Positions 1 to 64,000 of a stretch of DNA of 64,000 bases are shown here, piece after piece (position 1 is the first letter of the stretch; each line of letters begins with the position of its first letter). Under the pieces are notes generated by a model, which saw nothing but the letters and a program-made list of their open reading frames with translations, was not told where the DNA came from and searched no databases. The DNA comes from Bacteroidota bacterium (GTDB lineage: Bacteria > Bacteroidota > Bacteroidia > Bacteroidales > NBLH01): positions 1 to 64,000 of the forward strand of contig JANYKN010000032.1 in assembly GCA_025361565.1 (NCBI GenBank), in the 5' to 3' direction. The position numbers were made by a program, and so were the translations under genes.

Positions 1-367
1 TGACATCCCCATATCAGAGCTCGCTTCCACTTCCCTTGAATAAGTGCAAAACAATATAAAATATTCAAATCTAGAAAATGAGATTATGAAGGTAATTGTT
101 AATAACTAAGAAAAACAGTCAACTAATTTCAGGACGCTTCACCCTAAGGGGGTTGAACCATAGACCGTTCAACCCTTTCAGGGTTATCAAGTACTGTTCA
201 TTCTTTCCACCGGTTGCACCGGTGGTTATTCTTAGTTAAAGTCTTTCAGACTTTTTCATCCGTCTCTAACTAATATTTTATAATACGCAACAAACTTTTT
301 TACATTTGAGTTGTTTAATTAAATATCAGGATAATAAAATTAGTTTTTAATCAATTAAATAGCACTC
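1..367. other. Non-coding left edge with hairpin cluster
   Basis: No complete gene is visible before the ATG at 368. Two plus-strand frames run in from the left edge and stop at 41-43 (TAA) and at about 57-59, so the last few codons of an upstream gene may lie here, but nothing is recognisable in so short a stretch. The middle part carries four short inverted repeats, annotated separately. A TAnnTTTG-like box (TACATTTG, 301-308) lies about 60 bp before the oxidoreductase start and could be its promoter, but no matching -33 element is obvious. Confidence 0.5.
141..254. repeat. Cluster of short hairpins, REP/RAYT-like
   Basis: Four inverted repeats sit within about 115 bp. They are GGTTGAAC (151-158) with GTTCAACC (167-174); AACCCT (171-176) with AGGGTT (180-185) around TTC; CCACCGG (207-213) with CCGGTGG (219-225) around TTGCA; and AAAGTCT (238-244) with AGACTTT (248-254) around TTC. 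A weaker ACCC/GGGT pair lies at 141-153. The arms are perfect and more GC-rich than the surroundings. Arrays of small hairpins like this accompany IS200-like REP-associated tyrosine transposases in Bacteroidota genomes, so this may be such an array, with the transposase to the left of the window or elsewhere. The link to a RAYT is inference; the hairpins are directly visible. Confidence 0.6.
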
Positions 368-997
368 ATGAAAATTGCAGTTTTTGGAGCCAGTGGCCCC
401 ACAGGAAGGCACCTGGTAGAACAAGCATTAAATATTGGTTTTCAGGTTACTGCATTTGTTAGAAATCCTGGGATATTTGATATTTCTCATTCCGATTTAA
501 CTGTAATTCAAGCTGATGTGCTTGTTCCATCAACATTTGAAAACAAATTATCAGGCCATAATGCTGTTCTTTCAGCCCTGGGTACAAGAAGAGGTATTGA
601 TGAAATCAACTTATATTCCGCAGGTGGCAAAAACATAATTGAAGCTATGAAGGCAGCAGGTGTAAAAAGATTCATTTGCCTTACTTCAGGAGGTGTGGTT
701 GACGATGAATCTTCATCTAAAATTATTTCAGAAGCCCAAGCGAAAACCCTCCAAAACAATGTTCAGCGCGACATGAAAAGGTTGGAAGATTATCTCAAAA
801 CAATCAATGCTGTTGAGTGGATTGTTATTCGGCCTCCAGGCTTATTAAATTCCAAATTTACAGGGAATTACCAAGTTTTTGACAAACATATTCCTAACAT
901 TGGAAGAAGAATTTCACGGGCCGATTTAGCCGATTTTATGATTAAACAAATTACTGACAATACTTATCTATTTAAATACGTGACACTTGCATATTAA
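368..997 (+). CDS. NAD(P)-binding oxidoreductase (atypical SDR, NmrA/YwnB type)
   Basis: This 209-residue protein begins with a Rossmann fold: a glycine-rich dinucleotide loop (GASGPTGRH, residues 7-15) follows the first strand, and a basic residue after the second strand (FVRNP) suggests NADP(H) preference. The later segment VKRFICLTSGGV matches the central strand of atypical short-chain dehydrogenases such as YwnB and biliverdin-reductase-B-like flavin reductases. The length fits that family. It is probably a soluble cytoplasmic quinone, flavin or stress-related reductase; the substrate cannot be read from sequence. It stands alone on the plus strand, followed by a decayed reading frame. 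Confidence 0.8.
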   Translation: MKIAVFGASGPTGRHLVEQALNIGFQVTAFVRNPGIFDISHSDLTVIQADVLVPSTFENKLSGHNAVLSALGTRRGIDEINLYSAGGKNIIEAMKAAGVKRFICLTSGGVVDDESSSKIISEAQAKTLQNNVQRDMKRLEDYLKTINAVEWIVIRPPGLLNSKFTGNYQVFDKHIPNIGRRISRADLADFMIKQITDNTYLFKYVTLAY

Positions 998-1025
998 TGT
1001 TCTTTACAGATTGGATAGATTTTGA

Positions 1026-1294
1026 ACGCTGTTTAAACCAGGATTGATGCTTATACCTGAATAGGTACAGATTTTAAAAAAGAAGCAAAATCATGCTTTA
1101 AGAGCAATAAGGCCATTGGGATAATGGGCATTGCCTCTATTCCAGAATTGGTGTTGGGCATGAGAAAATGCCAAAAACTCAATATACCTGTTGTTGGTTT
1201 ACCACTTGATGCAAACCTCCGTATAAGATGGATGGGGGAATTCCATGAAAATTCTGTAAATCTCAAAATACTTGAAAAGTTGATAAGTTGCTGA
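1026..1294 (+). pseudogene. Frameshifted C-terminal remnant, DUF116-like
   Basis: The frame from 1061 to the TGA at 1292-1294 is open for 77 codons without an early start codon. It reads like a conserved globular protein: KKEAKSCFKSNKAIGIMGIA, then IPELVLGMRKC, PVVGLPLDAN, IRWMGEFHENSVNLKILEKL. Immediately upstream, the frame through 1026-1061 encodes PGLMLIPE before a stop, and moving to the 1064 frame continues with GTDFKK, which suggests a small frameshift near 1061-1063. The order of motifs recalls the C-terminal part of DUF116 proteins, though that match is from memory. The 5' part of the gene is missing, so this is a broken remnant rather than an expressed gene. Confidence 0.45.
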
Positions 1295-1335
1295 ATTGTT
1301 TCAAATTTTAGCTCCATTTTAAATTAACAATCATT

Positions 1336-1740
1336 TTATTTCTTTTTCATTCGATTATCTATATCAACTGCTTCAAAAATATAGTATTTGATCATATCCA
1401 ATTCTATTTCTTTTACATCTGAAAAAGTCTTGGAATAAACTTGCTTTCGATCCCCTATGTCAAGCCACTGGATATTGTTGTTAAACAAATAACCGTTACA
1501 AAAGCCCAATTGCACACCTTTCAGTTTTACATTGCCCCATGGAACCGACGAAGGCCAAATAAAGCAAATTCTCGAATTCCTATAATAAAAGGGTACATTG
1601 TAAGCCAGTTTCTCAGTACAATTGGGGATATTATCATGTATAATATGTCGTAAAACTTCAACTATTTTAAGCTCATTATCAGGCAGATACCCTAGAAAAT
1701 CATCTACAGAATTGAATTTAATAGGTTGGAATTTATTCAT
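1336..1740 (-). CDS. DUF1801 domain protein
   Basis: This 134-residue cytoplasmic protein matches the DUF1801 (YdhG-like) fold. It has an N-terminal helical part with FLGYLPDNELKIVEVLRHII, the family-typical EKLAYNVPFYYRNSRICFIWP segment near residue 43, and GVQLGFCNGYLF near residue 75. Members are small iron-homeostasis or frataxin-fold-like proteins of unsettled function, so no reaction is assigned. It is a single gene between the decayed frame and the larger minus-strand gene, with gaps of more than 150 bp on its upstream side. Confidence 0.75.
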   Translation of the reverse strand: MNKFQPIKFNSVDDFLGYLPDNELKIVEVLRHIIHDNIPNCTEKLAYNVPFYYRNSRICFIWPSSVPWGNVKLKGVQLGFCNGYLFNNNIQWLDIGDRKQVYSKTFSDVKEIELDMIKYYIFEAVDIDNRMKKK

Positions 1741-1906
1741 TTCAATAACAACTTAGTTTACAGTACCTTAAATATCCAATATTCAATTTATCAAAACTAA
1801 TATTGAAAACTACAAAAAAACATTACTCGTCAGGCATTTTATCTGTCAATTTTTCATTGTTCAAATTTGCAAAAAAGAAGGAACTTGGATTTATTAACTA
1901 GTGTTT

Positions 1907-3493
1907 CTAATTGTATGTTTCATGCTTCCAGAAGCGTAATAAAAAATCGAGATTATCATGAAGGAAATTTTCACCGGTTTTTAATTCGTATTTCTGAATT
2001 AGTGTCGGATAATTTTTGATTATATAATTTACAAAATCAGGTCTGCAGGTTGGTGAAAAGAAAAAATCCATAATGTCAGTTTTGCTTTCAGAATTGTATA
2101 ATTTATTATCTTCATCTGGTATTACATCTGCAAATCCAAATACAAAGTACAATCCTTTGTTTTTTTCAAAATACAATATAGCATCGAGATTTTCAAGGCT
2201 CTCAGGGAACTTTTCATCGTTTATTTCTATATCCAAAAGAGATGTTTCTTTAGCAAGTAATCCTGATACGTCTTTTTTTTGACTATTAAGATTCAGCTTA
2301 GAATTGTGGAATTGAATGAATTTATGCAGAAAATTCCGAATTTGTGAGCCATTTCCAAAAAATGCAATTGGTTTATTGTGGTTAAATTTTAAAAAAGAAT
2401 TGTACTGATTTTCAAAATCTTCCTTAACTGTAACCGGATGATCATCAAACAGTAAAACACTTTCGACAGATTCTTTTTCGTCTTTTAACAGTTTATCATT
2501 ATAATTCACTGTTGTGTAGCTTCCGGAAAACCACCATTCATTTTTCCATTTTATAAGGTTTATATGAAAAATAGTTTTGTTTTTTTTAAACTCAGGCAAC
2601 ACATCAATTGACTTTTTGGTCACTTTCAACACTTTGTCAGTAGCAATATGCTGCAGGATAATGTTTTGCCCATCTTCACCTTTGTAAAGAAAATATCCTG
2701 TTTTTCGTTTATCAAGATTTATAATTTCGTTATATAATGCATGGTCTTTACCCAAGACCCTTGCCAACCAATCCTTTCCGCGAAAAGCCAATAAATTTGA
2801 CGATTGACTGACTGCTAAAAAATCCCTGAAATCATCGGCAATTGCTTCTGCATTATCAATTAATTCTTCATCCTCAGAATTTAGTACTTCTTGCATCTCC
2901 CTTTCAAATTCATACTCCTGAAAATGAAACAAATAGGAATTTATAAAAAGCCAGTCTATCGTGTTCCTAATCTTATAATAATCAATCTCATTTTCCGAAA
3001 TTGTAAGGAATGTCTTCAATTTAATGTTTTCAGGAGCATTTTCATATTCCCTGTCAAATATTTCGTAAATCTCGTGGCCCAGGTGTATCAGATCCCGATT
3101 TGTAGGCGATAAATATTCATCCAGGAACTTTCCACTAATAAAATACCAAATTAAAAAATGAATGTCTTGTGGATTTATTTCATCCGGATAGTATTCATCC
3201 AACTTGTAAAAAGGAAGATGTTTGCCATACAGCTCTTGATGTGCAGAAGTGAAAGCTTGCCACATTCTAGTTTCCGATACAATATCTTCGAAATAACAAG
3301 TCAGGAAACAAGCAAAATCTTTCAGGTTTTCACCTTTTATTCCATGCACAATTCCCTCATATTCTTCATTTTGAATAATCTGGAATACTTCTTTACAAAT
3401 ACCCAAATAATAACTATCGCAGGATGATTGTTTTGTCAATGGATGAAATTTCATCCAATCCTGGATATATACAATTTTTTTTTGATTACTCAT
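1907..3493 (-). CDS. DUF3843-like protein of unknown function
   Basis: The product is about 528 residues from the ATG at 3491-3493. A GTG ten codons upstream (3523) is also possible, but the ATG gives the better N terminus (MSNQKKIVYIQDW). The beginning, IYIQDW-x-FHPL-x-K-x-x-x-x-DSYYLGICKEV, resembles the Bacteroidota-restricted DUF3843 family. The N-terminal half is rich in acidic and aromatic helices; the C-terminal half alternates strands and helices and ends in LLRFWKHE. There is no signal peptide and no membrane segment. A SEC-C-like or SMI1-like role was considered but no motif supports it. Function unknown. Confidence 0.6.
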   Translation of the reverse strand: MSNQKKIVYIQDWMKFHPLTKQSSCDSYYLGICKEVFQIIQNEEYEGIVHGIKGENLKDFACFLTCYFEDIVSETRMWQAFTSAHQELYGKHLPFYKLDEYYPDEINPQDIHFLIWYFISGKFLDEYLSPTNRDLIHLGHEIYEIFDREYENAPENIKLKTFLTISENEIDYYKIRNTIDWLFINSYLFHFQEYEFEREMQEVLNSEDEELIDNAEAIADDFRDFLAVSQSSNLLAFRGKDWLARVLGKDHALYNEIINLDKRKTGYFLYKGEDGQNIILQHIATDKVLKVTKKSIDVLPEFKKNKTIFHINLIKWKNEWWFSGSYTTVNYNDKLLKDEKESVESVLLFDDHPVTVKEDFENQYNSFLKFNHNKPIAFFGNGSQIRNFLHKFIQFHNSKLNLNSQKKDVSGLLAKETSLLDIEINDEKFPESLENLDAILYFEKNKGLYFVFGFADVIPDEDNKLYNSESKTDIMDFFFSPTCRPDFVNYIIKNYPTLIQKYELKTGENFLHDNLDFLLRFWKHETYN

Positions 3494-3777
3494 TCTTTCA
3501 TTTTTTAATTTCCGATATTGCACATATAAATATTCACCTTTAATCTATAAAAACCAGCCAACACAATGTATTTCAACATTATATATTTAAAACCATCATT
3601 CAATATTCTTATTTTGACCATAAATTCTACAAAAACAAACTTGCGTTCAAATAAGTTGTATTTAGAATAAAATTACAGAAAATTTAGATAACTCGGAATA
3701 TAGTTTGTCACACATTTTTTTATTTAAAGAATTTTAAAATATTTATTAATTTAACCCCAAATTAAAACATATAACAA

Positions 3778-4143
3778 ATGAACAGAACGCAATCAATTAG
3801 CTTTCAGGGGAAAAATATTTTTTACATGGATTTTTCAAACCTTAAGTCAGAACAAGAAATAAAATCGGTTATTGAAGAAAGTAAATCATTTATTCATAGG
3901 CAGGCACAAGGTTCAGCAATTAGCCTTGCAAATATTGAAGGGATGCATTTTAACAGTCAAATCAGGGATTTATTTCAGGATTTTGTTAAAGCAAACAAAC
4001 CCTATATGAAGGCTAGTGCCATTATAGGAGTTTCGGGATTAAAACAAATGGTATTTAATGGAATCATGAAAATGTCAGGCAGAGATGTAAAATCGTTTGA
4101 TTCTGAAAATCAAGCTAAAGTTTGGCTAGCTGCGCACCATTAA
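3778..4143 (+). CDS. STAS/SpoIIAA-like small protein
   Basis: The 121-residue protein shows the alternating strand and helix order of the STAS/SpoIIAA-like fold: an initial hairpin (ISFQGKNIFYMDFSNL), a helix with charged residues, a central strand (SAISLANIEGMHF), and a C-terminal part with ASAIIGVSGLKQMVFNGIMKMSG. That last segment is typical of bacterial proteins annotated as STAS/SEC14-domain proteins that follow sensors or stand alone. It lacks an obvious serine phosphoacceptor motif. Its stop lies 8 bp from the stop of the convergent protease gene, so the two transcripts must overlap or end back to back. Confidence 0.5.
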   Translation: MNRTQSISFQGKNIFYMDFSNLKSEQEIKSVIEESKSFIHRQAQGSAISLANIEGMHFNSQIRDLFQDFVKANKPYMKASAIIGVSGLKQMVFNGIMKMSGRDVKSFDSENQAKVWLAAHH

Positions 4144-4151
4144 TTAAGAAA

Positions 4152-5720
4152 TTAATACTTTTTAGCCTCAATATATAATATTGCTTTGTACAAATTGGCT
4201 ATCCCGCCTGAAACCGAAATGAAGTTCATTTTGGTTTTCTTTTTTGTTTGTTCACCTAGATATATTTCTTTGGTGTTTGGGATATACGCAGAGTGAATAA
4301 TTATTTCTTTTATTTGCGTTGCAGTAAGCTTGGGATAATAAGATTTTAGAACCGCAGCAATCCCTGAAACTACAGGAGCAGACACACTTGTTCCACTCGC
4401 CAATTCATATTTGCTGCCTAATATACAAGAATTAATATCCACTCCAGGTGCAAAAATATCAACCGATTTTATTCCGTAGTTTGAAAATGGTGCTACAAGG
4501 TTTTCATTATCTTTTGACTGACTGGCACCCACATTAATCCAGTTTTTTGCTCTGGTGCCATCTGCATAATAACCGGTAGGATAAGTGGCAATACTGTCAT
4601 TGTTTTGACCCTCGTTTCCTGAAGCATGTACGATTAAAACACCAGCCTTTTCAGCTTTTCGCATTGCATATTCAACAAACTCTGGATGCGCAGACCATGG
4701 CTTTCCAAAACTACAATTAATAATTTCTGCATGGTTATTCACCGCATAAAGTATGGCCAATGCAACATCTTTGTCACGTTCGTCACCATTTGGCAAAACC
4801 CTCAATATCATTAATTTAACATTTTTGGCAATTCCATCAATACCAATTCCATTGTATAAAGCCCCAATTGTTCCAGCAATACCTGTTCCATGGTAAGGCC
4901 CTTGAGTGTTCACTTGATTATTTCCATACTTGCAATCATTTAAATCATCAGGGTTATCGCCAATAATTTCTCTTCTGACATTAAATTCAGGATTTAGCCT
5001 TGTTTCCAAATCCAGTTTGTTTTTTTCGACAATCCCTTCAAGTTTAGAAATACTTAAATCAGACTTTAAAATATTAAGCATATAATTCCCTACGGCCAAA
5101 ACATGAACATCATTTTTTGAAATGGCTATTAATTCAGATTCAGTATAATTATCTTTTTTAAAATATTCTTTCAATATTCTATCAGCTTCCATACAATTTA
5201 AAAGTATGTTTTGATATAAACTTATTTCATTCTTTTTCTGCTTTACAGATTCGAGATATGCTTGCCTTACTTTTTGATATTTCTCAAAATCTTTTAATTC
5301 ATTTCCAGTTAATTTATCCTTATCAATGTGCTCGAACTTATTGTTCAAATCTGCATAAATCCGTGTTAATTCCTTTGTTTCGCGCCCTATATTTTGTCCT
5401 TTACTATTGCCCAGAAAATTCCATCCATGGATATCGTCGATATAACCATTTTTATCGTCATCAATTCCATTACCTTCTATTTCATTGACATTAATCCAAA
5501 ATTGCCCTTGTAAATCCTGATGGGTAAGCTCCGCACCATTATCGATGACAGCAACGATGACTGGTTTTGATTTTCTGCTTTTCAAATATTCATATGCCCG
5601 ATAAGTACTTACTCCCAAAACGCTGTCTTTATCCGGATCTAAGTGTTGCCATCCAGGAATTATTTGAGCGAAAGAATCGATTGGAAAAAAAATAAAAATG
5701 AGCAAAAAGAACTTTATCAT
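4152..5720 (-). CDS. Secreted subtilisin-like serine protease (S8)
   Basis: This 522-residue protein has an N-terminal signal peptide (hydrophobic residues 4-18, ending near DSFAQ) and the three S8 catalytic signatures: Asp60 in VIVAVIDNGAEL, His277 in YHGTGIAGT and Ser445 in GTSVSAPVVSG. The oxyanion-hole Asn lies in VHASGNEGQN. About 215 residues separate Asp and His, much more than in subtilisin; the insert is helical and charged (around residues 110-230) and is common in Bacteroidota S8 proteases. No type IX secretion tail is evident after residue 500. It is probably a periplasmic or exported endopeptidase. The next gene upstream on the same strand is 70 bp away, so they may be cotranscribed. 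Confidence 0.9.
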   Translation of the reverse strand: MIKFFLLIFIFFPIDSFAQIIPGWQHLDPDKDSVLGVSTYRAYEYLKSRKSKPVIVAVIDNGAELTHQDLQGQFWINVNEIEGNGIDDDKNGYIDDIHGWNFLGNSKGQNIGRETKELTRIYADLNNKFEHIDKDKLTGNELKDFEKYQKVRQAYLESVKQKKNEISLYQNILLNCMEADRILKEYFKKDNYTESELIAISKNDVHVLAVGNYMLNILKSDLSISKLEGIVEKNKLDLETRLNPEFNVRREIIGDNPDDLNDCKYGNNQVNTQGPYHGTGIAGTIGALYNGIGIDGIAKNVKLMILRVLPNGDERDKDVALAILYAVNNHAEIINCSFGKPWSAHPEFVEYAMRKAEKAGVLIVHASGNEGQNNDSIATYPTGYYADGTRAKNWINVGASQSKDNENLVAPFSNYGIKSVDIFAPGVDINSCILGSKYELASGTSVSAPVVSGIAAVLKSYYPKLTATQIKEIIIHSAYIPNTKEIYLGEQTKKKTKMNFISVSGGIANLYKAILYIEAKKY

Positions 5721-5790
5721 TGGTGAATTTTTATTTTTATGATATTAAGTATTTGTCTGACAATCTATTACAATAAATCAGGACAAATCA

Positions 5791-7686
5791 TCAGAACTTT
5801 TTCACTAAAACCAGTTTTGCCTTATCAGCTTTAGCTATTTGTTTTCGATATTCATAAAAAGCAATATAATCTTTGGCAGGAAATATGTTTTTCTCTGAAT
5901 AGTTTTTCCTTATATAAGTTATTATATTTCCTTCATGCAAAATTTCAACAGAATAACCTCCAAATTTAGTTTGTAAGTTTACAGGCTGAGGTATACTCTC
6001 TATGCTGTATCCATCAGGAATTTCAATTTGAACTGTATCGGAATCAATAAATTCGGATCTTAGTTCAAATGGGTGCGTTCTCTCTTCATTCTTAGGAACA
6101 TACGAGGATTCATTAAAAACATTGATTTTCAAGAACATCCTTTTATTTGTCACAGGTGCAAATCCCTGAATATTAATATCAAGTTGCTCTTGTATATTGG
6201 GTATTTCTGCTTTATTTTCGATAAATCTAAAAGAATTTATTTCCAAACCTGCAACCGTGTATACCGACTTCAAAGCATCTTTTTGCTCTTTTACAGATTG
6301 ATTTGCCCAACCATCCCTATTTTCATATTGCAGTCCATTAAAAATTGTATTTACATTTCCAACCGCATTACCATCTACATCTAATTTTATTTTTGCCTTT
6401 CGGTTTTGAAAATTTATGTCTTTAACATATTTAGGAGTTTTAACTATTTTACCTCCATTTTCGGTTATTAACAAAGCATGCCTGTCATCTGTAAAACTTC
6501 CTAAAAAATTGAAGGGTTGCTGCTGGCTTGTGCATTCCAGCCATATAGAATCCTTTAACTGCGGGATGCACAAAATAGCATGATTAAACTGGCTTGAAGG
6601 AAAATCAGCTGCAATATCATCCTCGCCACTGCCAGCCAGTATCAGTGCATAATTCGATTTCACACCTACAGCTTTAAGGAGAGAAAACATATAATTCGAT
6701 AATGCTTTGCAATCACCATATCCTTTACTGTCAACATATTCTGCTGTAAAAGGCTGATAACCACCTATCCCTAATTGCACGGAAACATAGCGGGTTTTAT
6801 TCTGCATATATTTATACAAGATTTGCACTTTTTCCTTATCGTTCTTAGCATCTTTAACCAAAAATTGAAGTTCATTAATCTTTGATTCCGATAATAAGTC
6901 TCGGTCTTTATTCAACTTTAAATCCCATTTACCAAAATTTTCCCAGTTATCCATTTGTCCTTCATATCCACCTTCGGCAAACTGTACTGGAGCCAACAAT
7001 AATATAGGTGCAAAACAAGAATCCGGTGGTGGCAATTCAAAGCTTTCAATAGGTTTCAGGTTTTTTTCAGTCCAGCTGTAAATTTTTTTCTTTCCTAAAT
7101 CAGTAACTTTTACTTCCTGGCCCAAGTTAAATTCCTTGTATTTAAATTGAATATTATTGGGTATTATTAAGTTTATTTGAGATAAAACAACTCCAGTATT
7201 AGTAATTCGTTGAAAATACTTTGAAGGATAATTCAAAAGACCTTCCACTTTCCTTTCATATTCATAAACAAGCGTATAAGGATATTGCCCATGAATAAAA
7301 TCGGCATACATTACCCGATCGTCTTCAAATAAAGAAAAGCTGGAAACTGAACTAACATCATGTATTTCACTTGATTTAAGTTTCTTTACAAAATTCCCAT
7401 CTCTGTCATAAATTTCTGCTTTAAATCCGGTTATTTTTTCATTTTTCCGGTATGGGGCCACAATGGAATTAAATTTTTTAGAATATTGATCAACAATACA
7501 AACCGCCATTTTAACTTTTTGAACTGCGGAGCCAATATCCAGAACTTCAAATTCCATAAAGTCCTGCCAGATAATGTAGTTGGCATTCTTTTTCAGATCA
7601 TCCGGAATGTTGCTATAGTTATAATTGGTCTGGCCAAAAAAACCTACACTCACGAGCAATATTAATATTGACAATATAATTTTCAT
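5791..7686 (-). CDS. Exported DUF3857/transglutaminase-like protein, catalytic residues kept
   Basis: From the ATG at 7684-7686 the product is 631 residues with a clear signal peptide (MKIILSILILLVSVGFFGQ). An in-frame upstream start at 7719 overlaps the preceding gene and would bury the signal peptide, so it is not preferred. The N-terminal half is a DUF3857-type beta domain; the middle holds a transglutaminase-like core with Cys326 in GYGDCKALS, a histidine in FNHAILCI and an acidic residue in WLECTSQ. A C-terminal beta domain follows. Proteins of this type are periplasmic or surface proteins of Bacteroidota, possibly peptidases or cross-linkers, but the substrate is unknown. It starts 25 bp after its paralogue ends, forming an operon. 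Confidence 0.8.
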   Translation of the reverse strand: MKIILSILILLVSVGFFGQTNYNYSNIPDDLKKNANYIIWQDFMEFEVLDIGSAVQKVKMAVCIVDQYSKKFNSIVAPYRKNEKITGFKAEIYDRDGNFVKKLKSSEIHDVSSVSSFSLFEDDRVMYADFIHGQYPYTLVYEYERKVEGLLNYPSKYFQRITNTGVVLSQINLIIPNNIQFKYKEFNLGQEVKVTDLGKKKIYSWTEKNLKPIESFELPPPDSCFAPILLLAPVQFAEGGYEGQMDNWENFGKWDLKLNKDRDLLSESKINELQFLVKDAKNDKEKVQILYKYMQNKTRYVSVQLGIGGYQPFTAEYVDSKGYGDCKALSNYMFSLLKAVGVKSNYALILAGSGEDDIAADFPSSQFNHAILCIPQLKDSIWLECTSQQQPFNFLGSFTDDRHALLITENGGKIVKTPKYVKDINFQNRKAKIKLDVDGNAVGNVNTIFNGLQYENRDGWANQSVKEQKDALKSVYTVAGLEINSFRFIENKAEIPNIQEQLDINIQGFAPVTNKRMFLKINVFNESSYVPKNEERTHPFELRSEFIDSDTVQIEIPDGYSIESIPQPVNLQTKFGGYSVEILHEGNIITYIRKNYSEKNIFPAKDYIAFYEYRKQIAKADKAKLVLVKKF

Positions 7687-7711
7687 TGTTAAATGTTTGA
7701 ATGTAAAATAG

Positions 7712-9691
7712 TTAAACAATTTTCTTTAACACAATCTGCTCACCATATTTTGCAATAATATTTTTATAAAACTCCTTTAAAAGCTCATACTCAGCTGGTA
7801 AATACCTCGTCCGTGTAATTTTTAGCTGACAAACGATTTGTATATTTTTACCAACTTGTTGAACCTGATATGAAAATGAGGCAGCATTTTCAGGTAAAGT
7901 AACTGAAATCGCTTTAGGAAGTTCATCTACCAAATATCCTTCGGGGATCGCAATATTAAAAATAGTTTTTTCAACTCGTGGCACCGTAAAATCTATAGGA
8001 TATTCCCTTTTTTCGCTCGAAAATGGATTCTCTTCAACTTCATCAGTCAATACAGAAGGAAGGTAAATTAAATCACCACTTACATCTATATTGTTAAAAT
8101 TATCAATAGTTATTTTTTCAAGTAGTGATTCATTTGAATTGTTATCGTTTTCAATGGTATAATCCGAAATCTCCCAACTTGAATTCTTCTTTTTGTAATT
8201 TTCGATATACTTTTCCCGGCCATCACTTGCAATTTTTTGTCGTTTAGCCAAAGCTTCAAGACTTTTTGTAGAACGTACCAATTTTGCAGAAATCTTAGCA
8301 TCCTTAATCTCAACAGTTACCATACTTGCACTTGAATATTGTTCAGAACTTAAGAGTGGAACCCATTCTACTCTATCTTTCGATACCATCAACCCCTTTC
8401 CATTTAATGAGTTAAATGTTAATTGACCTGGTTTTAAATATGCAATGGTAGCATCCATCAATACATTTTTTCCTTTAACTTTGGCTAGTGCAACCACTGT
8501 ATTAAAACTATTAATCCTTGGATAAAACTGATTAATCCTACCATGGCTTCTTGAACTAATTAATACGGGATATGCTTCTACTCCAACAGATCGTAATAAA
8601 TTGACAAGCAATAAGTTAACTTCTGCCATACTTCCCTGTTTTTTGGTTGAAACTGATTTTAGCGAATTGTCAATAAAAATTCTTCCATAAGTATCATCCC
8701 ATTTCATATTCTGCCTGATTAAATTGTAGGCCATTTCAATCTTTTTCTCGACACTATCATTTGGATTTATCAGATCTGTCAATTCTTTAACCATTCCATG
8801 TCTGTCCAATGCTTTACCAAAATTATCGCTTTCCATTAAATCTTTACCCAATTTTTCCCATGTAGTAAGATAATTTTTATATTCCACACCTGGAACCTGG
8901 GTCGACTGCAATTCAAATTCAACTTTTGCAAGATAATCATTGGGAGTAGTAATGTATTCTTCAACTTTAAAAGCTGGAATATCCTGATAAACCCAACGGT
9001 AAGTTTCAATAGTATAAGATTCTGTACTTCCAGGAAACATGGCTGAAGAAGCACCATCCTCACTTATTGAAGGAGTAACATAACCACCAAAAACTTTTTT
9101 AAATGTAAAATATTGAGGGATTTTTATCCGTAATTCACTGGTTATTGTTGGAATTTCATCCTGAAAATACCAGGGATCAATTGACCAGAAATAGGGAGAT
9201 CTGATGGTATACTCATATTCAATGACTGAACCCACTTTAACATTTGTCAATGCAAAATTCTTGGATATTACATTTTCAGACTTTTGCTCGGTAAATACCT
9301 CCTTCTTCGAAATCTTAGAAATTACCTGTTTGCCATTTTCAAGATTGTAGGTTTGTGCTTTAAAACTAATTACATCTTCATCATCGCCAGACTTGGAATC
9401 GTAAAGTGTAAAGTTTACATTGGCTTGATCTAGACCTTCTTTCGTAAGAATTTTAATCCTTTTATGTACGGTTAGATCCAAATTAAATCCTGATTGATCT
9501 AAATAAAAAAAATTTATTGTTCCATAGTTGACAAGTACAACCGCCGAAGCACTTGTATCTTTATCATAAATTGTCATTTTCATTTCTTCATCACTTACTT
9601 TTCCAAACTTAATCGGATCTTTTTGCGAATAGGATAATGTGCTAAATATCAAAAATATAAAAAGAGCTAAACTGGAAATTTCGCGAGTCAT
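7712..9691 (-). CDS. Exported DUF3857/transglutaminase-like protein, catalytic residues lost
   Basis: A 659-residue paralogue of the downstream gene with the same order: signal peptide (LALFIFLIFSTLSYS), DUF3857 domain (residues about 60-250, including a YEYTIRSPY segment), transglutaminase-like core and C-terminal beta domain. At the position of the catalytic Cys it reads KQGSMAEVNLLLVNLL, and the histidine site reads FNTVVALAK, so both residues are replaced. It is therefore probably not a transglutaminase or protease but a binding or structural partner of the active paralogue. It is the first gene of the two-gene unit, preceded by about 370 bp of non-coding DNA. Confidence 0.78.
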   Translation of the reverse strand: MTREISSLALFIFLIFSTLSYSQKDPIKFGKVSDEEMKMTIYDKDTSASAVVLVNYGTINFFYLDQSGFNLDLTVHKRIKILTKEGLDQANVNFTLYDSKSGDDEDVISFKAQTYNLENGKQVISKISKKEVFTEQKSENVISKNFALTNVKVGSVIEYEYTIRSPYFWSIDPWYFQDEIPTITSELRIKIPQYFTFKKVFGGYVTPSISEDGASSAMFPGSTESYTIETYRWVYQDIPAFKVEEYITTPNDYLAKVEFELQSTQVPGVEYKNYLTTWEKLGKDLMESDNFGKALDRHGMVKELTDLINPNDSVEKKIEMAYNLIRQNMKWDDTYGRIFIDNSLKSVSTKKQGSMAEVNLLLVNLLRSVGVEAYPVLISSRSHGRINQFYPRINSFNTVVALAKVKGKNVLMDATIAYLKPGQLTFNSLNGKGLMVSKDRVEWVPLLSSEQYSSASMVTVEIKDAKISAKLVRSTKSLEALAKRQKIASDGREKYIENYKKKNSSWEISDYTIENDNNSNESLLEKITIDNFNNIDVSGDLIYLPSVLTDEVEENPFSSEKREYPIDFTVPRVEKTIFNIAIPEGYLVDELPKAISVTLPENAASFSYQVQQVGKNIQIVCQLKITRTRYLPAEYELLKEFYKNIIAKYGEQIVLKKIV

Positions 9692-10065
9692 ATTAAATAT
9701 TATAGGTTATTAAAATAAATTACAGATAGATACTTCGTTGCAAAACTGATTTTCAATATTCAATTTTTGCGTTAAATATATGGACTAATAATAAACTACC
9801 ATATGAATAGATGGGTATTCCTATAATTTATAATAAATCTAAATAACAAATCGGGATTCAAAATCTAAAAATTAATTCTATCTATTTAATTTTAAACACA
9901 TTAAGTTCATTAAAAATCAGATATTAATATCTATAAATCATTTTTTAATGATAAACCTGAAGTATGGCAATAATGTTTTTGTATAAGATTACGATTCGAG
10001 TGCTGGTATTTAAAAAAAAAGAACCTACCGTAATTATCAGGTAGATTCAATTTATCAAACTGTAA
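9692..10065. other. Intergenic region between hisS and the DUF3857 operon
   Basis: This 374-bp stretch is strongly AT-rich. Its hisS-proximal end holds the terminator annotated at 10012-10048; the rest should contain the promoter of the DUF3857 pair. A near match to the -7 box (CAGTTTTG on the minus strand, about 60 bp from the start codon) is the only candidate seen. No open frame or RNA gene is apparent. Confidence 0.5.
10012..10048 (-). terminator. Rho-independent terminator of hisS
   Basis: Read on the minus strand, GAATCTACC and GGTAGGTTC form a 9-bp stem (one G-U wobble) around a 10-nt loop, followed at once by nine Ts. It begins 18 bp after the hisS stop codon. Confidence 0.85.
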
Positions 10066-11433
10066 TTATTGGCTTAAAAAAGAAGACAATTCATTAATTA
10101 TCACCTCATTCTGATCGCCAGATTTCATATTCTTAACCATGGCTTTTCCTGAATTCATTTCATTGGTTCCGATTATTACAACAAAAGGAATGGATCGTTT
10201 ATCGGCATAAGCCATTTGCTTTTTCATTTTATCTGATTCAGGATAAATTTCAGTGTTGATACCGAATTTCCTCAAAATTGAAACGATTGGAAGGCAAAAC
10301 TGTTGCTCATCTGACCCTAAATTGATAAACAACACTTTGGTTGTATCCAATTCTTGTTTTGGAAAAATATTTAGTTGATCCAAAACGTCATAAATTCGAT
10401 CGGCACCAAAAGAAATACCTACTCCTGAAACTCCCGGCATACCAAATATGCCAGTTAAATCGTCATAACGACCACCCCCACAAATACTTCCAATAGAAGC
10501 ATCCTTTGATTTTACTTCAATAATTGCGCCTGTATAATAATTTAAACCTCTGGCAAGGCTTAAATCAAGTTCAACTTCCGAATGAATTTTAGCTACTGAT
10601 AAATATCCGAAAAGTTGTTCCAATTCATTTATGCCCTTCAACCCGGTTTCTGAATTTTGTAGCAATTTTTTCAGTTTTTCCAATTTTTCAGAATTGGTTC
10701 CCGCCAATAAAATAATGGGTTGTATTTTTTGAACTGCTTCTTTTGGAAGACCTTTTTCCAATAATTCTGCATTTACTTTTTCGATGCCTATTTTATCAAG
10801 CTTATCTATGGCTACCGTAATATCAACAATTTTTTCGGCTTGACCAATAATTTCGGCAATACCACTTAATATCTTGCGATTGTTTAATTTAATTAAAACA
10901 TTGGTATTTAGCTTATTGAAAACATCGTCAACAATTTGTAAAAGCTCAAATTCATTAAAAATGGAATCGCTCCCAATTACATCAACATCGCACTGATAAA
11001 ATTCGCGATATCGCCCTTTTTGAGGCTTATCGGCACGCCAAACAGGCTGAACCTGATAACGTTTGAAAGGAAAGGATATTTCATTTCGATGTTGTACAAC
11101 ATATCTGGCAAAAGGAACTGTTAAATCATATCTTAGCCCTTTTTCGCTAATGGTATTGGTCAATTTCAAAGAATCCTTTCCTTTTAAATGTGCATCATCT
11201 GCTTTCTCTAAAAAATCGCCTGAATTCAGTACTTTAAAAAGTAGTTTGTCACCTTCTTCGCCATACTTGCCCATCAGTGTTGATAAATTCTCCATAGCTG
11301 GAGTTTCAATGGGTTGATATCCATATCTTTTAAATACACTTTTAATGGTATCGAAAATATAATTCCGCTTTACCATTTCTTCGGGCGAAAAGTCGCGTGT
11401 TCCTTTGGGTATTGAAGGTTTTTGAGTTGCCAT
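10066..11433 (-). CDS. hisS: Histidyl-tRNA synthetase
   Basis: A 455-residue class II synthetase that charges tRNA-His in the cytoplasm. The N terminus [11 protein letters not shown] is characteristic of HisRS. Motif 2 is [15 protein letters not shown] near residue 140, the histidine-specific motif is ARGLNYYTG near residue 297, and motif 3 is [11 protein letters not shown] near residue 345. The C-terminal anticodon-binding domain ([12 protein letters not shown] onward) is complete. The gene is monocistronic, with its own terminator downstream and a candidate -7 box (TATATTTG on the minus strand) about 64 bp upstream. Confidence 0.97.
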
Positions 11434-11496
11434 TTTATTTAGGATGATGAAATTTTAACTATTTACAACTGCACGAATGCAATTTATTTGAATCGG

Positions 11497-11504
11497 CAAA
11501 TATA
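11497..11504 (-). promoter_or_regulatory. Candidate -7 box of hisS
   Basis: TATATTTG on the minus strand matches the Bacteroidota -7 consensus TAnnTTTG and lies about 64 bp from the hisS ATG. No convincing TTTG lies at the -33 position, and the octamer is not rare in DNA this AT-rich, so the call rests on position. Confidence 0.4.
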
Positions 11505-11603
11505 CAATAGTTGAGGATTATTTGAAGGTTTGAAAATGAGAAATTTGGAAAATTACTGATTCCAAATTGTTTAATAGGATGCAAAACAGTTTTTGTAAAT
11601 CTA

Positions 11604-11691
11604 CTTTTGTCTTATTCTTCTCAACTTTTATCTTTTTATCTTTTGTCTTATTTTCCTTCCTTTTGTCTTTGTACTTTAATCTTTTGTCTTT
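11604..11691. repeat. Pyrimidine tract with repeated CTTTTGTCTT
   Basis: The plus strand is almost pure pyrimidine and contains CTTTTGTCTT four times, at 11604, 11640, 11660 and 11681, with variants such as CTTTTATCTT between them. It lies just beyond the stop codon of the cupin gene and touches its last codon. It could arise by slippage; there is no hairpin or U-run that would make it an ordinary terminator. Confidence 0.65.
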
Positions 11692-12160
11692 ACTTAAAAA
11701 CTTCCTTCAAAAGCTTCTTATTATATTCCAAACAATCAGTATCACCTTCCTTTGGGGCCCATGATGCAAAAACTTTATCAGTTACGGCATCATAAGGCCC
11801 ATCTTTTACCTCATAAAGTATTGTAGTATCTTCCATGCAAATAATAGTATGCCAGCTCTTTAACTCAATTTCGCATCCATATGAACCATTCTTATTATCT
11901 AGAATTATATAATCTGTTATTTTGCCAGAATCGTCAAATTCAAGCACCAAAACTTTTCCTGTTAAAAGTATGAAAGCTTCACGTTTATCAGGATTAATGT
12001 GTTTATGAGGACATACGTAAGTATCTGTATTCATAATATTTAACATTCGCTGCAAAGTATCGCTTAAATCTTTATGAAAATTATAATTAGATCTTCGCCT
12101 TTCGGAATGGGCAGCTTTTTCAATTAGTGAATTGGTAAATTCTCGATCAATTTTTATCAT
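11690..12160 (-). CDS. WbuC-family cupin
   Basis: A 156-residue single-domain cupin. The first metal-binding cupin motif is visible as YVCPHKHINPDKREAFILLTGKV (around residues 48-70) and the second as the strand pair with SWHTIICMEDTTILYEVKDGPY (around 103-124). The final segment with ASWAPKEGD is typical of WbuC proteins, which occur in O-antigen clusters but also alone. Histidines in both motifs suggest a metal site. There is no polysaccharide cluster nearby, so a role in envelope sugar metabolism is only a suggestion. Confidence 0.75.
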   Translation of the reverse strand: MIKIDREFTNSLIEKAAHSERRRSNYNFHKDLSDTLQRMLNIMNTDTYVCPHKHINPDKREAFILLTGKVLVLEFDDSGKITDYIILDNKNGSYGCEIELKSWHTIICMEDTTILYEVKDGPYDAVTDKVFASWAPKEGDTDCLEYNKKLLKEVFK

Positions 12161-12329
12161 CTTATATTTGGTTATAAATATGGAAATTGTTTGCAGAAAA
12201 CAACCGGCTTATTATTACATGTTCTTTGAAGTTTTTTCCCTTAATGCAGCTTTCAGAATGAAGTACAGGATAAATTTAAAAGACAAATACTATCAAACCA
12301 TTAAATTGGAAATGTCAGAGTATTTCAAT

Positions 12330-12839
12330 TTATTCATCCCAAAGCATTTTCCCTTGTTTAAGGTTTTGCACCAATTTATTCCAGAGGTAAATGGCATTTC
12401 TTTCTTTCAATTCAAATTGGATTTCTTTTTGGTTTCGTTTTAGAGAAACCAGTATTTCTTTGAGATACAATGCCTTGTCTTTTTCAAGTGATGCAATTTC
12501 TTCATTTGACAAACGTTCTTTTAAATCCTTCACTATCGGAGTAACAATGCATTGACAGGTAATTGAATCATTTCTGGTAACCATTACTCTATCACAATGT
12601 TCTTTCTGGTATTGAATAATTGAAATAAAATTAATTTTCTTTTCAATTGCCTGGACGACTATATCCTCTTTATGTTTTACAAAATAATCTGTATAAAAAT
12701 ACGTATAAGCAAGGCCAATAACAGCAAAAACTAAAACACCGATAAGCCTAAAAACGAATTTCCCCAACAATTTAATGATGATTATCCCAACAATAAAGAA
12801 GGCTATAAGGATCAAAGAATGATTATTTATTTCGACCAT
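12330..12839 (-). CDS. Small membrane protein, unknown
   Basis: The 169-residue product has a long N-terminal hydrophobic hairpin (residues about 9-46, LILIAFFIVGIIIIKLLG then FRLIGVLVFAVIGLAYTYFYT), followed by a soluble, lysine- and glutamate-rich helical part containing two cysteines (TCQCIV). It could be an inner-membrane protein with a cytoplasmic or periplasmic helical tail. No family was recognised. It is isolated between the cupin and a 500-bp non-coding region. Confidence 0.6.
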   Translation of the reverse strand: MVEINNHSLILIAFFIVGIIIIKLLGKFVFRLIGVLVFAVIGLAYTYFYTDYFVKHKEDIVVQAIEKKINFISIIQYQKEHCDRVMVTRNDSITCQCIVTPIVKDLKERLSNEEIASLEKDKALYLKEILVSLKRNQKEIQFELKERNAIYLWNKLVQNLKQGKMLWDE

Positions 12840-13337
12840 GATACATTCGATTTAATTATTTATTAACTGTCTTATCTGAATAAATCAAATTCAGAAAAAA
12901 ATATCAAACTTGATTAATCCGACTGGCAAATTATAAATTCTTTTTGGTTTCCTGAAATTAAGCTTTCATATTTTAAAAAAAATCTTGCTGTTATTTACAA
13001 ATTGAAGAATTTCAATAAATTGCTCAATAAAAAATTACTAAATATTTACAATATATTTGTCGATTGAAATATTATTATAAATGTATTGCCTGATTTTTAA
13101 GATTAATAAATGAAATTTAATTTTTGATTTATCTGAAAAAACACTTCAAGGCCAATAATTATAAATGGATAAACTATTTTTTTTAAATAATTAATTCATA
13201 TTTTATCCAAATAAAATCTTTTAAAACAAAAAAAATTAATATTTTTAAAAAATAAAGAAACTATAATCAAAATTATCAACTAATATAAATTCCCTGGTAG
13301 TAATATCAAATTCATTTATTCAAACAAAAGCATATTA
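12840..13337. other. AT-rich intergenic region before the hybrid kinase
   Basis: About 500 bp, extremely AT-rich with many A and T runs between 13000 and 13300. It separates a minus-strand gene from the divergently transcribed kinase, so promoters for both should be here, but no convincing -33/-7 pair, operator palindrome or RNA gene was found. Confidence 0.5.
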
Positions 13338-16109
13338 ATGTTGAATTTTCTATTTGTTGGCAACAATTCAAAGGATTTTGGAAAATTAAATCTTTACCTT
13401 AACGAGCATTACGGATCCATTTCAGTTCAAATATGCTCTAACCATGAGGAATTATTTGATTTGCTCTATAAAAATTTGCCTGATGTTATTTTAATTGAAC
13501 ATTGTTTTAATGGCAATAAAGGTTCTGACCTTTGTAATGCCATAAAAAATAAATTTGTAAGTGAACATGTCCCTGTGGTGATGATTACCGAAAGACAAAC
13601 TTCAAGTGAAGAACGGATCAAAGGTTTGATGGCCGGTGCAGATTCAATTATCTCCAAACCCATTGAAAAAACAGAATTGGTTGCAATCACTAATCTAATG
13701 TTGAGAATAAAAGATGCTGAAGAAAAACTAAGAAAAAAAAACAAAGAATTAAAACTTCAGGTTATTCGCACTCTCAATGAATTAGAAATTAAAGAAAAAA
13801 AATATTCTAGTATGTTTGATGCTGCTGCTAATATTATAATTCTTATTGGCAGGGATAAAAAAATTGAAGAATGGAATAAAACTGCAGAAACTATATTTGA
13901 AATAAACAAACAATCGGTTATAGGTAAAGATTTTGAAATATTCCTTACCAATAAAGTAATGCGTGCTGATATTCATGAACGGTTCAGTAAAAAAAATGAA
14001 GACGAAGAAAAAAAAGAATATCAAATCAATATAAAAACATCATCAGGCAAAAAATATCAAATCCTTTGGACTATAAGTCATATAACTGATTCGAACCATC
14101 AATTATCTGCAATAATGGTAATTGGGCAGGATGTTAGCTCAAGGGTTCAGGAAGAGCAAGAGCGAAAACGTAGCGAAGCAAAACTTCGGAGCAACTATCT
14201 GTTTTTAAACACATTAATAAATACCATTCCAAGCCCGGTTTATTACAAAGATACTGATGGTAAATATCTTGGTTGCAATTCGGAATACGCTAAATTTTAC
14301 AACTTAAAACCAGAGCAAATCATTGGTAAATTCATTAAGGATTTAACTTTGCCTGAATTTGCAAAAAATATTGAAAAAGAAGACAATCAGATTTTCAAAT
14401 CAGGAATAAAACAAGCCAAAGAAATTGCGACTAAAGATCACGAAGGCAATGATCAATATTACATTATTAATAAAACCGCTTTTATAAAACCCGATAAATC
14501 GATTGGCGGATTAGTTGGGGTAATGACTGATATTACAAAAATGAAACGCATGGAAGATGCGCTTCGTGAAAGTGAAATGTTCTTTAAAGGAATAACAGAT
14601 TCTGCTAATGATGCAATTATATTAGCTGATAACCAAAATAAAATCCATTTCTGGAACAATGCTGCTGAAACACTTTTTGGATTCAAAAAGGAGGAAATTA
14701 TGCACAAATCCCTTTTTCAAACTATATTAAAAGGCAGCAATGAATATGAACTTTCAAAGTCGATTTGGGAATTATCGAAGCAAAGTAAAAAGGATGCACA
14801 TGCGAATATTATAGAGATCAATGTTCTTCATAAAAACAGAATACATTTCTTTGCTGAGTTTTCAATTTCAAAAATTGAACTGCACACTAAAAATTTCATT
14901 ATTATTATTGCTAAAAATATTTCTACCCGAAAACAAACGGAACAAGCACTAAGAGACGCAAAAGACAAAGCAGAAGAAGCAGACAGGTTAAAATCTTCAT
15001 TCTTATCTAATATGTCGCACGAAATCAGGACACCGATGAATGCAATTGTAGGATTTTCGCAGCTCTTGGGAAACTCCGCAATTGATGAGAAAAAAAGACA
15101 GGTCTTTATTGAACAAATTAACCTGAATAGCGAAAGTCTGCTTAAATTAATTGAGGATATAATCTATGTCTCAAAAATTGAAGCAGGCAAAATTGAAATT
15201 AAAGAAACAATGGTGCTCATAAATTCTGTTTTAGATGAATTGCATACCAGTTTTACTGAGCACAAACGCAGAATGGGTAAAGAGTTTCTTGATTTAAAAT
15301 TAATTAAGTCAATTGACAACAACAACTTTTCTATTCTTACTGACATTCAACGCTTTAAACAAATAATGTCTAATCTAATCGGCAATGCATTAAAATTTAC
15401 TGAGGCAGGCTCTGTTTCTTTTGGCTATGAAATATATGATCAAAACAGTCTGCTTTTCTTTGTAAAAGATACAGGTTTGGGAATTAATCCAGCTAAAATC
15501 GAATATGTTTTTGACAGATTTACCAAAGTAAGTGCAGGAAAAACAAAACTTTACGGAGGAACTGGGCTTGGCCTATCAATCACGCAACATCTTGTTGAGT
15601 TACTTGGTGGTAAAATTTGGGTTGAATCAGTTGAAAACAAAGGTTCAGATTTCTTCTTTTTATTACCATATCAAGGCACACAACAAGAATTAATAGTGGA
15701 AACACAATTCAAGTCCGATGATCTAAACACAAACCTTGAGGATAAAACAATACTGATTGCAGAAGATGAACAAATGAATTATTTCTTCCTGCAAGAAGCG
15801 CTGAGTGCGACTGGCGTAAAAATTATTTGGGCAAAAAACGGTCTCGAAGCTGTCAATTATATAACTACTAATCTACAAATAGATTTAGTACTTATTGACA
15901 TGAAAATGCCTGTCATGGATGGTTATGAAGCTACTGCAAAAATTAAAAAATTAAAACCGTTAATGCCTGTAATTGCACAAACAGCATATGCAATGCCTGA
16001 TGAGCAAAAAAAAGGTTATCTGGCTGGTTGCGACTTTTATTTAAGCAAACCCATAGACCCAACATTACTGATTGAAACAATTCAAAAATATATTAATCCA
16101 AAAGTATGA
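13338..16109 (+). CDS. Soluble hybrid histidine kinase, REC-PAS-PAS-PAS-HisKA-HATPase-REC
   Basis: A 923-residue kinase without membrane segments. Domains in order: a receiver-like domain (1-120), a coiled coil, three PAS domains (about 155-270, 283-405, 410-530), HisKA with His561 in SNMSHEIRTPMN, HATPase with the N box IMSNLIGNALKFTE and glycine boxes DTGLGI and GGTGLGLSI, and a C-terminal receiver with Asp854 in LVLIDMKMPVMDG. The N-terminal receiver is degenerate: the phosphoacceptor position is Glu54 (DVILIEHCFNG) and the acidic pair of the first loop is missing. The C-terminal receiver looks functional, so a phosphorelay to an unlinked partner is likely. No response regulator gene is adjacent. 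Confidence 0.9.
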   Translation: MLNFLFVGNNSKDFGKLNLYLNEHYGSISVQICSNHEELFDLLYKNLPDVILIEHCFNGNKGSDLCNAIKNKFVSEHVPVVMITERQTSSEERIKGLMAGADSIISKPIEKTELVAITNLMLRIKDAEEKLRKKNKELKLQVIRTLNELEIKEKKYSSMFDAAANIIILIGRDKKIEEWNKTAETIFEINKQSVIGKDFEIFLTNKVMRADIHERFSKKNEDEEKKEYQINIKTSSGKKYQILWTISHITDSNHQLSAIMVIGQDVSSRVQEEQERKRSEAKLRSNYLFLNTLINTIPSPVYYKDTDGKYLGCNSEYAKFYNLKPEQIIGKFIKDLTLPEFAKNIEKEDNQIFKSGIKQAKEIATKDHEGNDQYYIINKTAFIKPDKSIGGLVGVMTDITKMKRMEDALRESEMFFKGITDSANDAIILADNQNKIHFWNNAAETLFGFKKEEIMHKSLFQTILKGSNEYELSKSIWELSKQSKKDAHANIIEINVLHKNRIHFFAEFSISKIELHTKNFIIIIAKNISTRKQTEQALRDAKDKAEEADRLKSSFLSNMSHEIRTPMNAIVGFSQLLGNSAIDEKKRQVFIEQINLNSESLLKLIEDIIYVSKIEAGKIEIKETMVLINSVLDELHTSFTEHKRRMGKEFLDLKLIKSIDNNNFSILTDIQRFKQIMSNLIGNALKFTEAGSVSFGYEIYDQNSLLFFVKDTGLGINPAKIEYVFDRFTKVSAGKTKLYGGTGLGLSITQHLVELLGGKIWVESVENKGSDFFFLLPYQGTQQELIVETQFKSDDLNTNLEDKTILIAEDEQMNYFFLQEALSATGVKIIWAKNGLEAVNYITTNLQIDLVLIDMKMPVMDGYEATAKIKKLKPLMPVIAQTAYAMPDEQKKGYLAGCDFYLSKPIDPTLLIETIQKYINPKV

Positions 16110-16422
16110 TTTCAAAATACAAATACATTTTCTTAATGCCGTAAGAATTATTTTACAGAATTAAACATATTTTTTATAAGCGATATGCCTTTAAAACCAG
16201 AAAATTCAAGGACTATTTCAGTTTAAAGTTCTTAAAATAATCTCCGAAGTAAATAAAAGTGATTAAACCACGTTGAATAAGTTGATATTATTCCAGATAA
16301 AATCAAGATCTTTGTTGCTTAATAAAATTCAGAATAAAGAAATTTTATTTTTATGCCTAGTGCTTATTGACAATATTTATTAATCAGACAGCAAAAATTC
16401 AGTAATCCAAATAACTATTAGA
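16110..16422. other. Intergenic region, nothing recognised
   Basis: These 313 bp lie between two plus-strand genes. No terminator hairpin with a T-run, no small reading frame and no clear promoter box were found. Confidence 0.4.
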
Positions 16423-17592
16423 ATGTACAACTTTGATGAAATAATACCACGAAAAAACACAGACTCAGTTAAATATGATAAATTAAAAACAGTTTTTGGA
16501 ACTGATGATGTTATTCCTATGTGGGTAGCCGATATGGATTTTAAAACACCGGATTTTGTCATGGATGCCATTCGTCAAAGAACCAATCATGAAATACTTG
16601 GATATTCCATCCGTAGCGATTCGTTTTTCGATTCCATAACAAACTGGATGGAGAATATTCATCAATGGAAAGTGAATAAAAACTGGATATCTTTCAGCCC
16701 AGGTGTGGTTCCTGCTTTAACAATTGCTGTGCTGGCATTTACAAAACCAGGTGACAAAATAATAGTTCAACCACCAGTTTATTTTCCTTTTTTTAGTTCT
16801 GTGCTTAACACCGGAAGGCAAATCATTTACAATCAATTAAAATTTGAAAATAAATCATACTATTTTGATTTTGAAGACCTTAAAAAACAGATTGACTCTC
16901 GTACCAAAATGATTATTCTTTGTCATCCACATAATCCGGTTGGAAGAGTCTGGACTAAAGATGAATTATCTGAACTTGCCGATATTTGTCTTAAAAATGA
17001 AATTTTAATTTTATCCGATGAAATTCATTCTGATCTAATATTTAAAGGACATAAACATATTCCTATAGCTTCGATTTCTGAGGAGATTGCCCAGAACACA
17101 ATAGCAACTTACGCTCCAAGTAAAACATTTAATTTGGCAGGGTTGTCGAGCTCAATTGTTATCATTTCAAATAAAAAGCTCAAGAATACTTTTGATAACT
17201 TCATGAATGACTTACACTTAAATGGCGGTAATATTTTTGGCAATGTTGCTCTTGAAGCAGCTTACACCCATGGAAAAGATTGGCTGAACGAAATGCTGGA
17301 ATATTTAGAGGGAAACGCTGATTTGATAAGACAATTTGCGAAAAAACATCAAAGCAAAATGGACCTAATCGAACCGGAAGCAACTTATCTTTTATGGCTT
17401 GATTTTAGAAAAATGGATATGAGTGATAAAGACCTGGAATCATTTCTACTCAAAAAAGCAAAATTAGGTTTAAATCCAGGTTCAATGTTCGGTTCAGGAG
17501 GACAAGGATTCCACCGTATGAATATAGCCTGTCCACGCATAGTGGTTGTTAAGGCACTAAATCAGCTTGAAGAAGCTTTAAATTCTTTATAA
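16423..17592 (+). CDS. patB: PatB/MalY-type C-S lyase (PLP-dependent)
   Basis: A 389-residue fold-type I aminotransferase-like enzyme. Family marks are MWVADMDFKTPDFV near residue 32, the PLP-phosphate region SPGVVPAL, the cofactor-contacting segment CHPHNPVGRVW near 167-177, the Asp that pairs with the pyridine nitrogen in ILSDEIHSDL, and the Schiff-base Lys in YAPSKTFNLAG near residue 230. The PatB group cleaves cystathionine or other cysteine S-conjugates to pyruvate, ammonia and a thiol. It appears monocistronic; the neighbouring lipoprotein gene starts 60 bp later and may be cotranscribed, though no functional link is apparent. Confidence 0.9.
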   Translation: MYNFDEIIPRKNTDSVKYDKLKTVFGTDDVIPMWVADMDFKTPDFVMDAIRQRTNHEILGYSIRSDSFFDSITNWMENIHQWKVNKNWISFSPGVVPALTIAVLAFTKPGDKIIVQPPVYFPFFSSVLNTGRQIIYNQLKFENKSYYFDFEDLKKQIDSRTKMIILCHPHNPVGRVWTKDELSELADICLKNEILILSDEIHSDLIFKGHKHIPIASISEEIAQNTIATYAPSKTFNLAGLSSSIVIISNKKLKNTFDNFMNDLHLNGGNIFGNVALEAAYTHGKDWLNEMLEYLEGNADLIRQFAKKHQSKMDLIEPEATYLLWLDFRKMDMSDKDLESFLLKKAKLGLNPGSMFGSGGQGFHRMNIACPRIVVVKALNQLEEALNSL

Positions 17593-17651
17593 ATCAGAAT
17601 ATTTTATATATTTATCTTCATATTTTACGGTAATTTAAAATACTTTTTTTT

Positions 17652-19139
17652 ATGAAGAAAGTTCTATATTGCATTGTTATTACATCACTTTTAGTGTCTT
17701 GTCAACCTGATTCCAATCAGGATATATCCGATCAGGAAAACAATAATCACCTTACATTAAAAGTAAATTCACCAAAAGACCCACCAAAGGAAGAATTGGA
17801 TATCAACAATATTTTCAACCAGGTGTCCCTGTTTCTAGCGGGTAGAAAATCAGAAGATTACGGAGAAATTCAGAAAAAAGACTATTATATAAATTACAAA
17901 GATAAACTTGACGAAGCCTGGAAAAACGGAACAGCTAAAAACCTTCTGAATATTAATAAATGGAAAGAAAAAAACAGATTGCCTTTCGATGATACTACCA
18001 CTCTATTTTATCCTTTTTCAGGACCAGATTTTGTATATGGAAATGCATTTTTCCCAAGGGCAAAAACGCAAATATTAATAGGACTCGAAAATCCAGGCAA
18101 ATTGCCTAATTTGTCAAAAATGGATGATCATCAGATTTCCCTTTATCTCTATAATCTTTACCATTCGCTAAGATATATAAATCAAGCCGGTTATTTTACA
18201 ACAAGTCAAATGATTAACGATTTTTCCGATTCAAGTTTAAATGGAATTATACACTTGTTGTGTTTTTATATATCCAAAACTAACAACCATATTGGAAAAA
18301 TAAGCTCCGTTCAAGTTGATCATTTTGGAAACGAAAAAGAAAAGAAAAATTTCGAAGTTGCCGATGAATTTATAAATGGAATTAAAATTGATTACTTTTC
18401 AAATGATTATCAAGAATTTAAAACCTTATATTACTTTCCTGTCGATTTATCCGATGGAAACTTAAAGGATCAATTAGGATTTTTAATGTTTCTGAATAAA
18501 TTCGGTAAAAAAAACACTTTCCTAAAATCTGCATCCTATTTGTTGCACGATAATGAATTTGGAATTATAAGGGATTTAATATTGCAACAAAGTGATAAAA
18601 TTCTACAAGATGACTCTGGTATACCATTCTCCATATTAGCAAATTCAGGTTTTTCAGTTCAATTATTTGGAAATTATACCCAAACCATTAAAATATTTTC
18701 AAGATATTATCAACCTGATTTAAAAACTGTGCTGGATGAGCAGAAAAACAGACCTTTACCCTTTAAATTAGGCTACAATAGCTGGAAAAATGAAATGATA
18801 ATAATGTATGCTAAAAAAAGCACTGTCGCTGCTAATCCACCAATTACGTACAAAACTGAAAAAGAAGGAGTTGTTTATAAAATTCAATTTAAATCATCAT
18901 GGAAAAAAATCTCATCTGAAGCTGAAGTTTTCAAAGGCTTGCCTAAAGTTGATTACTATTTTAAAGATAACTTATACAAATACACTATTGGTAGTTTTTC
19001 GAGCGAAGCCGAATGTGAAGAATATATCAGAATTGCGGTGAAGAATGGGTTTACAGACGCTTTCGTTGTTGCTTTTTATCAGAAAAACCGTATTTCGCTC
19101 GAAGAGGCTAATCAAATTATGAAAGCTAATTCTGAATAA
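17652..19139 (+). CDS. Lipoprotein with C-terminal SPOR-like domain
   Basis: The 495-residue product starts with a lipoprotein signal (MKKVLYCIVITSLLVSC, lipid-bearing Cys17). The long middle part, without a known family, is rich in Asn, Asp and Phe. The last 85 residues (about 410-490) contain two SPOR-like beta-alpha-beta units: VYKIQFKSSWKKI and YKYTIGSFSSEAECEEYI, ending in GFTDAFVVAFYQ. SPOR domains bind denuded peptidoglycan glycan strands, so a periplasm-facing envelope role is likely. A terminator-like hairpin follows the stop codon. Confidence 0.65.
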   Translation: MKKVLYCIVITSLLVSCQPDSNQDISDQENNNHLTLKVNSPKDPPKEELDINNIFNQVSLFLAGRKSEDYGEIQKKDYYINYKDKLDEAWKNGTAKNLLNINKWKEKNRLPFDDTTTLFYPFSGPDFVYGNAFFPRAKTQILIGLENPGKLPNLSKMDDHQISLYLYNLYHSLRYINQAGYFTTSQMINDFSDSSLNGIIHLLCFYISKTNNHIGKISSVQVDHFGNEKEKKNFEVADEFINGIKIDYFSNDYQEFKTLYYFPVDLSDGNLKDQLGFLMFLNKFGKKNTFLKSASYLLHDNEFGIIRDLILQQSDKILQDDSGIPFSILANSGFSVQLFGNYTQTIKIFSRYYQPDLKTVLDEQKNRPLPFKLGYNSWKNEMIIMYAKKSTVAANPPITYKTEKEGVVYKIQFKSSWKKISSEAEVFKGLPKVDYYFKDNLYKYTIGSFSSEAECEEYIRIAVKNGFTDAFVVAFYQKNRISLEEANQIMKANSE

Positions 19140-19168
19140 AACTCAAAAAATGCATTTTATAAATTAAC

Positions 19169-19208
19169 ATGCCAGCATATGTAACAAAAAAAAGCTGGCA
19201 TTCTTTTT
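19169..19208 (+). terminator. Terminator after the SPOR-like lipoprotein gene
   Basis: ATGCCAGC (19169-19176) and GCTGGCAT (19194-19201) form an 8-bp perfect stem with a 17-nt A-rich loop, followed by TCTTTTTC. It lies between two convergent genes and could serve either, although the minus side has an A-run only inside the loop. Confidence 0.7.
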
Positions 19209-19243
19209 CAGTTAATGGATTTCAGAGATTATTAGAATAACTT

Positions 19244-20638
19244 TCAATGTTCTTCTATATCTTCTGCGTCTTCCGATTTTTTCTTATTGCTTTTATTTGC
19301 TGATTTACCAATTGATTCGCGCATTTTAGTGTCTGCTTCGGTATTCATCATATTGTGGTAATCGTGTATGCTCAAATTTCCATCAATAAATGCGGCTGCC
19401 ATTGCTTTTTGAACTTTTTCTTCGGCTCTGATGAATTCAGTTTTTGCCATTTCTGCTTGAGCCTTAGCTCGTTCTGTAGTTAACTCAGCTTCAATGTCTT
19501 TTCCTACCTGAAAATCAGACACATCTATTGAAAGTATTTCAAATGCTGTTCCTTTCCAAAGATTTTTTGCATATACACGTTCCGCAAGTTCATATGGGCT
19601 GCGCAAAATATGTCGGTGACTCTCAGAATTTCCAATTTCTGAAGCCAGGCTTTCATTTACCCTTGCTAGTACAGTCTCTTCACTCGCCCCACCAATAATA
19701 GATTTAATGGAGGCACGCAAAGTTATTTTCAATTTCATGGTCAATTGCACGCCGTCCCTAGCAATACCTGTTACACCATCAGTTTCAACAACCCTTGGAG
19801 TTATGGCCGCCTCAACTGCTTTTACAACATCAATACCTGCCAAATCAATAGCAGCAATATCTTTGAAAGTAAAATTTGGTAATTCTGCCTTTCTTGCTGA
19901 AACAAAAGCATCAACTGTCCGAACAACATCACCATTGGAAAGATAATGTTCTTTTAAATCATTTACAGTCATTTCTTCATATCCTGAATTATGGGCGGTA
20001 ATCAATGCATTTATAACTTGTTCAACGTTTACTTGCGCTAAATAATGAGAAGCCAACGTTTTCAATGAAATCTCCAAATCTGCATTTTTTGCAGTAATCA
20101 AAGCATGTATTACTTTTTCCACATCAACTCTGGCAAGAAATTGAGCTGCCAATTCTTTTAAAGTTATAGACATTCCGGCATTGGTTGCTCTTATCAAAGT
20201 ATTAACCACAGTTTCGATATCAACCTGTGCAAGATAATGATCTGCCAACTCTCGTGCTGATAGAGGAAGTCCTGCATTTTTAGCTCTGATAAGTGTTTTC
20301 AAAATTAATTCCTGAGGTACACGCTGCCACCGCATTACCATTAAGGTAAGCCATGAAACTTTTATTCCGGAAAGTCTGGCTTCGTACCATAATCCAAGCG
20401 GAATAAAATAATAGAAAAATGCAATTAAGCCAGGTCCCAAAACAATTGCAGATACAATTAACAGAACTAAAGCGCCACTGCCTATTGTATCTGATTCTGA
20501 AGTCTGATCTACTTGTTCAAGTGATAGTATTTCTTCAACCTGTTCATTTGGAGCCGAATTCTTGTCAGATTTTTGACAAGAAAGACTTACCAACAAAGAG
20601 AATATTAAGATGATAAAGAAATGAAATTTTAGTCGCAT
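19244..20638 (-). CDS. floA: Flotillin-like FloA with expanded internal repeat
   Basis: The 464-residue protein matches FloA (YqfA, UPF0365), a membrane-microdomain scaffold, through PRVVETDGVTGIARDGVQ, GGASEETVLARVNESLASEIG, GTAFEILSIDVSDFQVGKDI and a C-terminal DYHNMMNTEADTKMRESIGK. FloA is usually about 330 residues. The extra length has two sources. The N terminus carries a lipoprotein-like signal (Cys21 in LVSLSC) and an acidic linker ahead of the usual membrane segment (residues 53-80). Between residues 110 and 271 there are five copies of a 32-33-residue unit (pattern E-x-V-I-x-A-L-I-x-A-x-N-A ... HYLA-x-V-D-V), where Bacillus FloA has roughly two. It is transcribed alone, convergent to the SPOR-like lipoprotein gene. 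Confidence 0.9.
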   Translation of the reverse strand: MRLKFHFFIILIFSLLVSLSCQKSDKNSAPNEQVEEILSLEQVDQTSESDTIGSGALVLLIVSAIVLGPGLIAFFYYFIPLGLWYEARLSGIKVSWLTLMVMRWQRVPQELILKTLIRAKNAGLPLSARELADHYLAQVDIETVVNTLIRATNAGMSITLKELAAQFLARVDVEKVIHALITAKNADLEISLKTLASHYLAQVNVEQVINALITAHNSGYEEMTVNDLKEHYLSNGDVVRTVDAFVSARKAELPNFTFKDIAAIDLAGIDVVKAVEAAITPRVVETDGVTGIARDGVQLTMKLKITLRASIKSIIGGASEETVLARVNESLASEIGNSESHRHILRSPYELAERVYAKNLWKGTAFEILSIDVSDFQVGKDIEAELTTERAKAQAEMAKTEFIRAEEKVQKAMAAAFIDGNLSIHDYHNMMNTEADTKMRESIGKSANKSNKKKSEDAEDIEEH

Positions 20639-20979
20639 ACTATCTTATTTAAATTTAACAAATATCAACTATTCGTTACATTTTTTATATAATAAATTAC
20701 AAATTTAAAAATTATCTACCAATTTACAACAAAAATCAAAAGAAAATTTAATAAATGATATAAAAACTGTAAAATAAGTAGATTTCATTTGATATTGATG
20801 TATTCAACAATTGGAATTATGTATTAAAATAGATTTCAAAATGTTTTCGGTTATTCATTGCTGGACAGCAGATAGTCACTGTAAATGTGTCTTTTACCAA
20901 AGAAATTAATTTTATAGACCTAGATCTTGATCAAAAGCTTAATTTTGCAAAAAAATATCTCAAACAAAAAAATAAAACT

Positions 20980-21792
20980 ATGGAATATCAGGAACTTTTC
21001 AATAAATTTTGGCAAAACTATTCCAGCCAAAATCCTTCTGCCAACAAAGTTTATCAATTATTTACTCAAGAGGGTGAACAAATTCAAAACGACCATATTG
21101 CTTTCCGTACATTTAATGACTTGCGTTTGAATATAGAAGTATTGGCAAAAATATTTGAATCTATCGGTTACAAAGCTGTTGGCAAATACAATTTCGAAGA
21201 AAAGAAACTAAGGGCAATTCATTACGAAAACTACAAAATAAATGATGCACCCAAAGTGTTTATCAGTGAATTAATCCTTGACAAATGCAGTAGTTATTTG
21301 CAAACAACGATCAAAGAGGCTATTGACAACATCCCAGAATCAGAATTTGTTACAGGCAATCTACTTTTAAAAGGGAATATTTGGGGTAAACCCTCCTATT
21401 CAGTTTATGAAAATCTAAGAAATGAATCAGAATATGCTGCTTGGCTTTACGTTTATGGATTTCGCACCAATCATTTTACAGTTAGCATTAATTCATTTAA
21501 AAAATACGATACCATTGAAAAAGTAAATCAATTTGTAAAAGATAATGGGTTCATTTTGAATGCCTCGGGAGGTGAAATCAAAGGTACACCAGAAATGCTT
21601 TTGCAACAGTCGAGCATTATGGCTGATATAATAAGTGTTGATTTCATCGAAGGCAATTTTGAAATACCTGCATGCTATTATGAATTTGCATTAAGGTTTA
21701 AAGATAAAAATGGTTTCTTATATAATGGTTTTCACGCAAAATCGGCAGATAAAATCTTCGAAAGCACTAATTTTTACAAGAAAAAACAATAG
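20980..21792 (+). CDS. DUF1338 / 2-oxoadipate dioxygenase-decarboxylase family enzyme
   Basis: The ATG at 20980 gives a 270-residue protein starting MEYQELFNKFWQNY; a GTG 31 codons upstream adds a segment not expected in the family. DUF1338 features are the NDHIAFRTFNDLRLNIE segment near residue 35, in which the histidine is a predicted metal ligand, the WLYVYGFRTNHFTVSIN segment near 150 and the late CYYEFALRFKD near 237. Characterised relatives (HglS) are Fe(II) enzymes that decarboxylate 2-oxoadipate to 2-hydroxyglutarate in lysine catabolism. No other lysine-catabolic gene is nearby, so the substrate here is uncertain. A hairpin terminator follows. Confidence 0.78.
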   Translation: MEYQELFNKFWQNYSSQNPSANKVYQLFTQEGEQIQNDHIAFRTFNDLRLNIEVLAKIFESIGYKAVGKYNFEEKKLRAIHYENYKINDAPKVFISELILDKCSSYLQTTIKEAIDNIPESEFVTGNLLLKGNIWGKPSYSVYENLRNESEYAAWLYVYGFRTNHFTVSINSFKKYDTIEKVNQFVKDNGFILNASGGEIKGTPEMLLQQSSIMADIISVDFIEGNFEIPACYYEFALRFKDKNGFLYNGFHAKSADKIFESTNFYKKKQ

Positions 21793-21836
21793 ATATTCAT
21801 AAGAAACATATTAGCAATCATATAGTTACAAACAAC

Positions 21837-21878
21837 AAGGTTGTCAGAAAATTTATTTCCAACAACCTTATTTTATAG
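21837..21878 (+). terminator. Terminator after the DUF1338 gene
   Basis: AAGGTTGT (21837-21844) pairs perfectly with ACAACCTT (21862-21869) around a 17-nt loop and is followed by ATTTTAT. It lies 45 bp after the stop codon and ahead of a convergent gene. Confidence 0.65.
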
Positions 21879-21927
21879 TCAAAATTCAACTAAATTTTAT
21901 GGCGAGATTCCTTACTTTTATTATCAA

Positions 21928-22500
21928 CTATTCCTTGTCCAAATCATTAAACAATTTATTAACATCATTACTATTGGTTCCTATTTCCTGATCTTTCTCT
22001 GTAATATCTGAATTGATTAAGGTCTCTGCCTGTTTCATAATCTCCTCAAATTCATCAGTCTTTGATTTTACCGGAGGCTCAATAGAAAGATTTTTGGTAT
22101 CGACTACTGCAAGGTTCTTTTCAACATTATTGGTTAATTCATCAAATTTTTTAGCGCCAACTTGTCCTGCTTTTTTCAGAAAAGCAGTAAAATCATCAAA
22201 ATGTTTTTGCAATTGGAATTTTTCATGCACTGATGCAGTTCCTTCCTCTAAAGCTTTCATAAAACCAGAGAACTCTCTATCTAATACATTTGCCAGTTTT
22301 TCTGCTTTACCCTTTAAATCAACTTTTACTGCTTCCAGACTTTTCAGTAATTCCTGATGTTCAGCTTCAGCTTCTTCATCTCTTTTTTTCTTTCTTTCAA
22401 TAATATCTTTATTCTTATCAGCATAATCATCTTTCCATGATTTCATAAAGCCTTGTGCATTTTGCATAAAGGTTTTTTCCTTGTCTTTGTCCTCTTCCAT
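21928..22500 (-). CDS. Charged coiled-coil protein, unknown
   Basis: A 190-residue soluble protein made almost entirely of charged amphipathic helices. The KNKDIIERKKKRDEEAEAEHQELLKSLEAVK part (residues 29-60) reads as a coiled coil, followed by a helical domain (KLANVLDREFSGFMKALEEG) and an acidic, unstructured tail. There is no signal peptide. A near-consensus -7 box (TAACTTTG, minus strand 22541-22548) lies about 40 bp upstream of the start. No family recognised; a structural or scaffold role is possible. Confidence 0.6.
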   Translation of the reverse strand: MEEDKDKEKTFMQNAQGFMKSWKDDYADKNKDIIERKKKRDEEAEAEHQELLKSLEAVKVDLKGKAEKLANVLDREFSGFMKALEEGTASVHEKFQLQKHFDDFTAFLKKAGQVGAKKFDELTNNVEKNLAVVDTKNLSIEPPVKSKTDEFEEIMKQAETLINSDITEKDQEIGTNSNDVNKLFNDLDKE

Positions 22501-22603
22501 AGTATTTCAATATTACAACTTTATATTAGCTTCATTTTACCAAAGTTACAAATTTTATATATAATAAATCTAATCATTTTCCTTTTAAATGATTATACTA
22601 AAC

Positions 22604-22638
22604 AAAAAAAGCCCTTCAGTTGTTTGAAAGGCTTTTTT
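22604..22638 (-). terminator. Bidirectional terminator after the DsbD-alpha-like gene
   Basis: AAAAAAGCCCTTCA and TGAAAGGCTTTTTT form a 14-bp stem with one mismatch around a short loop, with A-runs on one side and T-runs on the other. It lies about 35 bp beyond the stop of the 22674-23150 gene. Confidence 0.8.
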
Positions 22639-22673
22639 AATAGATAATAATAATGGTGAAATTCCTATAATTA

Positions 22674-23150
22674 TTATGTCTTTTTATTTCCAGTTATTTT
22701 AAACTCAAATTCAGGGTTAAATAAAACACATTTATCTTCGAAGCAAACCTGATACTCAAATTCACCATCAATGATAAAATCCTTTTCAGAAAGTACTTGA
22801 ATTTTCTGACTTAGAGTCGCTTTACCTTCAAAGTATTGTACATCCATTTCAAAGACTTCGTCACGTTCAACTTTGGGTGCTGGTGATTCAATAATTTTAC
22901 CAACTCTTTTATAGTCATTTGAATTTCTAAAATTAAAACTCATACGAACAGGTCCACCATCAGGAAAATACTGTGAATAAAGATGCCATCTGGGATCAAT
23001 TTTAGCTTCAAAAATTAAAATGGCCTCTTTATCGGAAATTTTTTTTACAGAATAATTCCATTTTACTGGCTCCTTTTCTTGACCAATTGCTTCACTATTG
23101 CTAAAAATAAACAAGGAAAATAATAAAAACAGAACTAAATTTATTCTCAT
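22674..23150 (-). CDS. Stand-alone DsbD N-terminal (alpha) domain protein
   Basis: The 158-residue product has a signal peptide (LVLFLLFSLFIFSNSEAIGQ) and a single immunoglobulin-like domain resembling the periplasmic alpha domain of DsbD. Typical points are WHLYSQYFPDGGPVRMSFNF near residue 55, and a final VCFEDKCVLFNPEFEFKI in which the two cysteines, four residues apart, correspond to the redox pair of DsbD-alpha. The transmembrane beta and thioredoxin-like gamma domains of DsbD are absent, so it would need a membrane partner encoded elsewhere. It probably shuttles electrons to periplasmic thiol proteins. The gene lies 70 bp after the RNase G stop. Confidence 0.75.
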   Translation of the reverse strand: MRINLVLFLLFSLFIFSNSEAIGQEKEPVKWNYSVKKISDKEAILIFEAKIDPRWHLYSQYFPDGGPVRMSFNFRNSNDYKRVGKIIESPAPKVERDEVFEMDVQYFEGKATLSQKIQVLSEKDFIIDGEFEYQVCFEDKCVLFNPEFEFKITGNKKT

Positions 23151-23220
23151 TGCACCTTATATTTTAATTAATATTTATTAACCTGGAAATTTGTAAAATC
23201 AAAATAACTCTTTATAAAAA

Positions 23221-24771
23221 TTATTCCTTAATTCTTTCTTCTTCAGAGTTATAAAATTTATAGTCTAAAATACTATAATTATTCACAGGCTTTATTGGAA
23301 TCCATTTCTTCAGACTTAAAGCCCATTTCATTCGCCTGGATATCAACCCCTTAAGTAGATAAGCCGCCACATATGGATGCACCCTAAGTTCAATCCTTCT
23401 ATTCCTGTCATTATTTAACAGATAAACAAGATTATTATAAATTTCATCAACGATTAAAATGCTAGCACCAATTTCGCCACTTCCTTTACAAACCGGACAA
23501 GTTTCAATAGTTTCAAGGTTAATTTCCGGCCTTACCCTTTGTCTTGTTATTTGCATTAATCCGAACTTACTGAGCGGCAAAATATTATGTTTTGTACGAT
23601 CTGTAGCCATTGCTTCTTTCATTTTCTCGTGCAACAGATTTTTATGCTCATTACTGTGCATATCAATAAAATCAACCACAATAATACCACCCATATCTCT
23701 TAATCGCAATTGTCTTGCAATTTCTTCGGCAGCGGATATATTAACTTCAATGGCATTGGTTTCCTGATCGTTTGATTTTTTTGAACGGTTACCACTATTA
23801 ACATCTACTACGTGCAAAGCTTCAGTATGTTCAATAATGAGATAAGCTCCATTTTTAATGGTCACTGTTTTCCCAAAAAGACCTTTGATTTGTTTCTCTA
23901 TTCCAAAATGTTCAAAAATTGGAACATGACCTGTATATCGTTTAACAATCTTCTTTTTTTCAGGAGCAATTGTTTCTATATAATCCCGAACTTCTCTTAA
24001 CAAGTTGGTATCATTAACATGAATGCTATTAAATGAGCTATTTAATATATCTCGCAGTAAAACAGAAGTACGGTCCAGTTCACCCATTAATAATTCAGGT
24101 GGTTCAATCCCATCAAGGGTAGAGAACATGTTTTCCCATTTATCAACCAATTCATTTAGCTCTGAATGCAGAACTGCTACTCTTCGATTTTTTGCTACCG
24201 TGCGGACAATAACACCATAATTTTTCGGCTTTATGCTAAGGATTAGCCTTTTAAGTCTCTCCCGTTCCTCAGGACTTTTAAGTTTTTGGGAAACAGAAAC
24301 TTTATCAGAAAATGGAATTAATACTAGATTGCGGCCAGCAATTGTAATTTCAGAGGTAATTCTTGGACCTTTTGTAGAAATAGGCTCTTTAGCAATTTGC
24401 ACTAAAATTTTTTGACCAGTTTCAAACAATTCGGTAATTTTCCCATGCTTATTTATATCAGGTTCAAGCTCAAAATCTTGCAAAGGAATTCTCTCTCCTT
24501 TGTTTTTTAATGATTGGGCCAAATATTTTTGTTGAGATAAAAATTGCGGACCTAGGTCAAGATAGTGAAGAAAAGCATCGCGCTCACTCCCAACCTCAAC
24601 AAATGTAGCATTTAATCCGGGCATCACTTTTTTAACTTTGCCCAGAAAAATATCACCTACTGAATATTTTTTATTATTTTTTTCTTTGGATAATTCAACC
24701 AAACGCTTGTCTTCAAGCAATGCGATAACAATTTCGGAATCTCTGTTATCTATTACAAGTTCGTTACTCAC
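23221..24771 (-). CDS. rng: Ribonuclease G/E family endoribonuclease
   Basis: A 516-residue cytoplasmic RNase of G length (no RNase E scaffold tail). The N terminus carries the S1 RNA-binding domain (GDIFLGKVKKVMPGLNATFVEVG, residues 42-64). The catalytic core has magnesium-binding aspartates in HVVDVNSG and GGIIVVDFIDM. The Zn-link CPVCKGSGEIG near residue 430 mediates dimerisation. It acts in rRNA processing and mRNA turnover. Upstream on the same strand come the 30-residue basic protein and HU, an arrangement that recurs in Bacteroidota; a strong terminator separates it from them. Confidence 0.95.
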   Translation of the reverse strand: MSNELVIDNRDSEIVIALLEDKRLVELSKEKNNKKYSVGDIFLGKVKKVMPGLNATFVEVGSERDAFLHYLDLGPQFLSQQKYLAQSLKNKGERIPLQDFELEPDINKHGKITELFETGQKILVQIAKEPISTKGPRITSEITIAGRNLVLIPFSDKVSVSQKLKSPEERERLKRLILSIKPKNYGVIVRTVAKNRRVAVLHSELNELVDKWENMFSTLDGIEPPELLMGELDRTSVLLRDILNSSFNSIHVNDTNLLREVRDYIETIAPEKKKIVKRYTGHVPIFEHFGIEKQIKGLFGKTVTIKNGAYLIIEHTEALHVVDVNSGNRSKKSNDQETNAIEVNISAAEEIARQLRLRDMGGIIVVDFIDMHSNEHKNLLHEKMKEAMATDRTKHNILPLSKFGLMQITRQRVRPEINLETIETCPVCKGSGEIGASILIVDEIYNNLVYLLNNDRNRRIELRVHPYVAAYLLKGLISRRMKWALSLKKWIPIKPVNNYSILDYKFYNSEEERIKE

Positions 24772-25105
24772 AATTCCTCCACTTTATATTGTATATCAAA
24801 GAGGAAGGTAACCTGAAAAGGAAATATAATACTTTACATTAAGAGTTTTTTCCAATTACATAGGGTATAATATAACATCAATTATATCTAAGGTTTGCAC
24901 CTATTTTCCCAAAGTAAAAAGAAAACTTGTAGTTTATAGACCTGATTGCTCAGTTATACCTTTGTTGCGTTGCGTAGTAGTGATTGTATATTCAAAGCAA
25001 ATAGTCCCACAAAAGTTCCTTCCCTGGTTTATTCAAAAAAAATTAATCAAAGAGGTTAAAAACAACCTCTTTGATTTTATTTCACAAATCATTAAGCAAA
25101 AACAA
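24772..25105. other. Intergenic region upstream of rng
   Basis: This 334-bp gap contains the terminator of the small basic-protein gene (25031-25080) and, beyond it, the presumed rng promoter region. The segment 24780-24960 is AT-rich with no recognisable RNA gene. Confidence 0.5.
25031..25080 (-). terminator. Strong terminator after the 30-residue basic protein
   Basis: AATCAAAGAGGTT (25045-25057) and AACCTCTTTGATT (25064-25076) form a 13-bp perfect stem with a 6-nt loop. On the minus strand it is followed by AATTTTTTTT, a textbook terminator about 30 bp after the stop codon. Confidence 0.9.
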
Positions 25106-25198
25106 TTATTTCTTCTTTTTGTGCCTGTTTTTTCTCAATCTTTTTTTCCTTTTGTGCGTAGACATTTTATGTCTTTTTCTCTTCTTTCCACTTGGCAT
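25106..25198 (-). CDS. 30-residue basic protein, AURKAIP1/COX24-type (ribosome-associated)
   Basis: A very short gene: ATG at 25196-25198, TAA at 25106-25108, 30 residues. The peptide begins MPSGKKRKRHKM and continues THKRKKRLRKNRHKKKK; more than half is Lys, Arg or His. This is the Bacteroidota form of the AURKAIP1/COX24 domain (the mitochondrial relative is small-subunit ribosomal protein mS38), so it probably binds rRNA. Support comes from the exact family sequence, a strong terminator 30 bp downstream, and position between HU and RNase G. Its start lies 90 bp after the HU stop. Confidence 0.88.
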   Translation of the reverse strand: MPSGKKRKRHKMSTHKRKKRLRKNRHKKKK

Positions 25199-25288
25199 TT
25201 TTTCGTCCTTTAAATGTTCTACCTTATTTAATTAATTCCTCTATGTAATTGCTCACACTAGGATTTTATGAAAACAAATTATTATAAT

Positions 25289-25573
25289 CTACTTAACGTT
25301 GGTTTTAACTTTTGTAGAAAATGTTTTCGATGGCTTAAATGACGGAATATTATGCGCAGGAATAATAATGGTTGTGTTTTTTGAGATATTTCTTGCAGTT
25401 TTTTCAGCCCTTTGTTTTACAATAAAGCTTCCGAAACCTCTCAAATAAACATTTTTATTCTTTGCTAAAGAAGTTTTAATAGTTTCCATAAAAGCTTCAA
25501 CAGTCTTTTGAACTGTTACTTTTTCAATTCCAGTATTCTTGGAAATTTCATTAACGATATCTGCTTTTGTCAT
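25289..25573 (-). CDS. HU-family DNA-binding protein
   Basis: A 94-residue nucleoid protein that binds and bends DNA as a dimer. The N-terminal helical hairpin (MTKADIVNEISKNTGI) and the GFGSFIVKQRAEKTARN segment near residue 47 are typical, and the beta-arm has PAHNIPSFKPSKTF in place of the usual IPARxVVxFKPGKxL. Length is standard for HU/IHF. A good -33/-7 promoter lies just upstream. It is divergent from mutY. Confidence 0.95.
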   Translation of the reverse strand: MTKADIVNEISKNTGIEKVTVQKTVEAFMETIKTSLAKNKNVYLRGFGSFIVKQRAEKTARNISKNTTIIIPAHNIPSFKPSKTFSTKVKTNVK

Positions 25574-26002
25574 TTTATAAAATATTTAATTATCAACAAT
25601 TTACAAGAGTTAAATCGAAATGCAAATATATAGGATTTCTCTAAATTATAAAACTCTGACTGCTATTTTTTGATAAATAATTTAAATATTGTGATTCGAT
25701 TTTGCTATTTTTATTACAAAATCGTTAATCAAAACAATGCACAATACTGATTTACTGAACATTAGATTCTTATCATAATCGTACTTTTTAAAAAAAATAT
25801 TTTTAAAAATTTGGATAAAAAATTAATAATTAAACATATATCTGTCAAATCCGAGTTTTCAAACATGATATCTCAATTAAATCTCTTCATTTTTTCGCAC
25901 TTTGTCCTTATAAATATTCAATTATTTTGTACAAATAAAATAACATTATGCTTAATCATTTGAAATTACCTATATTTCGAAGATTTTAATTAATAATGAG
26001 TA
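25574..26002. other. Divergent promoter region between HU and mutY
   Basis: About 430 bp, very AT-rich. The HU side holds the promoter annotated at 25623-25653. On the mutY side, TATATTTC (about 30 bp before the ATG) is one base from the -7 consensus. No RNA gene or further frame was seen. Confidence 0.5.
25623..25653 (-). promoter_or_regulatory. Bacteroidota-type promoter of the HU gene
   Basis: On the minus strand, TATATTTG (25623-25630) matches TAnnTTTG exactly. TTTT (25650-25653), one base from the -33 TTTG, lies 19 bp upstream, the expected spacing. The start codon is about 50 bp downstream. Confidence 0.55.
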
Positions 26003-27079
26003 ATGTCTATCGAAATTGAATTAGTGAATTGGTATTTAAAAAACAGCAGAGATCTTCCATGGCGAAACACCAAAAATCCATATAAAATATGGATCTCAGA
26101 GGTTATTCTGCAACAAACCAGAGTAAATCAGGCATTATCCTATTATCATGCATTCTTGGAAATGTTTCCAACTGTTTCTTCGCTAGCTAAAGCAAGAGAA
26201 GAAGATGTTTTGAAAATCTGGCAAGGTCTGGGGTATTACAGCCGGGCTAGAAATTTACACAGTAGTGCAAAATACATAATAAATATACTTGGGGGCAAAT
26301 TTCCAGACAAATACAAAGATCTTCTCCAACTAAAAGGTATTGGTGAATATACAGCTGCCGCTATTGCTTCCTTTGCTTATAATGAAAAAGTAGCAGTGGT
26401 AGATGGTAATGTATTCCGGTTATTATCCAGACTTTATGCAGAAGCAACCCCAATCAATTCAACAAAAGGAAAAAAATTATTTTTTGAAGTAGCCTCAAAT
26501 ATGAATGAGCTGCAGGAACCAAATCTGTTTAACCAGGCTATTATGGAATTCGGTGCACTTCAGTGTACACCTAAAAATCCAGATTGTCAAAATTGTACTT
26601 TAAATCAATTCTGCTTGGCATTTAGTCAAAATAGTGTTGCTGAATATCCAGTCAAAATAAAATCAAACAAAAAGAAAGACAGATATTTTTATTATATTTT
26701 TATTGAAAATGATGGATTTACTTATATAAAAAAAAGAGGGTCTAAAGATATTTGGCAGGGTTTATTTGAGTTTCCAATAATTGAAACTATCGAGGATATG
26801 GATTTCAACAAATTATGCATGACAGAAGAATGGAACAAAATTATTGAAAATTACCCAGTAATATTGAATTATGTATCCGACAAAATAGCCCATCAACTAA
26901 CTCATCAACAACTTTTCATCCGGTTCATTTCAATTAAAATTGGATTGTCTTCTTCTCAAAAATTTACATTTGACAATAAGTTCCAGAAAATTTCAATTGA
27001 TGATATTGCAAAATACCCGGTTCCAAAACCAATTGAAAATTTTATTCAAAACAATAAAACCATAACAATTCAAGAGTAA
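26003..27079 (+). CDS. mutY: A/G-specific adenine DNA glycosylase
   Basis: A 358-residue base-excision repair enzyme that removes adenine mispaired with 8-oxoguanine. The helix-hairpin-helix domain has SEVILQQTRVNQALSYY near residue 31 (with the catalytic Glu), LKGIGEYTAAAIASFAY near 108, and the catalytic Asp in VVDGNVFRLLSR near 130. Four cysteines in CTPKNPDCQNCTLNQFC (near 190) hold a [4Fe-4S] cluster. The C-terminal MutT-like domain that recognises 8-oxoG is present (KKRGSKDIWQGLFEFPIIE). It is divergent from HU. Confidence 0.95.
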   Translation: MSIEIELVNWYLKNSRDLPWRNTKNPYKIWISEVILQQTRVNQALSYYHAFLEMFPTVSSLAKAREEDVLKIWQGLGYYSRARNLHSSAKYIINILGGKFPDKYKDLLQLKGIGEYTAAAIASFAYNEKVAVVDGNVFRLLSRLYAEATPINSTKGKKLFFEVASNMNELQEPNLFNQAIMEFGALQCTPKNPDCQNCTLNQFCLAFSQNSVAEYPVKIKSNKKKDRYFYYIFIENDGFTYIKKRGSKDIWQGLFEFPIIETIEDMDFNKLCMTEEWNKIIENYPVILNYVSDKIAHQLTHQQLFIRFISIKIGLSSSQKFTFDNKFQKISIDDIAKYPVPKPIENFIQNNKTITIQE

Positions 27080-27174
27080 TATTTCTTTAACAATAAAGAT
27101 TTAAACAGCCCTTGAATTATATTGGAAACCAACTTTGCATCAACAATTTAATTTGAACATTAAAAAAAACAACA

Positions 27175-27915
27175 ATGAAAAGCACAAGTTTAATCAAGGC
27201 AAATCATGCTTTGGCAAACGTAATTCACACTGATTTTACATTACTTAGCGTAATTAAAAGGTTTGATATTAAACTGGGAATTTCAGATAGTACAATCAGA
27301 GAAATTTGTGAAAATTACAATATCAGTTTAGCTTTTTTTCTAGAAATATTAAATGCTTATCACGATAAAAATTATTTTGCCACAAAAAAATTACAGTCAT
27401 TCTCGATTCAGCTCATTGTGAATTTTCTGAAAAGTTCTCATCATTATTATAATAATGAAAAAATATTATCAATAGAACGGCAGATTCAAAAGCTAGAATG
27501 GGATTCTCCTGATCACGAGCGAAATCTTACAATCCTTAAAAAATTCTTTAACGAATATAAAAATGAAGTTAAGGCACATACCGGACACGAGGAAGAAACT
27601 GTATATCCTTATGCAATTTTTATTGAAGAATCCTGTAGCAAGAACGAAAATATCGAAGAATGCATTTCGAAAATGCAAAATTATTCGATTACAAATTATG
27701 CCAAGGAACACGATAATATTGAAGAAAAATTAAAGGATCTTAAAAATATAATAATCAAATACTTACCTCCACCAAGTAATCAGAACATTCTTTATGAAAT
27801 TTTATCGGAGCTTTTTCTTCTTGAAAAGGATTTGAGCGATCATGCAAGGATTGAAGAGAAAATTCTGGTACCGAAAATTCTTGAAATGGAAGAAAAACTT
27901 AAACAAAAAATTTAG
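27175..27915 (+). CDS. Hemerythrin-domain protein with Cys-less DUF542-like N terminus
   Basis: The 246-residue protein resembles ScdA/YtfE-type di-iron proteins. The first 60 residues have the DUF542 pattern but lack its CC motif (KLGISD stands where CCGG is expected). The hemerythrin-like bundle carries candidate iron ligands: SSHHYY near residue 85, the HxxxE of AHTGHEEETVYPY near 137-145, EHD near residue 180, and HARIEE near 223. Such proteins repair iron-sulfur clusters after nitric-oxide stress, or sense NO or oxygen. The next gene, a LuxR-type regulator, starts 23 bp later, so the two are probably an operon and act in one response. Confidence 0.8.
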   Translation: MKSTSLIKANHALANVIHTDFTLLSVIKRFDIKLGISDSTIREICENYNISLAFFLEILNAYHDKNYFATKKLQSFSIQLIVNFLKSSHHYYNNEKILSIERQIQKLEWDSPDHERNLTILKKFFNEYKNEVKAHTGHEEETVYPYAIFIEESCSKNENIEECISKMQNYSITNYAKEHDNIEEKLKDLKNIIIKYLPPPSNQNILYEILSELFLLEKDLSDHARIEEKILVPKILEMEEKLKQKI

Positions 27916-27937
27916 ATTATTCTTTAAAAAGGCAATT

Positions 27938-28549
27938 ATGTCGAAAATTACGTTTCTTATATTCGAAAAATCATACTTAATCAGGAAGGGAATTGTTACT
28001 CTGATAGAGGAATTTGAAAATTGCGAAATTATTTTTGAATATAATGATATTGAAAATATTCATTCTTTAATAAAACAGCATAAGCCTAACGCGGTTATCA
28101 TTAATCTGGCTCTATTCAACTTTATACCTATTAACTTAATTACCCGTATCAGGAATGAACTACATTGCGCTATCATGGCTATTGGCCCGGATTTCGAGTC
28201 TTTAAAATCCGAATTTATCGATGAATATCTGTATTATTTCGATGATAAAAGTGAATTATTGAAAAGATTAAAGCATTTTGTGGATAATTTAAAAAGAACT
28301 GAAAGTTTGGGAAAAAATCCAGGCATCAAAAAAACCGACCACGAATTATCTGAACGAGAAAAAGGTGTAGTTATTCTTGTAGCTAAAGGATTAACCAATA
28401 AAGAAATAGCTGACACCCTATTTATTAGTATACATACGGCAATGACACATCGAAAAAATATTGCACGAAAGCTTGGAATCAAAACTGCTTCGGGAATAAC
28501 AGTTTATGCTATATTGAATAAACTAATAGATATGAAAGATTTGAAATAA
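27938..28549 (+). CDS. LuxR-type regulator with degenerate receiver domain
   Basis: From the ATG at 27938 the product is 203 residues; earlier in-frame codons lie inside the hemerythrin gene. Residues 1-125 have the receiver fold, but the phosphoacceptor site is Asn56 (AVIINLALFNF) and the acidic pair near residues 8-9 is reduced (FEKS). The C-terminal LuxR/FixJ helix-turn-helix is intact: LSEREKGVVILVAKGLTNKEIADTLFISIHTAMTHRKNIARKLGI. It is likely a DNA-binding regulator not controlled by canonical phosphorylation; the adjacent hemerythrin protein may provide the signal. Confidence 0.88.
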   Translation: MSKITFLIFEKSYLIRKGIVTLIEEFENCEIIFEYNDIENIHSLIKQHKPNAVIINLALFNFIPINLITRIRNELHCAIMAIGPDFESLKSEFIDEYLYYFDDKSELLKRLKHFVDNLKRTESLGKNPGIKKTDHELSEREKGVVILVAKGLTNKEIADTLFISIHTAMTHRKNIARKLGIKTASGITVYAILNKLIDMKDLK

Positions 28550-28599
28550 TTCTCGAAAATAATTGATAAAATACCAATTATTCTAATACATATTAATTA

Positions 28600-29121
28600 T
28601 TATTGAATTATCCCAAGTGTATCAGCAGGAATTTCAGGTGTTTCGGCAATATTACTCTTATGCTTTTGCCTGTCATAAATAAAAAAGCTGTACTTGATAG
28701 TATCGTATGTAAAGAACATTTTCGAGTACTCCATTGTTACCTCATAATCAGCCTTTAAAGTCTTATCCTGACCTTCGGGTTGCTGATATGGCGTTCTGTA
28801 ATAGTGAGGAGCCAACAAATTAACCTCAGTAAACACTCCATCAATTTTCTGATAGAGGGTTATAAACAGATTTTTATTATTAAGTATCTCAAATCCAGGA
28901 TAACCGCCTTCTGGTAAACCAATATCACCATCACCATCGACCAATGAAATTGTAAGCTGTACTTTCTTTATTTCATTGCCCAACGTATCAGTTCCATCTG
29001 CTAATGAAACCGATTTAAATGCAATCTCTGGAACATTAGAATACATTTTTGGCTTTTCGCACGAACACAAAAACCAAAAAATAAGAAAAATAAAAAATGT
29101 AAAACGGACTATTATTTTCAT
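28600..29121 (-). CDS. Lipoprotein of unknown function
   Basis: A 173-residue predicted lipoprotein: lysine/arginine start, hydrophobic stretch FFIFLIFWFLCSC, lipidated Cys21. The mature part is beta-rich, with a DGDGDIGLPEGGYPG loop (residues 65-80) and a late SFFIYDRQKHKS strand. Similar small lipoproteins are common in Bacteroidota and lack an assigned role. It lies 54 bp after der and may be the last gene of the era-der operon. Confidence 0.7.
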   Translation of the reverse strand: MKIIVRFTFFIFLIFWFLCSCEKPKMYSNVPEIAFKSVSLADGTDTLGNEIKKVQLTISLVDGDGDIGLPEGGYPGFEILNNKNLFITLYQKIDGVFTEVNLLAPHYYRTPYQQPEGQDKTLKADYEVTMEYSKMFFTYDTIKYSFFIYDRQKHKSNIAETPEIPADTLGIIQ

Positions 29122-29175
29122 ACAACAATTTATTTCTTTGTTATATAACGATAGAAATACAGAAAATATTGAGAA

Positions 29176-30483
29176 TTATTTGCTCCTCATATAAATTTGA
29201 ATTGGAACACCCGTAAAATCAAAATGTTCCCTTAGCCTGTTTTCAAGATATCTTTTGTAAGCCTCCTTAACATATTGTGGCAAATTGCAATAAAATGCAA
29301 ACGAAGGTGTTTCTGTTGGCAATTGGGTAACATATTTAATACGAACAACTTTCCCTTTATTTGTAGGTGGCTGATTTGCTTCTATCAGTGGAAGCATCAA
29401 CTCATTCAACTTGGATGTTTGTATTTTTTGTTTACGGTTTTGATAAACTTTCATAGCCTCTTCGAGTACTTTAAACAACCGCTGTTTGGTAAGAGTAGAG
29501 GTAAAAATAATAGGCACATCAACGAATGGAGCAATTTTTTCTTTTATTGCAGCAATGTATTGATTGGTTGAATGTGTGTCTTTTTCAACCAAATCCCACT
29601 TGTTGACCAATATAACAACGCCTTTTTTATTTTTCTCGGTCAGATGGAAAACATTAACATCCTGCGATTCCATACCTAAAGTTGCATCTAGCATTAAAAG
29701 GCAAACATCAGCTTCTTCAATTGAACGAATTGATCTCATTACGGAATAAAACTCAATATTCTCGCTTACTTTACCTTTTTTTCTTAAACCGGCAGTATCG
29801 ATTAATATAAAATCATGTCCAAATTTATTGTATCGCGATGAAATTGAATCTCTGGTTGTTCCCGAAATTGGAGTAACAATATTACGCTCTTCACCAACAA
29901 GTGCATTAATAAAAGAAGATTTGCCAACATTTGGCCTTCCCACAACTGCAAATTTGGGAATATCAATGGTTTCTTCATCTACAGGCTCATTAGGGAAAAG
30001 TTCCACTACTTTATCAAGCAAGTCACCGGTTCCACTTCCACTCATCGATGATATTAGATAAAGATCTCCTAACCCAAGTCCGTAAAATACATTGGCATCG
30101 TATATCAGATTGTTGTTATCAATTTTATTTACCACAAGTAATACTTTCTTTTTACTTTTTCTGAGTAATTTAGCAACAGCATCGTCCAAATCGGTTATAC
30201 CACTTACTACATCTACCAAAAAAATAATCACATCAGCTTCTTCAATTGCCAACATGGCTTGTTTGCGAATTTCTTCTTCAAAAATATCATCTGAGTTGAC
30301 CACGTATCCACCTGTGTCAATAACTGAAAAATCAACACCGTTCCAAGTGGAGGCACCATAATTTCTGTCACGAGTTACTCCGCTGGTTTCATGGATTATG
30401 GCATCCCTGCTTTCTGTAAGACGATTAAATAATGTTGATTTACCTACATTGGGCCTTCCTACTATTGCTACTATATTATTCAT
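29176..30483 (-). CDS. der: Ribosome-assembly GTPase Der (EngA)
   Basis: A 435-residue protein with two tandem GTPase domains. Domain 1: G1 [12 protein letters not shown]3 DTGGY, G4 NKIDN. Domain 2: G1 [12 protein letters not shown]3 [10 protein letters not shown]4 NKWDL. The C-terminal KH-like domain ([19 protein letters not shown]) follows. Der matures the 50S subunit. It is the downstream gene of a six-gene minus-strand unit that also encodes a second ribosome-assembly GTPase, Era. Confidence 0.96.
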
Positions 30484-30520
30484 TTATAATCTATTATTTG
30501 TATTTTTTATTTTTGTTTGA

Positions 30521-30901
30521 TCAATCCCATTTAAGTTCAAGTTTTTCTAAAATCCTGGTCAATTCTTTTGCTTCGATAAGCAAATCAACCCGTTCATTTA
30601 ATAGACTTCCTTTTACTTCAATATTATTTAAAAATTCTGCGCAATTGTTAGCTAATTGAATACAATTAGAATGAATTACCTGTTTGTTTTCATTTATATG
30701 ATTATCAACCAAATCAAGAAAAGTAGAATATAACTGGTTTGATGTTTTTAATAAACCGGTTGTATAACTATTTGTTATATTTTGGTTTAGCAGCGTTTTT
30801 GTAAAACTAAAAACATCCACCGAAAATATATAAATTTTCGATTCGAGTTTGGTCAATTCTGTTTCATCCATCCTGATTTCTTTACTATATCTGATATCCA
30901 A
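30521..30901 (-). CDS. Small helical protein between era and der (four-helix-bundle-like)
   Basis: The 126-residue product is all helical with the spacing of a four-helix bundle: SKIYIFSVDVFSFTKTLLNQ, TTGLLKTSNQLYSTFLDL, IQLANNCAEFLN and a last helix LLIEAKELTRILEKL. The pattern recalls the S23/four-helix-bundle family but the match is weak. The start overlaps the era stop by 17 bp, implying translational coupling; a later ATG (residue 11) would remove the overlap. No signal peptide or membrane segment. Function unknown. Confidence 0.5.
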   Translation of the reverse strand: MDIRYSKEIRMDETELTKLESKIYIFSVDVFSFTKTLLNQNITNSYTTGLLKTSNQLYSTFLDLVDNHINENKQVIHSNCIQLANNCAEFLNNIEVKGSLLNERVDLLIEAKELTRILEKLELKWD

Positions 30902-31769
30902 ACTTTTTTAAAGATTGTTTTTTGTTTTTCCAATCTTTATCAACTTTCACAAACATGCTCAAAAAAACCTGTTTTTCAAAAAATGCTTCAATATCTTTTC
31001 GCGCCATAATACCTGTTTTTTTTAGTGCTTCTCCTTTATGGCCAATAATAATTCCTTTTTGTGTATCGCGCTCAACATAAATTACTGCGTTGATATGAAT
31101 AATCTTTTCAGATTCTTTAAATTCCTCAATTTCAACTTCTGCTGCATATGGAACTTCCTTTTTATAATTCATCAATATCTTTTCTCTGATAATTTCTGAA
31201 ACAAAAAACCTTTCGCTTTTATCTGTTAGCTGATCTTTTGGATAAAAAGCTGGTCCTTCAGGTAAAAATTCCAAAATTTTATCGAACAAAACAGTGATAT
31301 TGAAATTCTCTGTTGCACTTGTTGGAATAATCAAGGCGTTTGGTATAATACCTTTCCAGGTATCAACCAGAACCTCTATTTTTTCCTGATTCGCAAGGTC
31401 AACCTTGTTAATTACAAGAATTACGGGCACATTCGTTTCTTTTACATATTGTATAAATTCTATATTTTTATCAATTGTTTCATAAACATCTGAAATATAC
31501 AATATAATGTCGGCATCAACCAGTGCAGATTTAGCAAAGTTAAGCATCGATTCATGCAACATTGAATTTGGCTTAAGCACACCAGGGGTATCGGAATATA
31601 CTATTTGAAAATCTTCACCATTAACAATTCCCATAATTCGATGTCTGGTTGTTTGCGATTTAGAGGTAATTATTGAAAGCTTTTCGCCAACAAGCATATT
31701 CATGATAGTTGATTTCCCTACGTTTGGATTTCCAACAATGCTAACAAATCCCGATTTGTGTTTCTCCAT
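30885..31769 (-). CDS. era: Ribosome-assembly GTPase Era
   Basis: A 294-residue GTPase with the Era set: G1 GNPNVGKSTIMN, G2 SKSQTTRHRI, G3 DTPGVLKP, G4 NKVDLAN. The KH domain that binds the 3' end of 16S rRNA is present (AEVEIEEFKESEKIIHINAVIYVERDTQKGIIIGHKGEALK). Era assists 30S maturation. It starts 11 bp after the DUF5686 gene ends and overlaps the small helical-protein gene by 17 bp, so the three are one transcript. Confidence 0.96.
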   Translation of the reverse strand: MEKHKSGFVSIVGNPNVGKSTIMNMLVGEKLSIITSKSQTTRHRIMGIVNGEDFQIVYSDTPGVLKPNSMLHESMLNFAKSALVDADIILYISDVYETIDKNIEFIQYVKETNVPVILVINKVDLANQEKIEVLVDTWKGIIPNALIIPTSATENFNITVLFDKILEFLPEGPAFYPKDQLTDKSERFFVSEIIREKILMNYKKEVPYAAEVEIEEFKESEKIIHINAVIYVERDTQKGIIIGHKGEALKKTGIMARKDIEAFFEKQVFLSMFVKVDKDWKNKKQSLKKFGYQI

Positions 31770-31780
31770 TTTGTAATTTT

Positions 31781-34252
31781 CTATAAATCAAAAGTCAACG
31801 TTAATTTGAATGCAAAGTTATCACTATTATTTGAAAATGAATAAGGTCCGTAGCGATAAAATAAACCAAAGCCATAACCGACAAAGCCCATCTGCTTAAT
31901 TAAGTTATTAAATAAGATTCCGGATTCGAAATATCCCTTCTCCATAGTCTTAAAATCGATGGAATGATGCAATTCAGGTTTTTGCAATTGACCGAAACCT
32001 GCACTTGTAGTAAAAATAATTTTTGGTTTAAACTTTTTCGCTTTAAATAGAAGGCCTCCAAAGTCCTGACGAAAATGGATTGACACAAATTCATCAGATA
32101 AAAACTCATTCATTCTCATTGTGGCAAAGCTATTGGCTGTTTCAACATCAAAATCATAATAACTTTCATGTCCGTTATAAAGCATATAGTAGGGCAAATC
32201 ACCGAATGTTTTTCCACCTACAAATTGCAGGTTTGTTCGCCCAAAAGATTTAGTGAGAAAGCTTATATCCAATCTGGCTTCGATTTTTGTATATTCAAAA
32301 TCGCTAAAATTGTTTTTAAAGCCTTTTAATAAATTAAGATACAGAACAGGTGTATTATTTGGATTTGATGAAATTAGGTTTCCGGCTAAATAGGCCAATT
32401 TTTCATTTGGGGCAAACTTGAATTGGATCCCAGCTTCATGGAAATGATAGGCCTTGGCTGGTTCATCTATACCATTTCCATTAATAAAATAATAACTGCT
32501 TGTATTTTTCCTTATTGATTTTCTTGATAAAAGATTAACTTTTAAGTGTTTTAAAGTTCTGAATTGTAAGTTAGCCGTAATATCAATATTATATGTCATA
32601 TCTTTAATCAAATACTGACGATAAATTTCAGTCGAATTAAAGCCTGAATTCTCATTAAAAAACTGGTATCCAGATGATTCCATTACATCATTTTTATAGT
32701 CGATACCAATTTGAAGTTCTTGTTTGGGTGCCAAATTAAACAACAGATTGCCACCATACTTATAAGCATTGTCTTTAAAGCCATAAGCAGTGTATGCTCC
32801 AACTGAAAAATATGGCGAAACCTTATCATTGGTGCGAAATCCTATTCCTGGCCGGAATCCTTCGTAAACATTAAAATCCAGAAGACTCATCACCGCAATA
32901 TCGATAAAATAAAACGGAATATAACCAGTTGAAAGGGCTTTAAAAGTTTTTAGTTTAAAATCGAGTTTTTCTTCTTTGCCGATGCTATCCATGGTTTTGT
33001 AAGTCTTTAATTCTCTTACATCCAAAGGTATATATCGATATTTGTCCCAAACAGAATCACTTTGGGCGTATGCTGATTTATCAACTTCAAGTTCTATTGC
33101 CTTGAATTTATTATTTTCGATATCTTCATTGACCTTAATATTTGTAAGGTAACTTTTACCAATACCAATAAAATTCGTTTGAAAGCCTCCAGATTCAGCT
33201 TTCAACATATTCCCAAAAACTAAATCTGTATTTAATTCTACTGGAAACCAATATTGATTATCAATTAATTTATAATTCTGCTGGATTTTAATATCAATAA
33301 TTCCATTCGATTCTACTGGTTTGGCAACAACACTCTGTATTGCATATTTATAGGAATTGATATTTAAAAGACCGGCAAGTCCTTCAAAATTCCTGTTTTT
33401 TTTGGGCTTAAAAGAAATGCTGAATACAGTATCGCCACGTTCGGTTATGGTAGTATCTTCTATATTAAAAAAATACCGATTGGTTGATCCTGTGCTAATT
33501 GGGTTAATGTATCGACTATCCATTAATGTGATCATTTCATCGTAAAATGAAAATGATTGTAGTTGAGTTGCCAGCATAATAAACGAAGGTTGTTTTAAAC
33601 CCGAAACCCTAGAAGCAATAACCTGTTCATTGACTTTCCCTGGCTTTTTATATTTTCGCTCACTTATGGATTCCATCATGAAAAGATGCTGACTATCAAT
33701 AAATTGTTTCATTTTTATCCTACTCGAATCCATCTCCATTTCATGGGTTAATAAAGTAGAATCATTCATCAGATTTTTTGCATTCTCTATATCCAAGGTA
33801 AAGATCATCTTGTTATAGGATGTATAGCTATAATTAGATAGATTATCGGGGTTATTCAATTTCCTGTTTTCCAATACTTTATTAATTATTCGATGTGCAG
33901 GGTTTTCTCCCGGAAAAATCACAACTTCATTTATATTGAAAACCTTTTTAGTTAAGCGGATTGTTAGAAAATCATCAAAATTAATTTCATCCTTGCTCAA
34001 ATGCTTTGACTCATAGCCGAGATAGCTGAATATTAAAAACTCTATATCACTTGGTTTTTTAATCAAAAAATTACCATCCATATCTGTAGTAATTCCTTGA
34101 TTTTTATTATTATATACGATGTTAACAAATGCCAGCCCCTCTTTGGTTTCGCCATCAGTAACGATACCTTTCAATTCGGTTTTTTGTGCCAGAATCGAAA
34201 TATAAAAAATCGGTAATAAAAGACAAAATACTATAAAGAGAATCCGTTTCAT
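31781..34252 (-). CDS. DUF5686 outer-membrane protein with carboxypeptidase-like domain
   Basis: The ATG at 34250-34252 overlaps the TGA of lnt by four bases and gives an 823-residue protein with a signal peptide (RILFIVFCLLLPIFYISILA). An in-frame start 13 codons upstream lies within lnt and is unlikely. Residues 25-110 are a carboxypeptidase-regulatory-like domain (GIVTDGETKEGLAFVNIVY). The rest follows DUF5686: a mixed domain, then a beta-barrel of about 350 residues ending in FKLTLTFDL, a typical outer-membrane C terminus with an aromatic/leucine end. It is probably an outer-membrane receptor or assembly protein; no TonB-box or plug is evident. Confidence 0.8.
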   Translation of the reverse strand: MKRILFIVFCLLLPIFYISILAQKTELKGIVTDGETKEGLAFVNIVYNNKNQGITTDMDGNFLIKKPSDIEFLIFSYLGYESKHLSKDEINFDDFLTIRLTKKVFNINEVVIFPGENPAHRIINKVLENRKLNNPDNLSNYSYTSYNKMIFTLDIENAKNLMNDSTLLTHEMEMDSSRIKMKQFIDSQHLFMMESISERKYKKPGKVNEQVIASRVSGLKQPSFIMLATQLQSFSFYDEMITLMDSRYINPISTGSTNRYFFNIEDTTITERGDTVFSISFKPKKNRNFEGLAGLLNINSYKYAIQSVVAKPVESNGIIDIKIQQNYKLIDNQYWFPVELNTDLVFGNMLKAESGGFQTNFIGIGKSYLTNIKVNEDIENNKFKAIELEVDKSAYAQSDSVWDKYRYIPLDVRELKTYKTMDSIGKEEKLDFKLKTFKALSTGYIPFYFIDIAVMSLLDFNVYEGFRPGIGFRTNDKVSPYFSVGAYTAYGFKDNAYKYGGNLLFNLAPKQELQIGIDYKNDVMESSGYQFFNENSGFNSTEIYRQYLIKDMTYNIDITANLQFRTLKHLKVNLLSRKSIRKNTSSYYFINGNGIDEPAKAYHFHEAGIQFKFAPNEKLAYLAGNLISSNPNNTPVLYLNLLKGFKNNFSDFEYTKIEARLDISFLTKSFGRTNLQFVGGKTFGDLPYYMLYNGHESYYDFDVETANSFATMRMNEFLSDEFVSIHFRQDFGGLLFKAKKFKPKIIFTTSAGFGQLQKPELHHSIDFKTMEKGYFESGILFNNLIKQMGFVGYGFGLFYRYGPYSFSNNSDNFAFKLTLTFDL

Positions 34253-35787
34253 CTGATTATGGTTCTTTTTATTATGTTCATATATAAACAAAAAAGCAAA
34301 ATTATTATTGATGCATAAAGCGATATTTTTCCAATGAAGTCGCCATTTTTGGTATAAAAGGTTCGTTTATTATTCTGAAAAATAGATCCTGCCAAATAAT
34401 TTTGCTCCCAGGACTTAGATTGCGCAACAATTTCGCCTTTTTGATTTATAAAGCAGCTAATTCCATTATTTGCAGAACGGGCAACACTTTTTCTTGTTTC
34501 AATGGCCCTGAGTTGCGAATGCATTAGTATTTGCTTTAATGCCTGCGTATTTCCCCACCATCCATCATTTGTAATTACTGCAATACTAGTAGCCCCTTCA
34601 TCAATAAATTCCGAAACGAATTGCCCATAAACAGATTCGTAACAAATAATTGGTGCAATGCGTAAACTACTATCGTTTGAATAAAACACTTTTCGCTGAT
34701 TATCAGCAGTTAACGAAGAAGTTAAACCTCCTAAATTAATATTTAGTTTTTTTAAAAATTGCAGATATTTTTGAAATGGCATTTTTTCGACCCCGATCAC
34801 CAATTTTGATTTATGATAAATCTGAATGTTCGAATTTAGCATAAAGGCTGTATTATAAAACAATGAATCTTTATCAATAACCCGATATGAATACAAACCT
34901 CCTAAAACCGATACTTTTTCATTTCTTATCATTTGACTATCCAATGTTAACAATAATGAGTTTTTCCTTACTGCTTGTTCGTCAAGATAAACCGGAAATG
35001 AACTCTCCGGGAATATATAACAATCAATTTTTAAAGAATCATCATGTAGGGCAAGATTTATCTGGTTATTTATTTGCTGTCTAAATAGTTTTGAATTGTA
35101 TTTTTCGGTATATGGATCTATATTTGGTTGAATAATCTTAATTTTCGCTTCCAGTCCCTCTTCTTTATATCGCCTATATATTCCTTTAGAAATTTGCAAT
35201 GGAACCAAAATTGTAAAACTCAAGATAAAAAACATCAAAATTGAGTATTTGATATTCTTTGAAATCAAAAATTTCAATAAAGAAAACAATAATACATTAA
35301 CAATCAAAATCCACAAAGTACCGCCTAAAACACCAGTATACTCATACCATTGAATATCTTTTGGTATTTGGCCCAACCAATTGCCAAGGTTCATAAAGGG
35401 CCATGAGAACTCCCAGCGGTAATGAACATATTCCAATGACAACCAATAGGTTATAAAGGAAATTATTCCGATGATATAACCAAATCTTTTCCAAGTTAAA
35501 GAACTTAGTACAACTACAATAGCCATAAAAAAAGAGTTGAGCAAAATAACGATCAGAAAACCAAAAAAAGATGACTTTGAAAGCCACCATATATTTGCAA
35601 CATGGAAAATTAAAAAAATAAGAAAAGATAGATTGAAAACCTTGGTGTAATGGTTTTTGACATTTTGAATAATAAATAGTATTGGAATAAATGCAACAAA
35701 TAAAGTAAGAGATGGAAAAAAAGGATTCCAAGCAAGTCCAAATAGCAAACCGGAAATAATAAGAAAATATGTTAAGGCTTTATTCAA
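34249..35787 (-). CDS. lnt: Apolipoprotein N-acyltransferase
   Basis: A 512-residue inner-membrane enzyme that adds the third acyl chain to lipoproteins. Six or more hydrophobic segments fill residues 5-200 and a last one lies at about 485-505. The periplasmic nitrilase domain has the catalytic triad: Glu261 in YIFPESSFP, Lys326 in YHKSKLVIGVE and Cys382 in IICYESVYG. The VIGVE part differs from the usual VPFGE. The start overlaps the EamA gene by four bases and the stop overlaps the DUF5686 start by four bases (ATGA at both), so translation is probably coupled. Confidence 0.95.
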   Translation of the reverse strand: MNKALTYFLIISGLLFGLAWNPFFPSLTLFVAFIPILFIIQNVKNHYTKVFNLSFLIFLIFHVANIWWLSKSSFFGFLIVILLNSFFMAIVVVLSSLTWKRFGYIIGIISFITYWLSLEYVHYRWEFSWPFMNLGNWLGQIPKDIQWYEYTGVLGGTLWILIVNVLLFSLLKFLISKNIKYSILMFFILSFTILVPLQISKGIYRRYKEEGLEAKIKIIQPNIDPYTEKYNSKLFRQQINNQINLALHDDSLKIDCYIFPESSFPVYLDEQAVRKNSLLLTLDSQMIRNEKVSVLGGLYSYRVIDKDSLFYNTAFMLNSNIQIYHKSKLVIGVEKMPFQKYLQFLKKLNINLGGLTSSLTADNQRKVFYSNDSSLRIAPIICYESVYGQFVSEFIDEGATSIAVITNDGWWGNTQALKQILMHSQLRAIETRKSVARSANNGISCFINQKGEIVAQSKSWEQNYLAGSIFQNNKRTFYTKNGDFIGKISLYASIIILLFCLYMNIIKRTIIR

Positions 35788-36689
35788 GCTTGTGCAGGTT
35801 TAATATTTACCAGGTAAACTCCTAACATGATTACTACAATTGAAAGAATTTGTATAAAATTAAGGGATTCACCATCCAGAAAGCCCCAAAAAATAGCAAT
35901 AATTGGAATAAGATAAGTAACTGACGAAGTAAACAAAGCAGTAGTATATTTAATTAAATTATTAAACATAATGGTTGCTATAACTGAACTAAATAAAGCC
36001 AGAAGAAAAATACAGGCAAAATTTTGAATAAATCCATGACTATGAATTGCGCTAGTAAAATTGGAATTAAATAAATAAATTCCGGCAAATGGACCGACAA
36101 ATAAAAAAGAGACCGCCGTAATCGTAATTCCATCTAAATCAGGTAATTTTTCTTTAATTTCATTCACATTAAATGCATACATCATTGTAGCCAGCACAAT
36201 AAAAAGCGGATACATATTTTTAATTTCAAATTTAAATCCTGATGCAAAAATAATGAGTAAAAGAGCGCTAGCCAATCCAAGAAAAACGCCCAATAAATTA
36301 AGCCAATTAAATTTTACTTTATATATAAGCAGACCTACCAGTAAAGCAAACAAAGGTGTCATTGAGTTTAATACTCCTGCCATTGAACTACTTATTTCCG
36401 TTTGCGCTTTTGTAAATAAAAATGCCGGAATTGCATTCCCGATAAATCCAACGCTTATAAGTGATTTAATATGTTTCCGTTGAACTCTTTTTATTCGATT
36501 AAACAGAAACGGAATGAGTAACACAAATGAAATAAAAATTCGAAGTGCAGCCACCTGTGTATGAGAAAATGAAATCAATCCACGCTTCATCAGAATGAAC
36601 GAAGTTCCCCAAATGACGGCCATTATCGAAAGAATAAACCATTGCCATGTTTTTTTATTCAAATCGACCAATTGTATAATTGCATTCAT
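35784..36689 (-). CDS. EamA/DMT-family transporter
   Basis: A 301-residue inner-membrane protein with ten hydrophobic segments in two EamA repeats. The first includes MAVIWGTSFILMKRGLISFSHTQVAALRIF (residues 23-52) and the second starts near residue 156. The glycine/proline-rich segments FIGNAIPAFLFTKAQTEISSSMAGVLNSMTPLFALL and LFTSSVTYLIPIIAIFWGF are characteristic. DMT transporters export or import small metabolites; the substrate is unknown. It is the first gene of the lnt-era-der operon. A -7 box (TAGTTTTG on the minus strand, 36723-36730) lies 34 bp upstream of the start. Confidence 0.9.
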   Translation of the reverse strand: MNAIIQLVDLNKKTWQWFILSIMAVIWGTSFILMKRGLISFSHTQVAALRIFISFVLLIPFLFNRIKRVQRKHIKSLISVGFIGNAIPAFLFTKAQTEISSSMAGVLNSMTPLFALLVGLLIYKVKFNWLNLLGVFLGLASALLLIIFASGFKFEIKNMYPLFIVLATMMYAFNVNEIKEKLPDLDGITITAVSFLFVGPFAGIYLFNSNFTSAIHSHGFIQNFACIFLLALFSSVIATIMFNNLIKYTTALFTSSVTYLIPIIAIFWGFLDGESLNFIQILSIVVIMLGVYLVNIKPAQA

Positions 36690-36882
36690 TTGGTTTTCTA
36701 TATATTAATATTTAAAAGACAGCAAAACTATTACAGAAATACATTTCCATTCATTTAATGATTTATGGCGTATATATAAATCTGTGAGTTCTAAAACTTA
36801 AGTAATGAGCAATTTATGTTGCCAATTTTAAAATCGAATTTTTATTTGAGAGGAAATCAAATTTATTAATGATTATGATAAT

Positions 36883-36919
36883 AAAAAACCCGACATGCCC
36901 ATAATAAGCATATCGGGAA
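36883..36919 (-). terminator. Terminator after rpoZ
   Basis: CCCGACATGC (36889-36898) and GCATATCGGG (36908-36917) form a 10-bp stem with one mismatch. On the minus strand a run of six Ts follows. It lies about 35 bp beyond the rpoZ stop. Confidence 0.8.
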
Positions 36920-36953
36920 TTACAATTTTAAGCAGTATTATAAAAACCTAAAT

Positions 36954-37286
36954 CTATTCTGCAACAGGTTTTCTGTAGTAAACTTTTTTCTCAATGTATT
37001 CTTGAATTGCTATTAAGCTGGCTTTAGGGAGGCGCTCATAGAATTTAGAAATTTCAATCTGTTCCCTGTTTTCAAAAATTTCCTCAAGATTATCGGTATA
37101 TGAAGCAAATTCTTCCAGCTTGGTACTAAGTTCACTTTTTATTTCTACACTTATTTGATTTGCCCTTTTGCAAATTGTAGCTATAGATTCATAGATATTA
37201 CCGGTATCAGCATCCAAATCAATTTGGTTTCGGGTGATGGTTGTAACCGGAGCATTTGTTTTTTTAAAATTGATATCTGCTTTCAT
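36954..37286 (-). CDS. rpoZ: RNA polymerase omega-like subunit (Rpb6 family)
   Basis: A 110-residue protein of the Bacteroidota omega/Rpb6 type. The core segment TGNIYESIATICKRANQISVEIKSEL near residues 28-53 is the helix-turn region that contacts the beta-prime subunit, and the acidic NLEEIFENREQIEISKFYERLPKASLIAIQEYI part is typical of this phylum. It helps assemble RNA polymerase. It follows bamD by 17 bp, a frequent adjacency in Bacteroidota, and ends with its own terminator. Confidence 0.85.
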   Translation of the reverse strand: MKADINFKKTNAPVTTITRNQIDLDADTGNIYESIATICKRANQISVEIKSELSTKLEEFASYTDNLEEIFENREQIEISKFYERLPKASLIAIQEYIEKKVYYRKPVAE

Positions 37287-37303
37287 TATTTTACCAATTA
37301 TTA

Positions 37304-38107
37304 TTAATTAAGAATTTCAAGTTTTCTATTTATATCTTCATAAATTCGTGCAACATCTTTTCCATATTTGCTGTTAGGATAACTTTTAATAAATGACTTA
37401 TAATCCTTGAGTGTATCCTTAAGTCTTTCTGTAGTTTTTCCGAACACTGAGCCAACAGCATAGAGATAGTTGGCTTTTATTGTATAATACATTAATTCCT
37501 CGCGATATTCTGAATCGGGAAATTCTTTTAAACTTCCCCGAAACGATATAACTGCTGCTTTATACTTACCAACTTTGTAATAAAGCATTGCGTTTTCGTA
37601 TGATTTTTCTTCGAGCCTGAGCCTTAATTCGTCAATAAGCTCATTGCATTGTTGAATTCTTTCACTTTGTGGATATCTACCAATATAAAGTTGAAATTCA
37701 TTAATTGCTTGTTTTGTAGTTGCCTGATCAAGCGAAGGTTTTGGAGCATCAAGATAATAACAATATGCACTCATATAAGCACTTTCTTCGGCATGCACAC
37801 TATTTTGAAACTGGCTGGTAAATTTTCTGAAATAATGCCCGGCCAGAATATAATCCTTCAAATAATAGTTGCAATATGCATATAAGTATGAAACTTCTTC
37901 TCCTTTATCTGTTCCTCTGTAAATAGGTACTAATTGCTCAAATATGGTCATTGCTTTAGCATAATCTTCCTTGTCGTAATATGCCTTTGCTTCATTATAT
38001 TTAAGTTCTGAATCGGAGCTTTTGAGTACTTTCTGATATTTACATGAATTGCCTACAACAAATGCAATTAAAATAAGAATCAATAAATAGGATGATTTTT
38101 TTTTCAT
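37304..38107 (-). CDS. bamD: Outer-membrane assembly lipoprotein BamD
   Basis: A 267-residue lipoprotein (lipidated Cys22 in VVGNSCKY) with tetratricopeptide-like helices: LKYNEAKAYYDKEDYAKAMTIFEQLVPIYRGTD near residue 37, and several further repeats including YVGRYPQSERIQQCNELIDELR. BamD is the essential accessory part of the BAM complex that inserts beta-barrels. A TATCTTTG sequence (minus strand 38163-38170), matching the -7 consensus, lies about 55 bp upstream. Confidence 0.93.
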   Translation of the reverse strand: MKKKSSYLLILILIAFVVGNSCKYQKVLKSSDSELKYNEAKAYYDKEDYAKAMTIFEQLVPIYRGTDKGEEVSYLYAYCNYYLKDYILAGHYFRKFTSQFQNSVHAEESAYMSAYCYYLDAPKPSLDQATTKQAINEFQLYIGRYPQSERIQQCNELIDELRLRLEEKSYENAMLYYKVGKYKAAVISFRGSLKEFPDSEYREELMYYTIKANYLYAVGSVFGKTTERLKDTLKDYKSFIKSYPNSKYGKDVARIYEDINRKLEILN

Positions 38108-38249
38108 TATTATTTTTTATTTTTTCCCTATTTCTATATCTTTTCCAAGGAAAATAAGCGGACAAAGATAAAACAATATTTTAAACTTAACGGAAATCTT
38201 TTTGAATTATTTTAATTTAGAATAAGCCAGATCAAAAATTTACAAACTA

Positions 38250-39995
38250 TTATTGGATTACTTTTACATATTGTTTTGCGCAAAACACTTTGTATACCCA
38301 ACTTGTTTTTGCTGTATTTCCTGTAATTTTAACAGTTATTACACTGTCAGGGCTCTCAAATTCAATAGATTGATTATATTTACCTGTAAGGAAATTCTTA
38401 TTTGAGAAAATGAGATTTTTTTCAGAAATAGTATTCAATTTTCCATTGAACACTTCAACTTTGGATGGAAAATCAAATAAATTGTACCAAAGAACGAAGC
38501 GACCTTTGGAAAAATTCATTTTGAAATTATTTAATGTCGTTTTTGCACCCTTCGATTGAATAATACTATCACAGGGAATCAATTTATATAAAACATCAAT
38601 AGAATCATCTTCAAGTAGATTAATCTTAAAAATACTGTCTAATGCGAAAGATTTGCTCAGTGATTTAAATCCAATAGCACTGATTTCATATTTTAGCGGA
38701 AGTTTATTATTAACTGTAGCAAAATTAACAAACCCCTTTTCATTAGTAAATTGTTCAAAAACAGCATCGTCATATATCAGTTTAATTCTACTTCCAACCA
38801 CTGGTAAAGCCTTTTTTGTTCCATTAATATAAAACTGATAGCTTTTAATTTTTACTGAATCCTTTTTAACTATTACCTGTTCATCTTCATTTGCATCATT
38901 GTTACTGCTGCTTGAATTTGCATATAATACAATTATCCCAATAAGCAGAACCAAAGGTATTATCCAAAAGTATACAGATGCTGTCCTTGTTTTGAAGATT
39001 ATTTCGTGAATTTCATCATCTTTCTGACAAATAAATTCCGCTTCTACTTTCTTTCCCTGCAGCGAAACCATCGCTTTTATTTTATCGCCAATCAAAACAT
39101 CATCAACTATTGCTTCTCCAGCCTGATTGGTATATTTATTTCGTACATTAACCCCATATTCTAATCGCAATACTGCATTTGGTATTGGGTGCATTTTGGA
39201 ATTTACAAGCCTAAACCTCATCCTTACCTGAGATTCAAATTTTTCGGAATTTTGAGCATACAGCGAAAGTTTTTCTCCGTGAAGTATATATTCATCAATA
39301 TTTTTTTCGCATCTGAATTTATGCCATGGTAAGGATTTTCCAAACATAAGTTGCTTACATTCAACATAATCACCAACCTTAATATCATCGATAACAACAC
39401 AACCAAAATGATCTGTTACTGTTTCAAATTCGTTTTCGCCAACTTTAAATCGAACATCCGCAGTTCTAATAATCTGACCGGTTTTATCAACAAGTTTAAA
39501 TTTCATGTTTGAAACCTCATAGAACTTTTCTGCAATAATAAAATATTGTGCTTTATCTTTGATGCACTTGTTTATTTCAACATTGCATTCTTTATCATTA
39601 AAAACCTGATAAACCTTTACATTGGTGTTCAATGGTATTTTTTCAAGCAGAATCTGACCTGTATTATCACTTACTTTTTCTATTTTTTGATCGAGATATT
39701 CAAAAAAGATGGTTGCTCCAGTTACAGATTCTTCTTCAGTGCCAATTGTAATAAACACCATATCAATCAATGGTGCGTCCAGTTTAATTATCGGAAAATC
39801 ACCTTCGTTAAATATAAATGTCTTCTTATCTTTTTTATGAATATAACAAGTTATTTTTTCGCCTTTTTCTGATTCGAAAAACTCTACTACCCCTTCCATG
39901 TCAGTAATATAAACCACTTCACTGCCTCCAGTTAAAAAAGTGACTTCAATATTTGAAAAGGCTTCACCTTGATTATCGGTAAATTTAATCTTCAT
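38250..39995 (-). CDS. Membrane-anchored protein with repeated Ig-like modules, unknown
   Basis: The 581-residue product has no signal peptide. Residues 1-75, 76-157, 162-240 and 257-336 are four beta modules, each with a core like TDHFGCVVIDDIKVGDYVECK. A fifth copy of the pattern (TNEKGFVNFATVN) occurs near residues 415-430. One hydrophobic helix (341-359) is flanked by KTRTAS on its N-terminal side and an acidic NDANEDEQ stretch on the other, so the positive-inside rule places the four N-terminal modules in the cytoplasm and the last 220 residues outside. No homologue was recognised. It stands alone between bamD and a 495-bp gap. Confidence 0.6.
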   Translation of the reverse strand: MKIKFTDNQGEAFSNIEVTFLTGGSEVVYITDMEGVVEFFESEKGEKITCYIHKKDKKTFIFNEGDFPIIKLDAPLIDMVFITIGTEEESVTGATIFFEYLDQKIEKVSDNTGQILLEKIPLNTNVKVYQVFNDKECNVEINKCIKDKAQYFIIAEKFYEVSNMKFKLVDKTGQIIRTADVRFKVGENEFETVTDHFGCVVIDDIKVGDYVECKQLMFGKSLPWHKFRCEKNIDEYILHGEKLSLYAQNSEKFESQVRMRFRLVNSKMHPIPNAVLRLEYGVNVRNKYTNQAGEAIVDDVLIGDKIKAMVSLQGKKVEAEFICQKDDEIHEIIFKTRTASVYFWIIPLVLLIGIIVLYANSSSSNNDANEDEQVIVKKDSVKIKSYQFYINGTKKALPVVGSRIKLIYDDAVFEQFTNEKGFVNFATVNNKLPLKYEISAIGFKSLSKSFALDSIFKINLLEDDSIDVLYKLIPCDSIIQSKGAKTTLNNFKMNFSKGRFVLWYNLFDFPSKVEVFNGKLNTISEKNLIFSNKNFLTGKYNQSIEFESPDSVITVKITGNTAKTSWVYKVFCAKQYVKVIQ

Positions 39996-40490
39996 TTCAG
40001 GTATGTATCTTAGTGGTTAGAATAAAAAAGTTTAAAAAAAATGGCCATCTGAAGTATTTTTTTTGATTATCCCACAAATTTGATAAAATAAAATGTAAAG
40101 ATAAAATTACAATTCAATTATTTGTCAAGATTTTAATAAACATAAGACGTAAGAATAAAAATTATTGTGTATAAACCTTTAATAATTTATTACGGATAGA
40201 TTTATTATATCCTAACAAATCAGATATTATAACAAATTAAATCCACTTAGCTTTGTATCAAATTGCAATTATTTTCGAACAAGAATTCTGCCAAAATAAT
40301 TGACTTAATTGTATTTGATTAATTTTCAATTGATTAACCATCTCAAAGATAACTAATCTAAAATTTACCTGAAAATGAGCTTAATTTCTCGTAGTTAAAT
40401 AAAAAAACCTGACTCAAGCATTATATGCCCAAATCAGGTTTTTTAAATTAATTAATTTTAGGAGTTGAAACCAAATTTCAAAACTAAGTT
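39996..40490. other. Intergenic region with a terminator
   Basis: About 495 bp, AT-rich. The end nearest the 40491 gene holds a hairpin terminator (40402-40444). The remainder should contain the promoter for the 38250-39995 gene; no clear -33/-7 pair, RNA gene or small frame was recognised. Confidence 0.45.
40402..40444 (-). terminator. Terminator after the DUF6249 gene
   Basis: AAAAAACCTGA (40402-40412) and TCAGGTTTTTT (40434-40444) form an 11-bp perfect stem; the 21-nt loop contains a small GCAT/ATGC pair. The A/T flanks allow termination in both directions. Confidence 0.85.
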
Positions 40491-40826
40491 TTACAATGTA
40501 ACATTTCCTTTTTTCGATTTTTCAATTATGTAATAAAGTATTAGACTCACTCCTCCAAATAGAAGAATCATCGAAAACATTGCTACTTCGCGATGGAGAG
40601 TAGTTACATTCGCAACAATATCCCCAGTTAAAACACCCAAACCGATACCTACCAAAAACATCCCTATTTTTAAAGTCGGGAATGGTTTTGAACTGGTTTT
40701 AAACAAGCTTGCTTCGGCTCCTTTATCTATAAGGGCCATTCGCTCTTTGTTCCGGGTTGTGTAATATACATACAATATCAACACTATACTAGCAAAGAGG
40801 CTAATCGGGACTAAAATTCCTTCCAT
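40491..40826 (-). CDS. DUF6249 membrane protein
   Basis: A 111-residue inner-membrane protein with three predicted helices (residues 6-23, 52-72 and 82-101) and the family segment YTTRNKERMALIDKGAEASLF between the first two. The function of DUF6249 is not established. It is divergent from an ECF sigma gene 293 bp away; these three small genes recur together in Bacteroidota, which suggests a shared role in envelope signalling, but that is inference. Confidence 0.75.
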   Translation of the reverse strand: MEGILVPISLFASIVLILYVYYTTRNKERMALIDKGAEASLFKTSSKPFPTLKIGMFLVGIGLGVLTGDIVANVTTLHREVAMFSMILLFGGVSLILYYIIEKSKKGNVTL

Positions 40827-41119
40827 ATCAATACAATTTAAAGTTTATATTTTGTCTGTCAATTTCTTTGACGCTGTAAACTTGTTTTGGGTTACATTTT
40901 TGTCCAATTATTTTTGTAATTTTATATAAAATTGATTTTCGGTTTTGGTTTAATATTGAATAACAGCACGTTATGGTTTCTGCGTTTTTAATTAAAATAT
41001 TTATGGATTTTCTCATTTTAGCTTTAATATAGAAAAACCGAATAATTTATATGTGAATTTAACTTTTATTGTTATTAAATTGTAACCAAAATAGGACTTC
41101 GATCGTCTAAGAAAGTAGG

Positions 41120-41683
41120 ATGGAAAAAACAGACGAACTAAAATTAATAGAACAGGTAAAACAAGGCGATTTATTGGCCTTTAGATTGCTGGTTGACAAA
41201 TATAAAACCATGGCATTTCATATTTCTGTTCAAATAGTAAGGAATGTTGAAGATGCTGAGGAAATTGCACAGGATGCTTTTCTTAAAGCTTATGAGTCAA
41301 TTAACCGTTTTAAAGGCGAATCGAAATTTTCAACCTGGTTTTATAGAATAGTATTTAATTTGGCAGTTTCAAAAACCAGAAAGAAAAAAATTGAAACCAG
41401 TAATATTGACGAAACAGAAATTTCGGATTTTGAAATTGCCAGTGCTTATGAAGAATTCACATCATTGGAAAAGGAAGAGCGTTCGCAGCAATTAATGGAA
41501 GCTGTTGAAAAATTAAAAGAGGATGATTCATTAATTATTACCTTATTCTATTTAGACGAAAATTCAATTGAAGAAATTAGCGCAATAACAGATTTAAGCA
41601 TTTCAAATGTTAAAATTAAATTACACAGGGCACGAAAAAAGTTATTTCAAATTCTCAGTGAGAATAAAATGATTGAAAAATAA
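41120..41683 (+). CDS. ECF-type RNA polymerase sigma factor
   Basis: A 187-residue sigma-70 family factor. Region 2 is KQGDLLAFRLLVDKYKTMAFHISVQIVRNVEDAEEIAQDAFLKAYESI (residues 14-61) with a following FSTWFYRIVFNLA. Region 4 is the C-terminal helix-turn-helix YLDENSIEEISAITDLSISNVKIKLHRARKKL. It directs RNA polymerase to alternative promoters, often for envelope stress. The membrane-protein gene 30 bp downstream is a good candidate for its anti-sigma partner. Confidence 0.93.
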   Translation: MEKTDELKLIEQVKQGDLLAFRLLVDKYKTMAFHISVQIVRNVEDAEEIAQDAFLKAYESINRFKGESKFSTWFYRIVFNLAVSKTRKKKIETSNIDETEISDFEIASAYEEFTSLEKEERSQQLMEAVEKLKEDDSLIITLFYLDENSIEEISAITDLSISNVKIKLHRARKKLFQILSENKMIEK

Positions 41684-41713
41684 ATTTGCAAAAGCATAAA
41701 AAAAACACAAATC

Positions 41714-42133
41714 ATGGACGAAAAAGATTTAGATAATTTCAGTAAAAAGATTTTTGAAAACTATAAGGTTCAAAGGCCTCCAGAGGATTTTACGGATAAG
41801 CTAATGCTGAAAATTGAACAAGCAAAGAATCCTTCAAAACAAGAAAAACCGATATTTGGGAAAAAGTTTATTTTGTTATTTGTCCTTACTTTTTCAATAC
41901 TTATTACATTTGGTTATATTTTTCAGGATAAAACCACCGGAAGTGGAACAAGCTTTTGGGATAAATTAAACCTTCCGGGTTTTGATTTTGAAAAGCTTAT
42001 GAAACTTTTTAATTTGAACATTGAGTTTGGATTGTTTGCAAAATTAATTATTGCATCAATCATTGTATTGGTTGTTATTGACCAACTTACCGGGTCGGTA
42101 ATTGATTATATTATCGATTCGAAGAAAAAATAA
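41714..42133 (+). CDS. Two-TM protein, candidate anti-sigma partner
   Basis: The 139-residue product has a soluble N terminus of about 50 residues (EDFTDKLMLKIEQAKNP) and two hydrophobic helices (about 52-68 and 105-124). A soluble N-terminal region followed by a membrane segment is the usual plan of anti-sigma factors, and the gene follows the ECF sigma gene by 30 bp. A zinc-anti-sigma motif is absent, so the role is inferred from position only. A strong terminator starts at its stop codon. Confidence 0.55.
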   Translation: MDEKDLDNFSKKIFENYKVQRPPEDFTDKLMLKIEQAKNPSKQEKPIFGKKFILLFVLTFSILITFGYIFQDKTTGSGTSFWDKLNLPGFDFEKLMKLFNLNIEFGLFAKLIIASIIVLVVIDQLTGSVIDYIIDSKKK

Positions 42134-42175
42134 AAGACCAGATTTTGATAATTGTTCAAATCTGGTCTTTTTATA
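42132..42175 (+). terminator. Terminator of the ECF sigma operon
   Basis: AAAAGACCAGATTT (42132-42145) and AAATCTGGTCTTTT (42158-42171) form a 14-bp perfect stem with a 12-nt loop, with T-runs after and A-runs before. It also lies just beyond the stop of the convergent DUF3127 gene and probably serves both. Confidence 0.92.
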
Positions 42176-42200
42176 ATTTTTATAGAAATATCAAAACAGA

Positions 42201-42560
42201 TTAAAATGGCAAATCATCCGTTTCTTCCGGAATATCTTTTTCATCAAAAGGAGGAATTTCCGAATGACTTTCGGAAGAAGCCTGTCCACTTGATTTACTT
42301 ATTTTCCAAGCACGTAAGTCTGTGTACCATTTTGAATTAAACTCTCTTGACTCAGGATTAAAGCTGATTGTAACCTCTTCGCCTATTTTCAGTTTTTTAA
42401 GATCTGCAACTTTATCCCCCCAGGTAGAAAAGCATACTTTTTTAGGAAACTGATCAGCAGTTTCAACTACAAAATCCTGCTTTACCCAACGGCCATTTTT
42501 ACCTTCGCCAGATTGTTCGGGCAATATTGCAACTATTTTTCCACTTAAGTCTAAACTCAT
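42201..42560 (-). CDS. DUF3127 OB-fold-like protein
   Basis: A 119-residue protein matching DUF3127: a beta-rich OB-like core (LSGKIVAILPEQSGEGKNGRWVKQDFVVETADQFPKKVCFSTWGDKV, residues 5-51) and a disordered acidic tail ending in DDLPF. That final acidic-hydrophobic tip resembles the protein-interaction tail of single-stranded DNA-binding proteins, so nucleic-acid binding is a reasonable guess. It follows the cyclophilin gene by 20 bp. Confidence 0.85.
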   Translation of the reverse strand: MSLDLSGKIVAILPEQSGEGKNGRWVKQDFVVETADQFPKKVCFSTWGDKVADLKKLKIGEEVTISFNPESREFNSKWYTDLRAWKISKSSGQASSESHSEIPPFDEKDIPEETDDLPF

Positions 42561-42580
42561 TGGTGTTTATATTCAGTTAA

Positions 42581-43012
42581 TTAGTCAACAATAACAATTT
42601 TCTCAATAACATCACCTTGTCTTATTTTGTCAATAACATCAAGGCCTTCGTAAACTTTACCAAAAACAGTATGAACTCTGTCGAGGTGCGCTGTGTTTTC
42701 GCGACTATGGCAAACAAAAAACTGAGAACCTCCCGTATCTTTACCTGCATGAGCCATTGAAAGCACGCCTCTATCGTGGTATTGGTTTCCACCACTGGTT
42801 TCGCACTTAATTTTGTAGCCTGGTCCACCAACTCCTGTTCCTTGTGGGCATCCACCCTGAATTACAAAATTAGGGATCACTCTGTGAAAAGTTAAACCAT
42901 CATAGAAACCTTTTTTAGATAAATCAACGAAATTTTTAACAGTGACAGGAGCATCTTTTTCATAAAAATCGACTTTCATCAAGCCTTTTTCTGTATATAT
43001 TTCAGCTTTCAT
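42581..43012 (-). CDS. Cyclophilin-type peptidyl-prolyl isomerase
   Basis: A 143-residue single-domain cyclophilin with the family segments [34 protein letters not shown] and [10 protein letters not shown]. There is no signal peptide, so it is cytoplasmic. It speeds cis-trans isomerisation of proline bonds. It is followed at 20 bp by the DUF3127 gene and preceded at 71 bp by an FKBP gene, so three genes may form one unit, two of them isomerases. Confidence 0.95.
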
Positions 43013-43083
43013 GATTTTTATTTTAATTTAATACAAAGAATATGAACAAAAACAGGTGGAAAACCACCTGCTTTATATATAAA

Positions 43084-43851
43084 TTATTTAACCTTAAGCG
43101 TTTTATTCATTTTAGCAGGGTTAAAAGAAGGCTGCTTTTGTTGTGGAGGTAATATTTCCATTAATTCCATTTCGAAAATCAAAACCATGTTAGGTTCTAT
43201 TTTTCCGCCTCTCCGAGGATTTTCGCCATAAGCAAGTTGTGTAGGAAGAAATACTTTCCATTTTGAACCTACAGGCATCATTTTCAAAACTTCTTGCCAT
43301 CCTGGAACTACACCTTTAACAGGAAATTCAGCAGGTTCTTTTCTATCAACAGAGCTGTCAAAAACAGTTCCATCGATTAAAGTACCATGATAATTAACTT
43401 TAACCATGCTTGTATCAGCTGGTTTTGGACCAGTACCTTCTTTAATTACGATATACTGAAGTCCGGTAGGAGTAGTAACAACACCTGGTTTTGTTTTGTT
43501 CTCTGCAAGAAAAGCTTCACCTTCTTTTTTATTTTTCTCACCTTTTAGTTTGTAAACTTTTTCAAAGTAAGCCATAATAAGAGGTCTTGCAGCTTCAGCT
43601 TTAATAGCTGCTTTAGCAGTATCGTTGTTTAATGCTGCTTCAATAGCATCACCAAAAGCAACTAAATTAAGTTCGTCAATTCCATTCTGTTTCAGGCTAT
43701 TTCCGATATCAATACCTAAAGCATAACTAACTGAATCAATTTCGGCAGTTAACTTGGAAGAACCGCTTCCGGCAGCACCTTTACCAGATCTGTGGTTACA
43801 TGCTACGATTGACAACAAAGCAAATAATACAAGTAGTAATTTGATTTTCAT
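43084..43851 (-). CDS. FKBP-type peptidyl-prolyl isomerase lipoprotein (Mip-like)
   Basis: The 255-residue product has a lipoprotein signal (lipidated Cys18 in LSIVAC), an N-terminal helical dimerisation domain (DSVSYALGIDIGNSLKQNGI) and a C-terminal FKBP domain: VNYHGTLIDGTVFDSS, FPVKGVVPGWQEVLKMMPVGSKWKVFLP, LAYGE. It is a periplasmic folding catalyst of the FkpA/Mip type. A paralogue lies at 48733-49422, on the far side of the surface-protein cassette. A TACTTTTG -7 box (minus strand 43892-43899) is 41 bp from the start. Confidence 0.92.
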   Translation of the reverse strand: MKIKLLLVLFALLSIVACNHRSGKGAAGSGSSKLTAEIDSVSYALGIDIGNSLKQNGIDELNLVAFGDAIEAALNNDTAKAAIKAEAARPLIMAYFEKVYKLKGEKNKKEGEAFLAENKTKPGVVTTPTGLQYIVIKEGTGPKPADTSMVKVNYHGTLIDGTVFDSSVDRKEPAEFPVKGVVPGWQEVLKMMPVGSKWKVFLPTQLAYGENPRRGGKIEPNMVLIFEMELMEILPPQQKQPSFNPAKMNKTLKVK

Positions 43852-43891
43852 TTTTTTTATCTTTTAAAATTATAAATTTATAAATTCCGGA

Positions 43892-43920
43892 CAAAAGTAA
43901 TTGAAATTCTGAAAAACAAA
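43892..43920 (-). promoter_or_regulatory. Candidate promoter of the FKBP gene
   Basis: TACTTTTG (43892-43899, minus strand) matches TAnnTTTG. TTTG (43917-43920) lies 17 bp upstream, two bases closer than the usual 19-21. The start codon is 41 bp downstream. Confidence 0.45.
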
Positions 43921-44102
43921 ACTACTTCGTTTAAAAATTTCAAATCCCAAATACACATTATTTGTATTTAAAAACCTAACTTTTAATTGTACTAGTTTTG
44001 GTTTTTTGAATTGCGAAAAGAATCAATAACCGTTAGATTATTCTTTGAGATAAAATATTACAACGTATTAGAGTAAATGTAATATTATGATATTCAGTAA
44101 TT

Positions 44103-44166
44103 TAAATAATTAAATAATTAAATAATTAAATAATTAAATAATTAAATAATTAAATAATTAAATAAA
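44103..44166. repeat. Octamer tandem repeat (TAAATAAT)
   Basis: Seven perfect head-to-tail copies of TAAATAAT run from 44103 to 44158, followed by an eighth copy with one change. It is the only perfect tandem array in the window and lies 46 bp upstream of the -7 box of the surface cassette. Arrays of this kind change length by slippage. Confidence 0.9.
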
Positions 44167-44211
44167 AAAATAAATATGCAATCGCATATAGGATTCCCGA
44201 TATAAATAAAC

Positions 44212-44219
44212 TACATTTG
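44212..44219 (+). promoter_or_regulatory. Candidate -7 box of the surface cassette
   Basis: TACATTTG matches TAnnTTTG. Transcription would start near 44226, just before the first inverted repeat of the leader, giving a leader of about 115 nt. No TTTG is found at the -33 position. Confidence 0.4.
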
Positions 44220-44234
44220 TCCTCATTAAAAAAA

Positions 44235-44343
44235 GACATCCAGCCTAAGTGCTAACAGTCGGCTGAATGTCCCTGTCATTGTATGGGCATTATGCCATAC
44301 AAAATTAATTATTATTATTTACATCTAAAATTAATTTTGTATG
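44235..44343 (+). promoter_or_regulatory. Structured leader with alternative hairpins over the start codon
   Basis: Three inverted repeats follow one another. First, GACAT-C-CAGCC (44235-44245) pairs with GGCTG-A-ATGTC (44261-44271). Second, GTATGG (44281-44286) pairs with CCATAC (44295-44300). Third, CATACAAAATTAATT (44296-44310) pairs perfectly over 15 bp with AATTAATTTTGTATG (44329-44343), whose last three bases are the ATG of the lipoprotein gene. The CATAC at 44296-44300 belongs to both the second and third hairpins, so they compete for it. This is the layout of a translational on/off switch, but no known riboswitch was recognised. Confidence 0.5.
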
Positions 44344-45063
44344 AAAAAATTTGAAATTAGAAATTTTAAGGCAATTACAATTGTACTTGCCATGTTTGTT
44401 CTTTCAACCTTAGGTTGTGAGAAGGAAAAGTTTACAGAGGCTACGGTTGAAAAAACCGAAACCTACATTTTCGAAAATCAGGAATATACAGTAAAAATGA
44501 TCAAAAATGGCGAAGATTATGTGCCAATCGAAAACGAAACAACAAAAATGCTAAGCGAAGCAATGGAAAATCCAACTTCAAGTGTTTATTTAGATTTGTC
44601 AACCGGCAAAAATTATCTTTTTAGAACTTCTGAGATAGGCGATGCTTTTATAGAAAATGTAAAAGAGGCAAATAAATCAACTGGAAACAAAATTTTAAAG
44701 GCATATAATAATAACACAGTAGATTATTTCACAGATAGATATTTTACTCCTTCTTGTTTGATTACGAGCATCAGTGGTGTAGTTGATCCCGGATTTCCTA
44801 ATGCTGGAGACAAAGTAGATTTGGCTTCATATGGTTGCGATAATCAAATATCAAGTGTTTGGCTCCATGGACGAATTAATGGAAATGGTTTATATGTCAC
44901 CTTGTGTGAACATCCTTCATATGGCGGACATAGATGTTACCTTTCTGTTGCTGCCGGAGTAAATGGACAAGCAAACCTTTATGATTACGTTATGATTAGA
45001 TGGCTTGGGATAGTTAACAAAAGGTGGGATAGGGAAGCATCTTCAATTTATTATGGCATATAG
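44341..45063 (+). CDS. Lipoprotein with C-terminal beta-gamma-crystallin-like domain
   Basis: The 240-residue protein has a lipoprotein signal (lipidated Cys26 in LSTLGC). A helical/linker part (30-130) is followed by a domain with YVTLCEHPSYGGHRCYLS near residues 183-200 and NKRWDREASSIYYG at the end, which correspond to the Greek-key motif strand and the WND-x-x-SSI signature of beta-gamma crystallins. Four cysteines in this part could make disulfides. Such domains bind calcium and stabilise surface proteins. It is the first gene of a cassette with DUF4249 and a TonB-dependent receptor. Confidence 0.65.
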   Translation: MKKFEIRNFKAITIVLAMFVLSTLGCEKEKFTEATVEKTETYIFENQEYTVKMIKNGEDYVPIENETTKMLSEAMENPTSSVYLDLSTGKNYLFRTSEIGDAFIENVKEANKSTGNKILKAYNNNTVDYFTDRYFTPSCLITSISGVVDPGFPNAGDKVDLASYGCDNQISSVWLHGRINGNGLYVTLCEHPSYGGHRCYLSVAAGVNGQANLYDYVMIRWLGIVNKRWDREASSIYYGI

Positions 45064-45125
45064 TATTAATAATGAGGGATTTGCGTGTTCAAATCCCTCA
45101 TTTTTTCAATCCTCAAACTTTTAAT

Positions 45126-46037
45126 ATGATAAGGAAAACTATTTTAATTATCCCAGGGCTAATACTTTGCATCTTCTTATACTCTTGCGAAAAGGAAATT
45201 GAACTTAAAATTGATGAAAGCGGCAAAATGCTGGTAGTAAACTCCATTATTTGTCCCGACTCTCTGGTTACGGTATCTGTTTCGTACTCGCAATACATTT
45301 TTGGCAACCAGCCAACTACTTATGTAGCCAATGCCAAGGTGCTGCTATTTGAGGAAGAAAAATTATTGGATACTTTGGTTTGGAAAGGCAAAGGTAAATA
45401 CCAATCAAAACATAGGCCCCAAACCGATAAAAATTACCGGTTGGAAGTTTCGGACGAATCCCAAACAGCCATTGCTAAATGCAAAGTACCTGAAATGGTT
45501 TTGATTGAATCACTTAGTTCAGAAACAATTATGGCCGAATTTATGCGACCAGCCACGGAAATTACAATTTTGTTTAAAGACAATGTGGGGCAAAAAAATT
45601 CATATAAACTAATATTGAAAGGAATGCGTTTGTCAGATACATGGCCTGATCGTTATTACAGGATAGAGCCCCTCCTTTTTGAATACAACAAAGATGCCTT
45701 GGATGAACAAACAAATGCGCTTGACGAATTAAATGACTATATAAATTGCGCAGGCTGTTCAAAAGGAGGCAGGCGTGATTTAGTTTTTAGCGATAAATCT
45801 TTTGATGGGACAAGCAGGGAGATTGTTCTTAATCTTTGGGGTCTTGCATTGGAGGGTTATCCTGTTTATATCCACCTACAAACCCTTAGCGAAGACTATT
45901 ATAATTATTTATACACCCTTGACAAAAACAAAGCAAAGGGTGCATTTTATGAACCTATTGCCATACATTCAAATATTGAAAACGGGCTTGGCATATTTGC
46001 GGCATATAATAATGTTGTTGATTCTTTGATGTTTTAG
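45126..46037 (+). CDS. DUF4249 lipoprotein
   Basis: The ATG at 45126 gives a 303-residue lipoprotein (lipidated Cys21 in LYSCEKEIEL); a start 18 codons upstream (45072) would hide the signal peptide. Family features are the CEKEIEL beginning, the LVVNSIICPDSLVTVSVSYS strand pair, the YRLEVSD segment near residue 120, and the final EPIAIHSNIENGLGIFAAY. DUF4249 proteins are usually encoded beside TonB-dependent receptors and are believed to sit on the outer membrane as partners; their ligands are unknown. The gap to the upstream lipoprotein is 62 bp. Confidence 0.82.
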   Translation: MIRKTILIIPGLILCIFLYSCEKEIELKIDESGKMLVVNSIICPDSLVTVSVSYSQYIFGNQPTTYVANAKVLLFEEEKLLDTLVWKGKGKYQSKHRPQTDKNYRLEVSDESQTAIAKCKVPEMVLIESLSSETIMAEFMRPATEITILFKDNVGQKNSYKLILKGMRLSDTWPDRYYRIEPLLFEYNKDALDEQTNALDELNDYINCAGCSKGGRRDLVFSDKSFDGTSREIVLNLWGLALEGYPVYIHLQTLSEDYYNYLYTLDKNKAKGAFYEPIAIHSNIENGLGIFAAYNNVVDSLMF

Positions 46038-46053
46038 TATACCTTAAAATCCG

Positions 46054-46077
46054 AAAGTCACAGGGTGACTCTTTGAT
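46054..46077 (+). terminator. Weak hairpin after the DUF4249 gene
   Basis: AGTCAC (46056-46061) and GTGACT (46065-46070) form a perfect 6-bp stem around AGG, followed by CTTTGATT. The T-run is poor, so this may be a partial terminator, a 3'-end stabiliser or one of the small hairpin elements like those at 141-254. Confidence 0.3.
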
Positions 46078-46237
46078 TCACAAGGAATTGAAAAAACTAA
46101 ACTGAATTTAGCCACCCCATGATTATCAGCTATTTAATCCTAAGCCTGCGAATTTAAATATACCTTAAATTCAGTGAATCTCTTTGTTTATTATTATCAC
46201 TCGACAAGAAATTCTATACACCAAACCAAACAAATGC

Positions 46238-48607
46238 ATGATATCTAACAATTTAACCAAATCATTAATCAGTATAGTCTTTCTATTTATTGGCATAAAC
46301 TGTTTTTCCCAACAATTTGTAATTAGTGGCTTTATTGAAGACAAAACCAGTGGTGAGAAATTAATCAATGCACATATATACACAGCGGATAAAAAGCACA
46401 ATGTGCTCTCGAACAATTACGGTTTTTACAGCTTGGAAATCCCTGCAGGTGAAACAGAAATCTGGTTTTCGTATGTTGGTTTCAGTAATCAAAAAATAAT
46501 ACTCAATTTATCAAAAGACAGCACTTTAAATATTAGGCTAGAACCAAATATCCAAATAGATGAGGTTTTAATTACAGGTTCGAAAGTTGAAAAGATTGGC
46601 AAAATAGAAATAAACCCTGCCAAATTAAAAGGAATGCCCATGATTTTTGGTGAAACGGATATATTAAAGGCACTTCAATATTATCCTGGAGTACAATCGG
46701 GTAGCGAAGGCAGAAGTGGTTTGTATGTAAGGGGTGGCGGGCCCGATCAAAACTTAATACTACTTGACGGAGTGCCTGTTTACAATGTCAGCCACTTATT
46801 TGGCTTTTTCTCGGTTTTCAACCCCGATGCCATCAGCTCGGTTAAGCTTTATAAGTCCGATGTTCCTGCCAGGTTTGGTGGAAGCTTGTCATCGGTACTT
46901 GATATACAGATGAAAGAAGGAAACAACAAAGAATGGCATGGCGATTTTACTTTGGGATTGATAGCTTCTAAATTAACCGTTGAAGGCCCATTGAAAAAGG
47001 ACAAATCTTCCATCATCTTTTCAGTGCGACGCACCTATCTTGATATACTAATGAAACCGTTCCTTGTGGCACAAAAAGGACAGGGAAATGCCAATATAAA
47101 AGCGGGCTATTATTTTCAGGACTTTAACCTGAAATTGAATTACAAATTCAACGAGAGGAACCGTATTTATCTAAGTGCATATACTGGTACAGATAAAGCC
47201 TACATCGATGACGAGAGCAGTCTGCAAGGAGAATTCATTACCAATCATGATATAAACAGTATCAAATGGGGCAATTTAACCACCGTGCTGAGGTGGAACT
47301 ATGTTTTCAATAATAAACTTTTCGCCAATACCAATATTTCATACAGTAGGTATAAATATCAAACCAGTATTGACAGCAAAGTAATTACAAGCATACCCGC
47401 AGGTGTTTATACAGACAACTCGTTATTTAATAATTTTTCCGGGATTGAGAGTTATGCCCAAAATACACAATTTGATTATTTTTTAAACTCCAAACATCAC
47501 TTACAGTTTGGTTTTGGCAATACATATTTTGTATTTACTCCTGGTTCAATAAGTTACGAACAACGGAGCGATATGGACAGTACCCTTAATAGTAAAGTGG
47601 AACATCTTAACAGTAACGTATATGCCTATAAATTAAGCCTTTATGTTGGCGATGAAATCAATTTCAAGAAATTGAAGCTGCAAATTGGAGCGCATTACTC
47701 CGGATTCAACAAAAAAAATACCTATTACCAAAATATTGAACCAAGGCTTGCGGTAGAATATTCTGTCAATGACCATATTGTGCTTTATTCTTCCTATACT
47801 AGAATGGCTCAATATATTCATTTGGCAAGCAATAATTCGGGAGGATTACCTACGGATTTATGGTTGCCCTCAACCGAAATTGCAAAACCTGAAACTTCAA
47901 CACAATATTCCATAGGCATGGCAATAAGCATAAAGAAAGATTTCAGGATAAGTTTAGAAACCTATTACAAAGAAATGGACAAACTGCTGGGATATAAAGA
48001 AGGAGCCGAATATTTTTCTACCACCGTCAATTGGGAAAACACAATTACTCAGGGTACAGGCCAAGCTTATGGCATGGAGTTGCTTTTTGAGAAAAATTCA
48101 GGTAAGTTTACTGGATTGATTGGCTATACACTTGCATACTCTACCCGAAAATTCGCGGAATTGAACAAAGGAAAAGAGTTCCCTTATAAATATGATAGGC
48201 GCCACGATATTTCAATCGTAGGCAATTATAAATTCAACGACCATATCAATATTGGGGCGGTTTGGGTTTATGGAACAGGCAACTCGATTACTTTGCCCAC
48301 GCAACGTTATACTTCCATAGATAAAATGGAACTTTTTGATTTGGACAATATGGGAAAGGATAACCTAGAATATTTTGGGATTAAGAACAATTTCAAATTA
48401 CCGGCATATCACAGGCTTGATGTTTCTATCAATATGACCAAACAAAAAAAGAAAGGAATAAGGACTTGGTCCTTAGGGGCATACAATGTATACAACCGCC
48501 AAAACCCTTATTTGGTTTATACCAAGGAGGTAAATGGCCAAAAGAAATTGTACCAAAAAAGCCTATTCCCTGTGATACCGTATTTTTCTTACAATTATAA
48601 ATTTTGA
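46238..48607 (+). CDS. TonB-dependent receptor with carboxypeptidase-like N-terminal domain
   Basis: The ATG at 46238 gives a 789-residue outer-membrane receptor with a signal peptide (ISIVFLFIGINCFSQ); the in-frame ATG 18 codons earlier is less likely. Domains: a carboxypeptidase-regulatory-like domain (residues about 25-105), the plug (ETDILKALQYYPGVQ, YVRGGGPDQNLILLDGVPVYN), and a 22-strand-type barrel ending in PYFSYNYKF with a terminal Phe. It imports a ligand at the expense of the proton motive force through TonB. In contrast to the usual order, it lies downstream of the DUF4249 gene. Confidence 0.93.
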   Translation: MISNNLTKSLISIVFLFIGINCFSQQFVISGFIEDKTSGEKLINAHIYTADKKHNVLSNNYGFYSLEIPAGETEIWFSYVGFSNQKIILNLSKDSTLNIRLEPNIQIDEVLITGSKVEKIGKIEINPAKLKGMPMIFGETDILKALQYYPGVQSGSEGRSGLYVRGGGPDQNLILLDGVPVYNVSHLFGFFSVFNPDAISSVKLYKSDVPARFGGSLSSVLDIQMKEGNNKEWHGDFTLGLIASKLTVEGPLKKDKSSIIFSVRRTYLDILMKPFLVAQKGQGNANIKAGYYFQDFNLKLNYKFNERNRIYLSAYTGTDKAYIDDESSLQGEFITNHDINSIKWGNLTTVLRWNYVFNNKLFANTNISYSRYKYQTSIDSKVITSIPAGVYTDNSLFNNFSGIESYAQNTQFDYFLNSKHHLQFGFGNTYFVFTPGSISYEQRSDMDSTLNSKVEHLNSNVYAYKLSLYVGDEINFKKLKLQIGAHYSGFNKKNTYYQNIEPRLAVEYSVNDHIVLYSSYTRMAQYIHLASNNSGGLPTDLWLPSTEIAKPETSTQYSIGMAISIKKDFRISLETYYKEMDKLLGYKEGAEYFSTTVNWENTITQGTGQAYGMELLFEKNSGKFTGLIGYTLAYSTRKFAELNKGKEFPYKYDRRHDISIVGNYKFNDHINIGAVWVYGTGNSITLPTQRYTSIDKMELFDLDNMGKDNLEYFGIKNNFKLPAYHRLDVSINMTKQKKKGIRTWSLGAYNVYNRQNPYLVYTKEVNGQKKLYQKSLFPVIPYFSYNYKF

Positions 48608-48672
48608 AAATGAAGTTGGAATAAAAGGAATGGGTTCATTGAACGCATATAAAACTTCTAACAAAAAAAAGA

Positions 48673-48716
48673 AAACCCTCAAAAGTTGAAGTAATACTTA
48701 TGAGGGTTTAAATTTT
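48673..48716. terminator. Bidirectional terminator between the receptor and FKBP genes
   Basis: AAACCCTCA (48673-48681) and TGAGGGTTT (48701-48709) form a 9-bp stem, extended by an inner AAGT/ACTT pair. A-rich sequence precedes and AATTTTAT follows. It lies between convergent genes and should end both transcripts. Confidence 0.8.
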
Positions 48717-48732
48717 ATCATTATTCTAATTC

Positions 48733-49422
48733 TTATTCACCCTCAACCTGAGTAACTTCTAAAAGTTCCAATTCAAATATAAGTAATTCATTTGGTCCAA
48801 TTACTCCGCCCGGACTACGCTCTCCATAAGCCAATGATGGTGGAATAAATAATTTCCATTTTGAACCTGTTTTCATTAGTTTCAAGGCTTCTGTCCAACC
48901 CGGTATAACGCCATTTACAGGAAATTCGGCTGGTTCGCCACGATCGTATGAACTATCGAATACAGTTCCGTCAATTAAAGTTCCTTTATAATTTGTTTTA
49001 ACTGTATTGCTATCCGTTGGAATTGGGCCTGTTCCTTCGGTAATAACAGTGTATTGAAGACCGCTTGGAAGTTCTATCACTCCAGGTTTCTTTTTATTAT
49101 CTGCTAAAAAAGCATTGGCTTTTTTCAAGTTTTCAGCAGCTACGCCACCTTGTTTTTTTGCAAAATAATCCCTGATAAATGACTCCGCTTTTTCCTTTGA
49201 AAATTTAATGCTGTCGCCTTTTATTGCCCAATCCATGGCATTTGCAATAATCTGGGGATTTAAGCCTGTAATTTTCTGGGATTTCAATCCATTGCCAATA
49301 CTTATTCCTATACAATAGCTCAAACTATCTTCGGTGCTTTTTAGCTTTAACTTTTTGTCAACCTGAGCATTAGCATACGTTATGCAAAATGCCATAAATA
49401 ATAAAATTAGTTTTGTTTTCAT
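48733..49422 (-). CDS. FKBP-type peptidyl-prolyl isomerase, exported
   Basis: The ATG at 49420-49422 gives a 229-residue protein with a signal peptide (LILLFMAFCITYANA); a start 20 codons upstream is also open but would bury it. Like the paralogue at 43084-43851 it has an N-terminal Mip/FkpA-like dimer domain (DSLSYCIGISIGNGLKSQKI) and an FKBP domain (TNYKGTLIDGTVFDSS, FPVNGVIPGWTEALKLMKTGSKWKLFIP, LAYGE). Without a lipobox it is probably a free periplasmic foldase. It is separated from the porin-like gene upstream by a terminator. Confidence 0.92.
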   Translation of the reverse strand: MKTKLILLFMAFCITYANAQVDKKLKLKSTEDSLSYCIGISIGNGLKSQKITGLNPQIIANAMDWAIKGDSIKFSKEKAESFIRDYFAKKQGGVAAENLKKANAFLADNKKKPGVIELPSGLQYTVITEGTGPIPTDSNTVKTNYKGTLIDGTVFDSSYDRGEPAEFPVNGVIPGWTEALKLMKTGSKWKLFIPPSLAYGERSPGGVIGPNELLIFELELLEVTQVEGE

Positions 49423-49481
49423 TTTTATAGAATTAAACAGTAATAATAAAACAGGTAAATGGACCTGTCTGCCAATAAACA

Positions 49482-49512
49482 ATCAAAACCCCTGAAAATT
49501 AGGGGTTTTGAT
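49482..49512 (-). terminator. Terminator after the outer-membrane barrel gene
   Basis: ATCAAAACCCCT (49482-49493) and AGGGGTTTTGAT (49501-49512) form a 12-bp perfect stem with a 7-nt loop, followed on the minus strand by TGTTTATT. It lies 33 bp beyond the stop codon of the 49546-51018 gene. Confidence 0.75.
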
Positions 49513-49545
49513 TAAAAATAAATCTAAATTTTAATAAAATTAATA

Positions 49546-51018
49546 TTATCCACCATTTTCAGTGCCTATGCTTGTATTCTTATTGCCAAAATTAAACGGC
49601 ATTTGGAATCCAAAATACGGAGAAATATAGTTTGCGGCTTTAAAAGTACCATCGTCCATCTTTGACCATGTCCATTTATAATCGAAGCCAATTACTAAAA
49701 ATTTATACATTTTATATGCAACCCTTGCACTCATTAATGAACGCTCATCAAGCTTAAATGCATCACTAAGACCGGTTAGGCCTCCTTTAATATATTGACC
49801 CTGGATTACAAACTTTTCGAATAATTTTGAAGCATCAAAATCCAAAGTAAGTACTGCAGGTGCAATTTCTGAAATATTATCAGGAATCATTAAACTACCT
49901 CCAACCATAACTTTTTCCATAGCAGTAATAGCTAAGGCACCATAAATTCCTTTTTTACCATCAGTGCTTGTAAGGGCTAATAATTTTGCATCTTTATCGA
50001 ACTCATATCCGGCATTAAAGAATTGGGGCATAAAATACTTTTTATACCATAATCTTTCCAGTCTTGCATCAAGGCGGAACATATTATCCATTGCCTTCAA
50101 CTTAAAACTAACACCAATACCAAATCCATCAGAACCTTTATAATTGACCATCATTGCTGAATCACCAGCAAAATCAGGTGTTTGGATAACACTGTCAATT
50201 GCATTTTTCAATAATTCAGATTTATTCTTCATCAGGTTTCCATATTGTGCATAAACCTTTAATTGCATAAACTCGCTGCTTACAGGCATAATTCCAATAT
50301 CCAAAGCCCATGCCTTCATCCCATCTTTGATGAACTTATTCTGATAATTAGTAGAATCTGTTAATTTTATTTTGGTTTCATCATGGTCAGTTACAAACGA
50401 AACACCCATGTCCATTGTTCTGATGATTGGGATTCTTGTACGTCCGAATGGTTTAACATAAGGCCTGATAGCAAATAAGTTAAATGAACTCATATCAAAA
50501 TCGCTATAAAGACCTTCGATTCCAACTAAATTACCAATAAGAATATCGAAGCTTGCACCTAATTTTCTCTTTTCAAAACTTACGGAGTTTGTATAATTAT
50601 CTAGCAAAATACCATAACCAATATAAGATCCGGTCAAATCACCAACCCTGATATAAAATGGATCACGTTTTTTTACACCGTAGCGAAAATATCTCACGCA
50701 ACGCAGCCATCCGATTCCGTCCTTAAATTCTTCTGTCCTAAATTTTCCATCATCAAGGCTAAAAAGTAATGGAACATCAAGACCAAAACCAATCTTGCCA
50801 AAGTTAAACTCCGGCTGTATGCGCATTCCTATAAATTTTTGACCACCTATATCGGTATATCCTAATAGTGCACCTAACCCATTTTGTTGATCCATTGGAT
50901 TTGAAACATCAAAATTGCCAAATGCATCAGTGCTTTGCTGTGCTTGTGCAAATCCAACTCTAGGAACGAGGAAAAGAAACAAAGAAATAATCAAAAGATA
51001 ATTTTGTATTTTTTTCAT
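49546..51018 (-). CDS. Outer-membrane beta-barrel protein, porin-like
   Basis: A 490-residue protein with a signal peptide (NYLLIISLFLFLVPRVGFAQ) and no cysteine-based lipobox. The mature part consists of alternating hydrophobic and polar strands with aromatic girdles (MRIQPEFNFGKIGFGLDVPLLFSL, FLVIGFDYKWTWSKMDD, YFGFQMPFNFGN), typical of an outer-membrane barrel of roughly 16 strands. No specific porin or enzyme family was recognised. It is transcribed alone. Confidence 0.7.
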   Translation of the reverse strand: MKKIQNYLLIISLFLFLVPRVGFAQAQQSTDAFGNFDVSNPMDQQNGLGALLGYTDIGGQKFIGMRIQPEFNFGKIGFGLDVPLLFSLDDGKFRTEEFKDGIGWLRCVRYFRYGVKKRDPFYIRVGDLTGSYIGYGILLDNYTNSVSFEKRKLGASFDILIGNLVGIEGLYSDFDMSSFNLFAIRPYVKPFGRTRIPIIRTMDMGVSFVTDHDETKIKLTDSTNYQNKFIKDGMKAWALDIGIMPVSSEFMQLKVYAQYGNLMKNKSELLKNAIDSVIQTPDFAGDSAMMVNYKGSDGFGIGVSFKLKAMDNMFRLDARLERLWYKKYFMPQFFNAGYEFDKDAKLLALTSTDGKKGIYGALAITAMEKVMVGGSLMIPDNISEIAPAVLTLDFDASKLFEKFVIQGQYIKGGLTGLSDAFKLDERSLMSARVAYKMYKFLVIGFDYKWTWSKMDDGTFKAANYISPYFGFQMPFNFGNKNTSIGTENGG

Positions 51019-51146
51019 AATAATTCATTTTGGTTAATAATATTCAATAAAACGCTTTTTTAGAAAAATATTTTATGCAACTATTTAAATTAAGACTAAT
51101 ATTTTCATCAAAAGGTTAATACTTTTGAGTAATATTTTACAACTTA

Positions 51147-52139
51147 TTAATTTTCAGGAATATAAATTTCAAGTATTTTAGTTTCTTTTTTAGGAATTAG
51201 TAAAAGATTTTTTAGAGCCGCAGGAATTAGAACCGTTTCACCTTCATTAACCAGCTCTGTATTATCATCATTATACTTAATTTCAAAAGCTCCCTTAATG
51301 CAAATATAAATGACAAAAGAATCGATAAGAATATAATCCTTTTCTATTTCGACTGCAAAATCCAAAATATTTGTTTTAAAATAAGGACAATCAATTAGAT
51401 TGATCGTTTCGTTTTTCAATTCCTTATAATTGGTTTTGCAAGATTTAGTAGCCTTAAAATCAATTACATCTAATGCCAGATCGGTATGTAACTCACGTTG
51501 TTTACCATCGCTCCCAGGTCTGTCCCAATCATATATTCGATAAGTAAGGTCGGAAGTTTGCTGGATTTCTGCGAGTAATATTCCACTTCCAATAGCATGA
51601 ACTCTTCCAGCTGGAATAAAAAACAAATCGCCTTCATGTACCTTAACTACATTTAAAAGATCCTTGATTGTACCTGATTCCAAAGCAGATAAAAAATCGG
51701 CTTTATCCGAATCCTTTCGAAATCCTGAAATTAATTCGGCACCTTCGTCGGCTTGAACCACAAACCACATTTCAGTTTTCCCGTATGCATTATGGCGTTC
51801 CTGTGCCACCTCATCTCCAGGATGCACCTGAACAGATAATACATCCTGTGCCTCAATAAATTTAACCAGTAAAGGAAATTCAATCCCAAATTTATCATAA
51901 ACAGAATCGCCGACTAAATCGCCCATGTAAATCTCAACCAATTCTTCGAGCGAGTTGCCGGTAAGAAAGCCATTATCCACAATTGAAACCTCATCCTGAT
52001 AGCCTGAAATCTCCCAGCTTTCGCCTATATTTGTTAGTTTACCTGGCCTTTTGCCTAATACCTTCTCTAATTTTTTTCCTCCCCAAATCTTACTTTTTAA
52101 AATAGGTTTGAATTTAAGAGGATACAGATTTTCACTCAT
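51147..52139 (-). CDS. manA: Class I mannose-6-phosphate isomerase
   Basis: A 330-residue zinc cupin enzyme that interconverts mannose-6-phosphate and fructose-6-phosphate. The zinc ligands are in LSVQVHPGDE (Gln, His), AYGKTEMWFVV (Glu) and GRVHAIG (His). The GSGILLAEIQQTSDLTYRIYDWDR segment holds a catalytic arginine. At about 330 residues it is the short bacterial form. It supplies mannose for envelope glycans or takes it into glycolysis. No sugar operon surrounds it. Confidence 0.94.
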   Translation of the reverse strand: MSENLYPLKFKPILKSKIWGGKKLEKVLGKRPGKLTNIGESWEISGYQDEVSIVDNGFLTGNSLEELVEIYMGDLVGDSVYDKFGIEFPLLVKFIEAQDVLSVQVHPGDEVAQERHNAYGKTEMWFVVQADEGAELISGFRKDSDKADFLSALESGTIKDLLNVVKVHEGDLFFIPAGRVHAIGSGILLAEIQQTSDLTYRIYDWDRPGSDGKQRELHTDLALDVIDFKATKSCKTNYKELKNETINLIDCPYFKTNILDFAVEIEKDYILIDSFVIYICIKGAFEIKYNDDNTELVNEGETVLIPAALKNLLLIPKKETKILEIYIPEN

Positions 52140-52569
52140 TATTAAATTGATTATTAAATTTAAAATTAAATATTATCAATTGCTTCGCAAATAAATTATG
52201 TAAGAAAAAGAAAATATTTCGGTACTAAATTTGATTATAAAAACATAAAATGTAATTGAGGAAGCAAAGAAAACAATTTTTTCTAATCATTTTGTAATGC
52301 AAAATTTATTTTTTACTATTAAAAATTACAAATTAATCATTGTTTGTTCTATATTTGAAGCAACAAAACAAATAATTATTTAGATTATGAATTAATTTTG
52401 GCAACTAAGCTAGATTTGTTAATTTTAATTTTTGGTTATAACTCAACAAATCAGTAACATTGAGTTGCATTTTTCAAAGTATTTATTAATGATAAATCAT
52501 TTTGCATACTTTACTGTTTAAATAAAAACTATAAATTCATTACATCGTAATGATACATTTTATACCAAT
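52140..52569. other. AT-rich intergenic region before the GAF/PAS sensor
   Basis: About 430 bp. Two -7-like boxes point right: TATATTTG (52349-52356) and TAATTTTG (52393-52400). Neither has a TTTG at the proper -33 spacing. If one is used, the sensor mRNA has a leader of 160-210 nt. No RNA gene or small frame was seen. Confidence 0.4.
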
Positions 52570-55293
52570 ATGAGTAAAACAAATAATCTGGGCATACAAA
52601 ACAGATTTCGAATTTTCATAGGAATCGTAGCAATTTCAGGAATAGCTATCATTTTACTATTTATACTTTCTGTAAGGGAAATACAAAAAATCAGCAGCTT
52701 TAACGATAAGGTGAATGAACTTACAATTGAGCATCAGAAAATGCGTGAATTGGAGCAAAGTTTTTTATTGCATTATATTGAAGATCAAAGCTTTTACAAA
52801 TCAGGTAACAATAGATATTTAAGAAGTCATGAAGAGTCATCGAAAAAAACCAATGATATTTTAGTGCAACTCGAAGAAGATCCGATTTCAAAAGAAATTG
52901 AAATTACAAATAATATTGAAAAGATAAAGTTAATAAACACAAATTACCAAAACATTTTTAAAGATTTGGCCAATCAAATTTATTTGAAAGGTTCAAACAA
53001 TACCGGCAAAATTGGTGAAATGACTATAAATTCAAAAAATCTTTTGAGTCATAGTCCATCCCAACAATTTGCCAGTACTATAAACGCACTAAATTCAAGC
53101 TTAAAAGACTATTTAATATATAAAGACTCCAAATATGCAACTGATTTCACAAACACCTTCAACCAACTAAGTTATCTTGTTGACGGAAAAGCGATTAATG
53201 AATCTGCTCCACAAACTGATTCATCTCTTATTAATCAAAACTCTGGAGTTAACATTAACATCACAGATCAATTAAATCAATTCAAGACTAATTTTGTTGA
53301 ATTATTAAAAATTGACCAAAAGATTGGTTTAAACACAAATGAAGGTTTACAGAAAGATCTGAAAGCAGAATCGAGCAAATTTGAACCAGAGTTAAATGCT
53401 ATTACAACAACGCTTGCTGCTAAAAATGAGAGTTTTAACTCACAAAACATCTGGTTGTTTGTTCTTATTACATCGTCTTTAATTCTTCTAATTCTTGGAT
53501 ATACTTATACTTTATCACGATTTTTAACAATACCTATCAATAAGCTTAATGATTATTTATTACCATTGAGTAAAGGTATCTTGCCCGAAAAGCTAATGGA
53601 TTTGAAACAAGACAACGAGTTTCAAACCATGACGCAATCAATAAATGAACTTATTGATGGTTTAAAAAAGACTACTGGATTTGCTGAAGACATAGGCCGT
53701 GGCACTTTTGGAACCAGGTTTGAACCTCTTAGTTACCAGGACGTATTGGGCAACTCTCTTCTTGAAATGCGTAAAAATCTTATTAAAGCTCAAGAGGATG
53801 AAAAGCAACGTCAACACGAAGATAATCTCAGGAAATGGGCAAATGAAGGTTTGGCTGAATTCAATGAAATTCTGCGCCAGGGTGCTGGAGATATTGATGC
53901 ATTAACATCAAGTATTGTAAGAAATATTGTAAAATTTTTAAAAGCAAATCAATCCGGATTATTTTTAATTAACGATACTAAAAAAGATGATATCCATCTT
54001 GAATTGGTTGCTACTTATGCCTATGATCACGAAAGGAAAAAGCAAAAGAAAATATATATCGGAGAAGGGCTTGTTGGTATGTGTGCGGTTGAAAAATCGA
54101 GCGTTTACCTTGAAGATATTCCACAGGGTTATTTAAGTATCAGCTCTGGACTTGGAGGTTCTAATCCAAAAAGTTTACTTATTGTTCCGTTAAAATTGGA
54201 AGATCAAATATTTGGAGTTATAGAAATAGCCTCGTTTAATAAATTCAGCAAACACGAAATTGAATTTGTTGAACGCGTAACAGAAAGTATTTCATCAACT
54301 CTTTCATTGGCAAAAATAAATACCAAAACTTCCGATCTGCTTGAAAAATCTCAAAGACAAGCAGAGGAAATGGCTGCACAAGAAGAAGAAATGCGCCAAA
54401 ATTTCGAAGAACTTCAGGCTACACAAGAAGAATCGGCACGAAGAGAAGCTGAAATGAGCAGTATTCTTAAAGCAATCAATAATTCTTCTTTGGTTGTTGA
54501 ATTTGATTTAAATGGATATATCATCAATGCCAATCAAGCCTTTTTGGATTTACTAGGAGTTGATTCTAAAGATTTACTAGGAAAGCATCAAGGCGATTTT
54601 GAGAAAATGGATGAAGCCAATATCAGAAAAGAAGAGTTTTGGGATAGGTTAAGACGTGGCGAGATTATTTCAGAGATCCACAAAGTAAATGTAAATGGAA
54701 AATTACATTGGTTACATGAGGTTTATACACCAATTATAAATGCCGAAGGCGATCCATATAAAATACTAAATCTTGCTACGGATATAACCGAAAGTAAAAA
54801 GCTGGAACAGGAGCTACTCAACAAGGCTGATGAAATGGCCTTGCAGGAAGAGGAACTCAGAAGAAACCTTCTTGAGCTTGAAGTTACTCAAAAAGAAATG
54901 CACGATAAGCAGGATGAACTAAAAAATGCAAATGAGCATATCACAGCAAATGAATTGTTCTTGCAAGAATCAATTGAAGCTGCAAAAGAGCATGAGCGCA
55001 GATTGAAAGCCAGAAATGCGGAATTGGCTGAACGTGAGGTAAACTTCATTAAAACATTGCAAGAACTTGAAAGCAACAACAAAAAATTAAGAATTGAGAA
55101 TGAAGATTATGATCGTTCAAACAGTAAAATGCTTGCAAACGAAAAAATATTGAAAAAATTCCTGAAAGAATCCAAAGAACAACAGAAAAAACTAGAAGAA
55201 CAAATGCTATTCATGCAGGAAAAAGAAAATGGATTAATTGAGAAACTTGAAACCTTGTCTCAGGAATTGGATAAGCTTAAAGGAATTTCTTAA
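52570..55293 (+). CDS. Two-TM GAF/PAS sensor protein without output domain
   Basis: A 907-residue inner-membrane protein. TM1 (residues 15-33) and TM2 (293-313) enclose a helical periplasmic domain. Then follow a HAMP-like region (314-400, with SRFLTIPINKLNDYLLPLSKGI), a GAF domain (about 425-575), a coiled coil rich in EEEMRQNFEELQATQEE, one PAS domain (630-745, ILKAINNSSLVVEFDLNGYI) and a long C-terminal coiled coil (745-907). There is no kinase, cyclase, methyl-acceptor hairpin or DNA-binding part. It is probably a scaffold or signal relay acting through its coiled coils; the partner is not encoded nearby. Confidence 0.8.
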   Translation: MSKTNNLGIQNRFRIFIGIVAISGIAIILLFILSVREIQKISSFNDKVNELTIEHQKMRELEQSFLLHYIEDQSFYKSGNNRYLRSHEESSKKTNDILVQLEEDPISKEIEITNNIEKIKLINTNYQNIFKDLANQIYLKGSNNTGKIGEMTINSKNLLSHSPSQQFASTINALNSSLKDYLIYKDSKYATDFTNTFNQLSYLVDGKAINESAPQTDSSLINQNSGVNINITDQLNQFKTNFVELLKIDQKIGLNTNEGLQKDLKAESSKFEPELNAITTTLAAKNESFNSQNIWLFVLITSSLILLILGYTYTLSRFLTIPINKLNDYLLPLSKGILPEKLMDLKQDNEFQTMTQSINELIDGLKKTTGFAEDIGRGTFGTRFEPLSYQDVLGNSLLEMRKNLIKAQEDEKQRQHEDNLRKWANEGLAEFNEILRQGAGDIDALTSSIVRNIVKFLKANQSGLFLINDTKKDDIHLELVATYAYDHERKKQKKIYIGEGLVGMCAVEKSSVYLEDIPQGYLSISSGLGGSNPKSLLIVPLKLEDQIFGVIEIASFNKFSKHEIEFVERVTESISSTLSLAKINTKTSDLLEKSQRQAEEMAAQEEEMRQNFEELQATQEESARREAEMSSILKAINNSSLVVEFDLNGYIINANQAFLDLLGVDSKDLLGKHQGDFEKMDEANIRKEEFWDRLRRGEIISEIHKVNVNGKLHWLHEVYTPIINAEGDPYKILNLATDITESKKLEQELLNKADEMALQEEELRRNLLELEVTQKEMHDKQDELKNANEHITANELFLQESIEAAKEHERRLKARNAELAEREVNFIKTLQELESNNKKLRIENEDYDRSNSKMLANEKILKKFLKESKEQQKKLEEQMLFMQEKENGLIEKLETLSQELDKLKGIS

Positions 55294-55458
55294 AGAATGA
55301 ATATATAAATGCGTGAATGATTGAACACGAACAATTAGAATCCGCTCAATCTCCTGAATTAAGGTTGGATAAGACGAAACCAATTTTCAAATTTTAATAG
55401 TTCTTATTTCACTTTTTCAGAAACCAATCAATACAGAATGCTAATTATGTTTTTCAGA

Positions 55459-59038
<3,580 letters not shown>

Positions 59039-62000
59039 TTACATCTCCTTTTCATTCTTAAACTCCTCAATCTGAGTCTGACTTGCTAGTGGAAATTTAA
59101 CAAAAAACGTAGTGCCTTTATTTACATCCGTTTCGAACCAGATTTTACCGTTGGCACTTTCAATTATATCTTTAACAATTGGCAAACCCATGCCCATACC
59201 GCTTGTTTTGGTAGTAAAACTTGGCATAAATAATTTTTCTTTTTGGTTGTCTGCTATGCCGCTTCCATTATCGATTACTTTAATTAATACAGATTTGTTT
59301 TCCTGTTCAACCAAAATTTGAATGTAACCTTCTTTTTCAGAAGGTATTGCCTGTATGGCATTTTTAGCAAGGTTAGTAAGAACTCTTGAAATCTGCTCGT
59401 GATCTGCAATAATTAATAATTTTTCGAAATTATCGATATTGGTTTCTATTTTGAGGTTTTCGGTATTGATAAATAGATTGACTGTATGTTCAATTCTCAC
59501 CACAAGGTCAACAACCTCGTTATGTGCTTTTGGCATTTTGGCAAAATTCGAAAATTCAGTAGCGATATTCGAAAGTGAATTAATTTGATCGATCAATGTT
59601 TGAGTATATTTGCCTAACTTGGTTTCAAAATTGGCATCTTTATCCTGCCATGATCGTTGTAAAAACTGTACGCTCAACTTCATTGGAGTAAGCGGATTTT
59701 TAATTTCATGGGCAATTTGTTTGGCCATTTCGCGCCATGCACTTTCACGCTCTGTTTTGGCCAGTAAATCAATGCTTTCGGCCAGTTTTATTACCATTCG
59801 GTTATATTCTTCAACCAAAGCACCAACTTCGTCTTTTTTATTGTAAACTATCTGTTCTGATTGTTTACCCAACTCAATTTTTTGGAATTTACTTTGAAGC
59901 ATCCTCAGTGGTTGTGTAATTTTGTTCGCCATAAAGAATGAAACCAAAGCAACAACTATAAACAGTACAACATATAAATTGATCACTGCTACAATCAGGT
60001 TTGAAATTTCCTTTCGTAATTCTACCGGTTTTGTAAAATAAGGTAAATTGATAAACATAGGTTCATGTTTTCCTCCTTTTTTAAATAATGCATAAGCGGA
60101 TGCATATTCCAGTTTGCCTATTTTTTCTTTTTGGATAAACCTTATTTTTTCATTGATTTTCATTTGCCGCAAAGCTTCAGGTTCCATAAATGGACCAATA
60201 AGGCCCCTGTTGAAAATTTCGGGTCTTGATGAAGCTATCAATTCACCATTGTATTTGTACAAATTAATATCCGTATAATAAATATTTGAAAACCGTTTTA
60301 AGGTTTCACCTAATAAAATAGAATTTGAATATACATTTCCTGAATCGGAAAAATTACCTTTTTCTTCTTCATATTCAAGGTTTTTGAGTACAGATTCTAA
60401 CTTTTCGCTAATATTGGTATTGTTTTTCTTTTCAAATTGAGTTGTATTATAATAAACGGTTCCTGCAGTAACTAATGCAAATGATAAAGCAAGCACAAAC
60501 AACATGGACATGAGCAGCTTATTCTCAAAATTAAGTTGAATTTGCTGCCAAAGCAATGTTGTGTTATTTACAGATAAGGTTATGATTAATAATATGTTAA
60601 AGAAAACAAAGATGTATGAAAAGGCTATTACCAGGTCATAGCTTCTCACTCTGGTCCTCGACAGCACAATGCAGTTTTTTTCTGAATGATAAACAACATG
60701 GTCGTAATCATCAATAGTCAATATGGAATATTCTGCATGATTAGTCTGAAACATTTTGTCGTTCAAATCATATGGAAAATTCCCTGAGCGGGTCACCAAT
60801 TGACCGTTTTGGTATTTTGCATATGAATAATCGCTCAAAGAGCTTTTTTTATTTATTTTTCCTTCGATTAGAAGATCTGGATAACCGATTTCCTGGCTTA
60901 TTAATTTAGAATCCAGCTTAATCCACAAGGCAAATTGTGTTTGGCCTGTTTCATTCTTGTAGTCCACAGATCCTATGTAGCTTACTCTACTTGTATGATT
61001 ATCAAGATAATAGAATTCTGTTTTTTCAATTTTATCTCCATATTCCTCGATAATATTGCCCCAATATTTTGTACAATTTTTTAGTTTATTTACTTGAGGG
61101 TAATTATCGCAATCGCAGCAAACTACTAAATCTAAATCGTACTTGGCAAAGTACCCTGAAAAGTATTTCTTTTTTAATAAATCATTTATATTTTCAAGTT
61201 TATCACTTGCTGCTTTTTCAATATATGATTTGAGAGTAGTATCCGTCTTTAGATCTTCGTCAATTGCGATTAAAAGATGTTCAGCAATTCGATCCCGCTC
61301 ATTTATCAATTTTGGAATCAGCACTGCTTTGGCTTTATCTTCTTCTTTTTGTTTAATCGTATTATTTATAAACAAGGTAATATATAGAGAACCTATTATA
61401 ATTAGCAAAATATAAAAGGAATAATGGTATTTTTTATGACTGAAATGGATATAAATAATGACCGATAGTAGCGCAAATAAATAAATCAATGATTCCTTAG
61501 GAAGTTCCATCTTAAGAAGAAAAACTCCAATTCCATATGCGAAAATTAACGATTGCGCCACAATAAAGAATTGCTTTTTCGTTAAGATATGTCTGTTAAT
61601 GAAAACAATTCTATCTGTTGCTATAACCAATGAAGAAAGGAGGATTGCAAAAAGTGAATACGCCAAAAGACTGAAAAGATTTAGTTCGAGCACACGATGA
61701 GCTTCAAGTGGCAAACTCGAATTTAAAACAAGGCTTTCGAGTAATTGAATAATATAATTGAAGTATATGATAACCAATGCCATGCTTAGTATGCTAAAAG
61801 CATATTTGTACTTTAGTGCTTTTTTATTGAAGTACCTGATTATTTTTCCAGTTCTGAATATATAGAAAGCACTTCTTGTGAAAAACAGAATAAAAAGTGA
61901 ATTGATAAGAAAATCTCCAAGCGATGGAAATAGATATGAAACAGCGAAATAGCCAGGATCAAAAAACGACATGGAATATAGCTGCAATGGATATTTAAAT

Positions 62001-62791
62001 TCAAGCATCAAGTATCTTATAAACAGAAGAAAACCTAAGATTAAGATCATTCTTCTATCTGCATTACTTTGTTGCGTTGAAATTTGTCGAAACCATTTAT
62101 TAAAATATAAAAACAAGAACGCAATACCTAAAAAATATAGAAATCCAACAAAATCCCAGTTCTCGCTCTTTGAAAAAATAGTATTGGTTGGCACAAGCGA
62201 AAATAAATAGTGGTTTTCTAAATCATTAATATCGTAACTATATGATAAAGAAACTATTGAAATTTGAATAGAGGAAGGTAATCCAAAATCTGATTGGAAC
62301 GAATTTACCAAAAACTCATTCTCATAAGAATAATCATTTCTAATTAAAATAAGGCCAACCAGTTCAAAGTTTTTGTCATGAATGTTTTTTACATAATACC
62401 ATGCATTGTTTAATTTTATGATACTATTGTTCAATTTCGATTCCGTAAATTTTGTATTTATTTCAACTGAATTATCAGTCCAAAATTTGAGTGAATCATC
62501 TATGTAAATGAGTAAAATAAAGCCTTGTTCTTTTAATTGATTAAAGTTAAGTGCAGAAAAAGTTTCAAATAGATTAAGCTGGTTATTGTTGGATAAAGGT
62601 TTAATCTTTTGCTCAGTTGATAGAAGGATTTTATCGATATCTTTTTCTTTTTGAAACAACACCTTTCTGAATTTTTCAATATCAACCTGATAATTTTCGG
62701 GCTTTAGGGCGTTTCTTTCAATGATTGTGGCTATTACAATCAGAATAACTGCAATGATCAAAAATTTAAAACTAAATATAAGTTTTTTCAA
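59039..62791 (-). CDS. Large multi-TM sensor histidine kinase, NtrY-like
   Basis: A 1250-residue inner-membrane kinase. One hydrophobic segment near residue 10 is followed by a periplasmic part to about 200, then a group of about seven hydrophobic segments (210-480), a second extracytoplasmic part, another TM (about 700-720), a TM near residue 745-770, a sensory loop and a final TM (about 925-950). HAMP, HisKA (His1028 in QIAHEIKNPLTPM) and HATPase (VLTNLAKNAIQAIP, IDNGSGI, GMGMGLPIVKDII) follow. The HEIKNPLTPM box and HAMP are typical of NtrY-like kinases. It lies 7 bp downstream of rlmH, so the two are cotranscribed. No response regulator is adjacent. Confidence 0.85.
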   Translation of the reverse strand: MKKLIFSFKFLIIAVILIVIATIIERNALKPENYQVDIEKFRKVLFQKEKDIDKILLSTEQKIKPLSNNNQLNLFETFSALNFNQLKEQGFILLIYIDDSLKFWTDNSVEINTKFTESKLNNSIIKLNNAWYYVKNIHDKNFELVGLILIRNDYSYENEFLVNSFQSDFGLPSSIQISIVSLSYSYDINDLENHYLFSLVPTNTIFSKSENWDFVGFLYFLGIAFLFLYFNKWFRQISTQQSNADRRMILILGFLLFIRYLMLEFKYPLQLYSMSFFDPGYFAVSYLFPSLGDFLINSLFILFFTRSAFYIFRTGKIIRYFNKKALKYKYAFSILSMALVIIYFNYIIQLLESLVLNSSLPLEAHRVLELNLFSLLAYSLFAILLSSLVIATDRIVFINRHILTKKQFFIVAQSLIFAYGIGVFLLKMELPKESLIYLFALLSVIIYIHFSHKKYHYSFYILLIIIGSLYITLFINNTIKQKEEDKAKAVLIPKLINERDRIAEHLLIAIDEDLKTDTTLKSYIEKAASDKLENINDLLKKKYFSGYFAKYDLDLVVCCDCDNYPQVNKLKNCTKYWGNIIEEYGDKIEKTEFYYLDNHTSRVSYIGSVDYKNETGQTQFALWIKLDSKLISQEIGYPDLLIEGKINKKSSLSDYSYAKYQNGQLVTRSGNFPYDLNDKMFQTNHAEYSILTIDDYDHVVYHSEKNCIVLSRTRVRSYDLVIAFSYIFVFFNILLIITLSVNNTTLLWQQIQLNFENKLLMSMLFVLALSFALVTAGTVYYNTTQFEKKNNTNISEKLESVLKNLEYEEEKGNFSDSGNVYSNSILLGETLKRFSNIYYTDINLYKYNGELIASSRPEIFNRGLIGPFMEPEALRQMKINEKIRFIQKEKIGKLEYASAYALFKKGGKHEPMFINLPYFTKPVELRKEISNLIVAVINLYVVLFIVVALVSFFMANKITQPLRMLQSKFQKIELGKQSEQIVYNKKDEVGALVEEYNRMVIKLAESIDLLAKTERESAWREMAKQIAHEIKNPLTPMKLSVQFLQRSWQDKDANFETKLGKYTQTLIDQINSLSNIATEFSNFAKMPKAHNEVVDLVVRIEHTVNLFINTENLKIETNIDNFEKLLIIADHEQISRVLTNLAKNAIQAIPSEKEGYIQILVEQENKSVLIKVIDNGSGIADNQKEKLFMPSFTTKTSGMGMGLPIVKDIIESANGKIWFETDVNKGTTFFVKFPLASQTQIEEFKNEKEM

Positions 62792-62798
62792 TTTGCTT

Positions 62799-63272
62799 TT
62801 ATTGATTATGATATGGCAACCCTTTTATTATAGTAAACGCACGATAAATTTGTTCAAGGAAAAAAAGCCTGATAATCTGATGCGAAAATGTCATTTTAGA
62901 AAGTGAAAGTTTAAAATCAGCTCTATCATATATTTCAGTTGAAAAACCATATGCACCTCCAACAATAAAAATCAACTGTTTTATATTTTGATCAGTTTTT
63001 TTTAAAAGAAAATCAGCAAATCCTTCCGAAGTATATGTGATTCCTTTTTCATCGAGTATAATTACATAATCTCCTTGTGTAATGTACTTAATAATTTGCA
63101 TGCCTTCTTTTTTTTTGATTTCATCTATAGGCATATTTTTTGTGTTTTTGATATCTGGAATAAATATTTGCTCAAAATCGACAAAATGTTTGAGTCTGCT
63201 TTGATAAAGCTCAATTCCTTCATCAACAAACTTGAAAATTGTTTTACCTATACAGAGCAATTTTATTTTCAT
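62799..63272 (-). CDS. rlmH: 23S rRNA pseudouridine-1915 N3-methyltransferase
   Basis: The ATG at 63270-63272 gives a 157-residue SPOUT-fold enzyme starting MKIKLLCIGKT, as usual; a start nine codons upstream is possible. The SAM-binding knot is FIVGGAYGFS, and the family end LSLSKMTFSHQIIRLFFLEQIYRAFTIIKGLPYH is intact. RlmH methylates helix 69 of 23S rRNA. The histidine kinase gene starts 7 bp after its stop. Confidence 0.95.
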   Translation of the reverse strand: MKIKLLCIGKTIFKFVDEGIELYQSRLKHFVDFEQIFIPDIKNTKNMPIDEIKKKEGMQIIKYITQGDYVIILDEKGITYTSEGFADFLLKKTDQNIKQLIFIVGGAYGFSTEIYDRADFKLSLSKMTFSHQIIRLFFLEQIYRAFTIIKGLPYHNQ

Positions 63273-63775
63273 CAATTTAAAAATCAGAAACTTTTCCAAA
63301 AATATAAAAATGATTGGTAAAAGTCACTTTTTATACACATGAATCCATGCTTTTCTTACATTTTTTCTTATTTCCAAGTCATTTTTTAAAATCTGAAAGT
63401 CAAAAATATTTGAGAATACAGATTTGAATATCATTTTATTAAAATAGCATTTAATATTTTTATTCTGAATGCGTTTCTTCCACGTTTTTATCGTTAACAT
63501 AAATCGTGCAAGATTTTCATTAAACCGGGATTTGAAATTAGCTTAAAAGTTATTTTTTTTACAATTATTTGGATAATCAAATAAATGAAATACTTAGAAT
63601 AATAATTTAAAGTTTTCAGAAGGAGCTGTTGTGAGTTTAATGTATTAGAGTACTTGATATTATGAGAAATGCCGGTTAAATTTCATGTTGCTTTTAAAAT
63701 TTAAATACCAATATTAAAATGAATGGATGGTTCAATTTTTGTTGCGCGAAATAATAAAATTATCAATTGTGCTTA
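63273..63775. other. Intergenic region between rlmH and the DUF4783 gene
   Basis: About 500 bp, very AT-rich. It separates divergent genes and so should contain both promoters, but no clear -33/-7 pair, RNA gene or frame was recognised. Confidence 0.4.
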
Positions 63776-64000
63776 TTGCGAAAAACTACAATTAAATTGA
63801 AAAATATAATAGCATACCTATTTATCATTTTTATTCTTTCGGTAACATCTCTGATTGAAGCACAAAATGTTTTTCCATCGGAGGTCAAGCAAGCAATAAT
63901 TTCTGGAAATTCGCAACATCTAGCTGATTTTTTCAATCAAAATATAGAATTGCTCATCAAGAATAAAGAAGATGTATATAGCAAAGCTCAGGCTGAGCAT
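63776..64000 (+). CDS. DUF4783 protein, N-terminal part (cut by window end)
   Basis: The frame from 63758 to the window end has no ATG; likely starts are TTG at 63776 (RKTTIKLKNIIAYLF) or TTG at 63797. The product has a signal peptide (NIIAYLFIIFILSVTSLIEAQ) and the beginning of the DUF4783 domain: FPSEVKQAIISGNSQHLADFFNQNIELLIKNKEDVYSKAQAE. Members are small periplasmic proteins of unknown function, common in Bacteroidota. The C-terminal half lies outside the window. Confidence 0.75.
   Translation, partial: MRKTTIKLKNIIAYLFIIFILSVTSLIEAQNVFPSEVKQAIISGNSQHLADFFNQNIELLIKNKEDVYSKAQAEH

Follow-up and report, generated by a model that had tools for sequence, protein, structure and literature searches.

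FloA flotillins with five helical repeat units are a conserved side branch of their family in some uncultured Bacteroidales, neither a one-off nor the norm of the phylum. The member described here is encoded in a 64,000-nucleotide stretch of a Bacteroidota contig (the window), and the assignment of its product as a FloA-family SPFH protein of a distinct Bacteroidales subfamily is well supported. As a conserved variant, five-unit FloA falls within a known family, and we infer a function for the variant below. Neither a five-unit nor a lipoprotein-like FloA is described in the titles and abstract openings of the open-licence papers listed.

Ordinary, five-unit and giant FloA proteins make up a graded series in which an SPFH core carries 2, 5 or 10 copies of one unit. 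Natural variants also exist, with five bricks and no leader in two genomes (G109, G291) and a long leader with two bricks in a third (G041). The graded series makes spacer, membrane-footprint and client-platform ideas directly testable for the FloA helical subdomain. The subfamily also raises the question of why carriers may have no NfeD, a protein that reportedly links FloA dimers.

Family Assignment and Domain Architecture

The sequence-only reading had called the protein a FloA, and its family membership is borne out by Pfam FloA (PF12127), which matches at 336 bits (cut-off 34, E = 2.6e-100). The profile match is broken into 4 stretches, whereas it is unbroken in ordinary FloA. Against the NCBIfam FloA equivalog NF010186, the score of 364.6 bits lies under the cut-off of 393 bits, and the protein is therefore placed in the FloA family and not filed as a FloA equivalog. 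Six genomes of the same genus have intact orthologues (73-79% identity), which together with dN far below dS rules out an assembly artefact or frameshift.

The predicted fold and topology come from an AlphaFold monomer model (18 sequences; mean pLDDT 80.6, pTM 0.57). This model places a leader helix at residues 3-21, a disordered linker (pLDDT <50 at 21-53), a membrane helix at 54-78, a short helix pair at 81-104, five pairs at 109-266, a closing helix at 271-279 and a beta-alpha-beta core at 282-381, followed by C-terminal helices (Table 1). The predicted SPFH core superposes on stomatin (4fvg) over 104 residues at 2.0 Å (Z 13.5, 10% identity), a match that Foldseek also returns; the structural alignment rows cover residues 270-455 and hardly include the solenoid. 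A PDB sequence search with the 464-residue protein gave 0 matches at E up to 10.

Table 1. Features of the five-unit FloA gene in window coordinates.
Feature	Residues	Coordinates	Strand	Basis or remark
Five-repeat FloA-family gene ("lipo-FloA")		19244..20638	-	intact ORF, 464 aa
Hydrophobic leader, predicted signal peptide	1-20	20579..20638	-	R2, K4, then apolar stretch
Cys21, candidate lipobox cysteine (V-S-L-S-C)	21	20576..20578	-	invariant in 18/18 aligned relatives; strict pattern in 15/18
Acidic variable linker, predicted disordered and periplasmic	22-53	20480..20575	-	charge, pLDDT
Predicted transmembrane helix	54-78	20405..20479	-	AlphaFold model, charge pattern
U0, basic membrane-proximal helix pair	79-109	20312..20404	-	counterpart of ordinary FloA cap
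U1	110-141	20216..20311	-	unit HMM, model, unit profiles
U2	142-173	20120..20215	-	unit HMM, model, unit profiles
U3	174-205	20024..20119	-	unit HMM, model, unit profiles
U4	206-238	19925..20023	-	unit HMM, model, unit profiles
U5, abuts SPFH core	239-271 (HMM match 240-271)	19826..19924	-	counterpart of ordinary FloA second unit
SPFH (band 7) core	272-381	19496..19825	-	match to mouse stomatin SPFH 4fvg
C-terminal helices / coiled coil	382-452	19283..19495	-	25 residues short vs ordinary FloA

The Repeat Solenoid

A repeat HMM recovers the five units of 32-33 residues that the sequence-only reading had proposed for residues 110-271 (E = 8.4e-75, a value that is circular here because the HMM was built from the five-unit subfamily), and the AlphaFold model has five pairs of helices, of 13 and 9 residues, in register with them. 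By this HMM, five units are found in all 24 relatives, the window protein included, and two in all 26 ordinary FloA rows (24 distinct). The units of ordinary FloA are also scored by subfamily unit profiles, which are less circular than the HMM. The earlier estimate of three extra units and some 97 added residues thus holds (162 minus 64 residues, about 97-98). A sixth HMM hit in two relatives (L075, L077) has no positive score, and a spurious 13-residue hit falls within the coiled coil of another (L109).

Unit profiles show which part of the solenoid grew. U0 matches the ordinary FloA cap, U5 is the equivalent of the second ordinary unit, and U4, with U1 slightly behind it, is that of the first; U2 and U3 most closely resemble each other. 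By these correspondences a single middle unit was multiplied to four, and the expansion left the membrane-proximal cap and the SPFH-abutting unit in place. U0 itself bears a weak sequence likeness to the units (hhalign E 2.7e-4, probability 41.6% against U1, and less against U3). Tandem Repeats Finder detects no DNA-level array in the gene, which rules out recent repeat slippage and indicates that the unit duplication is old. In five pairs of relatives, repeat dN is 0.011-0.14, with dS at 1.4-1.6 in the two computable pairs and saturated in the other three; for example, dN is 0.14 against saturated dS between the window protein and G003, and 0.011 against 1.44 between G006 and G002. Such slow evolution, with dN far below dS, argues that the repeats are used.

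The N Terminus and Membrane Topology

The cysteine that the sequence-only reading had singled out ahead of the membrane segment, Cys21, follows a basic-hydrophobic leader and fits a PROSITE-like lipobox pattern. The same pattern is passed by 6 of the 40 window ORFs put to the test (45 are listed), the six comprising this gene and probable true lipoproteins, so that a lipobox in one gene alone is weak evidence. Among the 24 relatives, however, 22 have a Cys at the end of the leader, 16 on the strict pattern and six off it (N before the Cys in L074; Pro-Gly in L075, L077 and L113; Glu at -1 in L109; Cys at -4 in L116). In the 26 ordinary FloA rows the pattern is absent, and so is any Cys between residues 11 and 40. 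From its sequence context, Cys21 is probably lipidated. The two remaining relatives (G109 and G291, from one family) have the membrane helix at their very start, and their upstream frames contain no leader; given these two leaderless and six off-pattern proteins, lipidation is not essential to the subfamily.

The basic side of a membrane helix faces the cytoplasm under the positive-inside rule. Because the linker before the helix is acidic (net charge -6 in the window protein; mean -7.7 and lengths 32-66 in 18 relatives) and the cap after it is basic, the repeats and SPFH core are predicted to be cytoplasmic.

Distribution and Phylogeny

At E up to 1e-60, 16 of 295 genomes in the order encode a full-length relative, counting the source genome of the window; at E up to 1e-58, the source genome is the single such case in a phylum sample of 395. 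FloA as a family is present at E up to 1e-30 in 73 of 296 phylum genomes, and in each of the 72 FloA-positive genomes other than the source genome the best match is one continuous hit of some 310 residues to the profile, which by this criterion marks the ordinary form. The sequence-only reading had allowed that all Bacteroidota FloA might share the five repeats and lipobox; the comparison across the phylum found no such sharing, and a phylum norm is ruled out because the other FloA-positive genomes have the ordinary form. Scanning 84,980 species genomes by pattern led to 17 confirmed loci, each in a record titled as a metagenome bin (13 Bacteroidales, one Bacteroidetes, two Draconibacterium and one Rikenella). 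The proposed repeat gain therefore stands as three extra units, but not as an isolated event: it is part of a conserved subfamily in which the repeats are under purifying selection, the coiled coil carries a deletion and many carriers also have a giant paralogue.

In a tree of the SPFH core and coiled coil, the 24 five-unit proteins form one clade (100/99) and 25 ordinary FloA proteins another (100/97), with 13 giants on one side (100/99) under long-branch warnings. When 9 of the 13 giants are omitted, the five-unit clade stands (99/98). The trees leave out a 194-aa fragment (L044:5323-5907) and a weak 432-aa relative (L069:4612-5910), and a shadow-ORF filter removed one ordinary FloA (L123) and the G041 giant. 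The G041 relative is sister to the five-unit clade (99/94; 96/87 with 9 giants omitted), with its alternative grouping with ordinary FloA not rejected (p-AU 0.143). If that sister position is right, the leader may have arisen before the repeats; the candidate Cys of G041 has R at -1 and fails the lipobox pattern. The protein itself (L037:5988-7451) has a leader, about 110 residues by eye from candidate Cys to membrane helix and two clear units, and its gene adjoins that of a 710-aa giant.

Coiled Coil, NfeD and Gene Neighbourhood

A stretch of 25 coiled-coil residues (240-264 of the 329-aa ordinary FloA in L032) is missing in 24/24 five-unit proteins and present in 25/25 ordinary ones, and the full-length EA-rich coiled coil of ordinary FloA is found in none of the five-unit proteins. 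The G041 relative retains 21 of these residues, yet is without NfeD; the deletion is thus not required for NfeD loss, and the two need not go together.

NfeD adjoins ordinary FloA at 18 of 20 loci of the order (none recognised at L121 and L124). At these loci, a SPOR homologue follows NfeD in 5, and in 4 (L126, L128, L131, L137) recA comes next, neighbour counts that are likely too low because labels came from BLAST against few reference proteins. Many carriers of five-unit FloA seem to be without ordinary FloA and its partner NfeD. Ordinary FloA is present in 6 of 19 searched carriers (G001, G002, G004, G005, G022, G042), always beside a short NfeD, and none was detected in the remaining 13; carriers that share a genus or family are not independent. 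Two NfeD signals were obtained in those 13, one beside a Band 7 protein (G061) and one a fragment at a contig end (G006). In the source genome (97.99% complete, draft), neither ordinary FloA nor NfeD was found; NfeD was detected in 12 of 14 control genomes. Since carriers are draft metagenome assemblies with completeness of 59-99%, single absences may be gaps.

The gene order in G001 reads recA, SPOR protein (817 aa), NfeD, ordinary FloA, giant FloA (794 aa) and five-unit FloA. A giant lies directly upstream of the five-unit gene in 11 of 24 carriers and a SPOR-protein homologue precedes it in 15 of 24, with several contigs ending too early in both counts. Pfam SPOR is matched by four of the five homologues scanned, including that of the source genome, and not by the one in L078. 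The window gene stands alone, with an adjoining aminotransferase and histidine kinase common to G003; the SPOR protein (815 aa) and giant of the source genome lie together on another contig (C109, L031).

The source-genome giant (L031:6014-8380, 788 aa) shares the unit, the SPFH core and Pfam FloA with five-unit FloA. It differs in having ten 32-residue units, which follow without a gap the grid of the G001 giant, the one modelled, for which ten 32-residue helix pairs are predicted (mean pLDDT 77.5). Other giants have fewer residues, 488 aa at the least, and only a part of them is scored by the unit HMM. For the giant at L063:5461-7845 (model m425ce1d52bf7), the top Foldseek match is BurrH (4cj9; TALE-like DNA-binding repeats; E 5.4e-4), with poor global superposition (TMq 0.15, rmsd 25 Å).

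Comparison with Known SPFH Proteins

Ordinary Bacteroidota FloA (e.g., L063:4445-5434) shares Pfam FloA, the cap, the first and second unit and the SPFH core with the five-unit form, and differs from it in unit number, lack of a lipobox, longer coiled coil and adjoining NfeD. Staphylococcus aureus FloA is reported to have the same succession of N-terminal transmembrane segment, helical subdomain-1, SPFH/PHB subdomain-2, coiled coil and low-complexity tail (PMC11222466). Its subdomain-1 has six helices, as against twelve predicted in five-unit FloA, and helices 1-2 are reported as needed for lipid binding and microdomain localisation (PMC11222466). By count and position, those six helices would be the cap and two units of ordinary FloA. 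The S. aureus protein works with NfeD, which contacts the FloA coiled coil, and the account of it, as far as it was available to us, mentions no lipobox (PMC11222466).

Lengthened SPFH proteins are also reported among the giant SPFH2 flotillins, in which the coiled coil grows (Hinderhofer et al., 2009, PMC2636767); in five-unit FloA, by contrast, it is the membrane-proximal solenoid that is longer, and the coiled coil is shorter. The cages reported for flotillin and HflK/C have the SPFH core fold in common with it (PMC11260169). In mammalian flotillin the SPFH1 domains meet the membrane (PMC11260169), whereas in five-unit FloA a predicted solenoid lies between membrane helix and SPFH core.

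A Scaffold Model and Its Alternatives

We give roughly even odds (about 0.5) to a transmembrane, probably lipidated SPFH scaffold that functions without NfeD and whose longer solenoid holds the SPFH ring away from the membrane. A lipoprotein leader would direct export of the N terminus, and after its cleavage Cys21 would receive a lipid on the outer side of the inner membrane; the acidic linker would lead into a single transmembrane helix, and the remainder would be cytoplasmic. The basic pair U0 would touch the membrane, and U1-U5 would stack as a solenoid arm bearing the SPFH core and shortened coiled coil. Subunits are assumed to oligomerise through the coiled-coil/SPFH end into a ring or cage, like other SPFH proteins. 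The three extra pairs would serve mainly as a spacer, raising the ring and enlarging the chamber or reach beneath it. A second anchor and altered coiled coil may allow work without NfeD, and the protein could replace the ordinary FloA-NfeD pair; the coiled-coil deletion and NfeD absence fit a scaffold that no longer uses NfeD. Within this scheme, lipidation, ring formation, the spacer role and NfeD independence are steps that we infer.

What the added units do is where other readings diverge. Helical solenoids commonly bind proteins, and the added units might be a binding platform for clients or partners (unfolded membrane proteins or the neighbouring giant FloA) instead of a spacer. For S. 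aureus FloA, holding of unfolded proteins has been reported (PMC11222466), the units come close to the SPFH core in conservation (mean identity 0.60-0.67, with 0.69 for the core) and are slow-evolving, and the giant is often the upstream neighbour; however, no ligand or conserved pocket was identified, and the conserved unit positions may be purely structural, which leaves a platform possible but the less probable role. The sequence-only reading had instead suggested a change in oligomer size or membrane footprint; a larger footprint would have the extra units on the bilayer, enlarging the lipid-recognition surface. Helices 1-2 of the S. aureus subdomain are reported to bind staphyloxanthin, and its PHB domain to form a plane facing lipids, the latter speaking against a spacer as well as for a footprint (PMC11222466). 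Yet U0, the lipid-binding pair by position, is not the pair that was multiplied, and its mean net charge is basic (+3.7), whereas U1-U5 are neutral to acidic (-0.4 to -3.1) and the G001 giant has a negative charge on 8 of its 10 units. Because the basic U0 was kept and neutral to acidic units were multiplied, a spacer arm is favoured, and a larger footprint is distinctly unlikely.

Neutral repeat drift without functional change, as an ordinary variant of the phylum, would accord with reports that SPFH proteins vary in length, coiled-coil giants included (PMC2636767), and that subdomain-1 helices vary across the phylogenetic tree (PMC11222466). Such drift is highly improbable in view of the fixed count of five in every relative, the ordinary best matches in the 72 other genomes and the low repeat dN. 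The spacer scaffold could also be part of a larger design, which we regard as unlikely: a length-coded flotillin set with 2, 5 and 10 units of a 32-residue brick, one member being a membrane-spanning lipoprotein, might co-assemble or nest into platforms of different heights and couple a cytoplasmic SPFH cage to a periplasmic SPOR protein, with no NfeD needed.

Other Genes at the FloA Loci

Convergent with the FloA gene in the window is a gene for a 495-aa lipoprotein (17652-19139, + strand), the C-terminal end of which looks SPOR-like by eye; Pfam gave no match for this protein. Diverged, solenoid-rich FloA-like ORFs lie between the SPOR gene and the giant at L069:3840-5910 (267 + 432 aa) and L072:3079-5268 (360 + 332 aa), making arrays of up to four FloA relatives. 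Downstream of five-unit FloA, START-domain and TerB genes are present in G004 (L066:3749-5250), with similar genes in G005 and G006.
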